The translations under genes and the position numbers were made by a program. 64,000 nucleotides of DNA from Cytophagales bacterium CG12_big_fil_rev_8_21_14_0_65_40_12 (GTDB taxonomy: Bacteria > Bacteroidota > Bacteroidia > Cytophagales > Cyclobacteriaceae): NCBI GenBank assembly GCA_002786855.1, contig PCUU01000008.1, forward strand, positions 1 through 64,000. The letters are read 5' to 3'. Positions 1 through 64,000 of the stretch are shown here, in pieces. The notes beneath the pieces were generated by a model, which saw only the letters and a program-made list of their open reading frames with translations, did not search any database and was not told where the DNA came from. Every line of letters starts with the position of its first letter. Position 1 is the first letter of the stretch.

Positions 1-51
1 CTAAATGAACTTCGGCCATTTTGCATATCTTATCGATCGAAGCTAACAAAC

Positions 52-145
52 GTCATCCTGTTTTGTGTGTTTTGAAACCAAAATATTAAGTCTCAGGGTG
101 ACATCTTCCTCTGTTCGAAGCGTCATACTCAGCTTGACTGAGTAT
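52..145. repeat. two short extragenic hairpin repeats
   Basis: A perfect 8-bp stem (ATACTCAG / CTGAGTAT, loop CTTGA) lies at 125-145. A weaker inverted pair, GTCATCCTG at 52-60 and CAGGGTGAC at 94-102, lies just upstream. They resemble the short GTCAT...ATCTC intergenic hairpins that recur in many Bacteroidota genomes. They sit just beyond the 3' end of the DUF4197 gene and could end its transcript, but neither is followed by a clean T-run on the minus strand. Confidence 0.4.
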
Positions 146-166
146 CTCCTGACTTGGCTAATTCGT

Positions 167-871
167 CTATTTAAAAACCTTCTTCAATAATTCAGAAGTT
201 CTAGCACCAGCGTTCTCTCGGATATTCAATTCTTCTTTCGCAATCATTACAAATAAGCCATCAATGGCTTTTTCGGTAACATAGGCCGTCAAATCGGTAT
301 TTACTTTTTTCACCAGAGGAATTTTATTGTATGTGCCCATCACGTCACCCCAATATTTGGTGGCATTTACTTTTTGAAGTGAAGCCTCAATAATAGGACT
401 GAATTTACCGATCAGCGATTGTGTAGTTTCTCTTTCTAAAAACTGGGTGGCTGAATTCTTTTCTCCCTTTACAATATTAATGGCGTCATTGATGGTCAAG
501 CCTTTAATGGCTGCGATGAAAATATCTTTGGCCTCATAGGCGGCATCTTCGGCAGCGCGGTTCAAAGATTCTACCGCTTGATCGACTTGATTGCCCAAAC
601 CAAGCGCCCTTAACTTACTTTCTACCACCTCGGCTTCTTTAGGAAAAGGAATTTTGATTTCAGGGTTTTTATAATAGCCATCTGCTTTTGAGAGCAGGTC
701 AACGCCCTTGGATGTGCCTTGCGATAAAGCTTCTTTCAGTGCATTGGCAGCTTCTTCTTTGGTAAATGGTGTATCGCCCCCTAGCAGCCCTTTGGCTTTT
801 TTAAGAATTTGAGCTTCGGCAGTACAACTGAAAAGTAAGAACAGAGAAAATATTAAGGATAGTTTTTTCAT
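167..871 (-). CDS. DUF4197 family secreted/lipoprotein-like protein
   Basis: A 234-residue protein that matches the DUF4197 family in length and layout: an N-terminal signal sequence, a GLLGG-type segment, then a long helical domain. The signal is hydrophobic (residues 5-15) and followed by FSC at residues 14-16, which looks like a lipobox with Cys16 as the lipid anchor, although the +1 context CTAE is only moderately typical. No catalytic motif is visible. Family members are periplasmic or outer-membrane-associated proteins of unknown function. It stands alone, transcribed away from the repeat-rich gap on its right. Confidence 0.8.
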   Translation of the reverse strand: MKKLSLIFSLFLLFSCTAEAQILKKAKGLLGGDTPFTKEEAANALKEALSQGTSKGVDLLSKADGYYKNPEIKIPFPKEAEVVESKLRALGLGNQVDQAVESLNRAAEDAAYEAKDIFIAAIKGLTINDAINIVKGEKNSATQFLERETTQSLIGKFSPIIEASLQKVNATKYWGDVMGTYNKIPLVKKVNTDLTAYVTEKAIDGLFVMIAKEELNIRENAGARTSELLKKVFK

Positions 872-974
872 GTCAATGGTTCATTTTTAGAAACGTAACG
901 AATGATTGAGCAAATCGCACACCAAAGCAGGTTAATTTTTTATAAAGTTTGAGTTTTCATTGAAAGTTAAACCA

Positions 975-1112
975 ACTGTCGCAGGTTCTCTGAACCTGTG
1001 GCAACTTATTAAAAGTGACTCTGCCCTTGCAAACTATCACTTCATTTACCAAGCCTATTTCGCCACTGGGTAGTGTCCCGCTTATACCCACCCAAGTTTC
1101 AATCTGTTTCGA
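975..1112. repeat. repeat module alpha, copy 1
   Basis: A stretch of about 140 bp that recurs at 7197-7336 with roughly 80 percent identity by eye. It begins with an inverted repeat (CAGGTTC...GAACCTG) and ends in TTTCAATCTGTTTCGA directly against a 198-bp hairpin-ended element. A decayed relative lies at 4333-4437. No open frame is shared between the copies, so it is read as non-coding repeat DNA. Confidence 0.65.
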
Positions 1113-1310
1113 CACTCCCCTAGCCCCGCTTAATAGAGGGGAATGGTGTATTGCTATCCTTGGGCATTTTCAGTCCAACATGAATAAGCAGACTCAGACT
1201 GCAGCCAGCAAAAAATATTCCCTCCTTTATCTTGCGCCCGGAGCTTTCAGCAGTAGCCGTGGCCTATGGCGAAGGGCTCAGCGAAGGCGCAGAGGAGGGT
1301 TAGGGAGGTG
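1113..1310. repeat. 198-bp hairpin-ended repeat element, copy A
   Basis: The left end starts CACTCCCCTA and folds through CCCC...GGGG. The right end is a longer hairpin, CCCTCC...GCGCC on one arm and GGCGC...GGAGGG on the other, finishing in AGGGAGGTG. The outer ends are imperfect inverted repeats of each other. Copies B, C and E share this plan. The right end is 24 bp past the stop codon of the minus-strand regulator at 1335. Together with module alpha it fills the 463-bp gap 872-1334. ORFs read through it encode no known protein. Confidence 0.75.
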
Positions 1311-1334
1311 TTCCTATTTAAACATATTCCTTTA

Positions 1335-2201
1335 TCACTGACTTATCTCCAACTTATACCCTACCCCATGCACATTGGTCAACTGTACCCTGCTGTCCTC
1401 CTTCAATATTTTCCTGAGCTTCGAAATAAAAGTATCCAAGCTTCTCCCAACAAAAACGCCATTATCTTCCCATACCCTTTTGGTCAGTTCATCTCTTTTA
1501 ATCACCTCATTTAGGTTACTAGTTAAAATCGTCAATATCTCACATTCCTTTTTTGATAGGCTAATTTCGGAGTGGCCTTTTACTAGTTTATTCTGTTCCG
1601 GATAAAACTTGAAACTGCCTAAGGCTATAAAATCATTGCACTTTGAACCTTCCTTTGGAGTTGGGTCGCTTTTTTTAAATGAGAAAGTCAATAAGAGTAA
1701 CGAGACAACAGCGGGGCTATATAAAAGCGCCTTTTCATTTATGGCAGAGGTCACTCCTCCAGTAAACTTCACTTGCAAAGAGTATCGTCCTTCAGGCAAA
1801 AGCCTTTCAAGACATGGGATTATACTGCTTTCGCGATCGCCTTTCATCTCATAGCTATAGGCTACCTGTTGATCGGAACTTTGGATAAGTTCTACGAGGT
1901 AAAAATCAGGTAGGGCTGCTGCTTGAAAACTCTTTTCGACTATAGCAACTAATATATCTGGCTTGAGCGAAAACTCATTTTGGAACGACAACTCATATTT
2001 CGACTCTTCAAGCTTGACAATAGGCAAAATCAATGAGGTTGAATCTTGATTATAGAGCAAAATCTGATTTCCTACCTCTCTCAGAGCAATTTTAGTTACA
2101 GGTGTCAAGTCGTCCTTCTTGTTCGTATTGGCCGAAACTATCCAAGTGAGAAAAACAATAATGATGGAGGCGCTAAACGAATAAATCTTTCTTCTGCTCA
2201 T
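1335..2201 (-). CDS. membrane-anchored winged-helix transcriptional regulator (OmpR/ToxR-like DNA-binding domain)
   Basis: About 288 residues from the chosen start (MSRRKIYSF); a start 30 bp upstream at 2231 would add ten less typical residues. It has an N-terminal membrane segment, an extracytoplasmic region of about 135 residues, a second membrane segment near residues 160-175, and a C-terminal winged-helix domain of the OmpR Trans_Reg_C type containing LSKKECEILTIL and the final NVHGVGYKLE strand. There is no receiver domain, so the signal is probably sensed outside the membrane and passed to the DNA-binding domain, as in ToxR-like regulators (inference). It is divergent from a secreted protein gene at 2398, with direct repeats between the two. 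Confidence 0.8.
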   Translation of the reverse strand: MSRRKIYSFSASIIIVFLTWIVSANTNKKDDLTPVTKIALREVGNQILLYNQDSTSLILPIVKLEESKYELSFQNEFSLKPDILVAIVEKSFQAAALPDFYLVELIQSSDQQVAYSYEMKGDRESSIIPCLERLLPEGRYSLQVKFTGGVTSAINEKALLYSPAVVSLLLLTFSFKKSDPTPKEGSKCNDFIALGSFKFYPEQNKLVKGHSEISLSKKECEILTILTSNLNEVIKRDELTKRVWEDNGVFVGRSLDTFISKLRKILKEDSRVQLTNVHGVGYKLEISQ

Positions 2202-2246
2202 AATAGATGTAAATACGCCATAAACTGTCAATTTTTAATGTCGTTC

Positions 2247-2277
2247 ACACTTCTTTTACTTTTTTTTGACACTTCTT
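2247..2277. promoter_or_regulatory. candidate operator: ACACTTCTT direct repeats 22 bp apart
   Basis: The 9-mer ACACTTCTT occurs at 2247-2255 and again at 2269-2277, in the same orientation and exactly 22 bp apart (two helical turns). It lies in the 196-bp gap between the divergent winged-helix regulator and the secreted protein gene. Winged-helix OmpR-type proteins usually bind tandem direct repeats on one face of DNA, so this is a plausible self-regulated operator. Function is inferred only from position and spacing. Confidence 0.35.
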
Positions 2278-2397
2278 GTGGCTTTTCGCTTTAGGTTTAC
2301 CACACAAGGATGGAAGTACTTCCAAGGCCAAAGAATTCAGAATTGCCCTGTGTTTAACAGTAGCGACTAACCTAAAACATTATCGATAAATACCCCT

Positions 2398-3012
2398 ATG
2401 AAAACAACGAGAAATATCCTTTTGACCCTTGTCCTATTTCTCAATTCAATGTTGAGCTTTGGCCAGGAACAAGAAGCCGAGAAACTAGCCGCAAGACTAC
2501 TAAAAGCAGACAATACTTGGGGCAAAGAGCTTTTTATGTTCCCTATAAGTTTTGCGCAAGAAATTAACTTTAAAGGTGTAGAGGTTGCGCTTTTCCCAAA
2601 GGGTTGGTCAAATCAAGAAAGCCCTGAATTCTGGTCTTATGCTTTTGCATGGGAAGTAGATGCTGATCATCCCCTGACTAAAACTGCTCTCGAATCTAGC
2701 TTGCAGCTCTATTTCGATGGTTTATTGAGTATAGATAATTGGAAAAAAAGCGATGCGAGTATTCAGAATACCAAGGTGCTATTGATGGAAAAAGAAGACC
2801 ACAAAAGCACTTCTCGATTTACAGGTTACCTAGATATTTTCGAGAGTCGCTATACAAAAAAGCGTATGACCTTAAATGTAACTATCGAGCAGCATTACTG
2901 CGAGACAAATCAAAAGGCAATTATTCTATTTAAGTTTTCACCCAAAGATTTTGACCATACCACTTGGAAGAAATTAGCTGAAGTAACGTTGCGGAAAGAT
3001 TTGTGTAAATAG
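2398..3012 (+). CDS. secreted protein of unknown function, partner of the divergent regulator
   Basis: 204 residues with a clear signal peptide: positive MKTTR, hydrophobic ILLTLVLFLNSML and a likely cleavage after FG near residues 22-23. The mature part is mixed alpha/beta, with WSYAFAWEVD, a cysteine near residue 163 and a second near the C-terminus (DLCK). I do not recognise the family. It is divergently transcribed from a membrane-bound winged-helix regulator, so the two may form a sensor-effector pair (inference). No terminator is visible directly after it; the downstream gap holds the hairpin at 3140 and repeats B and C. Confidence 0.65.
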   Translation: MKTTRNILLTLVLFLNSMLSFGQEQEAEKLAARLLKADNTWGKELFMFPISFAQEINFKGVEVALFPKGWSNQESPEFWSYAFAWEVDADHPLTKTALESSLQLYFDGLLSIDNWKKSDASIQNTKVLLMEKEDHKSTSRFTGYLDIFESRYTKKRMTLNVTIEQHYCETNQKAIILFKFSPKDFDHTTWKKLAEVTLRKDLCK

Positions 3013-3139
3013 GGTTAAACATGCTAGTCTATTCCAGTGGAGATAGTTGGCTTGAAGCCAAAGCCCTATTTATCATTCGATCAAACCGAGCGATTGAAAG
3101 CCATTATTTAACTCAAAAACAACTGCAATTCGGAGCGTC

Positions 3140-3159
3140 ATTCCCGCGAGGGCGGGAAT
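3140..3159. repeat. GC-rich extragenic hairpin (ATTCCCGC/GCGGGAAT)
   Basis: A perfect 8-bp stem, ATTCCCGC and GCGGGAAT, with loop GAGG. The gtcATTCCCGC...GCGGGAATC form is a common dispersed hairpin repeat in bacterial genomes. It lies 128 bp past the secreted protein gene, in the 653-bp gap 3013-3665. The rest of that gap before 3213 shows nothing I can identify. Confidence 0.5.
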
Positions 3160-3212
3160 CTTCTATTTAACTTATTATTTGAAAAATAGAATTAACCTTG
3201 AACTACCATCAA

Positions 3213-3410
3213 CACTCCCCTAACCCCTCTTATAGAGGGGAATGACTTTGGATTAACACAATACATTCTCAGTTTTCCCTAAAGCAAACCACTTCTAACC
3301 GTGACCAGCACTAACTATTCCCTCCTTTATCTTGCGCCCGGAGCTTTCAGCAGTAGACGTAGCGTATAGCGAAGGGCTCAGCGAAGGCGCAGAGGAGGGT
3401 AAGGGAGGTG
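3213..3410. repeat. 198-bp hairpin-ended repeat element, copy B
   Basis: Exactly the same length as copies A and C. The two ends are nearly identical to theirs, while the middle (about 3246-3318) has diverged strongly and keeps only short matches such as CATTCTCAGT. It is in tandem with copy C, which starts 34 bp further on. The pattern, conserved hairpins around a drifting centre, suggests selection on or recent exchange of the ends. Confidence 0.75.
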
Positions 3411-3444
3411 ATAAGAAAAACAATGCCGCAATGAACCTTTTCGA

Positions 3445-3642
3445 CACTCCCCTAGCCCCTCTTAATAGAGGGGAATGGTGTATTGCTATCCTTGGGCATT
3501 TTCAGTCCAACATGAATAAGCAGACTCAGACTGTAGCCAGTAAGAAATATTCCCTCCTTTATCTTGCGCCCGGAGCTTTCAGCAGTAGCCGTAGCATATA
3601 GCGAAGGGCTCAGCGAAGGCGCAGAGGAGGGTAAGGGAGGTG
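3445..3642. repeat. 198-bp hairpin-ended repeat element, copy C
   Basis: Very similar to copy A along its whole length, including the middle. The right end (AGGGAGGTG) is 23 bp past the stop codon of the minus-strand gene at 3666, in the same orientation to that gene as copies A and E are to theirs. Confidence 0.75.
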
Positions 3643-3665
3643 ACAAATCTAAAGCCATATTAAAC

Positions 3666-4268
3666 TCAATCCCTACTATCCTTAGGTCTATAAATCACAA
3701 TGATTTGGACCAAAACGGCCAAGATGATCAAAACCAAAATCTCCAATTTAGTGAACAAGTCAACTGTATCCATTGCCCGTTCGCTAAGGAAGACTTGCCT
3801 TTTACCTTCTACAAGTTGAATTTTTGATAGGTCATAAAGATTCTCATTGATTTTACCCAATTGTACGCTAAAGTCATTTGTCGCATTGGCCTTTCCAGCA
3901 AGCATTACATCTTCCATAGATTTCAGTTTTACCAAGTTCATTTGTAAGTCATTGAATACCCTGACTTCTTTCTCTGTCAGTTTGGTTCCCACAAAACTGA
4001 CGGTGAGTTGTTCAATATCCTTATTCACAACCTCATTTCTTGCCCCAAAAAAAGCGGTGTTATTAGAAAGATGAGCAATCTCTTTTTCATGGATCAACAA
4101 GGAAAGCTCAAAAACCATGTCCTTGGCCACAAGACGATCTTCATAAATAGCCAACACTGAATCTTTGACCCTTTGGAAGCTCATTCTATCGATCAAATTG
4201 GTGGCAAGTATTGAGAAGAAGACCACCGATATACCTAAAATCCATTTTACCTTATCCATAAACTTCAT
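3666..4268 (-). CDS. stand-alone four-helix-bundle sensor-like membrane protein (4HB_MCP type)
   Basis: 200 residues. An N-terminal membrane segment (about 9-26) is followed by a roughly 145-residue, all-helical, presumably periplasmic domain, and a C-terminal membrane segment (about 174-194) with a short basic tail ending YRPKDSRD. This is the layout of the 4HB_MCP ligand-binding module of chemoreceptors and histidine kinases, but no HAMP, kinase or methyl-accepting signalling domain follows. Similar orphan sensor modules occur in Bacteroidota. Function is unknown; it could modulate a partner in the membrane. Its 3' end abuts repeat copy C. Confidence 0.6.
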   Translation of the reverse strand: MKFMDKVKWILGISVVFFSILATNLIDRMSFQRVKDSVLAIYEDRLVAKDMVFELSLLIHEKEIAHLSNNTAFFGARNEVVNKDIEQLTVSFVGTKLTEKEVRVFNDLQMNLVKLKSMEDVMLAGKANATNDFSVQLGKINENLYDLSKIQLVEGKRQVFLSERAMDTVDLFTKLEILVLIILAVLVQIIVIYRPKDSRD

Positions 4269-4332
4269 AGTACAACTGGTTTAGAAAACACTTCTTTGCT
4301 TGACAATATAAAAAATAAAGCTACTCCTCCAA

Positions 4333-4437
4333 CCACCGCAGGCTCTCCGAACCCCTACTGGTCGGCCCTGCTAGGATCAAGACAAGTTTCAATCTGTTAG
4401 ACGCTGTCTCCATCCTTGAGCATTTTCAGGCCAACAT
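4333..4437. repeat. decayed repeat module related to alpha and the 198-bp element
   Basis: This stretch carries recognisable pieces of the repeat family in the same order (CGCAGG.TCTCCGAAC, AAGTTTCAATCTGTT, TTGAGCATTTTCAG, CCAACAT), but the hairpin ends are gone. It lies directly against the terminator of the permease gene at 4494, again on the 3' side of a minus-strand gene. Confidence 0.5.
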
Positions 4438-4440
4438 AAA

Positions 4441-4474
4441 AAAAGGCTCATACCATTGAAGGGATGAGCCTTTT
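4441..4474 (-). terminator. intrinsic terminator of the permease gene
   Basis: The inverted repeat AAAAGGCTCAT / ATGAGCCTTTT has 11-bp arms and a 12-nt loop. On the minus strand the stem runs into a T-rich tract. It starts 20 bp past the stop codon of the gene at 4494. Confidence 0.85.
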
Positions 4475-4493
4475 AGATTCTAATTATTAAGTC

Positions 4494-6887
4494 TCATTCA
4501 CTCCTCAATTTTTCCGCTGGATTAGCTGTGGCTGCTTTACGAGCATGGTAACCAGTGGTAAGCACGGTTACAAGGATGGTGCCCACCAAAACGGTTGCAA
4601 AAATGGGAACTCCAATCGTAGTATGAAACTGGAAATTTTCCAGCCACTGGTTCATTTTATAGTAGCCAAATACCGAAGCTGGTATGGCAGCAATCACGAT
4701 GAGCATCACAAAATCTTTAACGAGAAGGTTAATTAGCCCTTGTGTATTGGCGCCAAGCACTTTTCGTATGCTAATTTCCTTAGAGCGCTGCTCCGCAGTG
4801 TATGAAGCCAAGCCCAACAAACCTAAACAGGCAATCAAAATGGTCATGCCAGAAAAGCCCAAGAATAATTGACCTCGAATCTTATCAGCTTCATAACTCG
4901 CCATAAACTGTTCATCAATAAACACATACTCAAATGCTGTGTTAGGATATGTTCTATCCCATGCCTCCTTGATAAAGGCGATTGTTGGTGCCACATCTCC
5001 TTTAATTTTAACTATTGCGGAAGGATTGATACGGCCCGGAGTAAACATTAAAGCTGTAATTGGCTCGTAAAGCGACTGTTGATGAAAATCCTTGACCACA
5101 CCAACTACCACAGCAGAAGGCAGAGACTCATCCCCTTGAATATCTACTTTTTTTCCGATTGGATTGGTCCAATTCATTCTACGTACCATGGACTCATTTA
5201 CCATTACCGCTTGAGAAGAGTCAGAAGGATACTCCAATGAAAAGTTTCTACCTTGAACTACCTCAATCCCCAGCGTAGGAAAAAATTCATAGTCAACCTG
5301 ATAATGGTCTAAGCCTCTGTTATCCATCGGGCCTTCTTCAGTCTCAATTGAGATTACGTTTTTAGCATAGCCATTCCCAGGAGTAGTGCTCGCAGAGGCG
5401 ATTCCACCAATGTTGACATTTTGGGCCAATTCATTTTTGAGCACATTCCATTTCTCCACATCAGCTCTACTTCTAAAGTCAATTTGCATCATCTGCTCCT
5501 TGTCAAAACCTAAATCCTTGTCCCTAAGAAATTGCATTTGACTATAAATAACCAAAGTGCCAATCAGCATAAAGATGGAAATAGAGAACTGAAGCGTCAC
5601 CAAAAACTTCCTTAGAAATTTACTCCCAGATTTTCCGCCACCTCCTTTAAGTACGGCCGCTGGCTGAAAAGAAGACAGAAAGAATGCAGGATAACAGCCG
5701 CCCATAAACCCTGTAATGAATACAATACCGATAACGGCCAATATCACATTAGTGTCAAGCAATGCCTCGATAGCCAAATTAGTGCCTACAATGCTATTGA
5801 TTGCCGGAACCGCAGCCATCATAATCAGGATGCTTAAGATTAAAGAAATTAGTGTGATAAGAATTGATTCAGTTATAAATTGACCTATTAAACCGCTCCT
5901 CTGAGCGCCCATTACTTTTCTTAAACCCACTTCCATTGACCTTTTGGTAGATCGCGCTGTGGCGAGGTTCATATAGTTGATACTGGCAATAATGATGAGG
6001 AAAATTGCTATGGCTGTAAAAATCTGAACATACCGAATGTTACCTACTGCCACTGGCTCTCCTTCAAAATCTGATGTCAAATGAATGTCTTTTAACGGGA
6101 CTGGTATCATTTTAACCTTGATATTGAGCGGGTCAAAAATTGGAGCAATATATTTGGTCACAGTCGAATCAAGCTTCACCTGTAAAGTTTCTTGTGTCAC
6201 ACCTTCATTCACTAAAACATAGGAAAAAACGCCCCAACCTCCCCAGCTACCATCTCCCCCTGTGAAGATAGTCTTCCAAGAAATTAGTGCGTCTGCAATC
6301 AGATGAGAAGTGTTAGGCATGTCTTTATAAACACCAGTCACTTGTAGGGTCATTTCTCTATTTCCACCACTTTTAAGCGTTTGACCAATGGGGTCTTCAT
6401 TTTTGAATATCTTTTTTGCCATGGACTGATTGATGACAATCGAATTTGGAGCCTCTAAAGCAGTTTTAGGGTTGCCTGCTACAAATTCATAGTCAAATAT
6501 TTCAAAAATCGTTGAGTCTGCGGCATAGACATTTTCTTGATAATAGTCTACTTGATTATAGTCGAACCGCGTTCCGCCTTGACCACTAATCCCGGACAAT
6601 CGAGCGGCCTGCGCTATTTCTGGATTTTCATTTTTAATCGTAAATGCGGCAGGCCTAGTCATATTGGCCCATTTAAACGAATTATCAGGTTCCTTAATTT
6701 CAGTTGAAAGACGATAGATCCGATCTCCTTTAGAGTGCTGTTTATCGAAACTTACTTCATGAAAGATGTACAGTAGAATTATTAAACTTGAGGCAATACC
6801 CACCGTGAGTCCAATAATATTGAGGGCTGTGTAGCCAGGTTGCCTTAGCAAACTACGAAAAGCAACTTTGATGTAATTTTTAAGCAT
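4494..6887 (-). CDS. ABC transporter permease, MacB/FtsX type
   Basis: 797 residues with the duplicated MacB_PCD-FtsX layout common in Bacteroidota. The first membrane helix is near residues 19-42 and is followed by a periplasmic domain. FtsX core helices start near residue 285, with the SMEVGLRKVMGA coupling motif after the first. There is a second MacB helix near 435, and a C-terminal FtsX domain after about 680 with the matching EISIRKVLGA motif. It would work with a separate MacB-like ATPase, probably in export or envelope stress, but no ATPase gene is adjacent. It forms a single-gene unit with its own terminator at 4441. Confidence 0.9.
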   Translation of the reverse strand: MLKNYIKVAFRSLLRQPGYTALNIIGLTVGIASSLIILLYIFHEVSFDKQHSKGDRIYRLSTEIKEPDNSFKWANMTRPAAFTIKNENPEIAQAARLSGISGQGGTRFDYNQVDYYQENVYAADSTIFEIFDYEFVAGNPKTALEAPNSIVINQSMAKKIFKNEDPIGQTLKSGGNREMTLQVTGVYKDMPNTSHLIADALISWKTIFTGGDGSWGGWGVFSYVLVNEGVTQETLQVKLDSTVTKYIAPIFDPLNIKVKMIPVPLKDIHLTSDFEGEPVAVGNIRYVQIFTAIAIFLIIIASINYMNLATARSTKRSMEVGLRKVMGAQRSGLIGQFITESILITLISLILSILIMMAAVPAINSIVGTNLAIEALLDTNVILAVIGIVFITGFMGGCYPAFFLSSFQPAAVLKGGGGKSGSKFLRKFLVTLQFSISIFMLIGTLVIYSQMQFLRDKDLGFDKEQMMQIDFRSRADVEKWNVLKNELAQNVNIGGIASASTTPGNGYAKNVISIETEEGPMDNRGLDHYQVDYEFFPTLGIEVVQGRNFSLEYPSDSSQAVMVNESMVRRMNWTNPIGKKVDIQGDESLPSAVVVGVVKDFHQQSLYEPITALMFTPGRINPSAIVKIKGDVAPTIAFIKEAWDRTYPNTAFEYVFIDEQFMASYEADKIRGQLFLGFSGMTILIACLGLLGLASYTAEQRSKEISIRKVLGANTQGLINLLVKDFVMLIVIAAIPASVFGYYKMNQWLENFQFHTTIGVPIFATVLVGTILVTVLTTGYHARKAATANPAEKLRSE

Positions 6888-7113
6888 GTGTGTTGTTTTT
6901 AAGATTTGAGAATCTGATTAAAAAAATTGACCGCTATAAAAGTAACAAAAATACGTTACCTGTTACACAATGAGCGACAGTAGGTTATAAATTGTGAATA
7001 CCATAAAAGAAGAAGGCAGACATACGCCAATGACGAATGGAAGTGCTAGAATGTTTGCCAGATATTAAAAGAACTCAAATGAAAAATGGAATTAGGGTGA
7101 GCAACATCACCAA

Positions 7114-7196
7114 CACTCCCCTAACCCTCTTTTAGAGGGGAATGGTGCATCAGTATCATTGAGCATTTTTCAGTCTAGCATGATTAAGCTGGCTCC
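7114..7196. repeat. truncated left half of the 198-bp element, copy D
   Basis: It begins CACTCCCCTA, carries the left hairpin (CCCTCTTTTAGAGGGG), then tracks copy A through GAATGGTG and GAGCATTTTTCAG. It breaks off where module alpha copy 2 begins. The preceding bases 7081-7094 also match those in front of copy B (GAAAAAT.GAATTA), so homology reaches outside the element. The stretch 6888-7080 holds nothing else I can identify. Confidence 0.6.
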
Positions 7197-7336
7197 ACTG
7201 TCGCAGGTTCTCCGAACCTGTGACTACTTATTAAAAGGGACTCTGTCCTTACAAACTATCGCTTGATTTACCAAGCCTATTTCGCCACTGAGCTTACTAT
7301 CTCGCTGAAATCAACCCAAGTTTCAATCTGTTTCGA
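7197..7336. repeat. repeat module alpha, copy 2
   Basis: It matches 975-1112: ACTGTCGCAGGTTCTC, the inverted CAGGTTC/GAACCTG, ACTTATTAAAAG, the shared CCAAGCCTATTTCGCCACTG segment, then AAGTTTCAATCTGTTTCGA against element copy E. Its presence in front of both A and E shows that alpha and the 198-bp element can travel as a unit of about 335 bp. Confidence 0.65.
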
Positions 7337-7528
7337 CACTCCCCTAACCCCTCTTATAGAGGGGAATGGTTCAGATAAGTATTGAGCATTCTTGGTATTT
7401 TCCAAGCAACTTCTGTCTGTCACTAGCACAAACTATTCCCTCCTTTATCTTGCACCCGGAGCTTTCTGCAGTAGCCACAGCGTATAGCGAAGGGCTCAGC
7501 GAAGGCGCGGAGGAGGGACAGGGAGGTG
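7337..7528. repeat. hairpin-ended repeat element, copy E (192 bp)
   Basis: The ends match copies A-C, including the right hairpin with GCGAAGGGCTCAGCGAAGG, while the middle has drifted. The right end lies 14 bp from the stop codon of the minus-strand gene at 7543, in the same relative orientation as the other copies. Confidence 0.75.
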
Positions 7529-7542
7529 ACAAGAAGACAACC

Positions 7543-7788
7543 TCAATCCCTTTTCAAAATCACTTTCTGATTTTCGGTAATGGCATCGACCATGCGTACA
7601 TAGCTTACTCTTTCACCTTTTTCGATCGACACATAAAAGTAATCAAGGCCTTCGAGCTCAACTTTACAATCGCCCAAATCATAACGCAAGGAAGTCACGA
7701 TGCTTCCTTCAACAATGGGGTTGCCATTCAAATCAAGCAGTTTTGGCGGCTGCTTTTCCTTGGGCTTCTTCTTAAATAAACCGAACAT
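7543..7788 (-). CDS. small conserved hypothetical protein
   Basis: 81 residues starting MFGLFKKKPKE, a basic, proline-containing head that leads into a compact, probably all-beta region (SIVTSLRYDLGDCKVELEGLDYFYVSIEKGERVSYVRMVDAI). No signal peptide and no recognised motif. The shape resembles a small KOW/SH3-like barrel, but that is only an impression. It is divergent from leuS, with 130 bp between. The start is the only Met in a sensible position, and the coding sense is supported by clean length and composition. Confidence 0.6.
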   Translation of the reverse strand: MFGLFKKKPKEKQPPKLLDLNGNPIVEGSIVTSLRYDLGDCKVELEGLDYFYVSIEKGERVSYVRMVDAITENQKVILKRD

Positions 7789-7876
7789 AGCATTTTGTTA
7801 AGTCAATAAATATAAGGCCTTCGCTGAAAAGCCCGTGATTAATCTCAAAAATGATTTCTTAAGGGGCGAAAAACAC

Positions 7877-7884
7877 TATTTTTG
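7877..7884 (+). promoter_or_regulatory. candidate leuS promoter -7 box
   Basis: TATTTTTG fits the TAnnTTTG -7 consensus of Bacteroidota and lies 34 bp before the leuS start codon. No TTG is found at the expected -33 distance, so support is partial. No T-box, leucine-rich leader peptide or other attenuator is visible in the short leader. Confidence 0.45.
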
Positions 7885-7918
7885 CACACTTTATAAGAAA
7901 AAAAACGGTTAAGCGGTA

Positions 7919-10906
7919 ATGGCGGATTACAATCACAAGCATATAGAACCTAAATGGCAGGCCTTTTGGAACGAACATCAGACTTTCAAAGCCACTGTTG
8001 ACAAGAGTAAACCCAAGTTTTATTCATTGGACATGTTCCCCTACCCTTCGGGTGCTGGGCTCCATGTGGGCCATCCGCTGGGCTATATTGCCTCTGATAT
8101 TGTTTCTCGCTTCAAACGAAACAAGGGCTTTAATGTATTGCACCCAATGGGTTTCGATGCCTTTGGTTTACCTGCCGAGCAATATGCGATTCAAACAGGG
8201 CAGCACCCCGCCATTACTACCAAAGAAAACATCGACCGCTACAAAGAGCAGTTAAAGAACATCGGTTTCTCTTTCGATTGGGACAAAGAAGTACAAACCT
8301 GCGACCCTGCTTATTACAAATGGACGCAGTGGATTTTCATTCAGATTTTCAATAGCTGGTACAATTACGACACAGCGAAAGCCACGCCTATCAGCGAATT
8401 GATCACCCATTTTGCTCAAAGTGGAAATGTAGACATCAATGCGGCTTGTGATGAAGACATTACAGCTTTCAGTGCAGCCGAATGGAACGCTTGGTCGGAA
8501 GAAGCGCAGCAGCAAATGTTGCTGAAATACCGATTGACTTACCTTTCTGAAACCTCGGTAAACTGGTGTCCAGAATTGAAAACCGTACTTTCTAACGATG
8601 AAGTCAAAGACGGTTTTTCTGAAAGAGGCGGTTTCCCTGTGGTGAAGAAGAAAATGAAGCAATGGAGCATGCGCATCACCGCTTATGCCCAAAGATTGCT
8701 CGAAGGTTTAGACGATCTCGATTGGCCAGAACCATTGAAAGAAATGCAGCGCAACTGGATTGGCAAATCCATTGGTGCCGAATTGGCCTTCGATGTGATT
8801 GGTCATGACTTAAAAATCAATGTATTCACTACCCGTATCGATACCATTTTCGGAGTGACCTTCTTGTCTTTAGCGCCAGAAAGCGAAATGGTAGCGGAAT
8901 TGACTACAGCCGACCAGAAAGAGGCCGTTGCAGCTTATGTAGAAACTGCTAAAAACCGTTCGGAACGCGATAGAATGAGTGATGTAAAAACCATCTCAGG
9001 CGTGTTTACAGGTAGTTATGCCACCAATCCTTTCAACGGAGAAAAAATTCAAATCTGGATTGCCGATTACGTTTTGGCAGGTTACGGTACTGGTGCTGTA
9101 ATGGCCGTTCCTTGTGGCGACCAACGCGATTACGACTTCGCGAAGCACTTCGATTTACCGATTGTTCCTGTAATTGAAGGCGCAGACATCAGCGAAAAAG
9201 CCGACCCGACTAAGGACGGCATTATGATCAATTCGGGTTTCTTGAATGGCTTGAATTGCAAAGATGCCATCAACAAAGCGATAGAGTTTGCGGAAGAAAA
9301 AGGCGTAGGAAAAGGAAAAATCAATTTCAGAATTCGTGATGCGATTTTTGCACGCCAAAGGTATTGGGGCGAACCTGTGCCTGTTTACTTCAAAAATGAC
9401 CTTCCTTATTTGGTAGATGAGGCCGACTTGCCCATCATTCTACCCGAAATTGATAAATACTTACCTACGGAAGATGGCGATCCGCCATTGGCCAGGGCCG
9501 AAAACTTTAATTACACACCAAAAGGCGAAACCCAAGCTTATCCGCTTGAGATGAGCACCATGCCGGGATGGGCCGGCTCAAGCTGGTATTGGTACCGCTA
9601 TATGGACGCTAAAAACGATGCGGCTTTTGTAGATAAAGACATTCAGGAATATTGGGAGAATGTGGACTTGTACATTGGTGGTTCTGAACACGCGACAGGT
9701 CATTTGTTGTACTCACGTTTCTGGAATAAAGTCTTGTTCGATTTAGGCATTGTGAATCAACAAGAGCCTTTTAAGAAATTGATCAACCAAGGAATGATTC
9801 AGGGAAGATCGAATTTTGTTTATAGGCTTAATGGTTTAATCTGGGATATAAACAAACGTATGGAGCATGACCAATTCTTAATGACTCCAAACTCTCCTCA
9901 TGTCTATATTTCATATAATATCATGAAAGACTTCACCAACCCTGACTGGAATGTGAAGTTGCTAGCGATAGAGAAAATGAAAAAGGAGTTCGAAAGAATA
10001 TCCAATGAGTTTGAAATTAAGTACCCTGGTTATACATCTCAACCTATGGAAAACTGGTTCAAAAACGAAGGGATTACAGTTTCCCCTCATCATGTTGATG
10101 TAAACATTGTGAGAAATGATGAACTCGATAAGGAAGCTTTCCGTAACTGGCGTCCTGACTTAGCGCATTCAGCATTCATTACTGAAGAAAACGGCAAATA
10201 CGTTTGCGGTTGGGAAGTAGAAAAAATGTCGAAATCGAAGTACAATGTTGTCAATCCAGATGACATTATTGAGCGATACGGAGCCGATACTTTGCGGCTT
10301 TACGAAATGTTCCTTGGGCCTTTGGAGCAATTCAAGCCTTGGAATACCAATGGCATTGATGGGGTTTCTAAATTCTTGAAAAAGCTATGGAGATTGTATC
10401 ATGATAAGGAAGGTAACTTTGCTGTAAATGATGCAGCACCAACCAAAGAGGAGTTGAAAACACTTCACAAAACCATCAAGAAAGCCGAAGAAGATATCGA
10501 TCGTTATTCGTTCAATACCTCTGTCAGTAACTTTATGATTTGTGTAAACGAACTAACTGCTTTGAACTGCAATAACCGCTCAATCCTTTCTGATTTGGCC
10601 GTTGTGATTTCGCCTTACGCCCCTCATATTACCGAGGAGCTGTGGTCATTATTGGGCAATACCGAAAGCATTGTTAACGCCCCTTATCCGCAATGGAATG
10701 CTGAGTTCTTGAAGGAGGATGATTTTGAATATCCAGTGGCCTTTAATGGCAAAATGCGAGTGAAATTGAGTTTCCCTGTAGGTACTCCAATTCCAGAAAT
10801 TCAAGCTGCTGTGCTAGCCGATGAAGGCGTTAAAAAGTGGCTGGAAGGCAAAGCACCTAAAAAGGTGATCGTGGTACCGAATAAGATTGTGAATATTGTG
10901 GTGTAG
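7919..10906 (+). CDS. leuS: leucyl-tRNA synthetase
   Basis: 995 residues, cytoplasmic; charges tRNA-Leu with leucine. The class I HIGH motif appears as HVGH at residues 49-52 and KMSKS at 769-773. The CP1 editing domain lies between them. The C-terminal anticodon-binding domain ends in IVNIVV. Bacteroidota LeuRS proteins are usually about 920-940 residues. The excess is mostly a segment near residues 636-720, after [16 protein letters not shown] and before HHVDVNIV, in the position of the leucine-specific insertion ahead of the KMSKS loop. The reading frame is intact across it. Confidence 0.97.
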
Positions 10907-10945
10907 GCAACAGACGAAAGGTATACTAAGGCCAAGAATAAAAAA

Positions 10946-10971
10946 CCGTCTGAAAATTGATTTTCAGACGG
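10946..10971 (-). terminator. intrinsic terminator after eno
   Basis: A perfect 11-bp stem, CCGTCTGAAAA / TTTTCAGACGG, with loop TTGA. On the minus strand it is followed by TTTTTT, so it ends the carA-eno transcript. It may also stop leuS transcription from the other side, though no T-run follows on the plus strand. Confidence 0.9.
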
Positions 10972-11001
10972 CCTAATTAATTGTATTGTCTTATGCTATT
11001 T

Positions 11002-12297
<1,296 letters not shown>

Positions 12298-13410
12298 TTA
12301 TGATTTGAAAAGGTTAATAAATTGATCAAACAAATAACGTGAATCGTGAGGGCCTGGAGAAGATTCTGGGTGGTATTGTACGGAAAACGTTTTCTTACCT
12401 TTTACCCTAATTCCTGCCACCGTATTATCGTTCAAATTAATATGGGTAAGTTCTAAATTTCCCGTTTTTTCCACTGCTGCTAAATCCACTGCAAAGCCAT
12501 GGTTTTGAGAGGTGATTTCACTCAATCCTGACACAAGGTTCTTCACCGGATGATTTAGTCCTCTGTGGCCATTGTGCATTTTAAAAGTAGTCGCTCCACA
12601 AGCCAAGGCAATAATTTGGTGACCCAAACAAATCCCAAAAAGCGGCTTTTCTGAGGCCATAATTTTTTGAGCAGTTTCAACTGCATATTTCATTGCAGCT
12701 GGATCACCCGGGCCGTTGGACAAGAAGTAACCATCAGGATTCCATTTCTCCATTTCTTCAAAAGTGGTCTTGGCATTGAATACTTTTAGATAAGCGCCTC
12801 TACTTGATAAATGCTTCAGTATACTCGTTTTGACACCTAAGTCTAATACCGCAATTTTAATCTCTGCGCTTTCTTCACCTACAAAATAAGGTTCCTTTGT
12901 ACTCACGAACGAAGACAGTTCTAGGCCATCCATATTAGGAACAGCCGCCAATTTGACCTGCAATTCTTCATCCGAAAGGTCTTCAGATGAAATAATCACA
13001 TTCATAGCTCCCTTATCTCGAATGTACCTAACGAGCAGGCGTGTATCCACATCTGCAATTCCCACAATGTTATTTTTTTCAAGGTACTCTTGAAGAGATC
13101 CCGTTGCAGTTTTTCGGCTAAAATCTGAAGAGAAGTCGTTCACTACCAAGCCACTTATTTTTGGCGCATCTGATTCCTGCTCATCGTCTTCAACTCCATA
13201 GTTGCCAATGTGCGAAGTGGTATTCACTACAATTTGACCGTAATAAGATGGGTCCGTGTAAATTTCTTGATATCCTGTCATTCCCGTGTTGAAGCAGATT
13301 TCCCCTCCCGTTGTTCCCGTCTTTCCAATGGCGGTCCCTTCGAATCGTGTTCCATCCTCAAATAGAAGTACAGCTTTTTGTTTGTTGTTGATGTTATAAG
13401 TTGTGGACAT
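12298..13410 (-). CDS. carA: carbamoyl-phosphate synthase small (glutaminase) subunit
   Basis: 370 residues. Releases ammonia from glutamine for carbamoyl phosphate made by CarB, feeding pyrimidine and arginine synthesis. The N-terminal CPSase_sm domain (LLFEDGTRFEG, ETVFNTGMTGYQEI-like segment, TDPSYYGQIV) is followed by a class I glutamine amidotransferase domain with the nucleophile in FGICLGHQ and the HPE of the triad near QYHPESSPGPHD. carB is not adjacent. The position rplQ-carA-eno is seen in other Bacteroidota. It has its own promoter, overlapping the rplQ terminator. Confidence 0.97.
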   Translation of the reverse strand: MSTTYNINNKQKAVLLFEDGTRFEGTAIGKTGTTGGEICFNTGMTGYQEIYTDPSYYGQIVVNTTSHIGNYGVEDDEQESDAPKISGLVVNDFSSDFSRKTATGSLQEYLEKNNIVGIADVDTRLLVRYIRDKGAMNVIISSEDLSDEELQVKLAAVPNMDGLELSSFVSTKEPYFVGEESAEIKIAVLDLGVKTSILKHLSSRGAYLKVFNAKTTFEEMEKWNPDGYFLSNGPGDPAAMKYAVETAQKIMASEKPLFGICLGHQIIALACGATTFKMHNGHRGLNHPVKNLVSGLSEITSQNHGFAVDLAAVEKTGNLELTHINLNDNTVAGIRVKGKKTFSVQYHPESSPGPHDSRYLFDQFINLFKS

Positions 13411-13443
13411 ACTCTAGGTTATAGTTTCGTTTCAATGTCTGTA

Positions 13444-13472
13444 CAAAAGTAAATAAAAAAGGGATTGAACAA
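13444..13472 (-). promoter_or_regulatory. carA-eno promoter embedded in the rplQ terminator
   Basis: On the minus strand, TTG (13470-13472), an 18-bp spacer and TACTTTTG (13444-13451) match the Bacteroidota housekeeping promoter. The -7 box is 33 bp before the carA start. The TTG lies in the loop of the upstream terminator hairpin, so the end of the ribosomal transcript and the start of the carA transcript share bases. Confidence 0.75.
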
Positions 13473-13488
13473 ATTTGCTCAATCCCTT
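13459..13488 (-). terminator. intrinsic terminator of the S10-spc-alpha operon
   Basis: The stem AAGGGATTGA / TCAATCCCTT lies 25 bp past the rplQ stop codon and is followed on the minus strand by TTTTATTT. It closes the long ribosomal-protein transcript that begins at rplC. Confidence 0.85.
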
Positions 13489-13513
13489 ATCCTATATTTT
13501 TGAAAGATTAGAA

Positions 13514-14113
13514 TTACTCAGCGTCTTTCTTATCATCTTCTTGTGCTTCGTCAGCGCTAGCCTCAGGAGTTTCAGTGGTTTCTGCTACTTCTTCAGTAGT
13601 CACTTCTACAGCTTCTTCTACTTCAGCAACTGGCGCCTCTTCCACAACCACCGCAGCTTTAGCTATTGGTGCAGTTTCAGTTTTGGCTGTTCCTGTTCCT
13701 CTTCTGCTTCTTCTGCTAGTTTTCTTAGCAGGAGCTGCATCCTGAAGCAACAATTCGTTGTAGTCTACCAATTCGATAATACACATTTCAGCGTTATCAC
13801 CCAATCTGTTTGCCATTTTGATAATTCTAGTGTATCCACCAGGTCTATCGGCCACTTTACCAGCAATTTCGTTGAAAAGTGTGGTTACAGATTCCTTATC
13901 TTGAAGATAAGAGAAAACAATTCTTCTTGAATGTGTTGTATCGTTTTTAGCTTTTGTGATCAAAGGCTCAACAAATTTTCTCAATTCTTTAGCCTTAGCT
14001 ACTGTAGTTGAGATTCTTTTATGTTGAATCAAAGAAGAGGCCATGTTAGACAGCATCGCTTTTCTGTGCGGTGCCTTTCTACCCAAATGATTAAATTTCT
14101 TCCCGTGTCTCAT
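13514..14113 (-). CDS. rplQ: 50S ribosomal protein L17
   Basis: 199 residues. The first 115 or so are the L17 core ([21 protein letters not shown]..., [10 protein letters not shown]). The remainder is a low-complexity tail rich in Ala, Glu, Val and Thr that ends in an acidic [11 protein letters not shown] stretch. The usual L17 is about 120 residues; such tails on L17 are common in Bacteroidota and are probably disordered and surface-exposed. Last gene of the rplC-rplQ operon, 5 bp after rpoA and followed by the terminator at 13459. Confidence 0.97.
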
Positions 14114-14118
14114 CTTAC

Positions 14119-15108
14119 TTATTCTTCATCAAGTTTATACTTAGACAAATCCATACCGAAGGTAAGGTTCTTGTCTGCTATCAATTGCTCCAATTCCGCT
14201 AGAGACTTCTTACCGAAGTTTCTGAACTTCATCATATCTGAAATCTCTAATCTTGCTAAGTCGCCTAAGGTTCTTACATCAGCAGCTTTAAGACAGTTGT
14301 AAGCCCTCACAGAAAGATCAAGATCATTCAAGTTGGTTTTCAAAAGCTTGCGCATATGAAGCATTTCTTCATCTACTTGCTCTGGCTCGTCCATAGAACC
14401 TGTTTCCAAGATCATATTCTGATCAGAGAATAGCATGAAGTGTTGAATCAAGATATGAGCGGCACCTTTCAAAGCGTTTTCAGGGTGGATAGAACCATCA
14501 GTTTGAATATCCAAAACCAACATTTCGTAGTCAGTTTTTTGTTCAACCCTAGTGTTTTCTACACTGAATTTTACGTTTTTGATTGGTGTATAAATAGCAT
14601 CTATTGGAATATATCCGAATACTTGTTCCGAAGGTCTGTTCTCTTCAGCAGGAACGTATCCTCTGCCTTTATCGATTGACAATTCAATTTCGAATTTTAT
14701 CGAGCTATCTAAGTGACAAACAACTTCTTCAGGGTTCAAGATTTCAAATGCACTTGTGAATTTTCCAATATCACCAGCAGCAAATTTATCTTGACCTTCA
14801 ATAACAACAGTGATTTTATTATCAACCGTATCAGAAATTTTCTTGAAACGAACTTTCTTCAGGTTTAGAATAATCTCCGCTACATCTTCTACAACGCCCT
14901 CGATAGTCGAGAATTCATGCAGAACACCAGGGATCTTAATGCCTGTGATGGCGTAACCTTCTAATGAAGAAAGAAGAATCCTTCTTAATGCATTACCGAT
15001 TGTAACCCCGTATCCTTTTTCAAGTGGTTTAAATGTAAACAGACCGTGAAAGTCGTCTGCCTTCTCCATTACCACCTTCTCTGGGATTTGAAATGCGAGT
15101 ATTGACAT
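14119..15108 (-). CDS. rpoA: RNA polymerase alpha subunit
   Basis: 329 residues from [12 protein letters not shown]. An in-frame start 87 bp upstream would overlap rpsD and is rejected. The N-terminal assembly domain ([28 protein letters not shown]) dimerises and holds beta and beta-prime. The C-terminal DNA- and activator-binding domain runs from about residue 250 ([22 protein letters not shown]... [10 protein letters not shown]). It sits between rpsD and rplQ, as in most bacteria. Confidence 0.98.
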
Positions 15109-15139
15109 ATGATTAGATCGTTTTAAGTTCTTAAATTGA

Positions 15140-15745
15140 TTATTTAGAGTAAAGCTCGACAATAAGCTGCTCCTTAATGTTTTCTGGAATATCATCTCTC
15201 ATTGGAAGAGAAATCAATTTTCCATTCATTTCAGCTTTGTTCCACTCTATCCAAGGATATTTCTGTGCAGAATGCGCAGCCAAACTATCGGTGATCGCCT
15301 CAAGTGACTTTGACTTTTCTCTAACACCTACTACATCGCCTGGTTGTAAGTTATATGATGGGATGTTCACGATCTCGCCATTCACAGTGATGTGTTTGTG
15401 AGAAACGAGTTGTCTTGCGCCTCTTCTTGTTGGAGCAATACCCATTCTGTATACTGTATTATCAAGTCTAGCCTCTAACAATTGTAAAAGGATTTCACCT
15501 GTAATACCTGATTTTCTTTGAGCTCTGTCGAAAGTGTTAGCAAACTGACGCTCCAATACACCATAAGTGTATTTAGCCTTTTGCTTCTCCATTAATTGGA
15601 TCGCATATTCAGACTGCTTCTTTCTTCTTCCTCTACCATGTTGGCCAGGAGGATAAGCTTTCTTTTGCAATGCTTTACTAAAACCAAAGATCGGATCATT
15701 GAATCTTCTCGCAATTTTAGCCTTAGGACCTGTATATCTTGCCAT
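15140..15745 (-). CDS. rpsD: 30S ribosomal protein S4
   Basis: 201 residues. A primary 16S rRNA-binding and assembly protein. Visible are the N-terminal [15 protein letters not shown], the S4 RNA-binding domain near residues 90-150 ([31 protein letters not shown]) and a C-terminal [20 protein letters not shown]. The N-terminal zinc cysteines of some S4 proteins are absent, so this is the zinc-free type. It lies 20 bp after rpsK. Confidence 0.98.
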
Positions 15746-15765
15746 TACTTTTTAATTTCTAAGGA

Positions 15766-16158
15766 TTAAACTCTTCTACGTTTTGGAGGACGACAACCGT
15801 TGTGCGGCAGTGGAGTAACATCTTTTATCATTGTTACTTCGATCCCTGTATTTTGCAAAGTTCTGATTGCAGATTCTCTTCCTGAACCAGGCCCTTTTAC
15901 AAATACTTCAACTTTTCTCAAACCCAAATCGTAGGCAGTTTGAGCACAATTCTGAGCAGCCATTTGGGCAGCATAAGGAGTATTCTTTTTAGAACCCTTG
16001 AAACCCATTTTACCAGCAGACGCCCAAGAAATCACTTGACCTTGTTGGTTGGTGATTGAAATGATGATGTTATTGAAAGAAGCCTTAATGTGGGCTTGTC
16101 CAATAGCTTCAACCTGAACTACTCGCTTTTTAGCTTTATCTTTTCTCTTCTGAGCCAT
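15766..16158 (-). CDS. rpsK: 30S ribosomal protein S11
   Basis: 130 residues. Lines the platform of the 30S subunit near the mRNA exit site. Contains [33 protein letters not shown] split across the family's conserved blocks, and ends in the typical [15 protein letters not shown] tail. Lies between rpsM and rpsD in the alpha part of the cluster. Confidence 0.98.
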
Positions 16159-16198
16159 TCTTTCAAATATTTTCAGACCGTGAGGCCGTTAATTCAAA

Positions 16199-16576
16199 TT
16201 ACTTGGTTGCCTTTTTCTTGTTAGCAACTGTCTTTCTCTTACCCTTTCTGGTACGTGAGTTGTTCTTGGTATGCTGACCACGAACAGGAAGCCCCTTTCT
16301 GTGTCTTAAACCACGATAGCAACCAATATCCATCAGACGTTTAATGCTCAACTGCACCTCTGACTTCAGAACACCTTCTACTTTAAACTCTTCACTGATG
16401 ATGGTACGAATTGCTTTTTGCTCTTCGTCATCCAAATCACCAATTTTCTTGTTTACATCGACTCCTGCCTTTCCCAAAATATAATTTGAGGCGCTACGTC
16501 CAATACCGAATATGTAGGTCAATCCGATTTCTGACCTTTTGTGATCCGGAATATCTACTCCTGAAATTCTAGCCAT
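16199..16576 (-). CDS. rpsM: 30S ribosomal protein S13
   Basis: 125 residues. A head protein that contacts the P-site tRNA and the 50S subunit. Starts [26 protein letters not shown], carries the helix-two-turns-helix region, and has the conserved [25 protein letters not shown] segment and a lysine-rich tail. It begins 2 bp after rpmJ. Confidence 0.98.
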
Positions 16577-16578
16577 AA

Positions 16579-16695
16579 TTACCCTTGTCTTTGTTTGAAT
16601 CTAGGATTCTTTTTGTTTATCACGTACAACTTTCCATTCCTACGGATTAGCTTACAATCAGCACTACGCTTCTTGACTGATGCTTTCACTTTCAT
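16579..16695 (-). CDS. rpmJ: 50S ribosomal protein L36
   Basis: A 38-residue protein, below the length of most ORF calls, read directly on the minus strand. It starts [11 protein letters not shown] and ends NPRFKQRQG, both family hallmarks. Only one cysteine (about residue 14) is left of the usual C-C-C-H zinc knuckle, so this is the zinc-independent form. It lies between infA (6 bp) and rpsM (2 bp), the standard place for rpmJ. Confidence 0.95.
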
Positions 16696-16701
16696 GACTT
16701 C

Positions 16702-16920
16702 TTATTTATATCTGTAAGTAATTCTTGCTTTACTTAAATCATATGGCGACATCTCCATTTTCACTTTATCACCTGGTAATATTCTGATGTAGTGCATTCG
16801 CATTTTCCCAGAAATATGAGCGGTAACAACGTGTCCATTATCCAACTCCACTCTAAACATTGCGTTTGGCAATGCTTCTAGAATAGTGCCGTCTTGCTCA
16901 ATAGATCCTTGTTTTGCCAT
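16702..16920 (-). CDS. infA: translation initiation factor IF-1
   Basis: 72 residues, the exact usual length. A single OB-fold ([29 protein letters not shown] ... [23 protein letters not shown]) that binds the 30S A site during initiation. Lies 1 bp after map and directly before rpmJ, inside the spc/alpha part of the operon. Confidence 0.98.
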
Positions 16921-16921
16921 A

Positions 16922-17695
16922 TTAAAATTTAAATACTTCTTCTATATACTTATGTGTTGTTAACACTTCAGTTCTATCTTTAAAAACAGCAATTGTATGT
17001 TCGAAATGAGCCGAAGGTTTCCTGTCACGGGTCCTGATGGTCCAACCATCGTTCTCCTGAACTATATTCCTTAAACCTAAATTGACCATAGGCTCGATGG
17101 CGATAACTAATCCCTCTTGAAGTTTTACGCCTCTTCCGCGTTTACCATAATTTGGTACCTCAGGAGATTCATGCAAACTTCTTCCCAAACCATGTCCAAC
17201 AAGTTCTCTCACTACCGTGTATCCCCTATCTTCGACATACTTTTGGATTGAAGCGCTCACATCGCCTAATCTGTTGCCATATTTAGCTTGCTCAATACCT
17301 ACATACAACGACTCCTTCGTTGCTTTAAGTAATGACATAGTCTCAGATGAAATTTCTCCTACGGGGTAAGTATAAGCGGAATCGCTATGATAACCTTTGT
17401 AGAAGACTCCACAATCTATAGAGATTATATCACCGTCTTTCAATTCGTATTCTCCTGGAAATCCATGAACTACATTTTCGTTCACTGAAATACACAGGGT
17501 TGAAGGAAATCCATTGTAGCCTTTGAATGAAGCTTTTGCTCCATGATCGCGAATGTATTCTTCCGCAATCTTATCCAAGTCTTTGGTTCTAACACCAGCC
17601 TTAACTTGTTTGGCTACCTCTCCATGAGCTCTGCCTAATATATCGGCACTCTCACGGATGATCTGAATTTCTTCTTCAGTTTTATAATTAATCAT
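16922..17695 (-). CDS. map: type I methionine aminopeptidase
   Basis: 257 residues. Removes the initiator methionine from nascent proteins. The pita-bread fold metal ligands are visible: two aspartates in the [19 protein letters not shown] region, the histidine in [12 protein letters not shown], and glutamates in AIEPMV and near the C-terminus. It abuts secY with no gap and precedes infA, as in many bacterial spc operons. Confidence 0.97.
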
Positions 17696-19015
17696 TTATG
17701 CTACCGCTACGTTCTGAGATCTGCCACGCATCTTGCCTGACTTCATCATCCCTTCGTAGTGACGCATCAACAAATAACTTTCAATTTGTTGTAAAGTATC
17801 CAAAATCACACCCACCATAATCAATAGTGAGGTTCCCCCAAAGAAATAAGCGAACTGCTGACCTACACCCGCATTGTAAGCGAAAGTTGGAAGAATTGCT
17901 ATGATGGCCAAGAACACTGATCCCGGTAAAGTAATCCTATCTAATACATCACCAATGAATTCGGATGTCGGTTTACCAGGTTTAACTCCAGGAATAAAAC
18001 CTCCACTTCGTTTCAAGTCATCCGCCATGTTAGAAGGATTCACTGTAATCGCTGTGTAGAAGAATGTAAAAACTATAATTAAAAGTGCGAACACTAAATT
18101 GTACTGCCATGAATAAGGATCACTAAAAGCTACAGTCACGGCATTGGCCAAATCACTTTCGTCCGCCCAAATTTGTCCGATAAGCGTTGGCAAAATCATC
18201 AATGCTTGGGCGAAAATGATCGGCATAACACCAGATGCATTCACTTTCAACGGAATGAATTGTCTTTGACCTCCATACACCTTACCCCCAACAACCTGCT
18301 TTGCATATTGAACTGGGATTCTTCTTGTGGCTTGTACCAAAGCTACGGTAACCAAGACTACAAAGAACAAGATCACAACTTCAATCACAGAGAACAAACC
18401 TCTCGCAATTCCATTGGTAGTTACAAACTCGAACCAAGCTGCACCAGGTAAGCTAGAGATGATACCGATCATGATTAACATCGAAATACCATTTCCGATA
18501 CCTTTGTCAGTAATTTTCTCACCTAACCACATACAGAACATCGTTCCAGCAGTCAATAAAACCATTGAACTAATGGTGAACATGGTACTATTAATCATAA
18601 TGGCTTCTGCAGGTATCGTCACTTTTAAGTAACCAATACTCTGCGCCAGAGTGACCAAGATTGTTAAGACCCTAGTGATTTGATTCAGTTTATTCCTACC
18701 TGATTCACCATCCTTTTGCATTTTCTGAAAAGTAGGCACCGCCACAGTCATCAACTGAATCACGATGGAAGCAGAGATGTAAGGCATGATACCTAAACCA
18801 AAAATTGAAGCTCTACTGAAAGAGCCCCCAAGTAAGGTGTTTAATATCCCAAGGATACCACCATCTGTCTCTGTCAACTGCGTTGGATCGACACCTGGTA
18901 GTACTACAAAAGAACCGAGTCTAAAAATGATCAAGAAACCTAGGGTTGCAATGATCCTATTTCTTAGCTCCTCTATTGAGAATATATTTCGTATGGTAGT
19001 AAAAAACTTCTTCAT
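17696..19015 (-). CDS. secY: preprotein translocase subunit SecY
   Basis: 439 residues with ten membrane helices; forms the protein-conducting channel with SecE (encoded at 44090). The first helix region (FRLGSFVVLPGVDP) and the plug region after it, the RRIPVQYAKQ cytoplasmic loop, and the C-terminal SYLLMRHYEGMMKSGK ribosome-contact tail are typical. Follows rplO by 4 bp. Confidence 0.98.
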   Translation of the reverse strand: MKKFFTTIRNIFSIEELRNRIIATLGFLIIFRLGSFVVLPGVDPTQLTETDGGILGILNTLLGGSFSRASIFGLGIMPYISASIVIQLMTVAVPTFQKMQKDGESGRNKLNQITRVLTILVTLAQSIGYLKVTIPAEAIMINSTMFTISSMVLLTAGTMFCMWLGEKITDKGIGNGISMLIMIGIISSLPGAAWFEFVTTNGIARGLFSVIEVVILFFVVLVTVALVQATRRIPVQYAKQVVGGKVYGGQRQFIPLKVNASGVMPIIFAQALMILPTLIGQIWADESDLANAVTVAFSDPYSWQYNLVFALLIIVFTFFYTAITVNPSNMADDLKRSGGFIPGVKPGKPTSEFIGDVLDRITLPGSVFLAIIAILPTFAYNAGVGQQFAYFFGGTSLLIMVGVILDTLQQIESYLLMRHYEGMMKSGKMRGRSQNVAVA

Positions 19016-19019
19016 GTAA

Positions 19020-19466
19020 TTAAAGCTTTGTAACTGTACCTCCTACCTTTTCAATGGCTGCCGAAGCAGAAGCCGAAAATTTGTGAGCGGTTACATTCAC
19101 TTTAGAGGTAACTGCACCTCTACCCAAAATTTTAATTAAGTCATTCTTTTGAGCCAATCCATTATCAAGGAATACCTGACGATCGATTGTATCGATACCC
19201 AACTTATCAGCTAATTCCTGTAAGGTGTCAAGGTTGATCCCCTTGTGCTCGATTCTGTTAGGATTGGTAAAACCAAATTTAGGAACACGTCTCTGAAGTG
19301 GCATTTGACCGCCTTCAAAACCACCCTTGCTCTTATAACCTGATCTTGATTTTGCCCCTTTATGACCACGTGTTGACGTGCCACCACGGCCTGAACCAGT
19401 ACCTCTAGCTATTCTTTTTCTATTTTTGGTTGAACCTTCTGCAGGTTTTAAACTATTCAAATCCAT
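19020..19466 (-). CDS. rplO: 50S ribosomal protein L15
   Basis: 148 residues. The glycine- and arginine-rich N-terminal half (RIARGTGSGRGGTSTRGHKG) penetrates 23S rRNA, and the C-terminal globular half ends VGGTVTKL. One base separates it from rpmD. Confidence 0.98.
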   Translation of the reverse strand: MDLNSLKPAEGSTKNRKRIARGTGSGRGGTSTRGHKGAKSRSGYKSKGGFEGGQMPLQRRVPKFGFTNPNRIEHKGINLDTLQELADKLGIDTIDRQVFLDNGLAQKNDLIKILGRGAVTSKVNVTAHKFSASASAAIEKVGGTVTKL

Positions 19467-19467
19467 C

Positions 19468-19647
19468 TTACAGTTCCTTTACAGATACTAAATGATTCAC
19501 TTTATTAATCATTCCAGCAATAGAGGCAGTCAATTCTACTTCTACTGTTCTGTTGATTTTACCAAGACCTAAGGCCTGGATTGTTCTTTTTTGTCTTTCA
19601 GGTCTATCGATCGTACTCTTTACCTGTGTAATTTGAACCTTTGCCAT
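19468..19647 (-). CDS. rpmD: 50S ribosomal protein L30
   Basis: 59 residues, read directly on the minus strand between rplO and rpsE. Starts [20 protein letters not shown], continues [18 protein letters not shown] and ends HLVSVKEL, which matches the L30 ferredoxin-like fold and its usual 58-60 residue length. Gaps are 1 bp to rplO and 5 bp to rpsE. Confidence 0.95.
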
Positions 19648-19652
19648 TCTTA

Positions 19653-20171
19653 TTACCCGTTAAAAACTTTAGACAACGAAATTCCTCTTTGCTCAGCCAC
19701 TGTGTAAGCATCTCTCATGCTCAAAAGAGCATCGAAGGTTGCTTTTACCACGTTGTGCGGGTTCGAAGAACCTTTTGATTTTGCCAATACGTTATGGTAG
19801 CCAGCACTTTCAAATACGGCACGCATCGCACCACCAGCAATCACACCTGTACCTTCAGCAGCTGGTTTCACCAAAACAAAACCTCCACCGAATTTACCAA
19901 TTGATTCATGAGGTACAGTTCCTTTCAATAAAGGCACTTTAACCAAATTCTTTTTGGCGTCATCGATTCCTTTTGTAATGGCATCTGTTACCTCATTGGC
20001 TTTACCCAATCCGTAACCTACCACTCCATTGCCATCTCCAACAACCACGATCGCAGAGAAACTAAATCTTCTACCACCTTTTACCACTTTGGCAACACGC
20101 TTGATCGCAACTACCTTTTCTTTAAGGTCGATTTCGCTAGCCTTCACTGATTTTATATTTTTCTGTGACAT
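19653..20171 (-). CDS. rpsE: 30S ribosomal protein S5
   Basis: 172 residues. Takes part in decoding accuracy and mRNA unwinding. The N-terminal double-stranded RNA-binding-like domain ([22 protein letters not shown]) is followed by the [14 protein letters not shown] loop and a C-terminal alpha/beta domain with [18 protein letters not shown]. Lies between rplR and rpmD. Confidence 0.98.
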
Positions 20172-20176
20172 CCTGA

Positions 20177-20521
20177 TTAAAATTTAAGTCCGCCTTCTCT
20201 AGCTCCATCGGCCAAAGCCTTTACTTTACCATGATACACATATCCATTACGATCGAATACCACTTCTGTAATCCCTTCAGCAATTGCCTTTTCAGCCAAC
20301 TTTATACCCACTTCCTTAGATAATTCTACGTTAGTGTTCTTTTTGCTACTCAACTCAACTGACGTTGCAGATACAATTGTATGCCCTTTTGAGTCATCTA
20401 TAATTTGAGCCGAAATTCTTGAATTACTCTTGAAAACAGTAATACGAGGTCTTGCAGCTGTACCAGATATCTTATTTCTGATACCTCTCTTGATTCTAAG
20501 TCTACTTACACTAATAGCCAT
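20177..20521 (-). CDS. rplR: 50S ribosomal protein L18
   Basis: 114 residues. Binds 5S rRNA in the central protuberance. The basic N-terminus ([24 protein letters not shown]) is followed by the alpha/beta core, ending in [15 protein letters not shown], the family signature. Confidence 0.98.
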
Positions 20522-20529
20522 TATTCCTG

Positions 20530-21084
20530 TTATTTAGAGGCTGTCTTACCAGCTTTACGTCTAGTAATTTCACCAACAAACTTAATACCCTTGCCTTTGT
20601 ATGGCTCAGTTTTTCTCAGCGACTTGATTTTCGCAGCTACTTGACCGATTAACTCCTTGTCTATTCCTTCAAGCGAAATAGTAGGGTTTTTACCTTTAAG
20701 CATTTCTGCTCCAGCTTTGATTTCGGAAGGTACAGCTAGATAGATACTATGTGAATAGCCTAAGTTCAATTCAAGCACGTTATCACTAACAGCAGCTTTA
20801 AAACCTACACCCACTAACTCTAAATCCTTTTTATATCCTTGACTCACCCCTGTAACCATGTTACTGATCAAAGAACGGTACAAGCCATGAAGTGCTTTAT
20901 GTCTTTTTTGTTCTGTAGGTCTTTCTACAGTCAAAACGGCACCATCAATACTTATTTTAATATCAGGATTAACCTCCTGTTTTAATTCTCCTTTTGGCCC
21001 TTTCACAACAACTACATTATCTGCAGTCACAGTAACAGTTACTCCTTGAGGAAGATCTATCGGTTTTTTACCAATTCGTGACAT
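20530..21084 (-). CDS. rplF: 50S ribosomal protein L6
   Basis: 184 residues. Two tandem L6 domains near the sarcin-ricin loop. Starts [15 protein letters not shown] and has the family motif [24 protein letters not shown] near the end. Lies 12 bp after rpsH. Confidence 0.98.
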
Positions 21085-21096
21085 CTCTCTTAAATC

Positions 21097-21492
21097 TTAG
21101 TATATGTGACACAAAACTTCACCACCGATATGAAGATTTCTCGCTTCTTTGTCGGTCATAATTCCTTTTGATGTAGAGATGATGGCAATACCAAGTCCGT
21201 TAAGCACTCTTGGCAACTCCTCTGCTCCTACATATTTTCTCAAACCAGGCTTACTGATTCTAACCAACTTTTCGATCGCTGGCTTTCTTGTTGCCCTGTT
21301 GTACTTAAGAGCTATTTTGATATTACCCTGTGGGCCATCTTCTTCGAACTTAAAGTTGAGGATGTAGCCCTTTTCGTGCAATACGTTGGTGATTTCCTTC
21401 TTCAAATTAGAAGCTGGAATGTCTACGACTCTGTGCTTTGCCTTCAAGGCATTACGTAGTCTGGTTAAATAATCTGCTATTGGATCAGTCAT
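21097..21492 (-). CDS. rpsH: 30S ribosomal protein S8
   Basis: 131 residues. Binds helix 21 of 16S rRNA and in E. coli is the translational regulator of the spc operon. Starts [20 protein letters not shown] and ends [15 protein letters not shown], as expected. Unlike its neighbours it is preceded by a 152-bp gap that holds a candidate internal promoter. Confidence 0.98.
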
Positions 21493-21604
21493 TGTTTTTA
21501 GTTTATGAGGACGGAACCTCTCGGTTTACCTCTTCAATCTGGCGATATCACCCAGAATTGAACCATTATTTAAAAATTAATACCTCCCGACCTGAATCGG
21601 CCTG

Positions 21605-21612
21605 CAAAGGTA
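21605..21612 (-). promoter_or_regulatory. candidate internal promoter before rpsH
   Basis: On the minus strand TACCTTTG is followed by CAGGCCG, the same start region as at the rpsL, rplC and tRNA-Trp promoters. It lies about 110 bp before rpsH, in the only large gap of the S10-spc-alpha cluster. The -33 position reads TTC instead of TTG, so strength is uncertain. Confidence 0.5.
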
Positions 21613-21644
21613 TTGAAAATATTTTACTAACGAAATAAAAAAGC

Positions 21645-21914
21645 TTACCAGCTCGACTTTGTTACTCCAGGGATTTTACCTGCAGAAGCCATTTCTCTAA
21701 ACGTAACACGGGAAATTCCAAACTTCCTCATGTAACCTTTAGGACGACCAGTCAATTTACATCTGTTGTGTAGTCTTACTGGAGAAGAGTTCTTTGGTAG
21801 TTTGTCTAAACCTTCCCAATCACCTGCTTCTTTTAGCGTTTTTCTTTTTGCAGCAAACTTTGCTACAAGACGCTCTCTTTTTCTTTCTCTCGCTTTTATC
21901 GATTCCTTAGCCAT
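21645..21914 (-). CDS. rpsN: 30S ribosomal protein S14
   Basis: 89 residues from [16 protein letters not shown]; an upstream in-frame ATG at 21950 would overlap rplE and is rejected. This is the longer zinc-free S14 type: no CxxC pairs, and the conserved block is [25 protein letters not shown] (split) with C-terminal GVTKSSW. Lies 4 bp after rplE and before the unusual 152-bp gap. Confidence 0.97.
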
Positions 21915-21918
21915 AATA

Positions 21919-22470
21919 TTATTTTTTACCGGTTGCGAAAGGCATTCCAAATGCTTTCAACAACTCAAAGGCCTCTTCGTCTGAATTTGCTGATGTTACA
22001 AAAGTGATATCCATACCAGTGATTTTGTTCACTTTATCAATAGATATCTCTGGGAAAATGATTTGTTCCTTAACGCCCAAAGTATAGTTACCTCGACCGT
22101 CAAAACCCTTGTCCTTCACCCCTCTGAAATCTCTTACTCTTGGTAGCGCGATATTCAAAAGTCTGTCAAGGAATTCGTACATTCTTTCTCCTCTAAGGGT
22201 TACTCTGGCGCCAATTGGCATTCCTTCTCTCAACTTAAAGTTAGAGATTGAGTTTTTCGCCTTTGTAGCTACGGCACGTTGACCAGTGATTGTTGAGAGT
22301 TCTTCAACTCCTACATCTACCAATTTTTTATCCGCCACAGCAGCACCTATACCTTTGTTTACCACAATTTTGGTAACCTTAGGCACTTGCATTACTGAAG
22401 AGTATTCAAACCTCTTCATCATTGCAGGTGTTATTTCATTTATGAATTTTTCTTTTAATCTAGGAGCCAT
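21919..22470 (-). CDS. rplE: 50S ribosomal protein L5
   Basis: 183 residues. Contacts 5S rRNA and the P-site tRNA. Contains [14 protein letters not shown], the [18 protein letters not shown] segment and [18 protein letters not shown] near the end. Lies between rplX and rpsN. Confidence 0.98.
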
Positions 22471-22475
22471 CTTTC

Positions 22476-22808
22476 TTAATTTGACTTGGTCTTAAAGTAC
22501 CTTTCTAGCTTACCCTCGCTATTCAATCTTCTTCCTGTTCTTGCGAATTGTCCTGTAGCAGGATCTTTCACCATAAGGTTAGATACATGAATAGGCGCTT
22601 CAGTTTTTTCAATTCCTCCATTAGGATTGGTCGCTGATGGTTTGATATGTTTTGAAACAATATTTACACCTTCAACAATTGCCCTTTGCTTGGCATTGAT
22701 TACCTCGAGCACTGTACCTTCTTTACCCTTTGAGTTTCCGGACAATACCTTAACAGTATCCCCTTTTCTAAGGTGCAGTTTTTGCTGGTTGTTTTTCTTT
22801 CTTTCCAT
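22476..22808 (-). CDS. rplX: 50S ribosomal protein L24
   Basis: 110 residues. An assembly-initiating protein near the exit tunnel. The KOW motif is seen in [24 protein letters not shown], followed by [11 protein letters not shown] and the APIHVSNL segment. Lies 3 bp after rplN. Confidence 0.98.
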
Positions 22809-22811
22809 TGC

Positions 22812-23180
22812 TTACAATACTTCTGGTGCCAATGAAACAATTTTCATGAATTGTTTTTCTCGCAATTCTCTAGCCACAGGACCAAACATACGCGTACCTC
22901 TTGGTTCGTCATTGTTGTTCAACAATACTGCAGCATTATCTTCAAATCGGATATAAGAACCATCTTTCCTTCTAATGGCTTTCTTAGTTCTTACAATCAC
23001 TGCCTTTGCGACAGTTCCCTTTTTCAAATTGCTTGAAGAGTGAGCAGATTTTATGGAGACCACAATTTTATCACCAACAGATGCGAATTTCTTCTTGGTA
23101 CCGCCTAAAACGCGAATACACAATACTTCTTTTGCGCCACTGTTATCTGCAACGTTCAATCTTGATTCTTGCCTGATCAT
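22812..23180 (-). CDS. rplN: 50S ribosomal protein L14
   Basis: 122 residues, the usual length. A beta-barrel protein at the subunit interface. Starts [24 protein letters not shown] and carries the [19 protein letters not shown] and [15 protein letters not shown] blocks. Confidence 0.98.
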
Positions 23181-23182
23181 GA

Positions 23183-23440
23183 TTACTTAGCTCTTTCAAT
23201 AATTTCTACTAATCTCCAACGCTTATTCTTACTCAGCGGACGAGTTTCCATGATCTTCACAGTATCACCGATACCGCAATCATTTTTTTCGTCATGAGCA
23301 GCAAACTTGGTAGTTTTCTTAACAAACTTACCATAGATCGGGTGTTTCTCTTTTCGCAACACAGCTACAGTGATGGTTTTTTCCATCTTGTTACTTGTTA
23401 CGATCCCGATTCTTTCTTTTCTAAGATTTCTGGTCTCCAT
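23183..23440 (-). CDS. rpsQ: 30S ribosomal protein S17
   Basis: 85 residues. A primary 16S rRNA-binding OB-fold protein. Contains [21 protein letters not shown] and the conserved [21 protein letters not shown] end. Confidence 0.98.
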
Positions 23441-23447
23441 GCGTATC

Positions 23448-23642
23448 TTAATTTGCGAGTTCTTTGGCTCTCAATTCAGTTTTTAGTCTAGCTATCAACT
23501 TACGAGATTCTCTAATTTTCATCGGATTCTCTATCGGAGAGATGGCCTGAGCAAACTTTAATTTACCCATACTCTCTAACTCGACTTTTAATCTTTCTGC
23601 CAATTCATCAGCAGTAAGCGCTTTGATCTCTGAATTTTTCAT
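23448..23642 (-). CDS. rpmC: 50S ribosomal protein L29
   Basis: 64 residues. Two-helix protein at the tunnel exit, a docking site for signal recognition particle and trigger factor. Starts [18 protein letters not shown] and carries the [20 protein letters not shown] signature. Confidence 0.98.
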
Positions 23643-23644
23643 AA

Positions 23645-24064
23645 TTATCCAACGTAATCTCTACGTACAATAAACTTTGTTGATATTGGTAACTTTTGCG
23701 CAGCCAATCTCAACGATTCTTTTGCCAATTCCTGGCTAACTCCACCTGATTCAAAAAGGATTGTGCCAGGCTTAATACAAGCTACCCAATAAGAAGGCGC
23801 TCCTTTACCTTTACCCATCCTTACCTCTGCAGGCTTACTTGTGATTGGCTTATCTGGGAATATTCTGATCCACACTTGACCTTCCCTTTTCATAGCCCTT
23901 GTCATTGCGATACGAGCTGCCTCGATCTGGCGAGCAGTAATCCACCCAGCCTCTAATGACTTTATACCAAATGTTCCGAAAGCCAAACTGTGTCCGCGAC
24001 CCGCAAGTCCCTTCACACGGCCTTTTTGCATTTTTCTAAACTTGGTTCTCTTTGGTTGTAACAT
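23645..24064 (-). CDS. rplP: 50S ribosomal protein L16
   Basis: 139 residues. Organises the A-site region of the 50S subunit. Begins [16 protein letters not shown] and contains [22 protein letters not shown] and a C-terminal [14 protein letters not shown]. Two bases separate it from rpmC. Confidence 0.98.
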
Positions 24065-24092
24065 CTTTGTAAACTTTTATCCAGTGATGTGA

Positions 24093-24872
24093 TTAACGTC
24101 TTTTACCAGCAGGGGCGCCTCCGCCTCTGTTATTTCCAGTATTTCCGGCTGGTCTTCTTCTTCCACCGCCACCATTGTTGTTTGAAGGACTGTTGCTACC
24201 TCTGTCAGACTGATTGCCTACCCCAATGTTTGGAGAAAGGTCTCTCTTACCAAAAACTTCACCTTTGAAGATCCATACTTTGATACCAATCTTACCATAT
24301 ACAGTATCAGCTTCGGAAATAGCGTAGTCGATGTCAGCTCTAAGTGTATGCAAAGGAATTCTTCCCTCTTTATACATCTCAGTTCTGGCCATTTCAGCAC
24401 CTCCTAAACGTCCTGAACATTTTACTTTTATACCTTGAGCCCCCACTCGAACCGCAGAAGCGATTGCTTGCTTCATTGCTCTTCTGTAAGAAATTCTAGC
24501 CGCCAACTGCTGAGCGATAGATTCGCCCACTAATTTAGCGTCTAATTCAGGTCTCTTTATCTCGAAGATATTGATCTGAACATCCTTACTTGTGATTTTC
24601 TTTAGCTCTTCTTTGATTCTATCAACCTCTTGGCCACCCTTTCCGATCACAACACCTGGTCTGGCAGTATGAACAGTAATGGTGATACGCTTTAGCGTTC
24701 TTTCGATGATGATTTTAGAAATACCACCTTTTGGAATACGGGCGTTAACATATTTTCTGATCTCTTGGTCTTCAACCAATTTATTAGAAAAGTCTTTTCC
24801 ACCGTACCAGTTGGAATCCCAACCTTTGATGATACCTAATCTGAGACCTATAGGATTTACTTTTTGTCCCAT
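24093..24872 (-). CDS. rpsC: 30S ribosomal protein S3 with Gly/Asn/Arg-rich tail
   Basis: 259 residues. The KH domain ([20 protein letters not shown]) and the C-terminal S3 domain ([29 protein letters not shown] split) complete the fold by about residue 210. An extra tail of about 45 residues rich in Gly, Asn, Ser and Arg ([20 protein letters not shown]) follows; the family is usually 210-235 long. Tails of this kind are common in Bacteroidota. S3 lies at the mRNA entry site, where such a tail could touch mRNA (inference). Confidence 0.97.
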
Positions 24873-24878
24873 CTGTTC

Positions 24879-25274
24879 TTAATTATCAATTTCGTTAGTG
24901 ACTTCATCGAGCTGATCAGCGGTAACTTGATTCTTTTTTGAATCAACTATAAGCGTTACGTGATTAGACCTTTTTCTTATTCTGTGTGCTCTACCTTGTG
25001 GTGCTGGTCTCAATCTTTTCAAGATTCTTCCACCATCAACAAAGATTTCTTTTATGTAGAGATCAGCATCCTCTAAACGCTCATCCTCATTCTTAGCAAT
25101 CCAGTTGGCAACAGCTGATCTTAACAGCTTTTCAAGACGCGCAGCGCCTTCTTTAGGCTCAAACTTCAACAAAGTTAAAGCTCTATCTACACGCTGACCT
25201 CTGATTAGGCTAGCTACCATTCTCATTTTACGAGCGGCCGTAGGTACGTTATTTAATTTAGCTACTGCTTCCAT
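24879..25274 (-). CDS. rplV: 50S ribosomal protein L22
   Basis: 131 residues. Its beta-hairpin lines the exit tunnel. Contains [20 protein letters not shown] and the loop segment [20 protein letters not shown] (numbering about 85-105). Its start overlaps the rpsS stop by one base (TAATG). Confidence 0.98.
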
Positions 25275-25552
25275 TATCTCCTACCTTTATCTTTTTTAGC
25301 AATGTGACCACGGAAATTTCTAGTAGGTGCAAATTCACCCATTTTGTGACCCACCATGTTTTCGGTTACGAAAACAGGGATGAACTTATTTCCATTGTGA
25401 ACAGCGAAAGTGTGTCCTATGAAATCTGGTGCAATCATTGATCTTCTAGACCAAGTTTTGATTACAGACTTCTTACCAGATTCTTCCATTGCCACTACCT
25501 TATTGGCTAAGCGGAAGTCGATATATGGTCCTTTTTTTAACGAACGTGCCAT
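25274..25552 (-). CDS. rpsS: 30S ribosomal protein S19
   Basis: 92 residues. Head protein complexed with S13. Starts [15 protein letters not shown] and contains [24 protein letters not shown] (split) and [14 protein letters not shown]. Stop and rplV start share one base. Confidence 0.98.
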
Positions 25553-25555
25553 GTC

Positions 25556-26386
25556 TTATTTCTTCTTTTTACCAATGATCAAACGATTCGAATACTTCTT
25601 CGGAGTTCTGGTCTTTTGACCTTTTGACTTCAAACCTTTTCTTGATCTTGGGTGACCTCCGGTAGCTCTACCTTCACCACCACCCATTGGGTGATCAACT
25701 GGGTTCATTACAACACCCCTTACTCTTGGTCTTCTTCCTAACCATCTGTTTCTACCAGCCTTGCCTAACACAACATTCATGTGCTCTGCATTTCCAACTG
25801 CTCCAATTGTCGCCATACAAGTAGACAGCACACTTCTCATTTCACCAGAAGGCAATTTGATTGTAGCGTATTTACCATCTCTAGCAACGATTTGAGCATA
25901 AGCTCCTGCGCTTCTCGACATGGCAGCGCCACGTCCTGGTTTCAATTCGATGTTATGGATAATCGTACCCATAGGAATTTTAGCCAAAGGCATTGCGTTT
26001 CCAACTTCGGGCACAACACCCTCACCTGAAATCACGGTTTGCTCTACTTCTAATCCCTTCGGAGCAATGATATATCTCTTCTCACCATCTGCATAGAACA
26101 ACAAGGCAATTCTTGCTGAACGCATTGGATCATACTCAATTGATTTTACCGTTGCAGGAATATCAAATTTATCTCTTTTGAAATCGATAATTCTAACTTT
26201 CCTTTTATGACCGCCACCTATGTAGCGCATTGTCATTTTACCAGTATTATTTCTACCTCCAGATCTGATTGAAGTAACAGTCAACGATTTTTCAGGAGCA
26301 CTCTTTTTTACAGTAACTTCTTCGAAATCAGGAGCCATTCTAAATCTGGTTCCTGGAGTCATCGGTCTAAATTTTCTAACGCCCAT
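25556..26386 (-). CDS. rplB: 50S ribosomal protein L2
   Basis: 276 residues. Needed for subunit joining and the peptidyl-transferase centre. The C-terminal block [19 protein letters not shown] contains the conserved histidine near the active site, and the tail is [20 protein letters not shown]. Lies between rplW and rpsS. Confidence 0.98.
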
Positions 26387-26396
26387 TTCTCTTTAT

Positions 26397-26684
26397 TTAA
26401 ATGCCGCTATAAAAATCAATGATATCACCCTCGGCAACAGTAATAATGGCCTTTTTGAAAGAGTTGGTACTGCCTTGTACAACCTTAGATTTTGTGAATC
26501 TAGATTTGTTTTTACCAGCGTATCTCATAGTGTTTACATCTTCTACAGTAACACCATACATCTTTTCAACTGCCTTCTTGATTTCTACCTTGTTGGCTTT
26601 ATTATCTACAACAAATCCGTATTTCCCTTTTTCATTCAGGGCGGATACTTTTTCGGTAACTATTGGTTTTTTCAGAACACTCAT
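26397..26684 (-). CDS. rplW: 50S ribosomal protein L23
   Basis: 95 residues. Main docking site for trigger factor at the tunnel exit. Contains LKKPIVTEKVSALNEKGKYGFVV and the NKVEIKKAVEKMYGVTVEDVNTM block (split). Lies 7 bp after rplD. Confidence 0.97.
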   Translation of the reverse strand: MSVLKKPIVTEKVSALNEKGKYGFVVDNKANKVEIKKAVEKMYGVTVEDVNTMRYAGKNKSRFTKSKVVQGSTNSFKKAIITVAEGDIIDFYSGI

Positions 26685-26691
26685 CTCTATG

Positions 26692-27318
26692 TTACTTCAA
26701 TAAGTTTTCAATGATTCCCACAGAGCTTTCGCACAAAAGCAAACTTTCTGCATTCAATACATCATAAGTATTTAGAGCATCTGCCGTAACTACTTTCGTG
26801 TTCTGGATATTACGTCCAGATAACCATGTATTTTTATCGTTTTCAGAAACTACTAAAAGAGTCTTTTTATTCGATAGAGATAAATTCTCTAGAATCTTAA
26901 TATACTCCTTAGTTTTAGGCGTTTCGAAAGTAAAATCTTCTAAAATTAAAAGACTGCTGTCTTTAACCTTGTAAGCCAAAGCAGATTTACGGGCCAAAAC
27001 CTTAAGTTTTTTATTCAACTTGAAGCTGTAGTCTCTTGGAACAGGACCGAATACTCTAGCTCCACCCCTGAAGGTTGGAGATTTAATACTACCAGCACGC
27101 GCTGTACCAGTTCCTTTTTGCTTTTTCAATTTTCTGGTTGAACCAGTGATCTCAGCTTTTTGCTTAGACTTGTGTGTTCCTTGTCTCTGGTTAGCCAAAA
27201 ACTGCTTCACATCTAAGTAGATCGCGTGATCATTCGGCTCAATACCGAAGATGTCAGCCGAAAGACTCAATGTTCTTCCAGTTTCCTCACCACTATTTTT
27301 TAGTACTGCAATTTCCAT
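26692..27318 (-). CDS. rplD: 50S ribosomal protein L4
   Basis: 208 residues. Its extended loop (RKLKKQKGTGTARAGSIKSPTFRGGARVFGP, split) reaches into the exit tunnel, and the alpha/beta globular domain follows. In E. coli L4 represses its own operon; no comparable leader structure is obvious ahead of rplC here. Confidence 0.98.
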   Translation of the reverse strand: MEIAVLKNSGEETGRTLSLSADIFGIEPNDHAIYLDVKQFLANQRQGTHKSKQKAEITGSTRKLKKQKGTGTARAGSIKSPTFRGGARVFGPVPRDYSFKLNKKLKVLARKSALAYKVKDSSLLILEDFTFETPKTKEYIKILENLSLSNKKTLLVVSENDKNTWLSGRNIQNTKVVTADALNTYDVLNAESLLLCESSVGIIENLLK

Positions 27319-27322
27319 CTTC

Positions 27323-27955
27323 TTATTTCTCTAGTATTATGGTTGAATTCTTAGCACCTGGGATAGATCCACTCACAACGATTAGATTTTTCTCTGGTAC
27401 TACTTTCATTACACGTAAGTTAATTACTGTAACTCTGTCTCCACCGGTTCTACCAGCCATACGAGTACCTTTAAATACTCTTGCAGGATAAGAAGCTCCA
27501 CCAACAGAACCTGGTGCTCTCAATCTGTTGTGCTGACCGTGTGTAGCTTGTCCAACTCCACCAAATCCGTGTCTTTTCACAACACCTTGAAAACCTTTTC
27601 CTTTTGAAGTACCAACGGCATCAACGAAATCACCTTCCTTGAAAACATCTCCTACAGAGATTTCATTACCTAGCGCAACTTGACCTTCAAATTCTTCGCG
27701 AAAATTTCGGAACTCAACAACCTCTTTCTTTGGGGTAGTGTTTGCTTTCGCAAAGTGCCCTTTAAGAGCATTTGGAGTGTTTTTTTCTTTACGCTCTCCA
27801 AAAGCAAGCTGTACAGCTGTGTATCCGTCTGTCTCCTCATTTTTTACTTGTGTTACAACACAAGGACCAGCCTCTATCACCGTGCATGCGACACTACGTC
27901 CATCGACACTGTAAATGCTAGTCATTCCGATTTTTTTTCCGATTATTCCAGACAT
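27323..27955 (-). CDS. rplC: 50S ribosomal protein L3
   Basis: 210 residues. Shapes the entrance of the A-site corridor. Starts [20 protein letters not shown] and has the family signature [16 protein letters not shown] with the nearby [13 protein letters not shown]. First gene of its transcript: a terminator and a strong promoter separate it from rpsJ, which in most bacteria is joined to it. Confidence 0.98.
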
Positions 27956-28008
27956 CTTTTTAATTCATTTTGAACCCCTCTCTTATGGAGCTCCCGTGAA
28001 ACGGACTG

Positions 28009-28038
28009 CAAAGATAGAGAATTAATTTTTCGCTGCAA
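28009..28038 (-). promoter_or_regulatory. promoter of the rplC-rplQ operon
   Basis: On the minus strand, TTG (28036-28038), a 19-bp spacer and TATCTTTG (28009-28016) give a full match to the Bacteroidota promoter. CAGTCCG follows, a G/C-rich start region in A/T-rich surroundings. The -7 box lies 53 bp before the rplC start codon. Confidence 0.85.
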
Positions 28039-28115
28039 ACTCTGAATTTGAATTTTAGCGAATAATTTATCCACAATTATCGGCTTCAAATTTTACCGAT
28101 TCCTTTGCATAAAAA

Positions 28116-28141
28116 AGAGGCTAACCTAAAGGCAAGCCTCT
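28116..28141 (-). terminator. intrinsic terminator between rpsJ and rplC
   Basis: Arms AGAGGCT / AGCCTCT, with an inner CCT/AGG pairing, are followed by TTTTTT on the minus strand. It starts 22 bp past the rpsJ stop and ends the rpsL-rpsG-fusA-rpsJ transcript before the rplC promoter. Confidence 0.85.
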
Positions 28142-28163
28142 CTTTTCCAATATATTACAAAAG

Positions 28164-28469
28164 TTAAACTTTTATCTCAACGTCAACGCCACTTGGAAGC
28201 TCAAGCTTCATAAGCGCATCCACAGTTTTTGCACTACTAGAATAGATATCTACTAATCTTTTGTAAGTACAAAGTTGGAATTGCTCACGTGCTTTTTTGT
28301 TCACGTGGGGAGACTTTAAAACTGTAAACTTCTCTTTCACTGTTGGCAACGGAATTGGACCGCTAACGATCGCTCCAGTTGTTTTTACAGCTCTTACGAT
28401 TTTCTCTGCCGACTTGTCAACTAGATTGTGATCGTATGACTTTAATTTTATTCTTATCTTCTGTGTCAT
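28164..28469 (-). CDS. rpsJ: 30S ribosomal protein S10
   Basis: 101 residues. Head protein, also NusE in transcription antitermination with NusB. Contains [21 protein letters not shown], the [23 protein letters not shown] block (split) and the C-terminal [11 protein letters not shown]. It is co-directional with fusA (18 bp) and cut off from rplC by a terminator. Confidence 0.98.
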
Positions 28470-28487
28470 TAATCTAAAATTTACAGA

Positions 28488-30587
28488 TTATTCGCCTTTA
28501 GCTTTTTTGATAACTTGATCTGCAATACCCTGAGGCACTACTTCATAATGAGAGAACGTCAACGCAGCAGTTGCTCTACCTGAAGACATTGTTCTCAAAT
28601 CTGTAACATATCCGAAAAGTTCAGAAAGAGGAACATTTGCGCGAACCACCGTAGAGGTTCCTTTAGTGTCCATACCTTTCATCATTCCCCTTCTTCTGTT
28701 CAAGTCACCTGTAATAGAACCAGTATACTCATCTGGTGTTACCACATCTACAGACATGATTGGTTCCATGATCTTTGGACCTGCTAGTTTACCAGCAGCT
28801 CTGAAACCCATACGGGCAGCCAATTCAAAAGACAATGAATCCGAATCCACATCGTGGAATGATCCATGGAATAATCTTACTTTCATGTCCTCAACAGGAT
28901 AACCTGCCAACGGACCATTACTCATCGCTTGGGCAAATCCTTTCTCGATCGCAGGAATGAATTCTCTTGGAATAACACCACCTACAATCTGGTTCACAAA
29001 TTGCAATCCTTTACCTGTAAAATCTTCGTCCTTCGGACCAAGCTCAAACGAGATATCGGCAAATTTACCTCTACCACCAGACTGCTTCTTGTAAACTTCT
29101 TTGTGTTCAACTGATTTGGTAAGTGACTCTTTGTATGCTACCTGAGGAGCACCTTGATTCACTTCTACCTTGAATTCTCTTCTCATACGATCCATGATAA
29201 TGTCTAGGTGAAGCTCACCCATACCTCTCAAAATCGTTTGACCAGTTTCTTCGTCAGTACTTACTGTTAAAGTCGGATCTTCTTCTACTAATTTGGCGAT
29301 TGCCATACCTAGTTTATCAACGTCCGCTTGAGTTTTAGGCTCAATGGCATAACCAATAACTGGCTCTGGGAAATCCATTGATTCAAGAACAATTTTATGT
29401 TTCTCGTCACAAAGCGTATCGCCAGTTTTTATATCCTTGAAACCAACTACCGCAGCAATATCACCAGCATGCAACGAATCAATTGGATTCTGCTTGTTGG
29501 CATGCATTTGGAAAATTCTTGAGATACGTTCCTTTTTTCCGGTCCTTGTATTGTATACATAAGAGCCAGAATCTAACATACCTGCATATGATCTCACAAA
29601 ACACAGACGACCTACAAATGGATCGGTGGCAATTTTAAATGCCAAAGCTGTGAATGGCTCGCTTGCGGAAGGCTTTCTGAAAGTTGGAGCTTCTGTATCA
29701 GGATCAATACCTTCTACGTTTTCTCGATCCAAAGGAGATGGAAGTAATTCCATCACGTAATTCAACATTGACTGCACGCCTTTATTTTTGAAGGCAGAAC
29801 CGCACAACATCGGAACAAAAGCGATATCAATTGTTGCTGCTCTTAAAGCTGCAATAATTTCATCTCTTGTAATTGAATTAGGGTCTTCGAAATACTTCTC
29901 CAACAAAGTTTCATCGTAATCAGCAACCGCCTCTAAAAGGTATTGTCTGTACTCTTCAACCTCATCTAGCATGTCAGCAGGAATTGGGATTTCGTTATAG
30001 GTCATCCCCATATCGTCTTCATTCCAAACAATCGCTTTATTCTCTACTAAATCAACTACTCCTTTGAATGAATCTTCAGCACCAATTGGTAATTGAAGAG
30101 GAACAGCTTTAGTACCTAACATTTCTTTTACCTGCTTACACACGTTCAAGAAGTCAGCACCTGATCTGTCCATTTTATTGACGAATCCTAAACGGGCAAC
30201 TTTATAGTTGTCTGCTAGTCTCCAGTTAGTTTCTGATTGCGGCTCAACACCGTCAACAGCAGAAAAAAGGAATACCAATCCGTCAAGTACACGCAATGAA
30301 CGGTTTACTTCAACCGTAAAATCAACGTGACCAGGAGTGTCAATAATATTGATATGATATTGGTCGCCCTTATAAGGCCAGAACACAGTAGTAGCTGCAG
30401 AAGTAATAGTAATACCTCTTTCTTGCTCTTGCTCCATCCAGTCCATTGTTGCTGCACCATCATGCACCTCACCGATTTTGTGAGATACACCAGTGTAATA
30501 AAGAACACGCTCGGTTGTGGTAGTTTTACCAGCATCGATGTGGGCAGCAATACCTATGTTTCTTGTAAATTTTAAATCTCTTGCCAT
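28488..30587 (-). CDS. fusA: elongation factor G
   Basis: 699 residues. GTPase driving tRNA-mRNA translocation and, with RRF, ribosome recycling. The G1 motif [20 protein letters not shown]2/G3 [12 protein letters not shown] and DTPGHVDF, and G4 NKMDR are all present. Domains II-V follow, ending in [15 protein letters not shown]. Part of the rpsL-rpsG-fusA-rpsJ (str) operon. Confidence 0.98.
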
Positions 30588-30600
30588 TTTTTATCGGGAA

Positions 30601-31068
30601 TTAAAATCTAAAGTGTGAAAATGCTTTGTTTGCATCGGCCATTCTGTGCGTATCGTCTTTCTTTTTAACGGCAGCACCTTCGCCTTTTGACGCAGCTACA
30701 ATTTCGGCAGCCAAACGGTCTACCATTGTTTTTTCACCTCTTTTTCTGGCGTAAGAAATCATCCATTTGATGCCTAGTGAAGTTTTTCTAGCTGGTCTCA
30801 CTTCGGTCGGAACCTGAAATGTTGCACCCCCTACTCTACGGCTTTTTACTTCGACTGAAGGCATGATGTTACTCAATGCTTTCTTCCAAGTCTCAAGACC
30901 ATTCTCACCAGACTTCTTCTCAACGATTTCCATCGCATCATAGAAGATGTTGTAGGCAATACTCTTCTTTCCATCGACCATTAGGTAGTTCACGAACTTT
31001 GTTACCAAAGTATCATGGAACTTCGGATCGGGAAGAATATATCTCTTCTTTGGTTTAGCTTTTCTCAT
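30601..31068 (-). CDS. rpsG: 30S ribosomal protein S7
   Basis: 155 residues. Nucleates assembly of the 30S head and borders the E site. Has the conserved [38 protein letters not shown] and the C-terminal [16 protein letters not shown]. Lies 13 bp both from rpsL and from fusA. Confidence 0.98.
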
Positions 31069-31081
31069 TATTTATGAAATG

Positions 31082-31462
31082 TTATTTTTTTACTTTAGGA
31101 CGTTTCGCACCGTATTTCGATCTTCTCTGAGTACGATCTTTCACACCAGCGGTATCCAATGCACCTCTAATGATGTGGTATCTAACTCCTGGAAGGTCTT
31201 TTACTCTTCCTCCTCTGATCAATACAATCGAGTGTTCTTGAAGGTTATGGCCTTCTCCTGGGATGTAAGCGTTTACTTCCTTGCCGTTAGTTAACCTAAC
31301 TCTGGCTACTTTTCTCATAGCAGAGTTTGGTTTTTTAGGCGTGGTAGTGTAAACCCTTGTACAAACCCCTCTTCTTTGTGGGCAGCTGTCCAGCGCAGGA
31401 GATTTTGACTTTGTAGTCAACTTCTTTCTACCCTTTCTTACTAGTTGTTGTATAGTAGGCAT
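31082..31462 (-). CDS. rpsL: 30S ribosomal protein S12
   Basis: 126 residues. Decoding-site protein. Starts [15 protein letters not shown]. The lysine-bearing loops [12 protein letters not shown] and [12 protein letters not shown] have the unmodified wild-type residues usually altered in streptomycin resistance. First gene of the str operon, with its own promoter at 31510-31539. Confidence 0.98.
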
Positions 31463-31509
31463 TTACAGTTTTTTAGATTTTAATTCCCTGTGTACAAAAT
31501 TTAGGACTG

Positions 31510-31539
31510 CAAAGGTAGCAAAAGAAGTTTTCAGAACAA
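31510..31539 (-). promoter_or_regulatory. promoter of the rpsL-rpsG-fusA-rpsJ operon
   Basis: On the minus strand, TTG (31537-31539), a 19-bp spacer and TACCTTTG (31510-31517), followed by CAGTCC. It is an exact match to the phylum consensus and lies 48 bp before the rpsL start codon. Confidence 0.85.
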
Positions 31540-31610
31540 ACAGATCATCTTAAATAAAATCAGGCAGTTAACTAAGACGATGGACTGGTAAAAATAGAAT
31601 TAGAAAAGAC

Positions 31611-32279
31611 TTAATCAAACCCCTCTTTAAACGAATTCAGATAGGATGATTCTCTTATTTGATCCCTGCTAAGGTACTCCTTTAAATTTCCTCGATCCAT
31701 CAAATAATAACGATCACTTATTTCTAATACAGACGACCATTGGTGATCTATAATTAAAATTCCCTTATTTTTTGATTGCTCCTTGATCAAAGGAATAATC
31801 TTCTCAATCAATATCGGGGAAAGTCCGGTAAACGGTTCATCAAGCAAGACAAATTTGGAATCTGAATATAACAATACCAGCATCTCAAAAGATCTCCTTT
31901 GGCCTAATGAGAGTTGTGACACCTTAGCTCCGTTCAGAAAGCCTACGATTCCTTGAATTATCTCCTGCGCATTATGTGAGATATTAAAAAGCGCCAGCGC
32001 TTCTCTACATCGAATAGAACTTGGAAAGAACGAATCCTGAGGGAGATATTTCATCAAACCTTGAATCAAATAAGGTGATTTTACAACTTCACCATCAATG
32101 GTGATTCTAGACCATTGAGGCTTGAATTCACTGAATAGTGCCTTCAATAAAGTTGATTTACCTGAGCCATTTCTTCCAAATAAACCTGTAACACCCTTGT
32201 CTTCCATATGGAAATAGACATCCGATAAAATACGATTACCTTGAATTTCTACGATAACACCTTCGGCTACTAATTTCAT
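31611..32279 (-). CDS. ABC transporter ATP-binding protein
   Basis: 222 residues, a single nucleotide-binding domain. Walker A is GRNGSGKST at about residues 35-43, the signature LSLGQ at 123-127, Walker B FVLLDEP at 143-149 and the switch histidine in LIIDHQ. It lacks the DUF or regulatory tails that would point to a substrate. The neighbouring 32279 gene encodes a small membrane protein and shares one base with it, so the two are probably translated together as a small exporter or bacteriocin-immunity-like pair (inference). The small partner has too few helices for a classic permease. Confidence 0.85.
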   Translation of the reverse strand: MKLVAEGVIVEIQGNRILSDVYFHMEDKGVTGLFGRNGSGKSTLLKALFSEFKPQWSRITIDGEVVKSPYLIQGLMKYLPQDSFFPSSIRCREALALFNISHNAQEIIQGIVGFLNGAKVSQLSLGQRRSFEMLVLLYSDSKFVLLDEPFTGLSPILIEKIIPLIKEQSKNKGILIIDHQWSSVLEISDRYYLMDRGNLKEYLSRDQIRESSYLNSFKEGFD

Positions 32280-32572
32280 TATGAAGAATGTTGTAGGCCT
32301 AAAAAAATGAACGAAAGGATTATATCTAAAGAGAACAGGGCCATAAACAGCAAATTCACTGATACAGAAAGGTTTTTGAAGAATACAAATTCATTCCTCT
32401 TGGTAAATCTATAGAAAGTGAATATCAAGGCATACTGCATGATTTTGACTATAGGTATTATCGACTCACCCTCATTCGATGCTAACCAAAAAACCGCTAG
32501 ATAGGCAGAAAGAAAGATTCCGAAATTTGATTTATACAGTATTAAGATGGATATCCAATAAATCTTTATCAT
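32279..32572 (-). CDS. small hydrophobic membrane protein paired with the ABC ATPase
   Basis: 97 residues from the ATG at 32572 (MIKIYWISILILYK); a GTG start at 32650 would give 123 residues but would lie in the loop of the upstream terminator. About three membrane helices are predicted from hydrophobicity (near residues 5-30, 45-57, 72-92). Only a few charged residues are seen, including GES and TKRNE loops. I do not recognise the family. Its stop overlaps the ATPase start by one base, so a shared function in the membrane is likely. Confidence 0.55.
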   Translation of the reverse strand: MIKIYWISILILYKSNFGIFLSAYLAVFWLASNEGESIIPIVKIMQYALIFTFYRFTKRNEFVFFKNLSVSVNLLFMALFSLDIILSFIFLGLQHSS

Positions 32573-32632
32573 TGAAATTTTCAGATTGATTTGAAAGCCA
32601 AGGCAAAAAACACACCAAATAACAAGACATAA

Positions 32633-32664
32633 AAAAACCCTAACAATCACTTGCTAGGGTTTTT
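32633..32664 (-). terminator. intrinsic terminator after rpoC-DUF3467
   Basis: Arms AAAAACCCTA / TAGGGTTTTT flank a 12-nt loop, and a T-run continues on the minus strand. It begins 20 bp past the DUF3467 stop and closes the transcript that carries rpoB and rpoC. Confidence 0.85.
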
Positions 32665-32683
32665 AAATAGGATTGAAAAGAGT

Positions 32684-33007
32684 TTAAGCTTCGCCTACTG
32701 TACCTCCGAAATTCATGGGGAATTTCGGGGCTTCTTCAGATTGCTTAATGTTGCCAAAATGCTTTTCGAATTTATCGATATTATCCTTTAGCGCCATCAA
32801 TAGCCTTTTGGCATGTTCTGGTGTAATGATAATTCTCGATTTTACTTTTGCTTTTGGCACTCCTGGCATCATTTTGATAAAATCAATCACAAACTCACTG
32901 TTAGAATGAGCGATCATGGCCAAATTAACATATTGACCTTCAGCAGTTTCCTCTGAAAGCTCAATATTGATTTGGTTCTGATTGGTTTGATTTTTCTCGT
33001 CTGCCAT
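32684..33007 (-). CDS. DUF3467 domain protein linked to rpoC
   Basis: 107 residues. Starts with a Gln/Asn-rich head (MADEKNQTNQNQ) and then the DUF3467 core: ISNLAMI-like strand QYVNLAMIAHSNSEFVIDFIKMMPG, VKSRIIITPEHAKRLLMALKDNI, and a short FPMNFGG tail. The family is found directly behind rpoC throughout Bacteroidota, 3 bp away here. Its function is unknown; location suggests a role linked to RNA polymerase (inference). Confidence 0.9.
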   Translation of the reverse strand: MADEKNQTNQNQINIELSEETAEGQYVNLAMIAHSNSEFVIDFIKMMPGVPKAKVKSRIIITPEHAKRLLMALKDNIDKFEKHFGNIKQSEEAPKFPMNFGGTVGEA

Positions 33008-33010
33008 GGA

Positions 33011-36000
33011 TTAATACTCTACTTCTTGTTCTTCTGATTCTGTTTGATAAGCCGCTTTTGCTGCTTGCAATCTCTCGTAAGCCTCCTTGTTTCCAACAAC
33101 AAAGTTGTCGTATTCTCTCAAACCTGTACCGGCTGGGATCAAGTGACCAACAATTACGTTTTCCTTCAAACCTTTCAAATGATCAGCTTTACCACGAATC
33201 GCAGCTTCGCTCAACACCTTAGTAGTCTCTTGGAAAGACGCAGCAGAAATAAAGCTCTCAGTACCTAACGAAGCTTGAGTAATACCTTGAAGCTTAGGCT
33301 GTGAAACCGCAGGCTGGGCATCTCTTACTTCTACCAACTTCATATCTTTTCTTCTCAAGCTAGAGTTTTCATCTCTTAGCTGACGAGGAGTCACGATCTG
33401 ACCTGGTTTTAGGTTGGTAGAATCGCCTGATTCCATTACTACCTTCATGTCTAGCATTGCATCGTTTTCTTCTCTGAAGACAAACTTATCGACTACTTGA
33501 CCTGGAAGGAAGCTAGTGTCACCGGCATCGATGATTTCTACCTTCTGCATCATTTGTTTTACGATTACCTCAATGTGCTTATCATTGATCTTCACACCTT
33601 GTAATCTATATACTTCCTGAATCTCATTTACCAAATACTCTTGTACCGCAGTCGGGCCTTGAATGTTTAGAATGTCATTTGGAGTAATTGCACCATCTGA
33701 AAGTGAGTAACCTGCTCTTACAAAGTCATTATCTTGAACAAGGATATGCTTAGACAATGGCACCATGTATTTCTTCTTCACGCCATCTTTAGAGTCGATG
33801 AAGATTTCTCGGTTACCTCTTTTGATACCACCATAGGTTACCACACCATCGATTTCAGACACTACTGCTGGGTTTGATGGGTTTCTAGCCTCGAACAATT
33901 CCGTTACCCTAGGAAGACCCCCAGTGATATCTCGGGATTTACCCATTGTTCTTGGAATTTTAGCCAATGGTTGACCAACTTTCACTTTATCTCCAGCTTC
34001 GACTGCTAAGTGAGCCCCTACTGGAATATTATATGATTTCGAATCGCTCTTGGCAACTACAACTACCGCAGGGTTTTTAGTTTTATCTCTGGTATCAGTG
34101 ATTACTTTTTCTCTGTGGCCTGTTTGCTCATCAAACTCTTCTTTGAAAGTAACACCTTCTTCAATGGCATCGAATTCAACTTTACCATCGAATTCTGAAA
34201 GAATTACGGCATTGTATGGATCCCACTTACAAAGTTGCTGACCCTTTTCAACTTTATCGCCTTCTTTTACTTCTAGAATAGCACCATAAGGCACGTGGTT
34301 AGAAATAAGGACTTTGTCAGTTTTAGGATCAACGATTACGATCTCTCCAGTTCTTCCCATTACTACATTCACTTTGTTACCATCGTTATCTGTAGTAGGA
34401 AGCGATCTAAGCTCTTCAAACTTGATCACACCTTCGAATTTCGCCTTTACAGTTGCATCAACCGCAATGTTTGAAGCAGTACCCCCAACGTGGAAGGTCC
34501 TTAAAGTAAGCTGTGTTCCCGGCTCTCCAATTGATTGGGCAGCAATTACACCTACCGCTTCACCTTTTTGTACCATCTGAGCCGTAGATAAGTTTCTACC
34601 GTAACATTTAGCACAAATACCTCTCTTCGTTTCGCAAGTCAATACCGATCTGATCTCTACATCTTCAATTGCAGTCTCTTCAATATGAGCAGCAATTTCT
34701 TCTGTAAATTCTTCACCTGCCGAAATAATCAATTCTTCGGTAAGTGGATCATAAATATCATGTACAGAAACTCTACCTAAAATTCTTTCAGTCAATGTTT
34801 CAACAACATCCTCATTGTCTTTCAAAGCAGATACAGTTAAACCTCTTAAGGTTCCACAATCTTCTTCGTTAACAACAGCATCTTGTGCTACATCCACCAA
34901 ACGTCTTGTCAAGTAACCCGCATCGGCAGTTTTAAGGGCTGTATCAGCCAAACCTTTACGAGCACCGTGAGTGGAAATAAAGTACTCCAAAACGTCAAGT
35001 CCTTCTTTAAAGTTAGAAAGGATTGGGTTTTCAATGATCGCTCCCACAGAACCAGCAAGGTTCTTTTGTGGTTTCGCCATCAAACCTCTCATTCCACCTA
35101 ACTGACGAATTTGCTCTCTTGAACCTCTGGCACCAGAGTGCATCATCATATAAATAGAGTTGAAGCCTTGGTTGTCTTCTTCCATTTGATTCATCAAGTC
35201 ATTCGTCAAGCGAGTGTTCACCCTTGTCCAAATGTCAATTACCTGATTGTATCTTTCATTATCTGTGATCAGACCCATTAGGTAGTTTTGCCATACAGCT
35301 TCTACTTCCTCTTTAGCCCCTGCTACTAATTCTTCTTTGTGATCTGGAATGTGAATATCATTCAATCCCATAGACAAACCACCTTTATAAGCCATTTGGA
35401 AACCAAGTTCTTTGATATCATCTAAGAATTGGGCCGTTCTGGCTACTCCAGAAATCGCGAATACCTTTGCGATAATTTTCTGTAGTTTCTTCTTGGTCAA
35501 AAGTTCGTCAACGTAACCTACTTCCGCAGGTACAGTCTGGTTGAATAATACTCTACCAGCAACAGTTTCAATCATTTTGCTGACAAGTTCTTCGCCTTCT
35601 CTCACCTTTGCTTTCACGTGGATGTAAGCATGTTTAGAAAGTTTGCCTTCGTTCATCGCAATGATCACCTCTTCAGCGCTATAGAAACGCATGCCTTCAC
35701 CATCAACTTTATTATCCTCAGTTGATCTACGGCCTTTGGTTACATAATACAGACCCAAAACCATGTCTTGAGAAGGTACTGTTACCGGAGCTCCGTTAGC
35801 TGGGTTAAGAATGTTGTGTGATGAAATCATCAAAGTAGCGGCTTCCAATACTGCCTCGTGTCCTAGTGGAACGTGAACAGCCATTTGGTCACCGTCAAAG
35901 TCAGCGTTGAATGCAGTACATACCAATGGATGCAACTGTATCGCTTTTCCTTCAATCAGTTTTGGTTGGAAAGCCTGAATACCTAATCTGTGCAAAGTTG

Positions 36001-37321
36001 GAGCACGGTTAAGCAATACTGGATGTCCTTTCAATACGTTTTCAAGAATATCCCAAACTACTGGATCTTTTCTATCAACAATTTTCTTAGCTGACTTTAC
36101 TGTTTTTACAATACCTCTTTCAATCAGTTTTCTGATGATAAATGGTTTGAAAAGCTCAGCAGCCATATTTTTAGGCAAACCGCACTCATGCAATTTCAAT
36201 TCAGGACCTACTACAATCACCGAACGGCCAGAGTAATCCACCCTTTTACCCAATAAGTTTTGACGGAAACGTCCTTGTTTACCTTTAAGCATATCACTCA
36301 AAGATTTCAATGCACGGTTACCATCTGAACGCACAGCGTTAACTTTTCTTGAGTTATCAAAAAGTGAGTCAACAGCTTCCTGAAGCATCCTTTTTTCGTT
36401 ACGCAGGATTACTTCTGGCGCTTTAATATCTATTAATCTTTTGAGACGGTTGTTTCTAATGATTACCCTTCTGTAAAGATCATTCAAATCTGATGTCGCA
36501 AAACGGCCACCATCTAGAGGCACCAATGGCCTTAATTCTGGTGGAATAACAGGCACCATCTTGATAATCATCCACTGAGGACGGTTTTCAATTCTGGTTC
36601 TTGCATCACGGAAAGCTTCAACGACTTTCAACCTCTTTAAAGCTTCTGCTTTTCTTTGTTGAGAAGTATCCGTAGCCGCTTGGTGACGTAAAGCATAAGA
36701 AAGTTCATCAAGGTTGATTCTTGACAACAACATTTCTAATGAATCTGCTCCCATTTTAGCGATGAACTTATTAGGATCGTCATCATCTAACATTTGATTT
36801 TCTCTTGGAAGCTTATCTAGAATATCTAGATATTCATCTTCTGTCAAGAAATCCATGTATGCGATTCCTTCTTCTTCCTTAATACCAGGTTGAATTACCA
36901 CGTAACGTTCGTAGTAAATGATCTGATCTAATTTTTTGGTAGGAAGACCTAATAAGTATCCGATTTTGTTCGGCAAAGACTTGAAGTACCAGATGTGAGC
37001 AACAGGCACTACCAATTCGATATGACCCATGCGCTCTCTTCTTACCTTTTTCTCGGTAACTTCAACACCACATCTGTCGCAGATAATGCCTTTGTATCTG
37101 ATTCTTTTATATTTCCCACAATGACACTCCCAGTCCTTTACAGGTCCGAATATTCTTTCGCAGAATAAACCACCCATTTCAGGTTTGTAAGTTCTATAGT
37201 TTATCGTTTCCGGTTGTGTAACCTCACCATGAGAACTCTCAAGGATTGATTCCGGAGAAGCTAAGCTTATAGTGACTTTGTCGAAGTCATTGTTAAGTTT
37301 TCTATTCTTTTTAAATGCCAT
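33011..37321 (-). CDS. rpoC: RNA polymerase beta-prime subunit
   Basis: 1436 residues. Catalytic subunit with beta. The N-terminal zinc-binding domain is seen in [20 protein letters not shown], the active-site metal loop in [15 protein letters not shown], the bridge and trigger helix region in [22 protein letters not shown], and the second zinc site in the [14 protein letters not shown] region. Its length and the C-terminal [18 protein letters not shown]-like tail fit Bacteroidota. It follows rpoB by 42 bp. Confidence 0.98.
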
Positions 37322-37363
37322 AGCTTTTGTATTCTAAATAATTGGCCGAAGCCTGGTTAAGAA

Positions 37364-40300
37364 TTAGTCAAGAGTAATTTCGAGTGCCAAACCTCTAAGT
37401 TCGTGAACCAATACATTGAATGATTCAGGAATATTTGGTTTAGGAATATTCTCACCTTTAACGATGGCTTCGTAAGCTTTCGCTCTACCGATTACGTCAT
37501 CAGATTTTACAGTAAGAATTTCTTGCAACACGTGTGATGCACCGAATGCCTCAAGTGCCCAAACCTCCATTTCACCGAAACGCTGACCACCAAATTGCGC
37601 TTTACCACCCAATGGTTGTTGTGTAATCAATGAATAAGGTCCGATAGAACGAGCGTGCATTTTATCATCAACCAAGTGACCCAATTTCAGCATGTAAGCA
37701 ATACCTACAGTAACTGGCTGATCGAATCTAACTCCTGAAAGACCATCGTATAAGTAAGCTCTACCTGCATCTGGCAAACCAGCTTCAGCTAATTCTGCTT
37801 GTACTTCTTCCATTGTAGCTCCATCAAAAATAGGAGTAGAATACTTTCTACCTAATTCAAGACCTGCCCATGCTAGTACAGTTTCGTAGATCTGACCAAT
37901 GTTCATCCTTGAAGGTACACCTAGTGGATTCAAAACGATATCCATTGGAGTTCCATCTTCTAAGAACGGCATGTCTTCTTCTCTTACGATTCTGGCGACA
38001 ACACCTTTGTTACCGTGACGACCAGCCATTTTATCACCTACTTTAAGCTTACGCTTTTTAGCGATGTATACTTTGGCCAGTTGCACAATACCTGTTGGTA
38101 ATTCGTCACCTACTTCGATTGTGAAGCGTTTTCTCTTGAATTCTCCTGCAATTTCGTTTCTTTTCAAATTGTAATTCTTGATCAGTCTTACAATCAAAGC
38201 GTTGGTTTTCTCGTCAGTAGTCCAATTGTCAAGGTTCAAATCAGAAACCAAATTCACCTCTGCCTGAACATTATAGTTACTTTCGTCTCTATAAATGTTC
38301 TTCTCAGGGAAGATGTTTTCTGTAATGTTCGTTTTATTGAACTTTACTCCTTTGGCAATTACTTCATCGCCAAATTTGTGTTTAACACCTTGTGAAGTTT
38401 TTCCTTGAAGTAAAGAGAACATTTTGTCGATCATCTCATTTCTCACTACAGTCAAATCTTTGCTGTATTGGGCCTTCAATGTTTCAACCTCTTTCTTCGA
38501 CTTAACTCTTAAATCTTTATCCTTTTTAGGTCTAGTGAAGAGTTTGGTGTCAATTACAACTCCTTGCAAAGATGGAGAAGCTTTCAATGAAGCATCTTTT
38601 ACATCACCAGCTTTATCTCCAAAGATTGCTCTTAAAAGCTTTTCTTCAGGAGTTGGGTCAGTTTCACCTTTAGGAGTGATTTTACCAATAAGAATATCGC
38701 CTTCTTTAATCTCAGCGCCTACTCTGATGATACCGTTCTCATCTAGGTTTTTCACTGCTTCCTCACTTACGTTTGGAATTTCAGAAGTCAATTCCTCTTC
38801 ACCTCTCTTTGTATCTCTTACTTCGAGTTCGTATTCATCAATGTGGATAGAAGTGAACACGTCATCCCTTACCACTCTCTCAGAAATTACAATCGCATCC
38901 TCGAAGTTATATCCTTGCCATGGCATGTAAGCCACTCTCAAGTTTTTACCTAAAGCTAGCTCACCGTTTTGAGTAGAATAACCTTCACACAAAACTTGGC
39001 CTTTAGTTACCTTATCGCCTTTCAAAACGATTGGTGTAAGGTTGATTGAAGTGTCTTGGTTAGTTCTTCTGAACTTGATTAGCTTGTATGTTTTGTATTC
39101 GTTATCGAAGTTGACAAGTTCATCTGCATCAGATTGCTCGTATTTTACGATAATCTTAGTGGCATCTACATAATGAACAACTCCTTCGCCTTCCGCTATG
39201 ATCATCATTCTTGAATCTCTAGCGGCTCTTCCTTCCAAGCCAGTTCCAACAATTGGAGCTTCAGCTTTCAATAAAGGAACAGCTTGACGTTGCATGTTCG
39301 ATCCCATCAAAGCTCTGTTCGCATCATCATGTTCCAAGAAAGGAATCAATGAAGCCGCTACAGACACAATTTGATTGGGAGCCACATCCATATAGGTCAA
39401 CTCTTTAGGTTCAACTACAGGGAAATCACCTTCAAAACGGGCTTTTACTCTGTCATTAATGAATGTGCCTTTAGCATCTAATGGCGCATTGGCCTGTGCT
39501 ATGTTATGAGTATCTTCTTCTTCAGCAGTTAAGTAAACTACATCTTCCGACATGTTCACTTTTCCGTCATTCACCTTTCTGTAAGGAGTTTCAATGAAGC
39601 CCATGCTATTGATTTTAGCATGAACGCAAAGAGAAGAAATCAAACCAATATTCGGACCCTCTGGGGTTTCAATTGTACAAAGACGTCCGTAGTGAGTATA
39701 ATGAACGTCACGTACCTCAAAACCAGCTCTTTCTCTTGAAAGACCACCTGGACCTAAAGCAGACATTCTTCTTTTGTGCGTAATCTCTGCCAATGGATTG
39801 GTTTGATCCATGAACTGAGAAAGCTGGTTAGTTCCGAAGAAGGAGTTGATTACAGAAGAAAGCGTTCTAGCGTTAATAAGGTCAACTGGTTTGAAGTCCT
39901 CGTTATCACGAACGTTCATTCTTTCTTTAATAGTTCTAGCCATTCTAGCTAAACCTACACCGAATTGAGCATAAAGCTGCTCTCCTACAGTTCTAACCCT
40001 TCTGTTCGACAAGTGGTCAATATCATCAACGACTGCTTTTGAGTTGATCAAACCGATCAAATACTTAACAATTGAGATAATATCTTGAGTTGTTAAAACT
40101 CTCTTATCAAACGAAATATCAAGTCCTAACTTTTTGTTAATTCTATATCTACCAACTTCTCCTAAGTCATATCGCTTGTCAGAAAAGAATAAACTTTGGA
40201 TGATATCTCTTGCGGTTTGCTCATCTGGAGCCTCAGTATTTCTTAACTGACGATAGATTTGCTCAACGGCCTCCTTTTCAGAGTTGGAATTATCTTTTGA

Positions 40301-41236
40301 TAGTGTATTGTATATAATAGTGTAATCAGCAATGTTGATGTCCTCTCTGTGAAGGATAATAGAATCAACACCTGAGTCTAAGATCAAATCAACATCCTCT
40401 TCTGCCAAGATTGAGTCACGCTCCAGAAGCACCTCATTTCTATCGATAGATACCACTTCACCAGTATCTTCATCTACGAAATCCTCAATCCAAGTTCTAA
40501 GAACTCTTGCAGCAAGTTTTCTACCAACTCCTTTTTTAAGTTGAGCTTTGTTAGCCTTAATCTCCTCAGAAAGACCAAACAAATCTAGAATGTCCTTGTC
40601 AGTACCATAACCAATTGCTCTTAACAATGTAGTTACAGGAAATTTCTTTTTACGGTCAATGTAGGCATACATGACGCTGTTCACGTCAGTCGCAAATTCA
40701 ATCCAAGAACCTTTGAAAGGGATAATCCTAGCCGAATAAAGTGCAGTACCATTAGTATGCTTGCTTTGCGCAAAGAATACACCTGGCGATCTGTGCAATT
40801 GAGAAACGATAACTCTTTCAGCTCCATTTACAACAAACGAACCTTTGATGGTCATGTAAGGAATGTTTCCTAAGAAAACTTCCTGCTCAATAGTCTCAAA
40901 ATCTTCATTGTCTTTGTCATTACAAGAAAGACGAAGTTTGGCTTTAAGAGGAACGGAATAGGTTAAACCTCTATCGATACACTCCTCTACAGAGTATTTT
41001 GGGGGATCTACTAGGTAATCAATGAACTCTAAAACAAAGTTTTCTCTAGAATCCGAAATAGGGAAGTTCTCTGAGAACACTTTGAAAAGGCCATCTTGAG
41101 TCCTTTTTTCTGCTGGGGTTTCCAACTGAAAAAAATCTTCGAAAGACTTCACTTGAATGTCAAGAAAATCAGGGTAATCTAATACTGACTTAATTGAAGA
41201 AAAACTTATTCTTTCTGTTTGAATTGCGTTAGCCAA
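37364..41236 (-). CDS. rpoB: RNA polymerase beta subunit
   Basis: 1290 residues. Contains the rifampicin region ([47 protein letters not shown] in blocks), the catalytic-site lysines in [14 protein letters not shown], and the C-terminal [25 protein letters not shown] clamp contact. The rifampicin-cluster residues look like the wild type. It follows rplL after a hairpin-rich gap of about 175 bp. Confidence 0.98.
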
Positions 41237-41266
41237 GGCCGTAATATTTTAGTTTAAACCAAGAAT

Positions 41267-41402
41267 AATTTTGCACTTAAAGCGTGCAGGGCTTGAAGAG
41301 ACAAGGCTCTAAAATGTATACAAACAGGAAAAGACCCATGATTCCGATCCCGAAAATTCGGGACGGGACCAGGGCCTATTCCTTTGCCATAGGAGCTATG
41401 GC
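41267..41402 (-). other. hairpin-rich rplL-rpoB intergenic region
   Basis: Four small inverted repeats occur in 175 bp: TGCAC/GTGCA at 41272-41288, CTTG/CAAG at 41292-41305, TCCCGAA/TTCGGGA at 41348-41363 and GCCATAG/CTATGGC at 41386-41402. None is followed by a long T-run. In E. coli the same gap holds an attenuator and an RNase III processing site that set the rplL:rpoB ratio, so a comparable partial stop or cleavage site is a reasonable reading. Confidence 0.4.
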
Positions 41403-41410
41403 GAATCAAA

Positions 41411-41788
41411 TTATTTAAGCTCTACTTCAGCACCAGCTTCTTCAAGCTGTTTTTTCAATGCCTCAGCCTCGTCTTTAGCAATACCTTCTTTGATTGCTTT
41501 AGGAGCGCCATCAACTAATTCTTTAGCTTCTTTCAATCCTAAACCAGTTAAATCTTTTACCAATTTAACTACAGCAAGTTTCGAAGCACCAGCTGCTTTC
41601 AACACAACGTCAAAAGTGCTTTTCTCTTCAACAACAGCGTCACCACCACCAGCAACTGGGCCAGCTACAGCAACTGCAGCAGCTGCAGGCTCGATACCGT
41701 ACTCATTCTTAAGGATATCAGCTAATTCGTTAACTTCCTTAACAGTTAAGTTCACTAACTGCTCTGCGAAATCTTTTAAATCTGCCAT
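41411..41788 (-). CDS. rplL: 50S ribosomal protein L7/L12
   Basis: 125 residues. Multi-copy stalk protein that recruits translation GTPases. N-terminal dimerisation helix ([24 protein letters not shown]), Ala/Gly/Val-rich hinge, and a C-terminal domain with the factor-binding [28 protein letters not shown] segment (in parts). Confidence 0.98.
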
Positions 41789-41828
41789 TTTACTTTTCGT
41801 TTATTAAATTCTAAATCTTGATTAATTA

Positions 41829-42362
41829 TTAATTTTCACGCTCAGATAACGTCTTTAAGATGCCGGCCAGTTTGCCACCCGCGCCCTTAAGGCCAGAGAT
41901 AACATTCTTAGCAGGTGATTGTAACAATCCTATCACCTCTCCAATAAGCTCAGCTTTCGACTTGAGACTTACTAGCATATCTAAAGACTCCTCTCCAATG
42001 AAAAGATCGGTATCGATGGAAGCACCTTTCAACAATGGATAGTTTATACCTGATTTTTTTCTAAATTCTTTGATCAACTTTGCAGGAGCATTCGCATCTT
42101 GTGCAGAAAACATTATTCCTGAAAATCCTTTGAGCACTTTTTCATCAAATGGAGCATAATCTGCATCCATTCTCAAAAGAGCTTTTTGGATCAATGAATT
42201 TTTGAACACTTTAAATTCGATGCCTTTTTCAAAGCATAGTCTTCTCAGTGCCGTGGTCTGTGCCACCGACATACGGGAAGCATCAGTTATGTAGAAATTG
42301 CTGTTATCAGAAAATTTCTGATACAATTCTTCAATTAATACGCCTTTTTCTTCTCTAGTCAT
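41829..42362 (-). CDS. rplJ: 50S ribosomal protein L10
   Basis: 177 residues. Anchors L7/L12 dimers to 23S rRNA. N-terminal RNA-binding domain (TREEKGVLIEELYQKFSDNSNFYITD) and a C-terminal helix that binds L12. Lies between rplA and rplL. Confidence 0.97.
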   Translation of the reverse strand: MTREEKGVLIEELYQKFSDNSNFYITDASRMSVAQTTALRRLCFEKGIEFKVFKNSLIQKALLRMDADYAPFDEKVLKGFSGIMFSAQDANAPAKLIKEFRKKSGINYPLLKGASIDTDLFIGEESLDMLVSLKSKAELIGEVIGLLQSPAKNVISGLKGAGGKLAGILKTLSEREN

Positions 42363-42364
42363 GA

Positions 42365-43063
42365 TTATAATCCTACTACGGAGTTTTTATCAACTTTAAT
42401 ACTTGGACTTTGAGTCGAAGACAAATTGATACTTTTCATATAAGTACCTTTTGCCGAAGCCGGTTTCAATTTTGAGAGTGTTAGAAGCACTTCAGCAGTG
42501 TTCTCAGCGATTTTCTCAGGAGAGAAAGAAGCCTTACCTACACTTGTATGAACGATTCCGTATTTATCAACTTTGAAGTCGATTTTACCTCCCTTAACTT
42601 CTTCGACTGCTTTTCCAACCTCCAAAGTAACTGTACCAGATTTTGGGTTAGGCATTAAACCTCTTGGTCCAAGAACTCGACCTAGACGACCTACTTTGGC
42701 CATAACCGTAGGCATAGTGATGATGACATCAATGTCAGTCCATCCACCTTCGATTTTTGCTATGTAATCATCTAAACCTACGTGATCAGCACCAGCATCT
42801 CTTGCTTCCTGCTCTTTGTCAGGAGAACACAACACTAAAACTTTCACTTCTTTTCCTGTTCCATGTGGCAATGCTACTACGCCTCTCACCATCTGATCTG
42901 CCTTGCGCGGATCCACTCCCAAGCGAACATCAATATCTACAGACGCATCGAATTTTGCGATGGAGATTTCCTTCACAATCGATGATGCCTCAGTTAGAGA
43001 ATATACTTTCTGTGGATCATATTTACTTAAAGCTTCTTTTTGCTTTTTTGTCAACTTTGCCAT
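42365..43063 (-). CDS. rplA: 50S ribosomal protein L1
   Basis: 232 residues. Mobile stalk protein that helps release tRNA from the E site. Has [30 protein letters not shown] (in blocks) and the signature [18 protein letters not shown]. In many bacteria it represses its own operon. Confidence 0.98.
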
Positions 43064-43075
43064 TTTAACAAATCT

Positions 43076-43519
43076 TTAGTTTTCCCAAGGTGCTTTTCCG
43101 GTCACTCTAATACCCATGCTTCTTGCCGTTCCAGCCACCATTTTCATGGCAGATTCAAGCGTGAAAGCATTCAAATCCGGCATCTTAACTTCAGCGATCT
43201 CTTTCACTTGATCCCAACTCACCGAACCGACTTTAATACGGTTAGACTCGTTAGAACCTTTTTTGATCTTAGATGCTTCCATTAACATTACCGGTGCAGG
43301 AGGAGTTTTGATAACAAAATCAAAAGACTTGTCAGTATACATGGTAATAAGTACTGGAAGTACTTGTCCCATTTTATCCTGAGAACGTCCATTGAATTGC
43401 TTACAGAACTCCATAATATTTAGTCCCTTAGAACCTAAAGCGGGACCAACCGGAGGGGAAGGGTTTGCTTGACCTCCCTTAACTTGCAACTTCAGATAAC
43501 CAGATATTTCCTTAGCCAT
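43076..43519 (-). CDS. rplK: 50S ribosomal protein L11
   Basis: 147 residues. Base of the GTPase-associated region; in other bacteria it is required for RelA activation. The N-terminal thiostrepton-site domain ([25 protein letters not shown] in parts) and the C-terminal rRNA-binding [10 protein letters not shown] are present. One base separates it from nusG. Confidence 0.98.
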
Positions 43520-43520
43520 C

Positions 43521-44081
43521 TTAATCTTGTTTTTCGACTTGCATGTAACTTAATTCAACTGGTGTATTTCGCCCGAAGATCTTAACCATAACGTTAAGTT
43601 TTCTTCGTTCCTCAAATACCTCCTCTATAGTACCCGTAAATCCACTAAAGGGCCCATCCATTACTTTGATAGACTCTCCAACTATATATGGTGTATCAGT
43701 GTGTTCGTCAAACTCATCGATTTCTTCAACCTTACCTAAAATACGGTCGACTTCAATCTGTCGTAACGGAACAGGGGGAGTGTTGGAAGCATTACCACCC
43801 TTTTGACCTAAGAACCCAATGATACCCGGGATATTTTTAATCATATGAATGACCTCACCATTGGTAAGATCAGCTTGCACCATAATGTAGCCTGGAAACA
43901 TGTTTCGATCACGAGAGCGTTTCTTTCCGTTACGCATCTCATACACTTTTTCAGCTGGAATAATCACCTGAGGAATAAAATCTAAAACGTTCTCCTGTTC
44001 GATCTCATTTTCAAGATACTCCTTGGCCTTTCTTTCCTGACCCGAAACAGCCCGAACCATATACCACTTTAGCTCTGCCAT
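43521..44081 (-). CDS. nusG: transcription antitermination factor NusG
   Basis: 186 residues. NGN domain ([38 protein letters not shown]) binds the polymerase clamp, and the C-terminal KOW domain ([21 protein letters not shown]) binds S10 or Rho. It lies between secE and rplK, the usual order. Confidence 0.98.
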
Positions 44082-44089
44082 TCTATAAA

Positions 44090-44284
44090 TTATCTTCTAA
44101 TTGTATAAAACCAATCCATGATATTATCGAAACCTAAATCAATGATCCCTATAAAAAGGGCAAAGATCAAGGAAGCTACCAACACTAAAACCGAGCTAGC
44201 TTGTAGCTCAGAATACTTTGGCCAACTTACCTTATGCCTTAACTCGACATAAGATTCAGCGATAAATGTCTTCAATTTGTTCAT
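44090..44284 (-). CDS. secE: preprotein translocase subunit SecE
   Basis: 64 residues from [22 protein letters not shown], with one membrane helix ([23 protein letters not shown]). A longer in-frame start at 44308 would run into tRNA-Trp and is rejected. SecE clamps SecY. It begins 21 bp after the tRNA and precedes nusG by 8 bp. Confidence 0.95.
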
Positions 44285-44305
44285 CAGCTTTATATTTCTT
44301 CGTTG

Positions 44306-44378
44306 CACGGGTGGTAAGATTCGAACTCACGACCTTTGGTTTTGGAGACCACTGCTCTACCAACTGAGCTACACCCGT
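44306..44378 (-). tRNA. trnW: tRNA-Trp (CCA)
   Basis: A 73-nt cloverleaf on the minus strand. The acceptor stem ACGGGTG/CACCCGT has discriminator G, the D-stem GCTC, and the anticodon loop CTCCAAA reads CCA. The T-arm is GTTCGAATC. No CCA end is encoded. First gene of the secE-nusG-rplKAJL-rpoBC transcript. Confidence 0.95.
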
Positions 44379-44505
44379 GTATCAATTATCACAGATTTGC
44401 CCTGTCCTTAAAACATTAAAAATCAATGCTTTTGACTGTCTTCAGTTTGATTGAACTCCAAAAGGACGAGGTACAATTCCAACATTCCATCCCTAAAACG
44501 GGCTG

Positions 44506-44536
44506 CAAATGTAGATAAAAATACTATATGAAACAA
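44506..44536 (-). promoter_or_regulatory. promoter of tRNA-Trp-secE-nusG-rplKAJL-rpoBC
   Basis: On the minus strand, TTG (44534-44536), a 20-bp spacer and TACATTTG (44506-44513), followed by CAGCCCG. The TTG is the outermost part of the tuf terminator stem, so terminator and promoter overlap, as at carA. Confidence 0.75.
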
Positions 44537-44567
44537 ACGCGTTTCCGATATTTCGAAAACGCGTTTG
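44534..44567 (-). terminator. intrinsic terminator after tuf
   Basis: A perfect 11-bp stem CAAACGCGTTT / AAACGCGTTTG with a 12-nt loop, 25 bp past the tuf stop. The tail TTTCATATAGTATTTTT on the minus strand is only moderately T-rich, so it may be leaky and allow some tuf transcripts to run into secE. Confidence 0.75.
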
Positions 44568-44591
44568 ATATATTTGGTAAATCTTAAAAGA

Positions 44592-45779
44592 TTAGTCTAA
44601 AATTTCAGTAACCTGACCGGCACCTACTGTTCTACCACCTTCTCTGATCGCGAATCTTAATCCTTTTTCAAGAGCAATAGCGTTAATCAAAGTAACTTCG
44701 ATTGTAACGTTATCACCTGGCATTACCATTTCGATATCTGCAGGAAGCTTAATCTCACCAGTAACGTCAGTTGTTCTTAAATAGAACTGTGGACGATATT
44801 TGTTAAAGAATGGAGTATGACGTCCACCTTCTTCTTTTGAAAGTACGTAAACCTCAGCATTGAAATGTGCATGTGGTTTTACAGAACCTGGCTTACAAAT
44901 AATCATACCTCTCTTGATTTGAGATTTTTCAATACCTCTCAACAAAAGACCTACGTTGTCACCAGCTTCTCCTCTATCCAAAATCTTACGGAACATTTCT
45001 ACTCCTGTGATTGTAGACTTAAGACCTTCAGCACCCATACCGATGATTTCAACAGGATCACCAGTGTTGGTAACACCTCTTTCAATTCTACCAGTAGCAA
45101 CAGTACCACGACCTGTGATCGAGAATACGTCTTCAACAGGCATCAAGAAATCTTTATCGATCAAACGCTCTGGAAGTGGAATGTAAGCATCAACTGCAGC
45201 CATAAGCTCATTGATTTTACCAACCCACTGATCATCACCATTCAAACCGCCCAAAGCAGAACCTTGGATTACAGGAATGTCATCACCAGGATATTCGTAG
45301 AAAGAAAGAAGTTCTCTAATTTCCATCTCAACTAGCTCAAGAAGTTCTTCATCATCCACAAGATCAACCTTGTTCATGAAAACTACAAGAGCAGGTACTC
45401 CTACCTGACGAGCCAAAAGAATATGCTCTCTTGTCTGCGGCATAGGACCATCAGTCGCAGCTACAACAAGAATTGCACCGTCCATCTGTGCAGCACCAGT
45501 AACCATGTTCTTCACATAATCCGCGTGACCAGGACAGTCAACGTGGGCATAGTGACGATTCACAGTTTGATACTCAACGTGAGATGTGTTAATTGTGATA
45601 CCTCTTTCTTTCTCTTCAGGAGCATTATCAATAGAAGAGAAATCTCTGTTTTCGGCAAGACCTTGTGATGCCAAAACTTTAGTAATAGCAGCAGTTAATG
45701 TGGTCTTACCGTGGTCAACGTGACCGATAGTACCAATATTAACGTGCGGCTTAGAACGGTCAAAGTTTGCTTTAGCCAT
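44592..45779 (-). CDS. tuf: elongation factor Tu
   Basis: 395 residues. Delivers aminoacyl-tRNA to the ribosome. G1 [14 protein letters not shown], switch [16 protein letters not shown]3 [13 protein letters not shown]4 NKVDLVD and the C-terminal [15 protein letters not shown] are all present. It lies downstream of three tRNA genes, an arrangement that resembles the E. coli thrU-tyrU-glyT-thrT-tufB unit. Confidence 0.98.
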
Positions 45780-45853
45780 AACTTGAAAATTAGTTAATAT
45801 TTAAATTCAATTATTTAATTTATTCTTCGACATCTGATTTTTTCAGTGCCTTG

Positions 45854-45925
45854 AGCCAATGACGAGATTTGAACTCGTGACCCCTTCCTTACCAAGGAAG
45901 TACTCTACCCCTGAGCTACATCGGC
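45854..45925 (-). tRNA. trnT: tRNA-Thr (GGT)
   Basis: A 72-nt cloverleaf. The acceptor stem GCCGATG/CATTGGC includes one G-U pair, the discriminator is T (U), and the anticodon stem CTTCC/GGAAG holds loop TTGGTAA with anticodon GGT. The T-arm is GTTCAAATC. Third of three tRNAs ahead of tuf. Confidence 0.95.
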
Positions 45926-45995
45926 TTGTTCAAGTTCATATCGAAGTTTGATGTTCGATGCACATTAAACTTCGCATTTGTAACTCAAAGTTTTG

Positions 45996-46068
45996 AGCGG
46001 GTGACCAGGTTCGAACCGGCGACCTACAGCTTGGAAGGCTGTCGCTCTACCAACTGAGCTACACCCGC
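45996..46068 (-). tRNA. trnG: tRNA-Gly (TCC)
   Basis: A 73-nt cloverleaf. The acceptor stem GCGGGTG/CACCCGC has discriminator T (U), and the anticodon stem ACAGC/GCTGT holds loop CTTCCAA with anticodon TCC. The T-arm is GTTCGAACC. Confidence 0.95.
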
Positions 46069-46144
46069 TTGTTCAAATTCCAACTCTTAAAGCTCAAATT
46101 CCAAAATGGCCTTTGAACGATGATCACTGGTATTTGATCTATTG

Positions 46145-46227
46145 TGGGGGGAGAAGGATTCGAACCTTCGAAGACATAAGTCAACGGATTTACAGTCCGT
46201 CCCAGTTGGCCGCTTTGGTATCCCCCC
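46145..46227 (-). tRNA. trnY: tRNA-Tyr (GTA)
   Basis: An 83-nt class II tRNA with a long variable arm. The acceptor stem GGGGGGA/TCCCCCC has discriminator A, and the anticodon loop CTGTAAA reads GTA. The T-arm is GTTCGAATC. First gene of the Tyr-Gly-Thr-tuf unit. Confidence 0.95.
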
Positions 46228-46285
46228 AACTGATTTTCAATCCCTAAAAGAACGTCATAAAAAATCCTTTCAGCGAAAGGGAATG

Positions 46286-46315
46286 CAAAATTAGACCCTT
46301 TTTTATATTATTCAA
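46286..46315 (-). promoter_or_regulatory. promoter of the tRNA-Tyr-Gly-Thr-tuf unit
   Basis: On the minus strand, TTG (46313-46315), a 19-bp spacer and TAATTTTG (46286-46293), followed by CATTCCC. The -7 box is 58 bp before the first base of tRNA-Tyr. Full consensus match. Confidence 0.8.
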
Positions 46316-46463
46316 ATATATCTCAAAAAAAGATGTAGCGTTTTTTCGACCACCTTAAAACAGCTAAAAAACGATTCTAAGAAAGATAAAAAGCCAGAGA
46401 ATAATTCCGCCCTGCACGACTTAAGAGATATGTCCTTCAAAGCCTCAAATTAAAATACTTCTT

Positions 46464-46471
46464 TATATTTG
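46464..46471 (+). promoter_or_regulatory. candidate -7 box for the biotin carrier-pyrH-frr unit
   Basis: TATATTTG fits the -7 consensus and lies 79 bp before the ATG at 46551. There is no TTG at the right distance, so this rests on one element only. Confidence 0.4.
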
Positions 46472-46550
46472 CGTGATTTAGATTTCTATTGAAAAAGACA
46501 GCACAACAATAATCTAGACATTTAAAGCCGCAAGGCCTTAAACTAACTTT

Positions 46551-47048
46551 ATGTATAAAATAAGCCTTGAAAAAGATCATCAAGTTGAAGTTGAGTTGAA
46601 TGCTGGTCATATCAGTGTTAATGGATCAAACTTCGAATGGAACCTTTCAAAAATAAGTAAACAGAAATTCCATATTCTAAAGGACAATAAATCCTTCAAT
46701 GCAGAGGTCATCTCATTTGATAAGGATAAAAAGGTGGTCGAAATAAAAATCAACAATCAGATTTATACTGTCCAAGTTAAGGACAAAATGGATCAGCTGC
46801 TCGAAAGAATGGGCATAACTAATTTAACTTCTTCGATAATAACTGATATCAAAGCACCGATGCCAGGGCTGATCCACGATATTTTTGTAAAGGTGGGACA
46901 AGAAGTGAAGAAGGGAGATCAAATTATGGTATTAGAGGCCATGAAAATGGAGAATGTACTTAAGTCTCCAGGAGACTGTACAATCCAAAGCATTGAAGTC
47001 GCAGTCGGTGCGAGCGTGGAGAAAAATCAAATTTTAATCAAATTTTAA
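46551..47048 (+). CDS. biotin carboxyl carrier protein (acetyl/propionyl-CoA carboxylase type)
   Basis: 165 residues. The C-terminal biotinyl domain (about 95-165) has EAMKMEN, whose lysine is biotinylated, and a preceding [23 protein letters not shown]. The N-terminal half is a separate beta-rich segment rather than the Ala/Pro linker of AccB. This resembles carrier subunits of acyl-CoA carboxylases in Bacteroidota. The carboxylase subunits are not nearby. It is followed by pyrH after 13 bp. Confidence 0.9.
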
Positions 47049-47061
47049 TCACAAAGAACGA

Positions 47062-47769
47062 ATGAAGTACAAGAGGATTCTTTTGAAATTAAGTGGTGAA
47101 GCATTGATGGGCAATCAGCAATACGGAATTGATCCAGACAGATTAAACCAATATGCCGAAGAAATAAAAAGGATTCATGATAAAGGTGTAGAAATCGCAA
47201 TTGTAATTGGTGGTGGTAACATCTATCGTGGAGTTCAAGCAGAAGCCTCAGGTATAGACCGTGTGCAAGGTGATTACATGGGCATGCTGGCGACCGTAAT
47301 TAATGCAATGGCCATTCAGAGCACTCTCGAAAATCACGGAATGTTTACCCGACTAATGTCAGGCATTAAAATGGAAGCCGTTTGTGAACCCTTTATTCGA
47401 AGAAGAGCGGTGAGACACCTTGAAAAAGGCAGGGTCGTGATATTTGGAGCAGGCATAGGCAATCCTTATTTCACTACTGACTCCACTGCGAGCTTAAGAG
47501 CGATTGAAATCGAAGCCGAAGTAGTCTTAAAGGGCACCAGAGTTGATGGAGTATACACCGCAGACCCAGAGAAAGACCCGACAGCCACCAGAATTGAAAA
47601 TCTTTCGTTCGAACAAGCAATTAGAGAAGGCTACAATATCATGGATATGACGGCTTTTACGCTTTGCCAAGAAAATAATGTCCCTATTATTGTATTTGAT
47701 ATGAACACCAAGGACAACCTTTTAAACCTTATGGAAGGAAAAGAAAACGTAGGAACTTTGATAAGCTAA
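47062..47769 (+). CDS. pyrH: UMP kinase
   Basis: 235 residues. Phosphorylates UMP to UDP; hexameric amino-acid-kinase fold. Starts [14 protein letters not shown] and contains [10 protein letters not shown], the [14 protein letters not shown] helix and [14 protein letters not shown] near the ATP site. pyrH-frr is a widely conserved pair; frr follows 8 bp later. Confidence 0.98.
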
Positions 47770-47777
47770 TTTAAATC

Positions 47778-48338
47778 ATGGAAGAACTGGAATTATACTT
47801 AGAAACCGCTAAGGAAATGATGGAGAAGGCCATCGCTCATACTAAAGTAGAACTTGCCAAAATTAGAGCAGGTAAAGCAATGCCCAATATGCTTGATGTA
47901 ATCAAAGTAGATTATTATGGTACATCAACCCCACTAAATCAAGTAGCCTCGGTGAACAGCCCAGATGCACGAACTCTTTTTGTTAAGCCTTGGGAAAAAT
48001 CAATGACAGGTCCGATTGAAAGGGCGATTCTCAACAGTGATTTAGGTTTAAACCCTCAAAATGATGGAGAACAAATTATCATCAATATACCAATGCTGAC
48101 GGAAGAGCGAAGAAGAGATTTGGTAAGACAAGCCAAAGCGGCTACCGAAGATGGTAGAATAAGTATCCGAAGCGCCAGAAAAGAAACGAATGATGAACTC
48201 AAAAAGCTTCAGAAAGATGGTCTTTCAGAGGATGCTGTAAAAGTAGCCGAAGATAAAGTGCAAGACTTGACCAACTTATTCAATAAAAAAATGGACGAAC
48301 TCTTCAATCATAAAGAGCAGGAGATTATGACTGTTTAA
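47778..48338 (+). CDS. frr: ribosome recycling factor
   Basis: 186 residues. Splits the post-termination ribosome together with EF-G. Contains LAKIRAGKAMPNMLDVIKVDYYGTSTPLNQVASV (in parts) and LTEERRRDLVRQAK, then the long coiled helices ending HKEQEIMTV. Ends shortly before the terminator at 48367. Confidence 0.98.
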   Translation: MEELELYLETAKEMMEKAIAHTKVELAKIRAGKAMPNMLDVIKVDYYGTSTPLNQVASVNSPDARTLFVKPWEKSMTGPIERAILNSDLGLNPQNDGEQIIINIPMLTEERRRDLVRQAKAATEDGRISIRSARKETNDELKKLQKDGLSEDAVKVAEDKVQDLTNLFNKKMDELFNHKEQEIMTV

Positions 48339-48364
48339 ATTAAAGGACTCAGAATCCTTTAACA

Positions 48365-48814
48365 TTAAGGCACCTTTTTGGTGCCTTTTTCATTTGTAAG
48401 TACCTTTTGAATTAAAAACTGTTCGGCAGTGAGCACCTCAATATTCGAAAAAAAATAGTCCGAAAGATTTTCGGTCACAATGCTCTTACAACCAGCCTCA
48501 ATAGCCGCATAATATTGAAAACCATCCTCTAAATCATTCACCCTAGGATCCATTATGGACTTTTTAATTGCACTTTCTGAAATTACAGCAATAGACAGAT
48601 GTTGACACAATGCCGCTATCTTAGTTTTAGCCAAGGCCTCTCCTGACTTTTTTGAGGAAAAGTAAAAGGCAATTGCTAAGCATAAAGATGAAGTATATAG
48701 CTGAAAGTTCTTATCATTTGCTAAACTCAATACCCTAGAAGAATATAAAAACAGCGGATATTCTTTATTCAGCACAGAGACTAATACATTCGCATCTATA
48801 AAAACCTTACCCAT
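48365..48814 (-). CDS. PIN-domain toxin of a type II toxin-antitoxin pair
   Basis: 149 residues, PIN_3-like. The first acidic residue is Asp7 (VFIDANVL), the central acidic patch DLED at 94-97 and the third site near TEN at 114-116. The glutamate usually found near residue 45 in VapC proteins is missing (TSSLCLAIAF), which is normal for this subfamily. It probably cleaves RNA when not bound to its antitoxin. It overlaps the antitoxin gene by one base (TAATG). Its last codons (GTKKVP) are encoded inside the frr terminator stem. Confidence 0.8.
   Translation of the reverse strand: MGKVFIDANVLVSVLNKEYPLFLYSSRVLSLANDKNFQLYTSSLCLAIAFYFSSKKSGEALAKTKIAALCQHLSIAVISESAIKKSIMDPRVNDLEDGFQYYAAIEAGCKSIVTENLSDYFFSNIEVLTAEQFLIQKVLTNEKGTKKVP
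48367..48387. terminator. terminator after frr, overlapping the PIN gene end
   Basis: Arms AAGGCACC / GGTGCCTT enclose loop TTTTT and are followed by TTTCATTTG on the plus strand. It ends the frr transcript. On the minus strand the same bases encode the C-terminus and stop codon of the PIN toxin. Confidence 0.8.
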
Positions 48815-49062
48815 TACCTTTTTTCGTAGAAATCTGCCTTAGAAATCTTTCTTGGCTTAGTTCTGTATTCTGCCTCGCCCTCAGCTACTACAGAAATCCA
48901 ATCAGCAATAGGCAAATCTTCAATGGAAGTATATTGGTTTGATGTAATCTGCCTAAGCAAAAACTCCGTGAGCCTAGAAAGACTGATGTTGTTCTTCTCG
49001 GCAAAGGCTTTGGCCGATTGAATTACTTCTTGATCGAAACTGAGTGTGACTTTAGCATCCAT
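48814..49062 (-). CDS. DUF6364-type antitoxin
   Basis: 82 residues. An N-terminal ribbon-helix-helix-like segment (KVTLSFDQEVIQSAKAFAEKNNISLSRLTEFLLRQI) would bind DNA and autoregulate, while the C-terminal part (DWISVVAEGEAEYRTKPRKISKADFYEKR) would wrap the toxin. The gene order, antitoxin first with a one-base overlap, and the PIN_3 partner fit a VapBC-like addiction module. It is a small cassette between housekeeping genes. Confidence 0.8.
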   Translation of the reverse strand: MDAKVTLSFDQEVIQSAKAFAEKNNISLSRLTEFLLRQITSNQYTSIEDLPIADWISVVAEGEAEYRTKPRKISKADFYEKR

Positions 49063-49324
49063 AACCTTTAATTATACGACAAACTTATTAATTTAATACG
49101 TAAATAAAAATCAATTGCTGTGATTTAGGATGCGGCTAGAAGTACATTGTTCAACAACTCACTACACATAAAGGCTTATTGACTCCTTTTGGATTTAAAA
49201 TGGCGTTAAAATCAAGTAACTACGCAGCATGAATCTTTCGGCAAACTATATCTTCGCTATTTGCATGAAAAATCAGTTTTCTATTCTTACATTTTTCATA
49301 CATTTAAAGAATAAATAAAAATCA

Positions 49325-49657
49325 ATGAAAGGAACAAACTTAGGCGAATTCGAAGAAGTAGTCTTATTGACCATCGCCTCGCTGATGTCTGATGCCTACA
49401 GCGTGGCCATTTGTGATGAGATAGAAAGGATTACTGAAAGATCGGTCAAGTTGGGGGTGGTTCACGCTGTACTCAATAGGTTAGAAGAAAAAGGATATGT
49501 GCTTTCGCAGTTAGGAGAAGCCACTAAAGTACGAGGAGGCAGACGCAAGCGGTATTTCGAAGTAACTGATGCTGGCAAAGCCACATTAACAAAGGTGAAA
49601 GAGCAAAGAGATGAATTATGGAGGCTTATTCCAGAATTCAATCTTAAAATGATATGA
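49325..49657 (+). CDS. PadR-family transcriptional regulator
   Basis: 110 residues with the PadR winged helix: LGEFEEVVLLTIASLMSDAYSVAICDEIE, then the recognition region VKLGVVHAVLNRLEEKGYV and the GGRRKRYFEVTDAGKATL wing. It overlaps the following permease by ATGA, so the pair is translationally coupled. PadR regulators of this type pair with FtsX-like permeases across Bacteroidota and probably control them. Confidence 0.93.
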   Translation: MKGTNLGEFEEVVLLTIASLMSDAYSVAICDEIERITERSVKLGVVHAVLNRLEEKGYVLSQLGEATKVRGGRRKRYFEVTDAGKATLTKVKEQRDELWRLIPEFNLKMI

Positions 49658-52278
49658 ACAATAAGCTCACAAATCAACCACCTAAATGGGCAAACCGCTT
49701 TCTAGAATGGTATTGCCGCCATGATCTTTTAGAAGATCTACAAGGTGATTTGTATGAGCATTTCGACAGGAACCTTACCAGCAAAAGCCTTAAGTCTGCA
49801 AAAATCACATATTGGTTAGATGTGATCAAGTTTTGCAGACCTTATACCATTAGAAAATTCAAAATAGTCAACAACATAAACTCAATTGTCATGTTTAAAA
49901 ATTACTTCAAAACATCGTTAAGGAGCATAGCCAGGAACAAGCTATTTTCCGCCATTAACATCTTTGGCTTAGCAGTCGGAATGTCGGTTTGCTTACTTAT
50001 GATTACCCTTTTTATGGAAGTGAGGAGCTATGATCGCTTCCACGAAGACGCAGAACGGATCTATAGAATTAACAACATCTATCAATCCTTGGACGAAGAC
50101 CCATCCTATTTTGCCTCCACATCTATTATTGCAGGCAAAAGACTTCAAGAGGAAGTTCCCGGAATTGATGCCTCAGTAATTATGAGAAGAAACTTTGGTG
50201 GTGATGCCAAAGTAGATGATAAAGTTGTTCCCCTTTCGGGAGTATATGCTTCTGAAGGCTTCTTTGATGTCTTTTCCTTTAAAATATTGAGAGGGAATGG
50301 GGCCACAGCCCTTGTTGAGCCATATTCTCTAGTACTTACTGATGAGACTGCTTCTAAAATCTTTGATGAAGGAGTTGACCCCTTAAATCAGATCATAAAG
50401 GTGAATGACAAGGATTTTAAGGTAACAGCTATTGTTGAGAAACCTCCATTCAATTCTCACCTAAAATTTCAATCACTGGCCTCTTTTTCCACCCATGAGA
50501 GCCAAGAAAAGGAAAGAGATAACAATATCATGGGCTGGACTAACATGTGGATGAACTATTGCTACATGAAATTGGCTGAAGGCACTACGATGCAGCAGAT
50601 AGAAGAAAGATTAGCAAAAATAAGCGAAGAAGAAAATGAGAAGTTTGACAGGATTAAAATTGAGCTTACGCTTCAATCTGTATTAAATATTATGACTGGC
50701 CCTGACTTAAGCAACCAAATTGGGCCGAGCATTGGTGGCAAAGGTTTGTGGGTATTTGGGCTCTTAGTTTTTGTGGTCATTCTATCCGCTGGATTTAATT
50801 ATACCAACCTCTCTATCGCTCGCTCATTGCGCAGGGCCAAAGAAGTGGGCGTAAGAAAAGTGGTGGGAGCCACAAGAAGTCAGATTATCTCACAGTTTAT
50901 CATTGAGGCTTGTGTCATTTCCGTTTCATCTTTGGTACTTGCCTATTTCCTTTTCCTCGTCCTCAAGCCTTATTTTCTAAATCTTGCTCCAGAAATTCAG
51001 CAAACCCTGCACTTAGCAACCGAGCCTAAACTTTTTATCTACTTCTTCTTGTTCGCCATACTAGTGGGAATTTTAGCGGGCTTGTTCCCTGCCACCCTGC
51101 TTTCCAAATTAAAGGCTGCTCAGGTGATGAAAGGGGTAAGCAACACTAAACTGTTTTCTAAAATTAATTTGAGAAAAGTACTCATCGTCATTCAATTCAC
51201 CTTATCTCTTGTTTTTATCATTTCAGCCAGCATTGCCTTCAAACAATACAAATATGCGCTGGCTTTTGACCTAGGGTACAAAACAGAAAATGTATTGAAC
51301 ATTGAGCTACAAGGCAATGACGCTGATCAGGTCAAAAGTATATATGAAGCCATACCAGAAGTTTCTGAAATCGCAGTTTCATCTCATCTGCTGAGTGTTG
51401 GAAGCCGCTGGGGGGCCGACATGAAATATGAAGACCCAATGGATTCTACTACGCTTTGGTATGCCAGCATTGATGGAAACTACATTCCGATGATGAAACA
51501 TAGATTACTGGCAGGAACCAACTTTGATCAAAGGCCGCTTCAGGAAGAAGAGTCAGAAATCATTGTAAATGAAACCACCATTAAGCGGTTCAATGTAGGA
51601 ACACCAGAAGAATCCATTGGCAAGTACTTAAAGGTAGACGACAAAAAACTAAGGATCATTGGCGTAATCGAAGATTTCCATTACGCGAAAGTCAGTGAAA
51701 GTATTGAATGTTTCGGTTTCAGGTACCAACCCAAAGAAGTATATACCATTAATTTGAAAATAGCATCGCCTGATTTACTAGGCACAATGGAAAAGATAGC
51801 GTCTGCTTGGAATGACTTTGACCCTGTTCATGAATTCGATGCCACTTTTTATGACGAAAAACTACAAAAAGCTTACAGCGAATATTCGGTAATGTTTACT
51901 CTAGTAGGTTTCTTGGCCTTCTTGACCATGACAATTGCTTCCTTGGGACTATTAGGAATGGCCGTTTACACAGCAGAAACCAGAGTTAAAGAAATTAGTA
52001 TTCGAAAGGTGCTTGGTGCAACTGAAGGCAGTTTAATTACCCTTTTAGCGAAAGGCTTTATGTGGTTATTGGTAATTTCAGCTGCCATTGCAGTTCCCCT
52101 CGCCTACTATTTCTTTGATAATGTAATTCTACAAGGTGCCGTGAATCGGGCCAGCATTGGCGCAATAGAATTATTTGGTGGGGTGCTCATCATCTTCACA
52201 ATTGGTTTTATCACAATTGGTTCGCAAACCTGGAAAGCAGCCAAAGCTAACCCTGCAAATACATTAAGAAACGAGTAA
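49654..52278 (+). CDS. FtsX/MacB-type ABC permease with PadR-linked prefix domain
   Basis: 874 residues. The first 75 or so are an extra cytoplasmic domain (PPKWANRFLEWYCRHDLLEDLQGDLYEHFDRN), the permease-prefix type that occurs with PadR neighbours. Next come the first membrane helix (about 97-120), a periplasmic MacB domain, an FtsX core with SLRRAKEVGVRKVVGATRSQ, a second MacB half and a C-terminal FtsX domain with VKEISIRKVLGAT. No ATPase is encoded here. Related to the permease at 4494, which lacks the prefix. Confidence 0.92.
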   Translation: MNNKLTNQPPKWANRFLEWYCRHDLLEDLQGDLYEHFDRNLTSKSLKSAKITYWLDVIKFCRPYTIRKFKIVNNINSIVMFKNYFKTSLRSIARNKLFSAINIFGLAVGMSVCLLMITLFMEVRSYDRFHEDAERIYRINNIYQSLDEDPSYFASTSIIAGKRLQEEVPGIDASVIMRRNFGGDAKVDDKVVPLSGVYASEGFFDVFSFKILRGNGATALVEPYSLVLTDETASKIFDEGVDPLNQIIKVNDKDFKVTAIVEKPPFNSHLKFQSLASFSTHESQEKERDNNIMGWTNMWMNYCYMKLAEGTTMQQIEERLAKISEEENEKFDRIKIELTLQSVLNIMTGPDLSNQIGPSIGGKGLWVFGLLVFVVILSAGFNYTNLSIARSLRRAKEVGVRKVVGATRSQIISQFIIEACVISVSSLVLAYFLFLVLKPYFLNLAPEIQQTLHLATEPKLFIYFFLFAILVGILAGLFPATLLSKLKAAQVMKGVSNTKLFSKINLRKVLIVIQFTLSLVFIISASIAFKQYKYALAFDLGYKTENVLNIELQGNDADQVKSIYEAIPEVSEIAVSSHLLSVGSRWGADMKYEDPMDSTTLWYASIDGNYIPMMKHRLLAGTNFDQRPLQEEESEIIVNETTIKRFNVGTPEESIGKYLKVDDKKLRIIGVIEDFHYAKVSESIECFGFRYQPKEVYTINLKIASPDLLGTMEKIASAWNDFDPVHEFDATFYDEKLQKAYSEYSVMFTLVGFLAFLTMTIASLGLLGMAVYTAETRVKEISIRKVLGATEGSLITLLAKGFMWLLVISAAIAVPLAYYFFDNVILQGAVNRASIGAIELFGGVLIIFTIGFITIGSQTWKAAKANPANTLRNE

Positions 52279-52286
52279 TTGAAATA

Positions 52287-52317
52287 ACAAAAGGAGTGCT
52301 TAAAGCACTCCTTTTGT
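52287..52317. terminator. bidirectional terminator between the permease and hisB
   Basis: A perfect 14-bp inverted repeat ACAAAAGGAGTGCT / AGCACTCCTTTTGT with loop TAA. Both strands end in T-runs, so it can stop transcripts from either side. On the minus strand it encodes the last residues of HisB (STKGVL) and its stop codon. Confidence 0.85.
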
Positions 52318-53397
52318 ACTAGGTAATCGGTTCATTTCATTGGCATTGCGTTGCACAGCCATTTTAATGGCTTTCGCGAAGGCCTTGAAGATGGACTCAA
52401 TTTTATGGTGCTCGTTTTCTCCTTCTACTTTGATATTGAGGTTGCACTTGGCGGCATCGGAAAAGGATTTGAAGAAGTGCATAAACATCTCAGTTGGCAT
52501 ATCTCCTACCCTTTCGCGCGTAAATTTGGCTTCCCAAACCAACCATGGCCTTCCGCTAAAATCAATGGCGACTTGTGCTAAGGCTTCATCCATTGGCAAT
52601 AAAAAGCCATAGCGATTTACTCCTTTTTTATCTCCAATCGCTTTTGCATATGCTTCTCCCAAAGCCAAGGCTGTATCTTCGATGGTATGGTGTTCATCAA
52701 TATGCAAATCACCTTTGACCTTAATTGTTAAATCAGCACCAGAATGTTTCCCTAATTGATCAAGCATATGATCGAAGAAACCTAACCCAGTTTCATTATG
52801 GCATTGGCCAGTACCGTCTAAATTCAATTGAATTAGAATATCTGTTTCTTTTGTCACCCGGTGTACTTCCGCAGTACGAGGTGGCATTTGCAAGAAATTG
52901 AAGATTTCATCCCAACTCATTGTCGTTAAGGCTGCTCTTTCATTTTTTTCTTCAGCAATGAAAATCGCCTTCGCCCCAAGGTTATCCGCCAATTGAATAT
53001 CTGTTACTCGATCTCCCAAAACATAGGAATTAGCAAGATCAAAATCTCCATTCATATAGTGCGTCAACAAACCCGTCCCAGGCTTTCTCGTAGGTGCATT
53101 CTCATGCCCAAATGTGCGGTCAATGGCAATTTCGTCAAATACGACACCTTCATTTTCAAGCGTTTGGAGCATTTTATTATGTGCAGGCCAAAAAGTATCT
53201 TCTGGAAAAGACGCTGTTCCCAAGCCATCTTGATTGGTGACCATCACCAACCTATAGTCAAGTTGTTCAGCAATTTTACGCAAGTTCGAAATCGCCCCGG
53301 GCAAGAACTCTAATTTTTCTAAAGAATCTACCTGCTGATCTTCCTTAGGCTCGATAATAATGGTACCATCACGATCTATAAACAATATTTTTTTCAT
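52300..53397 (-). CDS. hisB: bifunctional histidinol-phosphatase / imidazoleglycerol-phosphate dehydratase
   Basis: 365 residues. The N-terminal HAD phosphatase ([10 protein letters not shown], nucleophile Asp8 and Asp10) occupies about residues 1-165 and removes phosphate from histidinol phosphate. The C-terminal IGPD domain has the manganese-binding histidine motifs [28 protein letters not shown] and NEHHKIES. The fused form is also found in enterobacteria and is common in Bacteroidota. Last gene of the his operon. Its final codons lie in the terminator. Confidence 0.97.
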
Positions 53398-53474
53398 CCT
53401 TCATGGTTTATTGTTCGCAGTTTAATGTTCTTGGTTGAAACCACTTCTGTCAACTTTGAACTTCAAACTTTAAA

Positions 53475-54524
53475 CTAATTTAAAACTGTTTTGAGTGCTT
53501 CAATCAGCATTTCATTTTCCTTTTCGGTACCCACAGTAATTCGGATACCTCCCTCGCAAAGCGCAACTTTTGATCGATCCCTTGTAATGATCTTCTTAGC
53601 GATCAAAGCTTGATAAACTGCCGAGGCATTGTCCATTTTGACTAAAAAGAAGTTTGCGTCCGTTGGACAAATCGTTTTGATCTTTAGATTTTCAGCCAAA
53701 GCCTTTCCTAATATTTCGCGATTCGCAAGAATTTGTGCTACCATTTGATCTTTGGCTTGCACATTATCCAAGGCTTCTATAACCGTCCTTTGTATCAGGC
53801 CACTAAGGTTATAAGGTGCCTTGATTCTATTCAAAATGGCTAGGATTTCTTTTGATGCGAAGGCCATTCCTAATCTCAAAGAAGCCAAGCCCCATGCCTT
53901 GCTAAAAGTTTGCAGCACCAACAAATTCGGATATTGATCGAGTTTATGCACAAAGCTTTCTCTCGATGTAAAATCAACATAAGCCTCATCCACTATCACA
54001 ATGCCTTTAAAGGATTTGATCACTTCTTCAATTTTAACTAAAGAGACATCATTTCCTGTTGGGTTATTTGGCGAACATATAAACAAAAGCTTACTGTTTC
54101 CGTCAATCTTGGCCTCAATGCTTGCTAAGTCCAAATCATAGTAAGCAGTAAGCAATGCTTCGCGCACTTCCACATTATTGATATCCGCACTGACCTTATA
54201 CATGCCATAAGTCGGTGGGTTGATAATGATATTGTCCTTAATTGGCTCGCAAAACGCTCTCAGCAGTAAATCAATAGGCTCATCGCTGCCATTTCCCAGA
54301 AAAATATTCTCGGCCTTTACCCCTTTAATTTGAGCAATCTTAGCCTTTAAATCGTATTGATAAGGATCAGGATATCGGTTCCAATTTTCTTTTGTAATCG
54401 AGCCAATTGGGTTCTCGTTGGCATCGAGAAAAACGCCCTTGCTACCTTTATAATCATCGCGTGCAGAAGAATAAGGCACCAACTTTTGCAAGTGGGCTCT
54501 TAAAAGTACGTTCGGATCAAACAT
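53475..54524 (-). CDS. hisC: histidinol-phosphate aminotransferase
   Basis: About 349 residues from MFDPNVLLRAHL; a start 12 bp upstream is possible. PLP enzyme that converts imidazole-acetol phosphate to histidinol phosphate. The YSSARDDY, GNGSDEPIDLLLRAF and SPNNPTG motifs and the PLP lysine in FSKAWG (about residue 209) are present, followed by RLGMAFAS. It overlaps hisD by 8 bp and lies 77 bp before hisB. Confidence 0.97.
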   Translation of the reverse strand: MFDPNVLLRAHLQKLVPYSSARDDYKGSKGVFLDANENPIGSITKENWNRYPDPYQYDLKAKIAQIKGVKAENIFLGNGSDEPIDLLLRAFCEPIKDNIIINPPTYGMYKVSADINNVEVREALLTAYYDLDLASIEAKIDGNSKLLFICSPNNPTGNDVSLVKIEEVIKSFKGIVIVDEAYVDFTSRESFVHKLDQYPNLLVLQTFSKAWGLASLRLGMAFASKEILAILNRIKAPYNLSGLIQRTVIEALDNVQAKDQMVAQILANREILGKALAENLKIKTICPTDANFFLVKMDNASAVYQALIAKKIITRDRSKVALCEGGIRITVGTEKENEMLIEALKTVLN

Positions 54525-55806
54525 TGTTGATTTCATTTAATCTGATGGTCACCGCATTTTTGTGTGCTTGCAGCAACTCTGCTTCAGCCAATTTTTCTAC
54601 CACCGGCCCTAAAGCCTTTAAACCCTCTTTTGTGATTTCTTGATAGGTGATTTTTTTCAAGTAACTATCCAGCGAAACACCGCTGTACATTTTCGCATAA
54701 CCGTTGGTTGGTAAAGTGTGATTAGTACCTGAAGCGTAATCGCCTGCCGATTCGGGAGTATAATTACCTATAAAAACGGAACCAGCATTCATGATTTGAT
54801 CGGAAACGATCCACGGGTTTTCTACCGAAAGGATCAAATGCTCTGCGCCATATTCGTTCAACAAAGCGATGGCTTCTTTTGGGCTTTCCATCACAATTGC
54901 CATACTGTTTTCTAAAGCCTTAGCCGCGATTTCTTTCCTTGGTAATTCAATCAATTGTAAGTCTAATTCTGATTGTATGGCCTGAACAACAGTTTCAGAA
55001 GAAGCCACCAATACCACCTGAGAATCCATTCCGTGTTCAGCCTGCGAAAGCAAGTCGGCAGCCACGAAAGCTGGAACCGCAGTTTCATCGGCATAAATCG
55101 CCACTTCTGAAGGACCAGCTGGCATGTCTATTGCCAAACCATATTTTGTTGAAAGCTGTTTGGCAGCCGTTACGTATTGATTTCCTGGGCCAAATATCTT
55201 GTTGACTTTCGGGATAGTATCCGTTCCGAAAGTCATGGCGGCAATGGCTTGCGCCCCTCCAACTTTAAAAATCTTAGTTACTCCAACCAAATGAGCTGTG
55301 TATAAAATGGCAGGATTGATCTTCCCATTTTGATCAGGCGGAGTGCATAATACGATCTCTTTGCAGCCTGCAATCTTTGCCGGCACTCCCAACATCAATA
55401 CGGTAGAAAGTAAAGGAGCGGTACCCCCTGGGATGTAAAGACCGACCTTTTCGATCGCCACGGATTTTCGATAACAGTTTACGCCTGGCATGGTTTCTAC
55501 TTGAAGCAACCCCTGTTTTTGAGCACTATGAAAAGTGTCGATATTGTGTTTTGCCGTGGCAATAGCTACTTTCAAATCATCCGGCACTAAATTAATCGCA
55601 TCTTGGACTTCGGCATTGCTGACATCCAATGAGCTGATTTCTACCCCGTCAAACTTTAAGGTGAAGCGTTTCAAAGCCACATCGCCTTCTGCCTTCACCT
55701 GTTCCATAATGGGCTTTACAATGGCCTCGATGGTTTCTAAATCCATGGTAGGCCGCTTTAAAAGTAGCTCCCATGTTGATTTCTGAGGATTGATCACGTT
55801 TTTCAT
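54517..55806 (-). CDS. hisD: histidinol dehydrogenase
   Basis: 429 residues. Oxidises L-histidinol to L-histidine in two NAD-dependent steps. Conserved blocks are YIPGGTAPLLSTVLMLGVPAKIAGC, VGGAQAIAAMTFGTDTIP, IDMPAGPSEVAIYAD with the zinc and catalytic sites nearby (LLSQAEHGMDSQ), and DYASGTNHTLPTNGYAKMYSG. It overlaps hisG by 4 bp (ATGA). Confidence 0.97.
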   Translation of the reverse strand: MKNVINPQKSTWELLLKRPTMDLETIEAIVKPIMEQVKAEGDVALKRFTLKFDGVEISSLDVSNAEVQDAINLVPDDLKVAIATAKHNIDTFHSAQKQGLLQVETMPGVNCYRKSVAIEKVGLYIPGGTAPLLSTVLMLGVPAKIAGCKEIVLCTPPDQNGKINPAILYTAHLVGVTKIFKVGGAQAIAAMTFGTDTIPKVNKIFGPGNQYVTAAKQLSTKYGLAIDMPAGPSEVAIYADETAVPAFVAADLLSQAEHGMDSQVVLVASSETVVQAIQSELDLQLIELPRKEIAAKALENSMAIVMESPKEAIALLNEYGAEHLILSVENPWIVSDQIMNAGSVFIGNYTPESAGDYASGTNHTLPTNGYAKMYSGVSLDSYLKKITYQEITKEGLKALGPVVEKLAEAELLQAHKNAVTIRLNEINNV

Positions 55807-56663
55807 AAAATCATTTTTTCGATTGGAACTACTAAGATACCCTGTGCGCCTGCATCTCTCAAATCTTCAATGATTTGCCAGAAATCATCTTCCTTGATTA
55901 CAGAATGTACAGAACTCCAGCCTTCGGTAGCCAATGGCAAAACGGTCGGACTTTTCATACCTGGTAGAATGCTGATAATCTTAGCAACAGCATCGTTAGG
56001 CGCATTCAACAGAATGTATTTGTTGTTCTTGGCCGTTTGAACTGAATCAATTCTAAAAATCAATCGATCTAAAATGGCTTTCTTTTCATCAGAAAGGTTC
56101 TTGTTCGCCAGCAAAACCGCCTCGGATTTGAAAATCACCTCTACCTCCTTTAAGCCATTGCTCAGTAGTGTTGAGCCAGAACTTACGATATCGCAAATAC
56201 CATAGGCCAAACCGATACTCGGGGCGATTTCTACCGACCCGCTAATTTCGTGGATATCAGCAGTGATATTATTCGCCTTTAGGTAGTCTCCCAAAATCTT
56301 TGGGTACGAAGTAGCCAAGCTCCTTCCTTCAAAATCTTGAATCCCATTGTAAGTTTGATTTTTGTCAATGGCCAAAGAAAGTCGGCATTTAGAAAAACCC
56401 AGTTTCTTTACCCAATCCACTTGCTTGTCCTTTTCTTCAGCTTCGTTTGCCCCAACGATACCCAAATCTGCTATGCCATCTTGTACGTAACCAGGGATAT
56501 CATCATCCCTCAGAAAAAGAAACTCCATTGGAAAATTAGAAGCTTCTGCCTTCAATTTCCCGGTTCCATTGTTCACTTTAATGCCACATTCTTTGATTAA
56601 GGAAAGTGATTCCTCGCTTAATCTTCCACTTTTTTGAACTGCAATGCGTAGTGTAGTATTCAT
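55803..56663 (-). CDS. hisG: ATP phosphoribosyltransferase (long form)
   Basis: 286 residues. First step of histidine synthesis, ATP plus PRPP. Long HisG_L type: catalytic domain with LRIAVQKSGRLSEESLSLI, DLGIVGANEAEE and the PRPP-site region SGSVEIAPSIGLAYGICDIVSSGSTL (in blocks), and a C-terminal ACT-like regulatory domain (from about 210) that would give feedback inhibition by histidine. First structural gene after the his leader. Confidence 0.97.
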   Translation of the reverse strand: MNTTLRIAVQKSGRLSEESLSLIKECGIKVNNGTGKLKAEASNFPMEFLFLRDDDIPGYVQDGIADLGIVGANEAEEKDKQVDWVKKLGFSKCRLSLAIDKNQTYNGIQDFEGRSLATSYPKILGDYLKANNITADIHEISGSVEIAPSIGLAYGICDIVSSGSTLLSNGLKEVEVIFKSEAVLLANKNLSDEKKAILDRLIFRIDSVQTAKNNKYILLNAPNDAVAKIISILPGMKSPTVLPLATEGWSSVHSVIKEDDFWQIIEDLRDAGAQGILVVPIEKMIL

Positions 56664-56689
56664 TTTTTATGTTTTGAAATCGGCCTAAG

Positions 56690-56776
56690 GCAAATGTAAT
56701 CAGCCTTATCAACCGTAAAGTCTTGAAAATGATTTATAAATTTTGATCGAATGTACCGACAGGAACTGCCGGGCAG
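56690..56776 (-). promoter_or_regulatory. candidate his attenuator structures between leader and hisG
   Basis: Minus-strand order after the leader stop: CCGGCAG/CTGTCGG (7 bp with one G-U, loop TTC, about 56757-56773), then AAGGC/GCCTT (about 56687-56707). Neither is followed by a T-run, so no classic intrinsic attenuator can be drawn with certainty. The space from leader to hisG, 132 bp, has room for competing stems. Confidence 0.35.
56691..56698 (-). promoter_or_regulatory. secondary -7-like box close to hisG
   Basis: TACATTTG on the minus strand, 27 bp before the hisG start, fits the -7 consensus, but no TTG lies 17-23 bp upstream. If real, it would bypass the leader. It also lies inside the AAGGC/GCCTT hairpin. 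Confidence 0.25.
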
Positions 56777-56795
56777 GGGTGTTTATATATCTCTC

Positions 56796-56864
56796 TTACG
56801 AGAGATGGTGGAAATGATGCACATGATGTGCAGGAATTGAAGCGATATCTGTGTTTTTCAACAT
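56796..56864 (-). CDS. hisL: histidine operon leader peptide
   Basis: A 22-residue ORF on the minus strand, MLKNTDIASIPA followed by HHVHHFHH and LS, so six of eight consecutive codons are histidine. It ends 132 bp before hisG, the first his gene. Six clustered histidine codons before a his operon are the hallmark of attenuation by ribosome stalling on charged tRNA-His shortage. The first histidine codons lie in a 7-bp inverted repeat (TGCACAT / ATGTGCA), and the stop codon lies in the loop of a second (ATCTCTC-GTAA-GAGAGAT). The start codon is 6 bp past the -7 box, so the mRNA may be leaderless. Confidence 0.85.
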   Translation of the reverse strand: MLKNTDIASIPAHHVHHFHHLS

Positions 56865-56870
56865 CGTTGG

Positions 56871-56900
56871 CAAAGGTAGTGAAGGCTGGCAATTGAGCAA
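56871..56900 (-). promoter_or_regulatory. histidine operon promoter
   Basis: On the minus strand, TTG (56898-56900), a 19-bp spacer and TACCTTTG (56871-56878). The ATG of the leader peptide begins 7 bases after the final G, about where transcription is expected to start in Bacteroidota. Confidence 0.85.
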
Positions 56901-56981
56901 ACAAAAAACAAACTCTTTAGCAGTTCATTGTTTAAAGTTCATGGCTAAAGCTTATTTTAGGTCAGATTAAAGAACAATCAA

Positions 56982-57320
56982 ATGGCATTTAGCGATTTTT
57001 TAGCAGACAGGGTTCGCCAACGACTATCCAAGGCCAATATTACTGAGGAAAAAAAGATGATGGGTGGACTAATTTTTATGGTCAATGATAAAATGTGCAT
57101 TGGAGTAGATATTGATAAAACCACTGGACTGGACCGTTTAATGGTGCGCGTTGGCAAAGCCGCACACGAACAATTACTTTTTAAAAAGGGAAGTCAACAA
57201 ATGGATTTTACTGGTAAAGCGATGCGAGGCTTTTTATTTATTAGCCCTGAAGGTTTTGATGCTGATGAAGACCTAGACTTTTGGACAGAAAAGGCACTTG
57301 AGTTTAATAAAGAAATCTAA
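56982..57320 (+). CDS. TfoX N-terminal domain protein
   Basis: 112 residues covering the whole TfoX/Sxy N-terminal domain (FLADRVRQRLSKANITEEKKMMGGLIFMVNDKMCIGV), without the C-terminal helix-hairpin-helix domain of full TfoX. It ends GFDADEDLDFWTEKALEFNKE. In gamma-proteobacteria full TfoX controls competence; short Bacteroidota forms have no known role. Divergent from the his leader, 82 bp from the his promoter. Confidence 0.85.
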   Translation: MAFSDFLADRVRQRLSKANITEEKKMMGGLIFMVNDKMCIGVDIDKTTGLDRLMVRVGKAAHEQLLFKKGSQQMDFTGKAMRGFLFISPEGFDADEDLDFWTEKALEFNKEI

Positions 57321-57330
57321 ATCGTTGACT

Positions 57331-57714
57331 ATGAACATGAGAACCACCTTAAAACTCGAACAACTCCCTCTTTTCATCCTCTTCACATTGGTATATTTTG
57401 AATTCTATGAAGGAGGTTGGGTACTCTTTGCAAGCTTATTCTTTGCTCCAGATCTAGCTTTTTTGGCCATACTCATTAATAAGAAGGTAGCCACCATTGC
57501 CTACAATGCTGCCCATCATAAAGGCCTGATTTCTTTGATGATGATTATTGGCTATGCAATTTCTAATGAACTACTGATTTTGATAGGCCTTATCTTTATG
57601 GCCCATTCTTGCTTCGATAGAATGTTAGGTTATGGACTCAAATTCTTCGATAGTTTCGACCATACCCACTTAGGTTGGATGGGCAAAAGCAAGCATAAGA
57701 ACCTAGAAGTCTGA
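57331..57714 (+). CDS. DUF4260 family membrane protein
   Basis: 127 residues from MNMRTTLKLEQL; the longer frame from 57298 overlaps the TfoX-like gene and is rejected. Three to four membrane helices (LFILFTLVYFEF, WVLFASLFFAPDLAFLAIL, LISLMMIIGYAISNELLILIGLIFMAHSCFDRMLGYGLK) carry the family's conserved YNAAHHK and HSCFDRMLGYGLK segments. Function unknown. It lies 10 bp after the TfoX-like gene and may share its transcript. Confidence 0.85.
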   Translation: MNMRTTLKLEQLPLFILFTLVYFEFYEGGWVLFASLFFAPDLAFLAILINKKVATIAYNAAHHKGLISLMMIIGYAISNELLILIGLIFMAHSCFDRMLGYGLKFFDSFDHTHLGWMGKSKHKNLEV

Positions 57715-57726
57715 CGGCAAAAAAGC

Positions 57727-57748
57727 GGATTACTTTATCCAGTAATCC
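57727..57748 (-). terminator. terminator at the 3' end of the Dabb gene
   Basis: Arms GGATTACT / AGTAATCC with loop TTATCC on the plus strand, followed on the minus strand by GCTTTTTTG. The stop codon of the Dabb gene lies inside it, so the stem also encodes the final DYWIK. Confidence 0.75.
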
Positions 57749-58158
57749 ACGACTAAAACATCTCCCAAAATTCTATCCAATAAGGCTCCAAATGCTTTAT
57801 GATCAGGATGAGGTAAATAAATCGCCCTATCTTCTTCAGACTTGAAAGTCAAAAAATAGCAATGGGTAAATCCTTTATCTAAACCTTCTGGGCTATTGTT
57901 TAAGCCCCATTCAAAGCCTTTGATCTGTGGAATTTTATTGGGTAAGTCCAAAAAAGCATCTTCTGCTTTCTTGATGGCATCAGGATCAGCATCTGGTTTA
58001 AACTGAAAAAGTACTACATGCCTTAGGAGTGGTTCTGACTTAACATCGGTCATGGTCTTTTCAACTTCTTCGTTTTTGGTTTGACAAGAAAAGGTCATAG
58101 TCGCAAGCAAGAGAATACTCGCTACTAGTAAGATTGATGATTTTAGGTTGCGTTTCAT
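57730..58158 (-). CDS. Dabb-domain (stress-responsive A/B barrel) lipoprotein
   Basis: 142 residues. The signal MKRNLKSSILLVASILLLATMTFSC ends in a lipobox with Cys25. A short spacer leads to the Dabb domain (LLRHVVLFQFKPDADPDAIKKAEDAF, GFEWGLNN, HCYFLTFKSEEDRAIYLPHPDHKAFG, VVDYWIK), a small dimeric alpha/beta barrel. Members vary in function, from stress-linked to cyclases; a periplasmic lipoprotein form is typical of Bacteroidota. Convergent with the DUF4260 gene. Confidence 0.88.
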   Translation of the reverse strand: MKRNLKSSILLVASILLLATMTFSCQTKNEEVEKTMTDVKSEPLLRHVVLFQFKPDADPDAIKKAEDAFLDLPNKIPQIKGFEWGLNNSPEGLDKGFTHCYFLTFKSEEDRAIYLPHPDHKAFGALLDRILGDVLVVDYWIK

Positions 58159-58343
58159 TGCGGAAGTTAGTTAAAAAACGGAATGGCACTAACTCAATTT
58201 TAATCAATTCGATAGTGTGATTTGAGAGTTAGTTTACATTTCACAAGTTTTCCTTATAATCAATTGGGAGATTTCTCATCACAGGGCTAAAAGTGAAATA
58301 ATCTGATAACTTTATAGCCTTTACACAAAAGCATTATCAAATC

Positions 58344-58916
58344 GTGTCCTTCGATCCAATTCTTTCTAATCTTAGAAAACACATTGCGCTCAGCCCAGCC
58401 GAGGAAACTTATTTTGTAAGTCTGCTGAAGCCTAAGCGTTTTCAGAAAAAGGAATTTATTCTAAAAGAAGGCCAAGTTTGTAAGCATATCAACTTTGTAA
58501 ATTCTGGATTGCTAAGAGCTTTTTATCTTAATCAAGAAAATAAAGAGTCTACCATCATGTTCGCCATTTCGGATTGGTGGGTCACCGATATGCATTGTTT
58601 TTTAGAGGAAAAACCAGCCATGCTCAACATTCAATCGGTAAGCGAAAGTGAAGTTTTGCAATTGTCCAAAATAGATCTAGATCACCTTTATATAGAAATC
58701 CCAAAATTTGAGAGGTTTTTCCGCATTTTGATGCAGAATGCTTATGTCCGTGAACAACTTCGTGTTATCCAAAACTTGTCGTTATCTGCTGAAGAACGCT
58801 ATCACAACTTTTTAGCCAAATACCCTCAAATTGGAAGTCAGGTAACACAAAAACAAATCGCATCCTATTTGGGTATTACCCCAGAATTCTTGAGTGTAAT
58901 CAGGGGCCAAAAGTGA
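58344..58916 (+). CDS. Crp/Fnr-family transcriptional regulator
   Basis: 190 residues starting with GTG. An N-terminal cyclic-nucleotide-binding-like beta roll (KEFILKEGQVCKHINFVNSGLLRAFYL) is followed by a linker helix and a C-terminal winged helix with VTQKQIASYLGITPEFLSVIRGQK. The residues that bind cAMP in E. coli CRP are not clearly kept, so the ligand is unknown. Single gene, 65 bp ahead of the DUF4406-like gene. Confidence 0.9.
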   Translation: MSFDPILSNLRKHIALSPAEETYFVSLLKPKRFQKKEFILKEGQVCKHINFVNSGLLRAFYLNQENKESTIMFAISDWWVTDMHCFLEEKPAMLNIQSVSESEVLQLSKIDLDHLYIEIPKFERFFRILMQNAYVREQLRVIQNLSLSAEERYHNFLAKYPQIGSQVTQKQIASYLGITPEFLSVIRGQK

Positions 58917-58981
58917 TTTCTTAAAGTACATTAAGCTTTGTAAGGCCGGGATTTAGTTTCTTTACTTCAAATTGAAATCGC

Positions 58982-59338
58982 ATGCTAATTCTAATTGCTG
59001 GCCCTTACCGCAGTGGTACAAACGACAACCCCGAACTGATTAAACAGAACCTCGATCGATTGGAAGCTATGGCTTTACCTATTTTCAGAAAAGGCCATGT
59101 ACCCATGATTGGCGAATGGGTTGCCTTACCATTAATGCATTTAGCGGGGTCAAAAGCCTTAGGTGATGAAGTTTGGGATGAAATTCAATACCCTGTGGCT
59201 CATCGTTTACTCGAAAAGTGCGATGCGGTTTTACGAATTGATGGAGCTTCCAAAGGAGCTGACAATGACGTGAAAATCGCTAAAGAAAGAGGCCTCCATA
59301 TTTTTTACAGCCTAGACGAAATCCCCAATGAAGAATAA
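58982..59338 (+). CDS. DUF4406-like nucleoside deoxyribosyltransferase-fold protein
   Basis: 118 residues. [11 protein letters not shown] at the N-terminus, followed by [21 protein letters not shown] and a final [36 protein letters not shown], fits the DUF4406 / nucleoside 2-deoxyribosyltransferase-like (SLOG) fold. The activity is not known. It overlaps the Nudix gene by 11 bp, so a role in nucleotide clean-up is plausible (inference). Confidence 0.7.
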
Positions 59339-59918
59339 AAGAGTTCGAAACCTCAGCTGCAAATTGCTTTCTGACAATTGGTATAAGCTCCACAGAGTTG
59401 ATTTCGAATACCTAAAAAACGACAAAACTTGGCAGCAACAAAGCAGAGAGGCCTATGACCGAGGGAATGGCGCTACAATTCTGTTGTATAACAAAACGAA
59501 ATGCACGGTAATTTTAACACGGCAATTCAGACTGCCGACTTACCTCAATGGCAACCCAAGTGGTATGTTAATCGAAGCTTGCGCTGGTTTGTTGGATTTA
59601 GATAATCCTGAAGACTGCATTCGAAGAGAAACAGAGGAGGAGACTGGTTACCAAATCAAATCGGTTGAAAAAGTGTTCGAAGCATATATGTCGCCCGGCT
59701 CGGTAACTGAAATCCTCTACTTTTTTATTGCTGAATACTCCGCAAGTATGAAAGTCAATGATGGCGGTGGCATTGAACATGAGCAAGAAGATATCGAAGT
59801 TTTAGAGCTCCCCATTGACCAAGCCATGGCAATGATTAAAACAGGTGAAATCAAAGATGCAAAGACCATTATGCTTTTGCAGCATTTGCAGTTGAGTGAG
59901 GTTCTGGGAAGTAAGTAA
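59328..59918 (+). CDS. nudK: Nudix hydrolase, NudK-like (GDP-mannose pyrophosphatase family)
   Basis: 196 residues. The Nudix box is RETEEETGY at about residues 105-113, preceded by [13 protein letters not shown]. The NudK-specific context [36 protein letters not shown] and the tail [20 protein letters not shown] all match the E. coli NudK type that cleaves GDP-mannose and related sugar nucleotides. Start codon lies within the upstream gene. A REP palindrome follows 5 bp after its stop. Confidence 0.88.
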
Positions 59919-59923
59919 TTCCC

Positions 59924-59956
59924 ATTCACTAGGTTACTTTGAGTAACCTAGTGAAT
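59924..59956. repeat. REP-like palindrome, copy 1
   Basis: Arms ATTCACTAGGTTACT and AGTAACCTAGTGAAT, each 15 nt and perfectly complementary, with loop TTG. It lies 5 bp past nudK and 27 bp before the 3' end of the transposase gene, so it may also act as a terminator for both convergent genes. Confidence 0.85.
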
Positions 59957-59983
59957 TCAAGATTTCAGGTTGGCTGTTAGAGA

Positions 59984-60589
59984 TTATTCTAACGTCCATC
60001 TTTCTGATAAATCAAGCTTCTGACCTAAATGAAAATCAGCATATGCATTTTGTCCACCAAACCAACTGAGAACATCACTCCGTTGTAGTTTGGTAGGTTT
60101 ATCCCCTAAATGCGAAAGATAAGACGAATAAGGGTAGACACGAAAATCTTCGACCAACTTATGCTTCTGTGGGTTACCATGAATATAGGCTATCAACCTC
60201 GTGAAGTACTCATCCTTTTCAACGACAATTCGTTTGAAGGGAGTTTCAAAAAGAGAGCCAGTTCTAGAGTACATTTTGTTAATCGCACGGGTGTAACTTT
60301 GAAAGAAACTTGAAAATGCATTGCTCGCATACCATGAGAGAGGCTTATCCTTGTCTTCAGTTATTCCCTCTAAAATTTCTTGCTCTGATTTGATTCGAAT
60401 CAGTAAATGATAGTGATTACCCAAAAGGCAATAAGCATAGGTTAAAGCAAAGGGAGAGACATACTTATCATATTGCTTTAAAAAGAAGTGATAATTTTTC
60501 TTTTCAAAAAAAACAGCAGTACCATTAATCCCTCGATTGAAAATATGGTAAAACTTGTCTGGTTCTAGCTGATCACCTCTAATGTCCAT
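59984..60589 (-). CDS. REP-associated tyrosine transposase (RAYT, Y1_Tnp/IS200-like)
   Basis: 201 residues. The HUH motif is His59-Tyr-His61 in LLGNHYHLLIRI, and the catalytic tyrosine is Tyr135 in LIAYIHGNP, both at the usual distances. The N-terminal KFYHIFNRGINGT segment is typical of RAYTs, which are single-copy, domesticated relatives of IS200/IS605 transposases that act on REP palindromes. Two matching palindromes flank the gene at 59924 and 60712, as expected for such a unit. No left or right IS ends of the IS200 type are seen. Confidence 0.93.
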   Translation of the reverse strand: MDIRGDQLEPDKFYHIFNRGINGTAVFFEKKNYHFFLKQYDKYVSPFALTYAYCLLGNHYHLLIRIKSEQEILEGITEDKDKPLSWYASNAFSSFFQSYTRAINKMYSRTGSLFETPFKRIVVEKDEYFTRLIAYIHGNPQKHKLVEDFRVYPYSSYLSHLGDKPTKLQRSDVLSWFGGQNAYADFHLGQKLDLSERWTLE

Positions 60590-60711
60590 CTCATAATACT
60601 TAAATTCGATAAAGTGCTTATCCTAAAATTAGGTGAATAAACATAGACTAAAGTAACACAGTTTTATATTTAATTTTTTTAATTTAAAATCTAATCTGAA
60701 GCTCACCGACA

Positions 60712-60744
60712 ATTAACTAGGTTACTTTGAGTAACCTAGTTAAT
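60712..60744. repeat. REP-like palindrome, copy 2
   Basis: Arms ATTAACTAGGTTACT and AGTAACCTAGTTAAT with loop TTG. It is identical to copy 1 except at position 4 and its partner, where C-G is replaced by A-T, so the stem stays perfect. It overlaps the stop codon of the oxidoreductase gene at 60736. Confidence 0.85.
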
Positions 60745-61908
60745 CTGACCTAGACCCACCTCAAACTGACTTTTTACACGCGTTAAACCTTTGAGTCGGT
60801 CAAGCGCAAAGAAGCTAGGGAAAGGTTTGGTCTGAGTGATTAAATCAGCGACCATTTCGCCAACGGCTGGCCCCACTTTAAAGCCATGACCAGAGGAACC
60901 ACAAAGGATTATGCCGTTACTGAAACTTGGTGCATTGTCCATTATAAATTCACCATCTAGTGAATTTTCATAAACACAGGTATGATGATGGTGTAATCCC
61001 GCGCCTTTTAACGCTGGAAAACGTTGAGCCAAAACACTATTCATTTGCTCAAAAATAGTAGCCGTAAGATCTCTATCATCTCGATCAGGGTCAAGTGCCC
61101 AATCGCGTTGGTCATAAGCGAGCTTAAAGCCTTGCTGCAGGTGATCTGGAATGCCATAGTACATTTCATCGCCAGCCCTAAATTCTAGCCAAATGGGCAA
61201 ATGGTCTCCTAAATGATTTGCAGGAGCATCGAAATAATAAACTTCCTGCCGCGTGACATTGATGTAAAGAGCCAAACTCGGAAAAAGGTTTTTCATCCAT
61301 GGCCCACAGGCAAATACATAATGGTCGGCCTTCAGTCTTTCTCGGTCTGCGGTAATCAAGGCATCGATTTTCCCATCACCCTCAATCTTAGCTATTTCAG
61401 CCTGTACAAATCGTCCACCCAGTTTTTCGAACTCGGTTTTTACCAAACTACAAGACCTGCTGGCTTCAAGATAAGCCGCTTTGGGTTCTATATATGCGGA
61501 AGTAATTCCTTCTAAATTGATTTGGGGATATCGCTGGGCTAAATCAGCCAATGAAATTTCGTCTAAAGCAAAGCCTCGCTTTTGCATGAGCGGTTGTGAT
61601 AGTTCGGCATAGGTGGACGAGATACCATTGAACATCCACAAAGCTTCTTTTGGATGAATCACTTGCTCCCCAGTCAATTCACAGAAATCATCCCAAAGTT
61701 GGAAAGAGCGATCTACCATTTCGGTATAGATTTCATTACCACCATAAGCCATTCTGATCACTCTTGTTTTACCACCAGAACCAGAAAAAGCATTACCAGG
61801 GCTACTCTTATCCACTAAAGTAACTTGGCAACCTGCTTTTTGCAGGCAATAGGCCGACCAGCCTCCCCAAGCGCCAGCACCTATAACGATTACTGATTTT
61901 TTCAACAT
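60736..61908 (-). CDS. FAD-dependent amino-acid oxidase, sarcosine oxidase/SolA-like
   Basis: 390 residues from MLKKSVIVIGAG; an upstream ATG at 61935 would add nine residues before the nucleotide fold. The dinucleotide-binding motif GAGAWGGWSAYCLQKAG is at the N-terminus. FAD/substrate regions include GGKTRVIRMAYGGNE, FEQM..., and YENSLDGEFIMDNAP plus GHGFKVGPAVGEMVADLI near the C-terminus, where the flavin-linking Cys of monomeric sarcosine oxidase would be (CGSSGHG). It probably oxidises an N-methyl amino acid. Its end is inside the second REP palindrome. Confidence 0.85.
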   Translation of the reverse strand: MLKKSVIVIGAGAWGGWSAYCLQKAGCQVTLVDKSSPGNAFSGSGGKTRVIRMAYGGNEIYTEMVDRSFQLWDDFCELTGEQVIHPKEALWMFNGISSTYAELSQPLMQKRGFALDEISLADLAQRYPQINLEGITSAYIEPKAAYLEASRSCSLVKTEFEKLGGRFVQAEIAKIEGDGKIDALITADRERLKADHYVFACGPWMKNLFPSLALYINVTRQEVYYFDAPANHLGDHLPIWLEFRAGDEMYYGIPDHLQQGFKLAYDQRDWALDPDRDDRDLTATIFEQMNSVLAQRFPALKGAGLHHHHTCVYENSLDGEFIMDNAPSFSNGIILCGSSGHGFKVGPAVGEMVADLITQTKPFPSFFALDRLKGLTRVKSQFEVGLGQIN

Positions 61909-62015
61909 AACGAGTGAAGTAAAACAAAAAATCATTCTGTTGTTTACATTGATTTTATTCTTTCTCGGTAATCAAGTTGATTTTTTACGAAGCCATAACC
62001 CTTGCAACTTTTGGT

Positions 62016-62023
62016 TAAGTTTG
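62016..62023 (+). promoter_or_regulatory. candidate -7 box before rlmF
   Basis: TAAGTTTG fits the -7 consensus 17 bp before the rlmF start. No TTG lies at the right spacing, so support is weak. Confidence 0.35.
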
Positions 62024-62040
62024 CAAGAGAGTTTTAAGCG

Positions 62041-63042
62041 ATGGAAAAAAAGAAAAAAGAAATACCCCAGGAGAAACCCAGGCTTCACCCACGAAACCAA
62101 CATCGCGAACGCTATGATTTCAAGAAGCTGATTGCTGCTCTACCAGCACTGACTGAATTCGTTCTTCCGAATAAATACGGGAATGACTCCATAGATTTCG
62201 CCAATCCTGAGGCAGTTAAGACCCTAAATAAAGCTCTCTTAAAAGTTCATTACGATATCGACTATTGGGATATTCCAGAAGGCTATTTATGCCCGCCAAT
62301 CCCTGGCAGGGCCGATTATATCCATCATATTGCCGACTTGCTTTGCAGCAATAATTATGGCAAAATTCCAACTGGCGATAAAATCATTTGCCTAGATATT
62401 GGCGTTGGCGCCAACTGCGTATATCCCATGATCGGCATTAAAGAATATGGTTGGTCATTCATTGGGTCAGAAATTGACTCGATAGCACTAAAATCTGCGC
62501 AAGCAATTGTTGACAAAAACCCATCGCTAAAAGACAAGATTGAATTAAGGCAGCAAATGGAACCTAAAGATACCATTTACGGGGCGATGCGAAAAGAGGA
62601 AAAAGTAGATGTAACCATCTGTAACCCTCCATTCCATTCTTCGCCAGAAGAATCTAAAGAAAGCTCTTTGCGCAAACTGAGCAACTTAAAAGGTAAAAAA
62701 GTAAAGGAAGTAACCTTAAATTTTGGAGGAAAAAACTCAGAATTATGGTGCGAGGGTGGCGAAAGAAAATTCATTATGGGGATGATTCGCGAAAGTAAAA
62801 AATTTGGAGAATCCTGCTTTTGGTTTTCCAGCTTGGTAAGTAAACAGACTAACCTCAAGGCAATTTATGAATCATTAGAAAAAGCCGAAGCCGTCAAAGT
62901 AGAAACGATCCCTATGGGCCAAGGCAATAAAAGCAGCCGCATCGTGGCTTGGACTTTTCTGGATGCTGCTCAGCAGAAAGAATGGAAAAACACACGCTGG
63001 AAAGAACTCACTAAACCATTATCGGAAGACGGAAATGCGTAA
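62041..63042 (+). CDS. rlmF: 23S rRNA (adenine-1618-N6)-methyltransferase
   Basis: 333 residues. SAM-dependent methyltransferase of the METTL16/RlmF family. The N-terminal KPRLHPRNQHRERYDF segment, ICLDIGVGANCVYPMIG (SAM-binding loop) and the N6-adenine motif NPPF at 195-198 within ICNPPFHSSPEES are clear. The C-terminal GQGNKSSRIVAWTF is also family-typical. Single gene with a short leader. Confidence 0.95.
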   Translation: MEKKKKEIPQEKPRLHPRNQHRERYDFKKLIAALPALTEFVLPNKYGNDSIDFANPEAVKTLNKALLKVHYDIDYWDIPEGYLCPPIPGRADYIHHIADLLCSNNYGKIPTGDKIICLDIGVGANCVYPMIGIKEYGWSFIGSEIDSIALKSAQAIVDKNPSLKDKIELRQQMEPKDTIYGAMRKEEKVDVTICNPPFHSSPEESKESSLRKLSNLKGKKVKEVTLNFGGKNSELWCEGGERKFIMGMIRESKKFGESCFWFSSLVSKQTNLKAIYESLEKAEAVKVETIPMGQGNKSSRIVAWTFLDAAQQKEWKNTRWKELTKPLSEDGNA

Positions 63043-63079
63043 GACATTCTTGTCTACTGATGACCAATTTTGACATAAA

Positions 63080-63556
63080 ATGATGTTGGAAGAATTTAGA
63101 CACCTTTCAGAGTTCATCAATAAGATTGATGTGCATTGCCCTAATTGCGCAAAGAAAGCAGTGATTATTTCGGATCCTGAAAACAGAAATCGAACTCGGT
63201 TCACCTGCGCTCAATGCGGTTCGAGCAAAGAGTGGATTGGTCAAGGTAACGTTGTCCTTTCATCAAAATCAAAATTAGCTGGCTATTTGGGAGTTCATGT
63301 TGGCATTCCCACTGATCCCTATTTCGGTTTTTCGCTTTGGTATGCTGCCATCGCAAAGGAAGAAGTTCTTTTTGCCTATAACTTAGACCATCTTCAATTC
63401 CTTGAAGAGTACGTAACAGACAAGCTGCGCAAAAGAAGGCCAAATGAACATGGCTGGAGTAATCAGAGCCTACAAAGCCGACTGCCTAAATGGTTGCTTT
63501 CTGCCAAAAACCGAGATACTATTCTTGCCAAAATCAAGGAATTAAAATCGAAGTAG
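63080..63556 (+). CDS. zinc-ribbon hypothetical protein
   Basis: 158 residues. A C4 zinc ribbon is formed by Cys20, Cys23 (CPNC), Cys43 and Cys46 (CAQC). The remainder resembles a small alpha/beta domain (GYLGVHVGIPTDPYFGFSLWYAA) and ends LPKWLLSAKNRDTILAKIKELK. I do not recognise the family. It may start at the second Met. It follows rlmF by 37 bp on the same strand and could be co-transcribed. Confidence 0.65.
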   Translation: MMLEEFRHLSEFINKIDVHCPNCAKKAVIISDPENRNRTRFTCAQCGSSKEWIGQGNVVLSSKSKLAGYLGVHVGIPTDPYFGFSLWYAAIAKEEVLFAYNLDHLQFLEEYVTDKLRKRRPNEHGWSNQSLQSRLPKWLLSAKNRDTILAKIKELKSK

Positions 63557-63654
63557 AAGCAAATTCCTTCTTCAACCATAGGCCAAGATTTTAACAAAAA
63601 AAACAACCTTGTTCTCTTAATTAATATCTTTGGGCTTTCATTTAATTGAAGGCT

Positions 63655-64000
63655 ATGGCAAAGAATTCGTACAAAATTGCGGTAATCCAACTTAACCTGA
63701 ACAACACTCCCGATGAGAACAGAAAAAAATGTCTCAGTTGGATCAGAGATGCTGCGGCAAAAGGTGCTGAGGTAATCAGTTTGCCAGAGCTTTATTCAAG
63801 CCATTACTTTTGTCAAAGTGAAGATGTTGAAAACTTCAACCTTGCCGAACCACTTGGGGATATCTCTTTTACTGCCTTCAGCGCACTAGCCAAAGAATTA
63901 AAAGTTGCTTTGATCATTCCTTTCTTCGAAAAAAGAATGCCTGGCGTATACCATAACAGCGCCTACATCATCGACACTGATGGTACTCAAGCTGGTTTGT
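63655..64000 (+). CDS. aguB: N-carbamoylputrescine amidase-like carbon-nitrogen hydrolase (partial, cut by window end)
   Basis: 115 codons are visible; the gene continues past the window. It starts MAKNSYKIAVIQLNLNNTP. The nitrilase-superfamily catalytic glutamate is Glu45 in ISLPELYSSHYFCQ. The YFCQSEDVENFNLAEP segment is characteristic of AguB, which hydrolyses N-carbamoylputrescine to putrescine in the arginine decarboxylase route. The lysine and cysteine of the triad lie beyond the window. A -7-like TATCTTTG is at 63625-63632. Confidence 0.88.
   Translation, partial: MAKNSYKIAVIQLNLNNTPDENRKKCLSWIRDAAAKGAEVISLPELYSSHYFCQSEDVENFNLAEPLGDISFTAFSALAKELKVALIIPFFEKRMPGVYHNSAYIIDTDGTQAGL

Follow-up and report, generated by a model that had tools for sequence, protein, structure and literature searches.

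The window, meaning the whole 64,000-nt stretch of DNA analysed here, carries on its minus strand a histidine biosynthesis operon preceded by a short histidine-rich ORF (Table 1). The operon consists of hisG, hisD, hisC and a bifunctional hisB, in agreement with the hisGDCB of the original prediction, an earlier note on this DNA. That prediction had also described a 22-codon ORF with six His in eight codons, 132 bp upstream of hisG, and a promoter of the TTG-N19-box type with the leader ATG 6 nt after the box; both were confirmed exactly, the 132 nt separating the leader stop codon from the hisG ATG (56663). A 34-codon ORF (56796..56900) is the same frame begun at an upstream TTG, and the internal ATG is the likely start of the leader. 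An eight-codon stretch with at least five His was found nowhere else in the six frames of the window, with a mean of 0.2 in 30 shuffles; the His cluster is not a chance occurrence. In the 4.06 Mb genome, the pattern TTTG-N19-TAHHTTTG-N4-8-ATG has two matches, the second of which opens a four-codon frame. HHxHH matches number 47 in the genome; among the 30 examined there was no further leader-like ORF, and 2 of the remaining 17 are the his leader itself. A scanner based on the E. coli consensus, which does not cover Bacteroidota promoters, returned no terminator and one promoter-like site elsewhere.

Table 1. Features of the his locus, in window coordinates.
Feature	Position	Strand	Remarks
hisG	55803..56663	minus	first gene of hisGDCB
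hisD, hisC, bifunctional hisB	52300..55806	minus	
His leader ORF, 22 codons	56864..56796	minus	MLKNTDIASIPAHHVHHFHHLS; ATG at 56864, TAA 56798..56796
Regulatory codons HHVHHFHH	56828..56805	minus	6 His in 8 codons, inside the leader ORF
Promoter	56871..56900	minus	TTG (56900..56898), N19, TACCTTTG (56878..56871); 6 nt, then leader ATG
P1, 7-bp stop-codon hairpin	56789..56806	minus	ATCTCTC-GTAA-GAGAGAT; loop contains the TAA; 5' strand starts within the last His codon
P2, second hairpin	56756..56773	minus	CCGGCAG-TTC-CTGTCGG; tail without U-run

Two further elements were noted in the same region. A divergent 112-aa ORF (56982..57320), which has no NCBIfam match and may be TfoX-like, shares the promoter region. 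A second box, TACATTTG, lies at 56698..56691, 35 nt upstream of hisG and without a TTG at -33; a TAnnTTTG sequence between leader and hisG is present in only one of the 19 genus genomes, namely that of the window, and this box is a possible second start.

To follow the leader across relatives, 59 genomes (that of the window included) were searched; hisG was found in 51, and its upstream DNA was taken from 50. The genus of the window was called Roseivirga from the nearest named hisG loci (91% identity). In 19/19 genus genomes, hisG has in front of it a short ORF whose end carries a His cluster, in most cases HHFHHLS-stop or a near variant. The claim that a His-codon leader peptide stands ahead of hisGDCB is supported throughout the genus, and the comparison of hisG upstream regions that had been proposed with it found the His cluster kept in all 19 genomes. 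The most divergent form noted, in locus L019, starts with GTG and reads HITFFHTHHLS. Within the genus the N-terminus of the leader varies, CAT and CAC replace one another, and the stop codon, at a single position, is TAA, TGA or TAG, a pattern that fits a translated peptide whose C-terminus matters. Across the phylum, hisG is preceded in 25/40 loci by a cluster of 4 or more His within 10 codons. The leader is very probably a real histidine sensor.

The start of the leader is also arranged in a conserved way. The spacer after the TTG is 19 nt in 18 of the 19 genus genomes and 18 nt in one, and the leader start codon lies 4–7 nt downstream of the -7 box TAnnTTTG in all of them. Among 65 wider loci from named relatives, box and start were both called in 53, spaced by 6–10 nt; the other 12 comprise 9 without a leader by the rule used and 3 without box or start. 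A spacing of 4–5 nt between the -7 box and the transcription start is reported for Flavobacterium (PMC6847099), which leads to a predicted 5' UTR of 0–3 nt in the genus and of 1–2 nt in the window. A near-leaderless his leader mRNA is therefore probable, as judged from box spacing, and the start geometry of the entire genus agrees with the near-leaderless transcript that had been inferred. This geometry is not general in the window, where TTG-N18-20-TAHHTTTG is found near 3 of 58 ORFs (at least 120 aa), 33–53 nt before the start. In the trp leaders of the genus the start follows by 5–8 nt in the 16 of 18 loci in which an ATG and, by a loose pattern, a box-like site were both found. The reported share of leaderless mRNAs is 5.5% in F. 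psychrophilum (PMC9723704); in Bacteroides thetaiotaomicron, 5' UTRs shorter than 10 nt are reported to account for about 3.7% (PMC7366714).

From the last His codon onward two hairpins are predicted. P1, which encloses the stop codon and begins in that last His codon, recurs in 19/19 genus loci and in 57 of the 59 HH-leader loci among the 65 wider ones, as well as in 5/10 other loci of the family or order and in 2/7 terminator-less loci of other families of the phylum. It was found in 0/23 his leaders of the terminator type, 5 of which have some hairpin at that place, and shuffled sequences gave any P1-like hairpin in 5–11%. In a covariation set of 24 rows (19 distinct) chosen for a single P1 length, 98.5% of cells were paired, with 18 double-changed cells versus 6.2 in shuffles and a score of 0.37 versus 0.18; 3 of the 7 pairs showed a double change (48/500 shuffles as good), and pair types (6 versus 6.1) showed no excess over shuffles. 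P1 persists in leaders whose stop codon has shifted to the hairpin's end (L025, L119) or past it (L031), so it is not simply a by-product of the stop codon. For P2, tested on 17 distinct genus rows, 97.1% of cells were paired, 5 of 6 pairs were double-changed (10/500 shuffles as good) and the score was 0.70 versus 0.33 (0/500 shuffles), values biased in its favour by a structure derived from the same sequences; pair types (10 versus 9.3) showed no clear excess over shuffles. RNAalifold drew only P2 in the Roseivirga leader and missed P1, because the length of P1 varies. It drew a different P2-like hairpin in the Algoriphagus relatives, and P1 alone in the Belliella group.

A scan for strict U-run terminators (stem of at least 8 bp, at least 4 G-C, U-rich tail) between leader and hisG returned 0/19 in the his leaders of the genus, whereas the same scan found a terminator in 18/18 trp leaders of the genus, used as a control. 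A relaxed scan likewise gave 18/18 for trp and 1/19 for his, the single case (L013) having P2 followed by UUUUUCUU, which has the look of a genuine terminator. When applied to the 65 wider loci, the strict scan returned 61 leaders without a terminator, 3 loci without a leader and 1 leader with a terminator; in this last, L110, P1 is the stem. His leaders with terminators of 10–17 bp occur in other genera of the same GTDB family (L041, L042, L044–L048). For L020–L050 the strict scan gave 15 leaders without and 8 with a terminator and 8 loci without a leader, and for the phylum sample (n = 40) 13, 17 and 10, respectively; because the rule for calling a leader is permissive (3 His with HH), some of the no-terminator calls in distant taxa may rest on chance ORFs. 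In 14 loci, L013 among them, what the relaxed scan took for a terminator was a weak stem of 5–8 bp (P1, P2 or another); these 14 are not among the 23 terminator-type leaders, and neither are L228 and L241, called by the strict scan only. In the hisG tree (68 rows), a starred branch (support 97/86) has on one side every one of the 54 terminator-less rows plus 4 rows lacking a leader, and the 7 terminator rows lie outside it; the tree is midpoint-rooted, with unsettled bootstrap and some long-branched rows. Of the 72 rows entered, which included 22 of the 65 wider loci, four rows (L032–L034, L046) were dropped because a fixed start gave short or broken frames.

Some leaders deserve separate mention. 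Upstream of trpE, all 18 genus loci (L131–L148; for example L144, G000:C91:2333-2770) have a U-run terminator and a WWW leader peptide, and a hairpin after the Trp codons was seen by eye in the 9 of these inspected. In the Algoriphagus loci L094, L100, L102, L103, L105 and L107, P1 is followed by short or interrupted U-tracts, so that P1 may itself be a weak terminator there.

Taken at the level of sequence, conservation in the genus is established for the His-rich ORF, the near-leaderless start geometry, P1 at the last His codons, P2 and the absence of a canonical terminator, and as predicted anatomy the terminator-less architecture with a stop-codon hairpin is well supported. On this basis we favour, with moderate confidence, a ribosome-mediated histidine attenuator of terminator-less architecture. 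The nascent mRNA would start 0–3 nt before the leader start codon, so that a ribosome would load on the emerging 5' end. When charged tRNA-His is scarce, the ribosome would stall on HH-x-HH; the leading edge of a ribosome lies about 13 nt past the A site, as known from toeprints, and with any of these His codons in the A site it would extend up to P1 or into it. The stalled ribosome would then cover the 5' strand of P1, which would stay open while transcription runs into hisG. With ample histidine, the ribosome would reach the stop codon within P1 and depart, P1 and P2 would fold, and expression would be cut off ahead of hisG. The position of P1 at the His codons suggests direct control by ribosome position, and such a model would give the right sign, with P1 open and the operon on under histidine shortage. 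A ribosome following closely behind RNA polymerase would cover P1 with ample histidine too, so the model must assume a pause or delay.

How the folding of P1 and P2 would cut expression is the least certain part of this model. The tails of P1 and P2 are U-poor in the genus (L013 aside), so termination would need a factor or Rho. Premature termination at P1/P2 despite the poor U-tract, aided by a factor such as NusG, has a somewhat less than even prospect; the action of Rho on the freed C-rich leader is rather doubtful, an effect on mRNA decay or translation is doubtful to the same degree, and some other output seems quite improbable. The terminator-like P2 of L013 and the U-tracts behind P1 in Algoriphagus raise the possibility that these leaders are an ordinary attenuator that has degraded. 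We can only tentatively entertain the broader idea that a Bacteroidota lineage replaced terminator and antiterminator by a single stop-codon hairpin, occupied or released by a 5'-end-loaded ribosome, which alone would decide operon expression without a U-run terminator.

An unlikely alternative is Rho-dependent termination in its own right, in which release of the ribosome would let the C-rich, G-poor leader load Rho and end transcription before hisG, while a stalled ribosome would mask the loading site, following the masking logic of E. coli tnaC. The rho gene is present in the genome of the window, C-rich single-stranded sequence (ACACCCC-like) lies downstream of P1 in most of the genus, and the best 80-nt C-minus-G stretch reaches the 90th percentile of background in 14 of the 19 leaders. 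However, the median p is no lower than 0.095, and a run of His codons is rich in C in any case. The Rho-like composition of the leaders is suggestive only.

An ordinary attenuator of the E. coli type, with an antiterminator competing against a U-run terminator downstream of the leader, is improbable in the genus. Leaders of this kind do occur nearby: in the other family genera described above, in 17/40 phylum loci by the strict scan and in the trp leaders of the genus itself, and P2 of L013 keeps a U-run. Nevertheless, 18 of the 19 genus his leaders fail even the relaxed scan. In a gap-free in-register scan of 17 of the 19 Roseivirga rows (L012 and L013 left out), pairing of the leader or P1 with P2 yielded nothing longer than 4 bp and a single 4-bp leader–P2 match, and P2 had no match in the stretch before hisG (16 distinct rows). 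Rfam returned three chance-level matches to unrelated families (E 6.1–8.6) and no His_leader or T-box match, and in 11 loci, two of them trp, nothing matched at gathering score. The original prediction had invoked attenuation of the E. coli his/trp form, and this part of it was not supported as stated: the scans found no strict terminator in the 19 genus leaders and, in 17 of them, no antiterminator above 4 bp between leader/P1 and P2.

Translational attenuation, in which the HHFHH codons (UUUCCAU) would base-pair with AUGGAAA at the hisG start until a stalled ribosome set that start free, is highly improbable. This helix appears in the RNAalifold structure of 15 Algoriphagus rows, L012 (HHIHH and GATGGATA) can form 8 bp, and the in-register scan of the 17 Roseivirga rows found a few leader–hisG start matches of 4–5 bp, with 81–85% pairing and at most 3 columns with double changes. 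Against this, exchanging each leader's own partner for those of other loci made no difference (permutation p = 0.30 in Roseivirga, 19; 0.83 in the Algoriphagus group, 28; 0.50 in the Belliella group, 18; 0.75 in all 72), and on this negative swap test the pairing was rejected. In the window itself the pairing is weak (-4.3 kcal/mol). Neither covariation of the leader with the hisG start nor a conserved antiterminator longer than 4–5 bp was found in the 17 rows. The best duplexes between leader and downstream RNA were on average weak, with mean z values against shuffles of -0.2 in Roseivirga, -0.7 in the Algoriphagus group and -0.3 in the Belliella group, and with L006, L010, L067, L098 and L127 as exceptions (z -2.2 to -3.2). 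Finally, an ORF that is no sensor and whose His codons are incidental is scarcely credible, given that the leader is kept with synonymous changes in the whole genus and that the His cluster recurs in most of the phylum sample.

The proposed terminator-less attenuator can be set beside several known systems. The E. coli his leader peptide has 18 aa with seven consecutive His (PMC3896937). The hisL leader of E. coli and Salmonella (Rfam His_leader) is likewise a short ORF with clustered His codons upstream of the his operon, whereas the Roseivirga leaders have a predicted near-leaderless start and a stop-enclosing hairpin, yielded no antiterminator or terminator helices and no U-run (L013 aside), and have no Rfam match. 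In Sinorhizobium meliloti, the 5' end of the trpL attenuator RNA is reported to coincide with the ATG of the leader ORF (PMC7298713); unlike the his leader described here, this alphaproteobacterial attenuator serves trp and has both a terminator and an antiterminator. In the same phylum are the terminator-type his leaders of other Bacteroidota (the seven from the same GTDB family together with L230–L232, L238, L240, L242–L244, L252, L256, L261 and others), which share the His-rich leader upstream of hisG but differ in having a U-run terminator and no stop-enclosing hairpin; their start lies 10–40 nt after the -7 box in those 11 of 22 loci where a box was found.

In E. coli pyrBI, the leader ORF overlaps the hairpin it controls and the signal is UTP, and in tnaC a stalled ribosome blocks Rho in response to tryptophan; both differ from the his leader in their signals and resemble it in logic only. 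The original prediction had doubted that his attenuators of this form were described in Bacteroidota. For the his leader this stands, none being described among the matches listed in the open-licence PubMed Central literature, but it does not extend to leader-peptide attenuation generally: 'strong clues' for it in amino-acid operons are reported for F. psychrophilum, in a main text without histidine (PMC9723704), and the B. thetaiotaomicron map reports sORFs reminiscent of leader peptides (PMC7366714). Neither Bacteroid- nor hisG occurs in the main text of a 2010 survey of premature terminators (PMC2965389); that survey, built on terminators, would probably miss a terminator-less class.

The genus pairs a textbook-like trp attenuator having a terminator with a terminator-less his attenuator, both of near-leaderless geometry. 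This matched pair serves the question of how a ribosome on a leader peptide could control an operon without an intrinsic terminator, and also that of leaderless initiation feeding attenuation in a phylum lacking Shine-Dalgarno sequences. The ordinary type persists in other genera of the family, so that the change can be mapped onto a phylogeny and put to the test.

Inspection by eye of the genus loci for ilvD, two homoserine dehydrogenase types and prephenate dehydratase found no conserved ORF of regulatory codons, the fused-enzyme loci having too little upstream DNA to judge. In another family of the phylum, the his leaders of L254, L258 and L260 (for example HDVHHLHQGHHHA) have no U-run terminator, and visual inspection suggests a hairpin made of the His codons themselves; these are possibly a separate terminator-less type. 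Furthermore, a motif ATATYGC (window 56848..56842; also L066, L077, L020, L031 and others) occurs in terminator-less leaders, either within the ORF or downstream of P1. Within 230 nt of hisG it was counted in 9/19 genus loci, 28/65 wider loci and 0/23 terminator-type leaders, and in L002–L004 it lies further upstream; its changing place suggests a role in the RNA.
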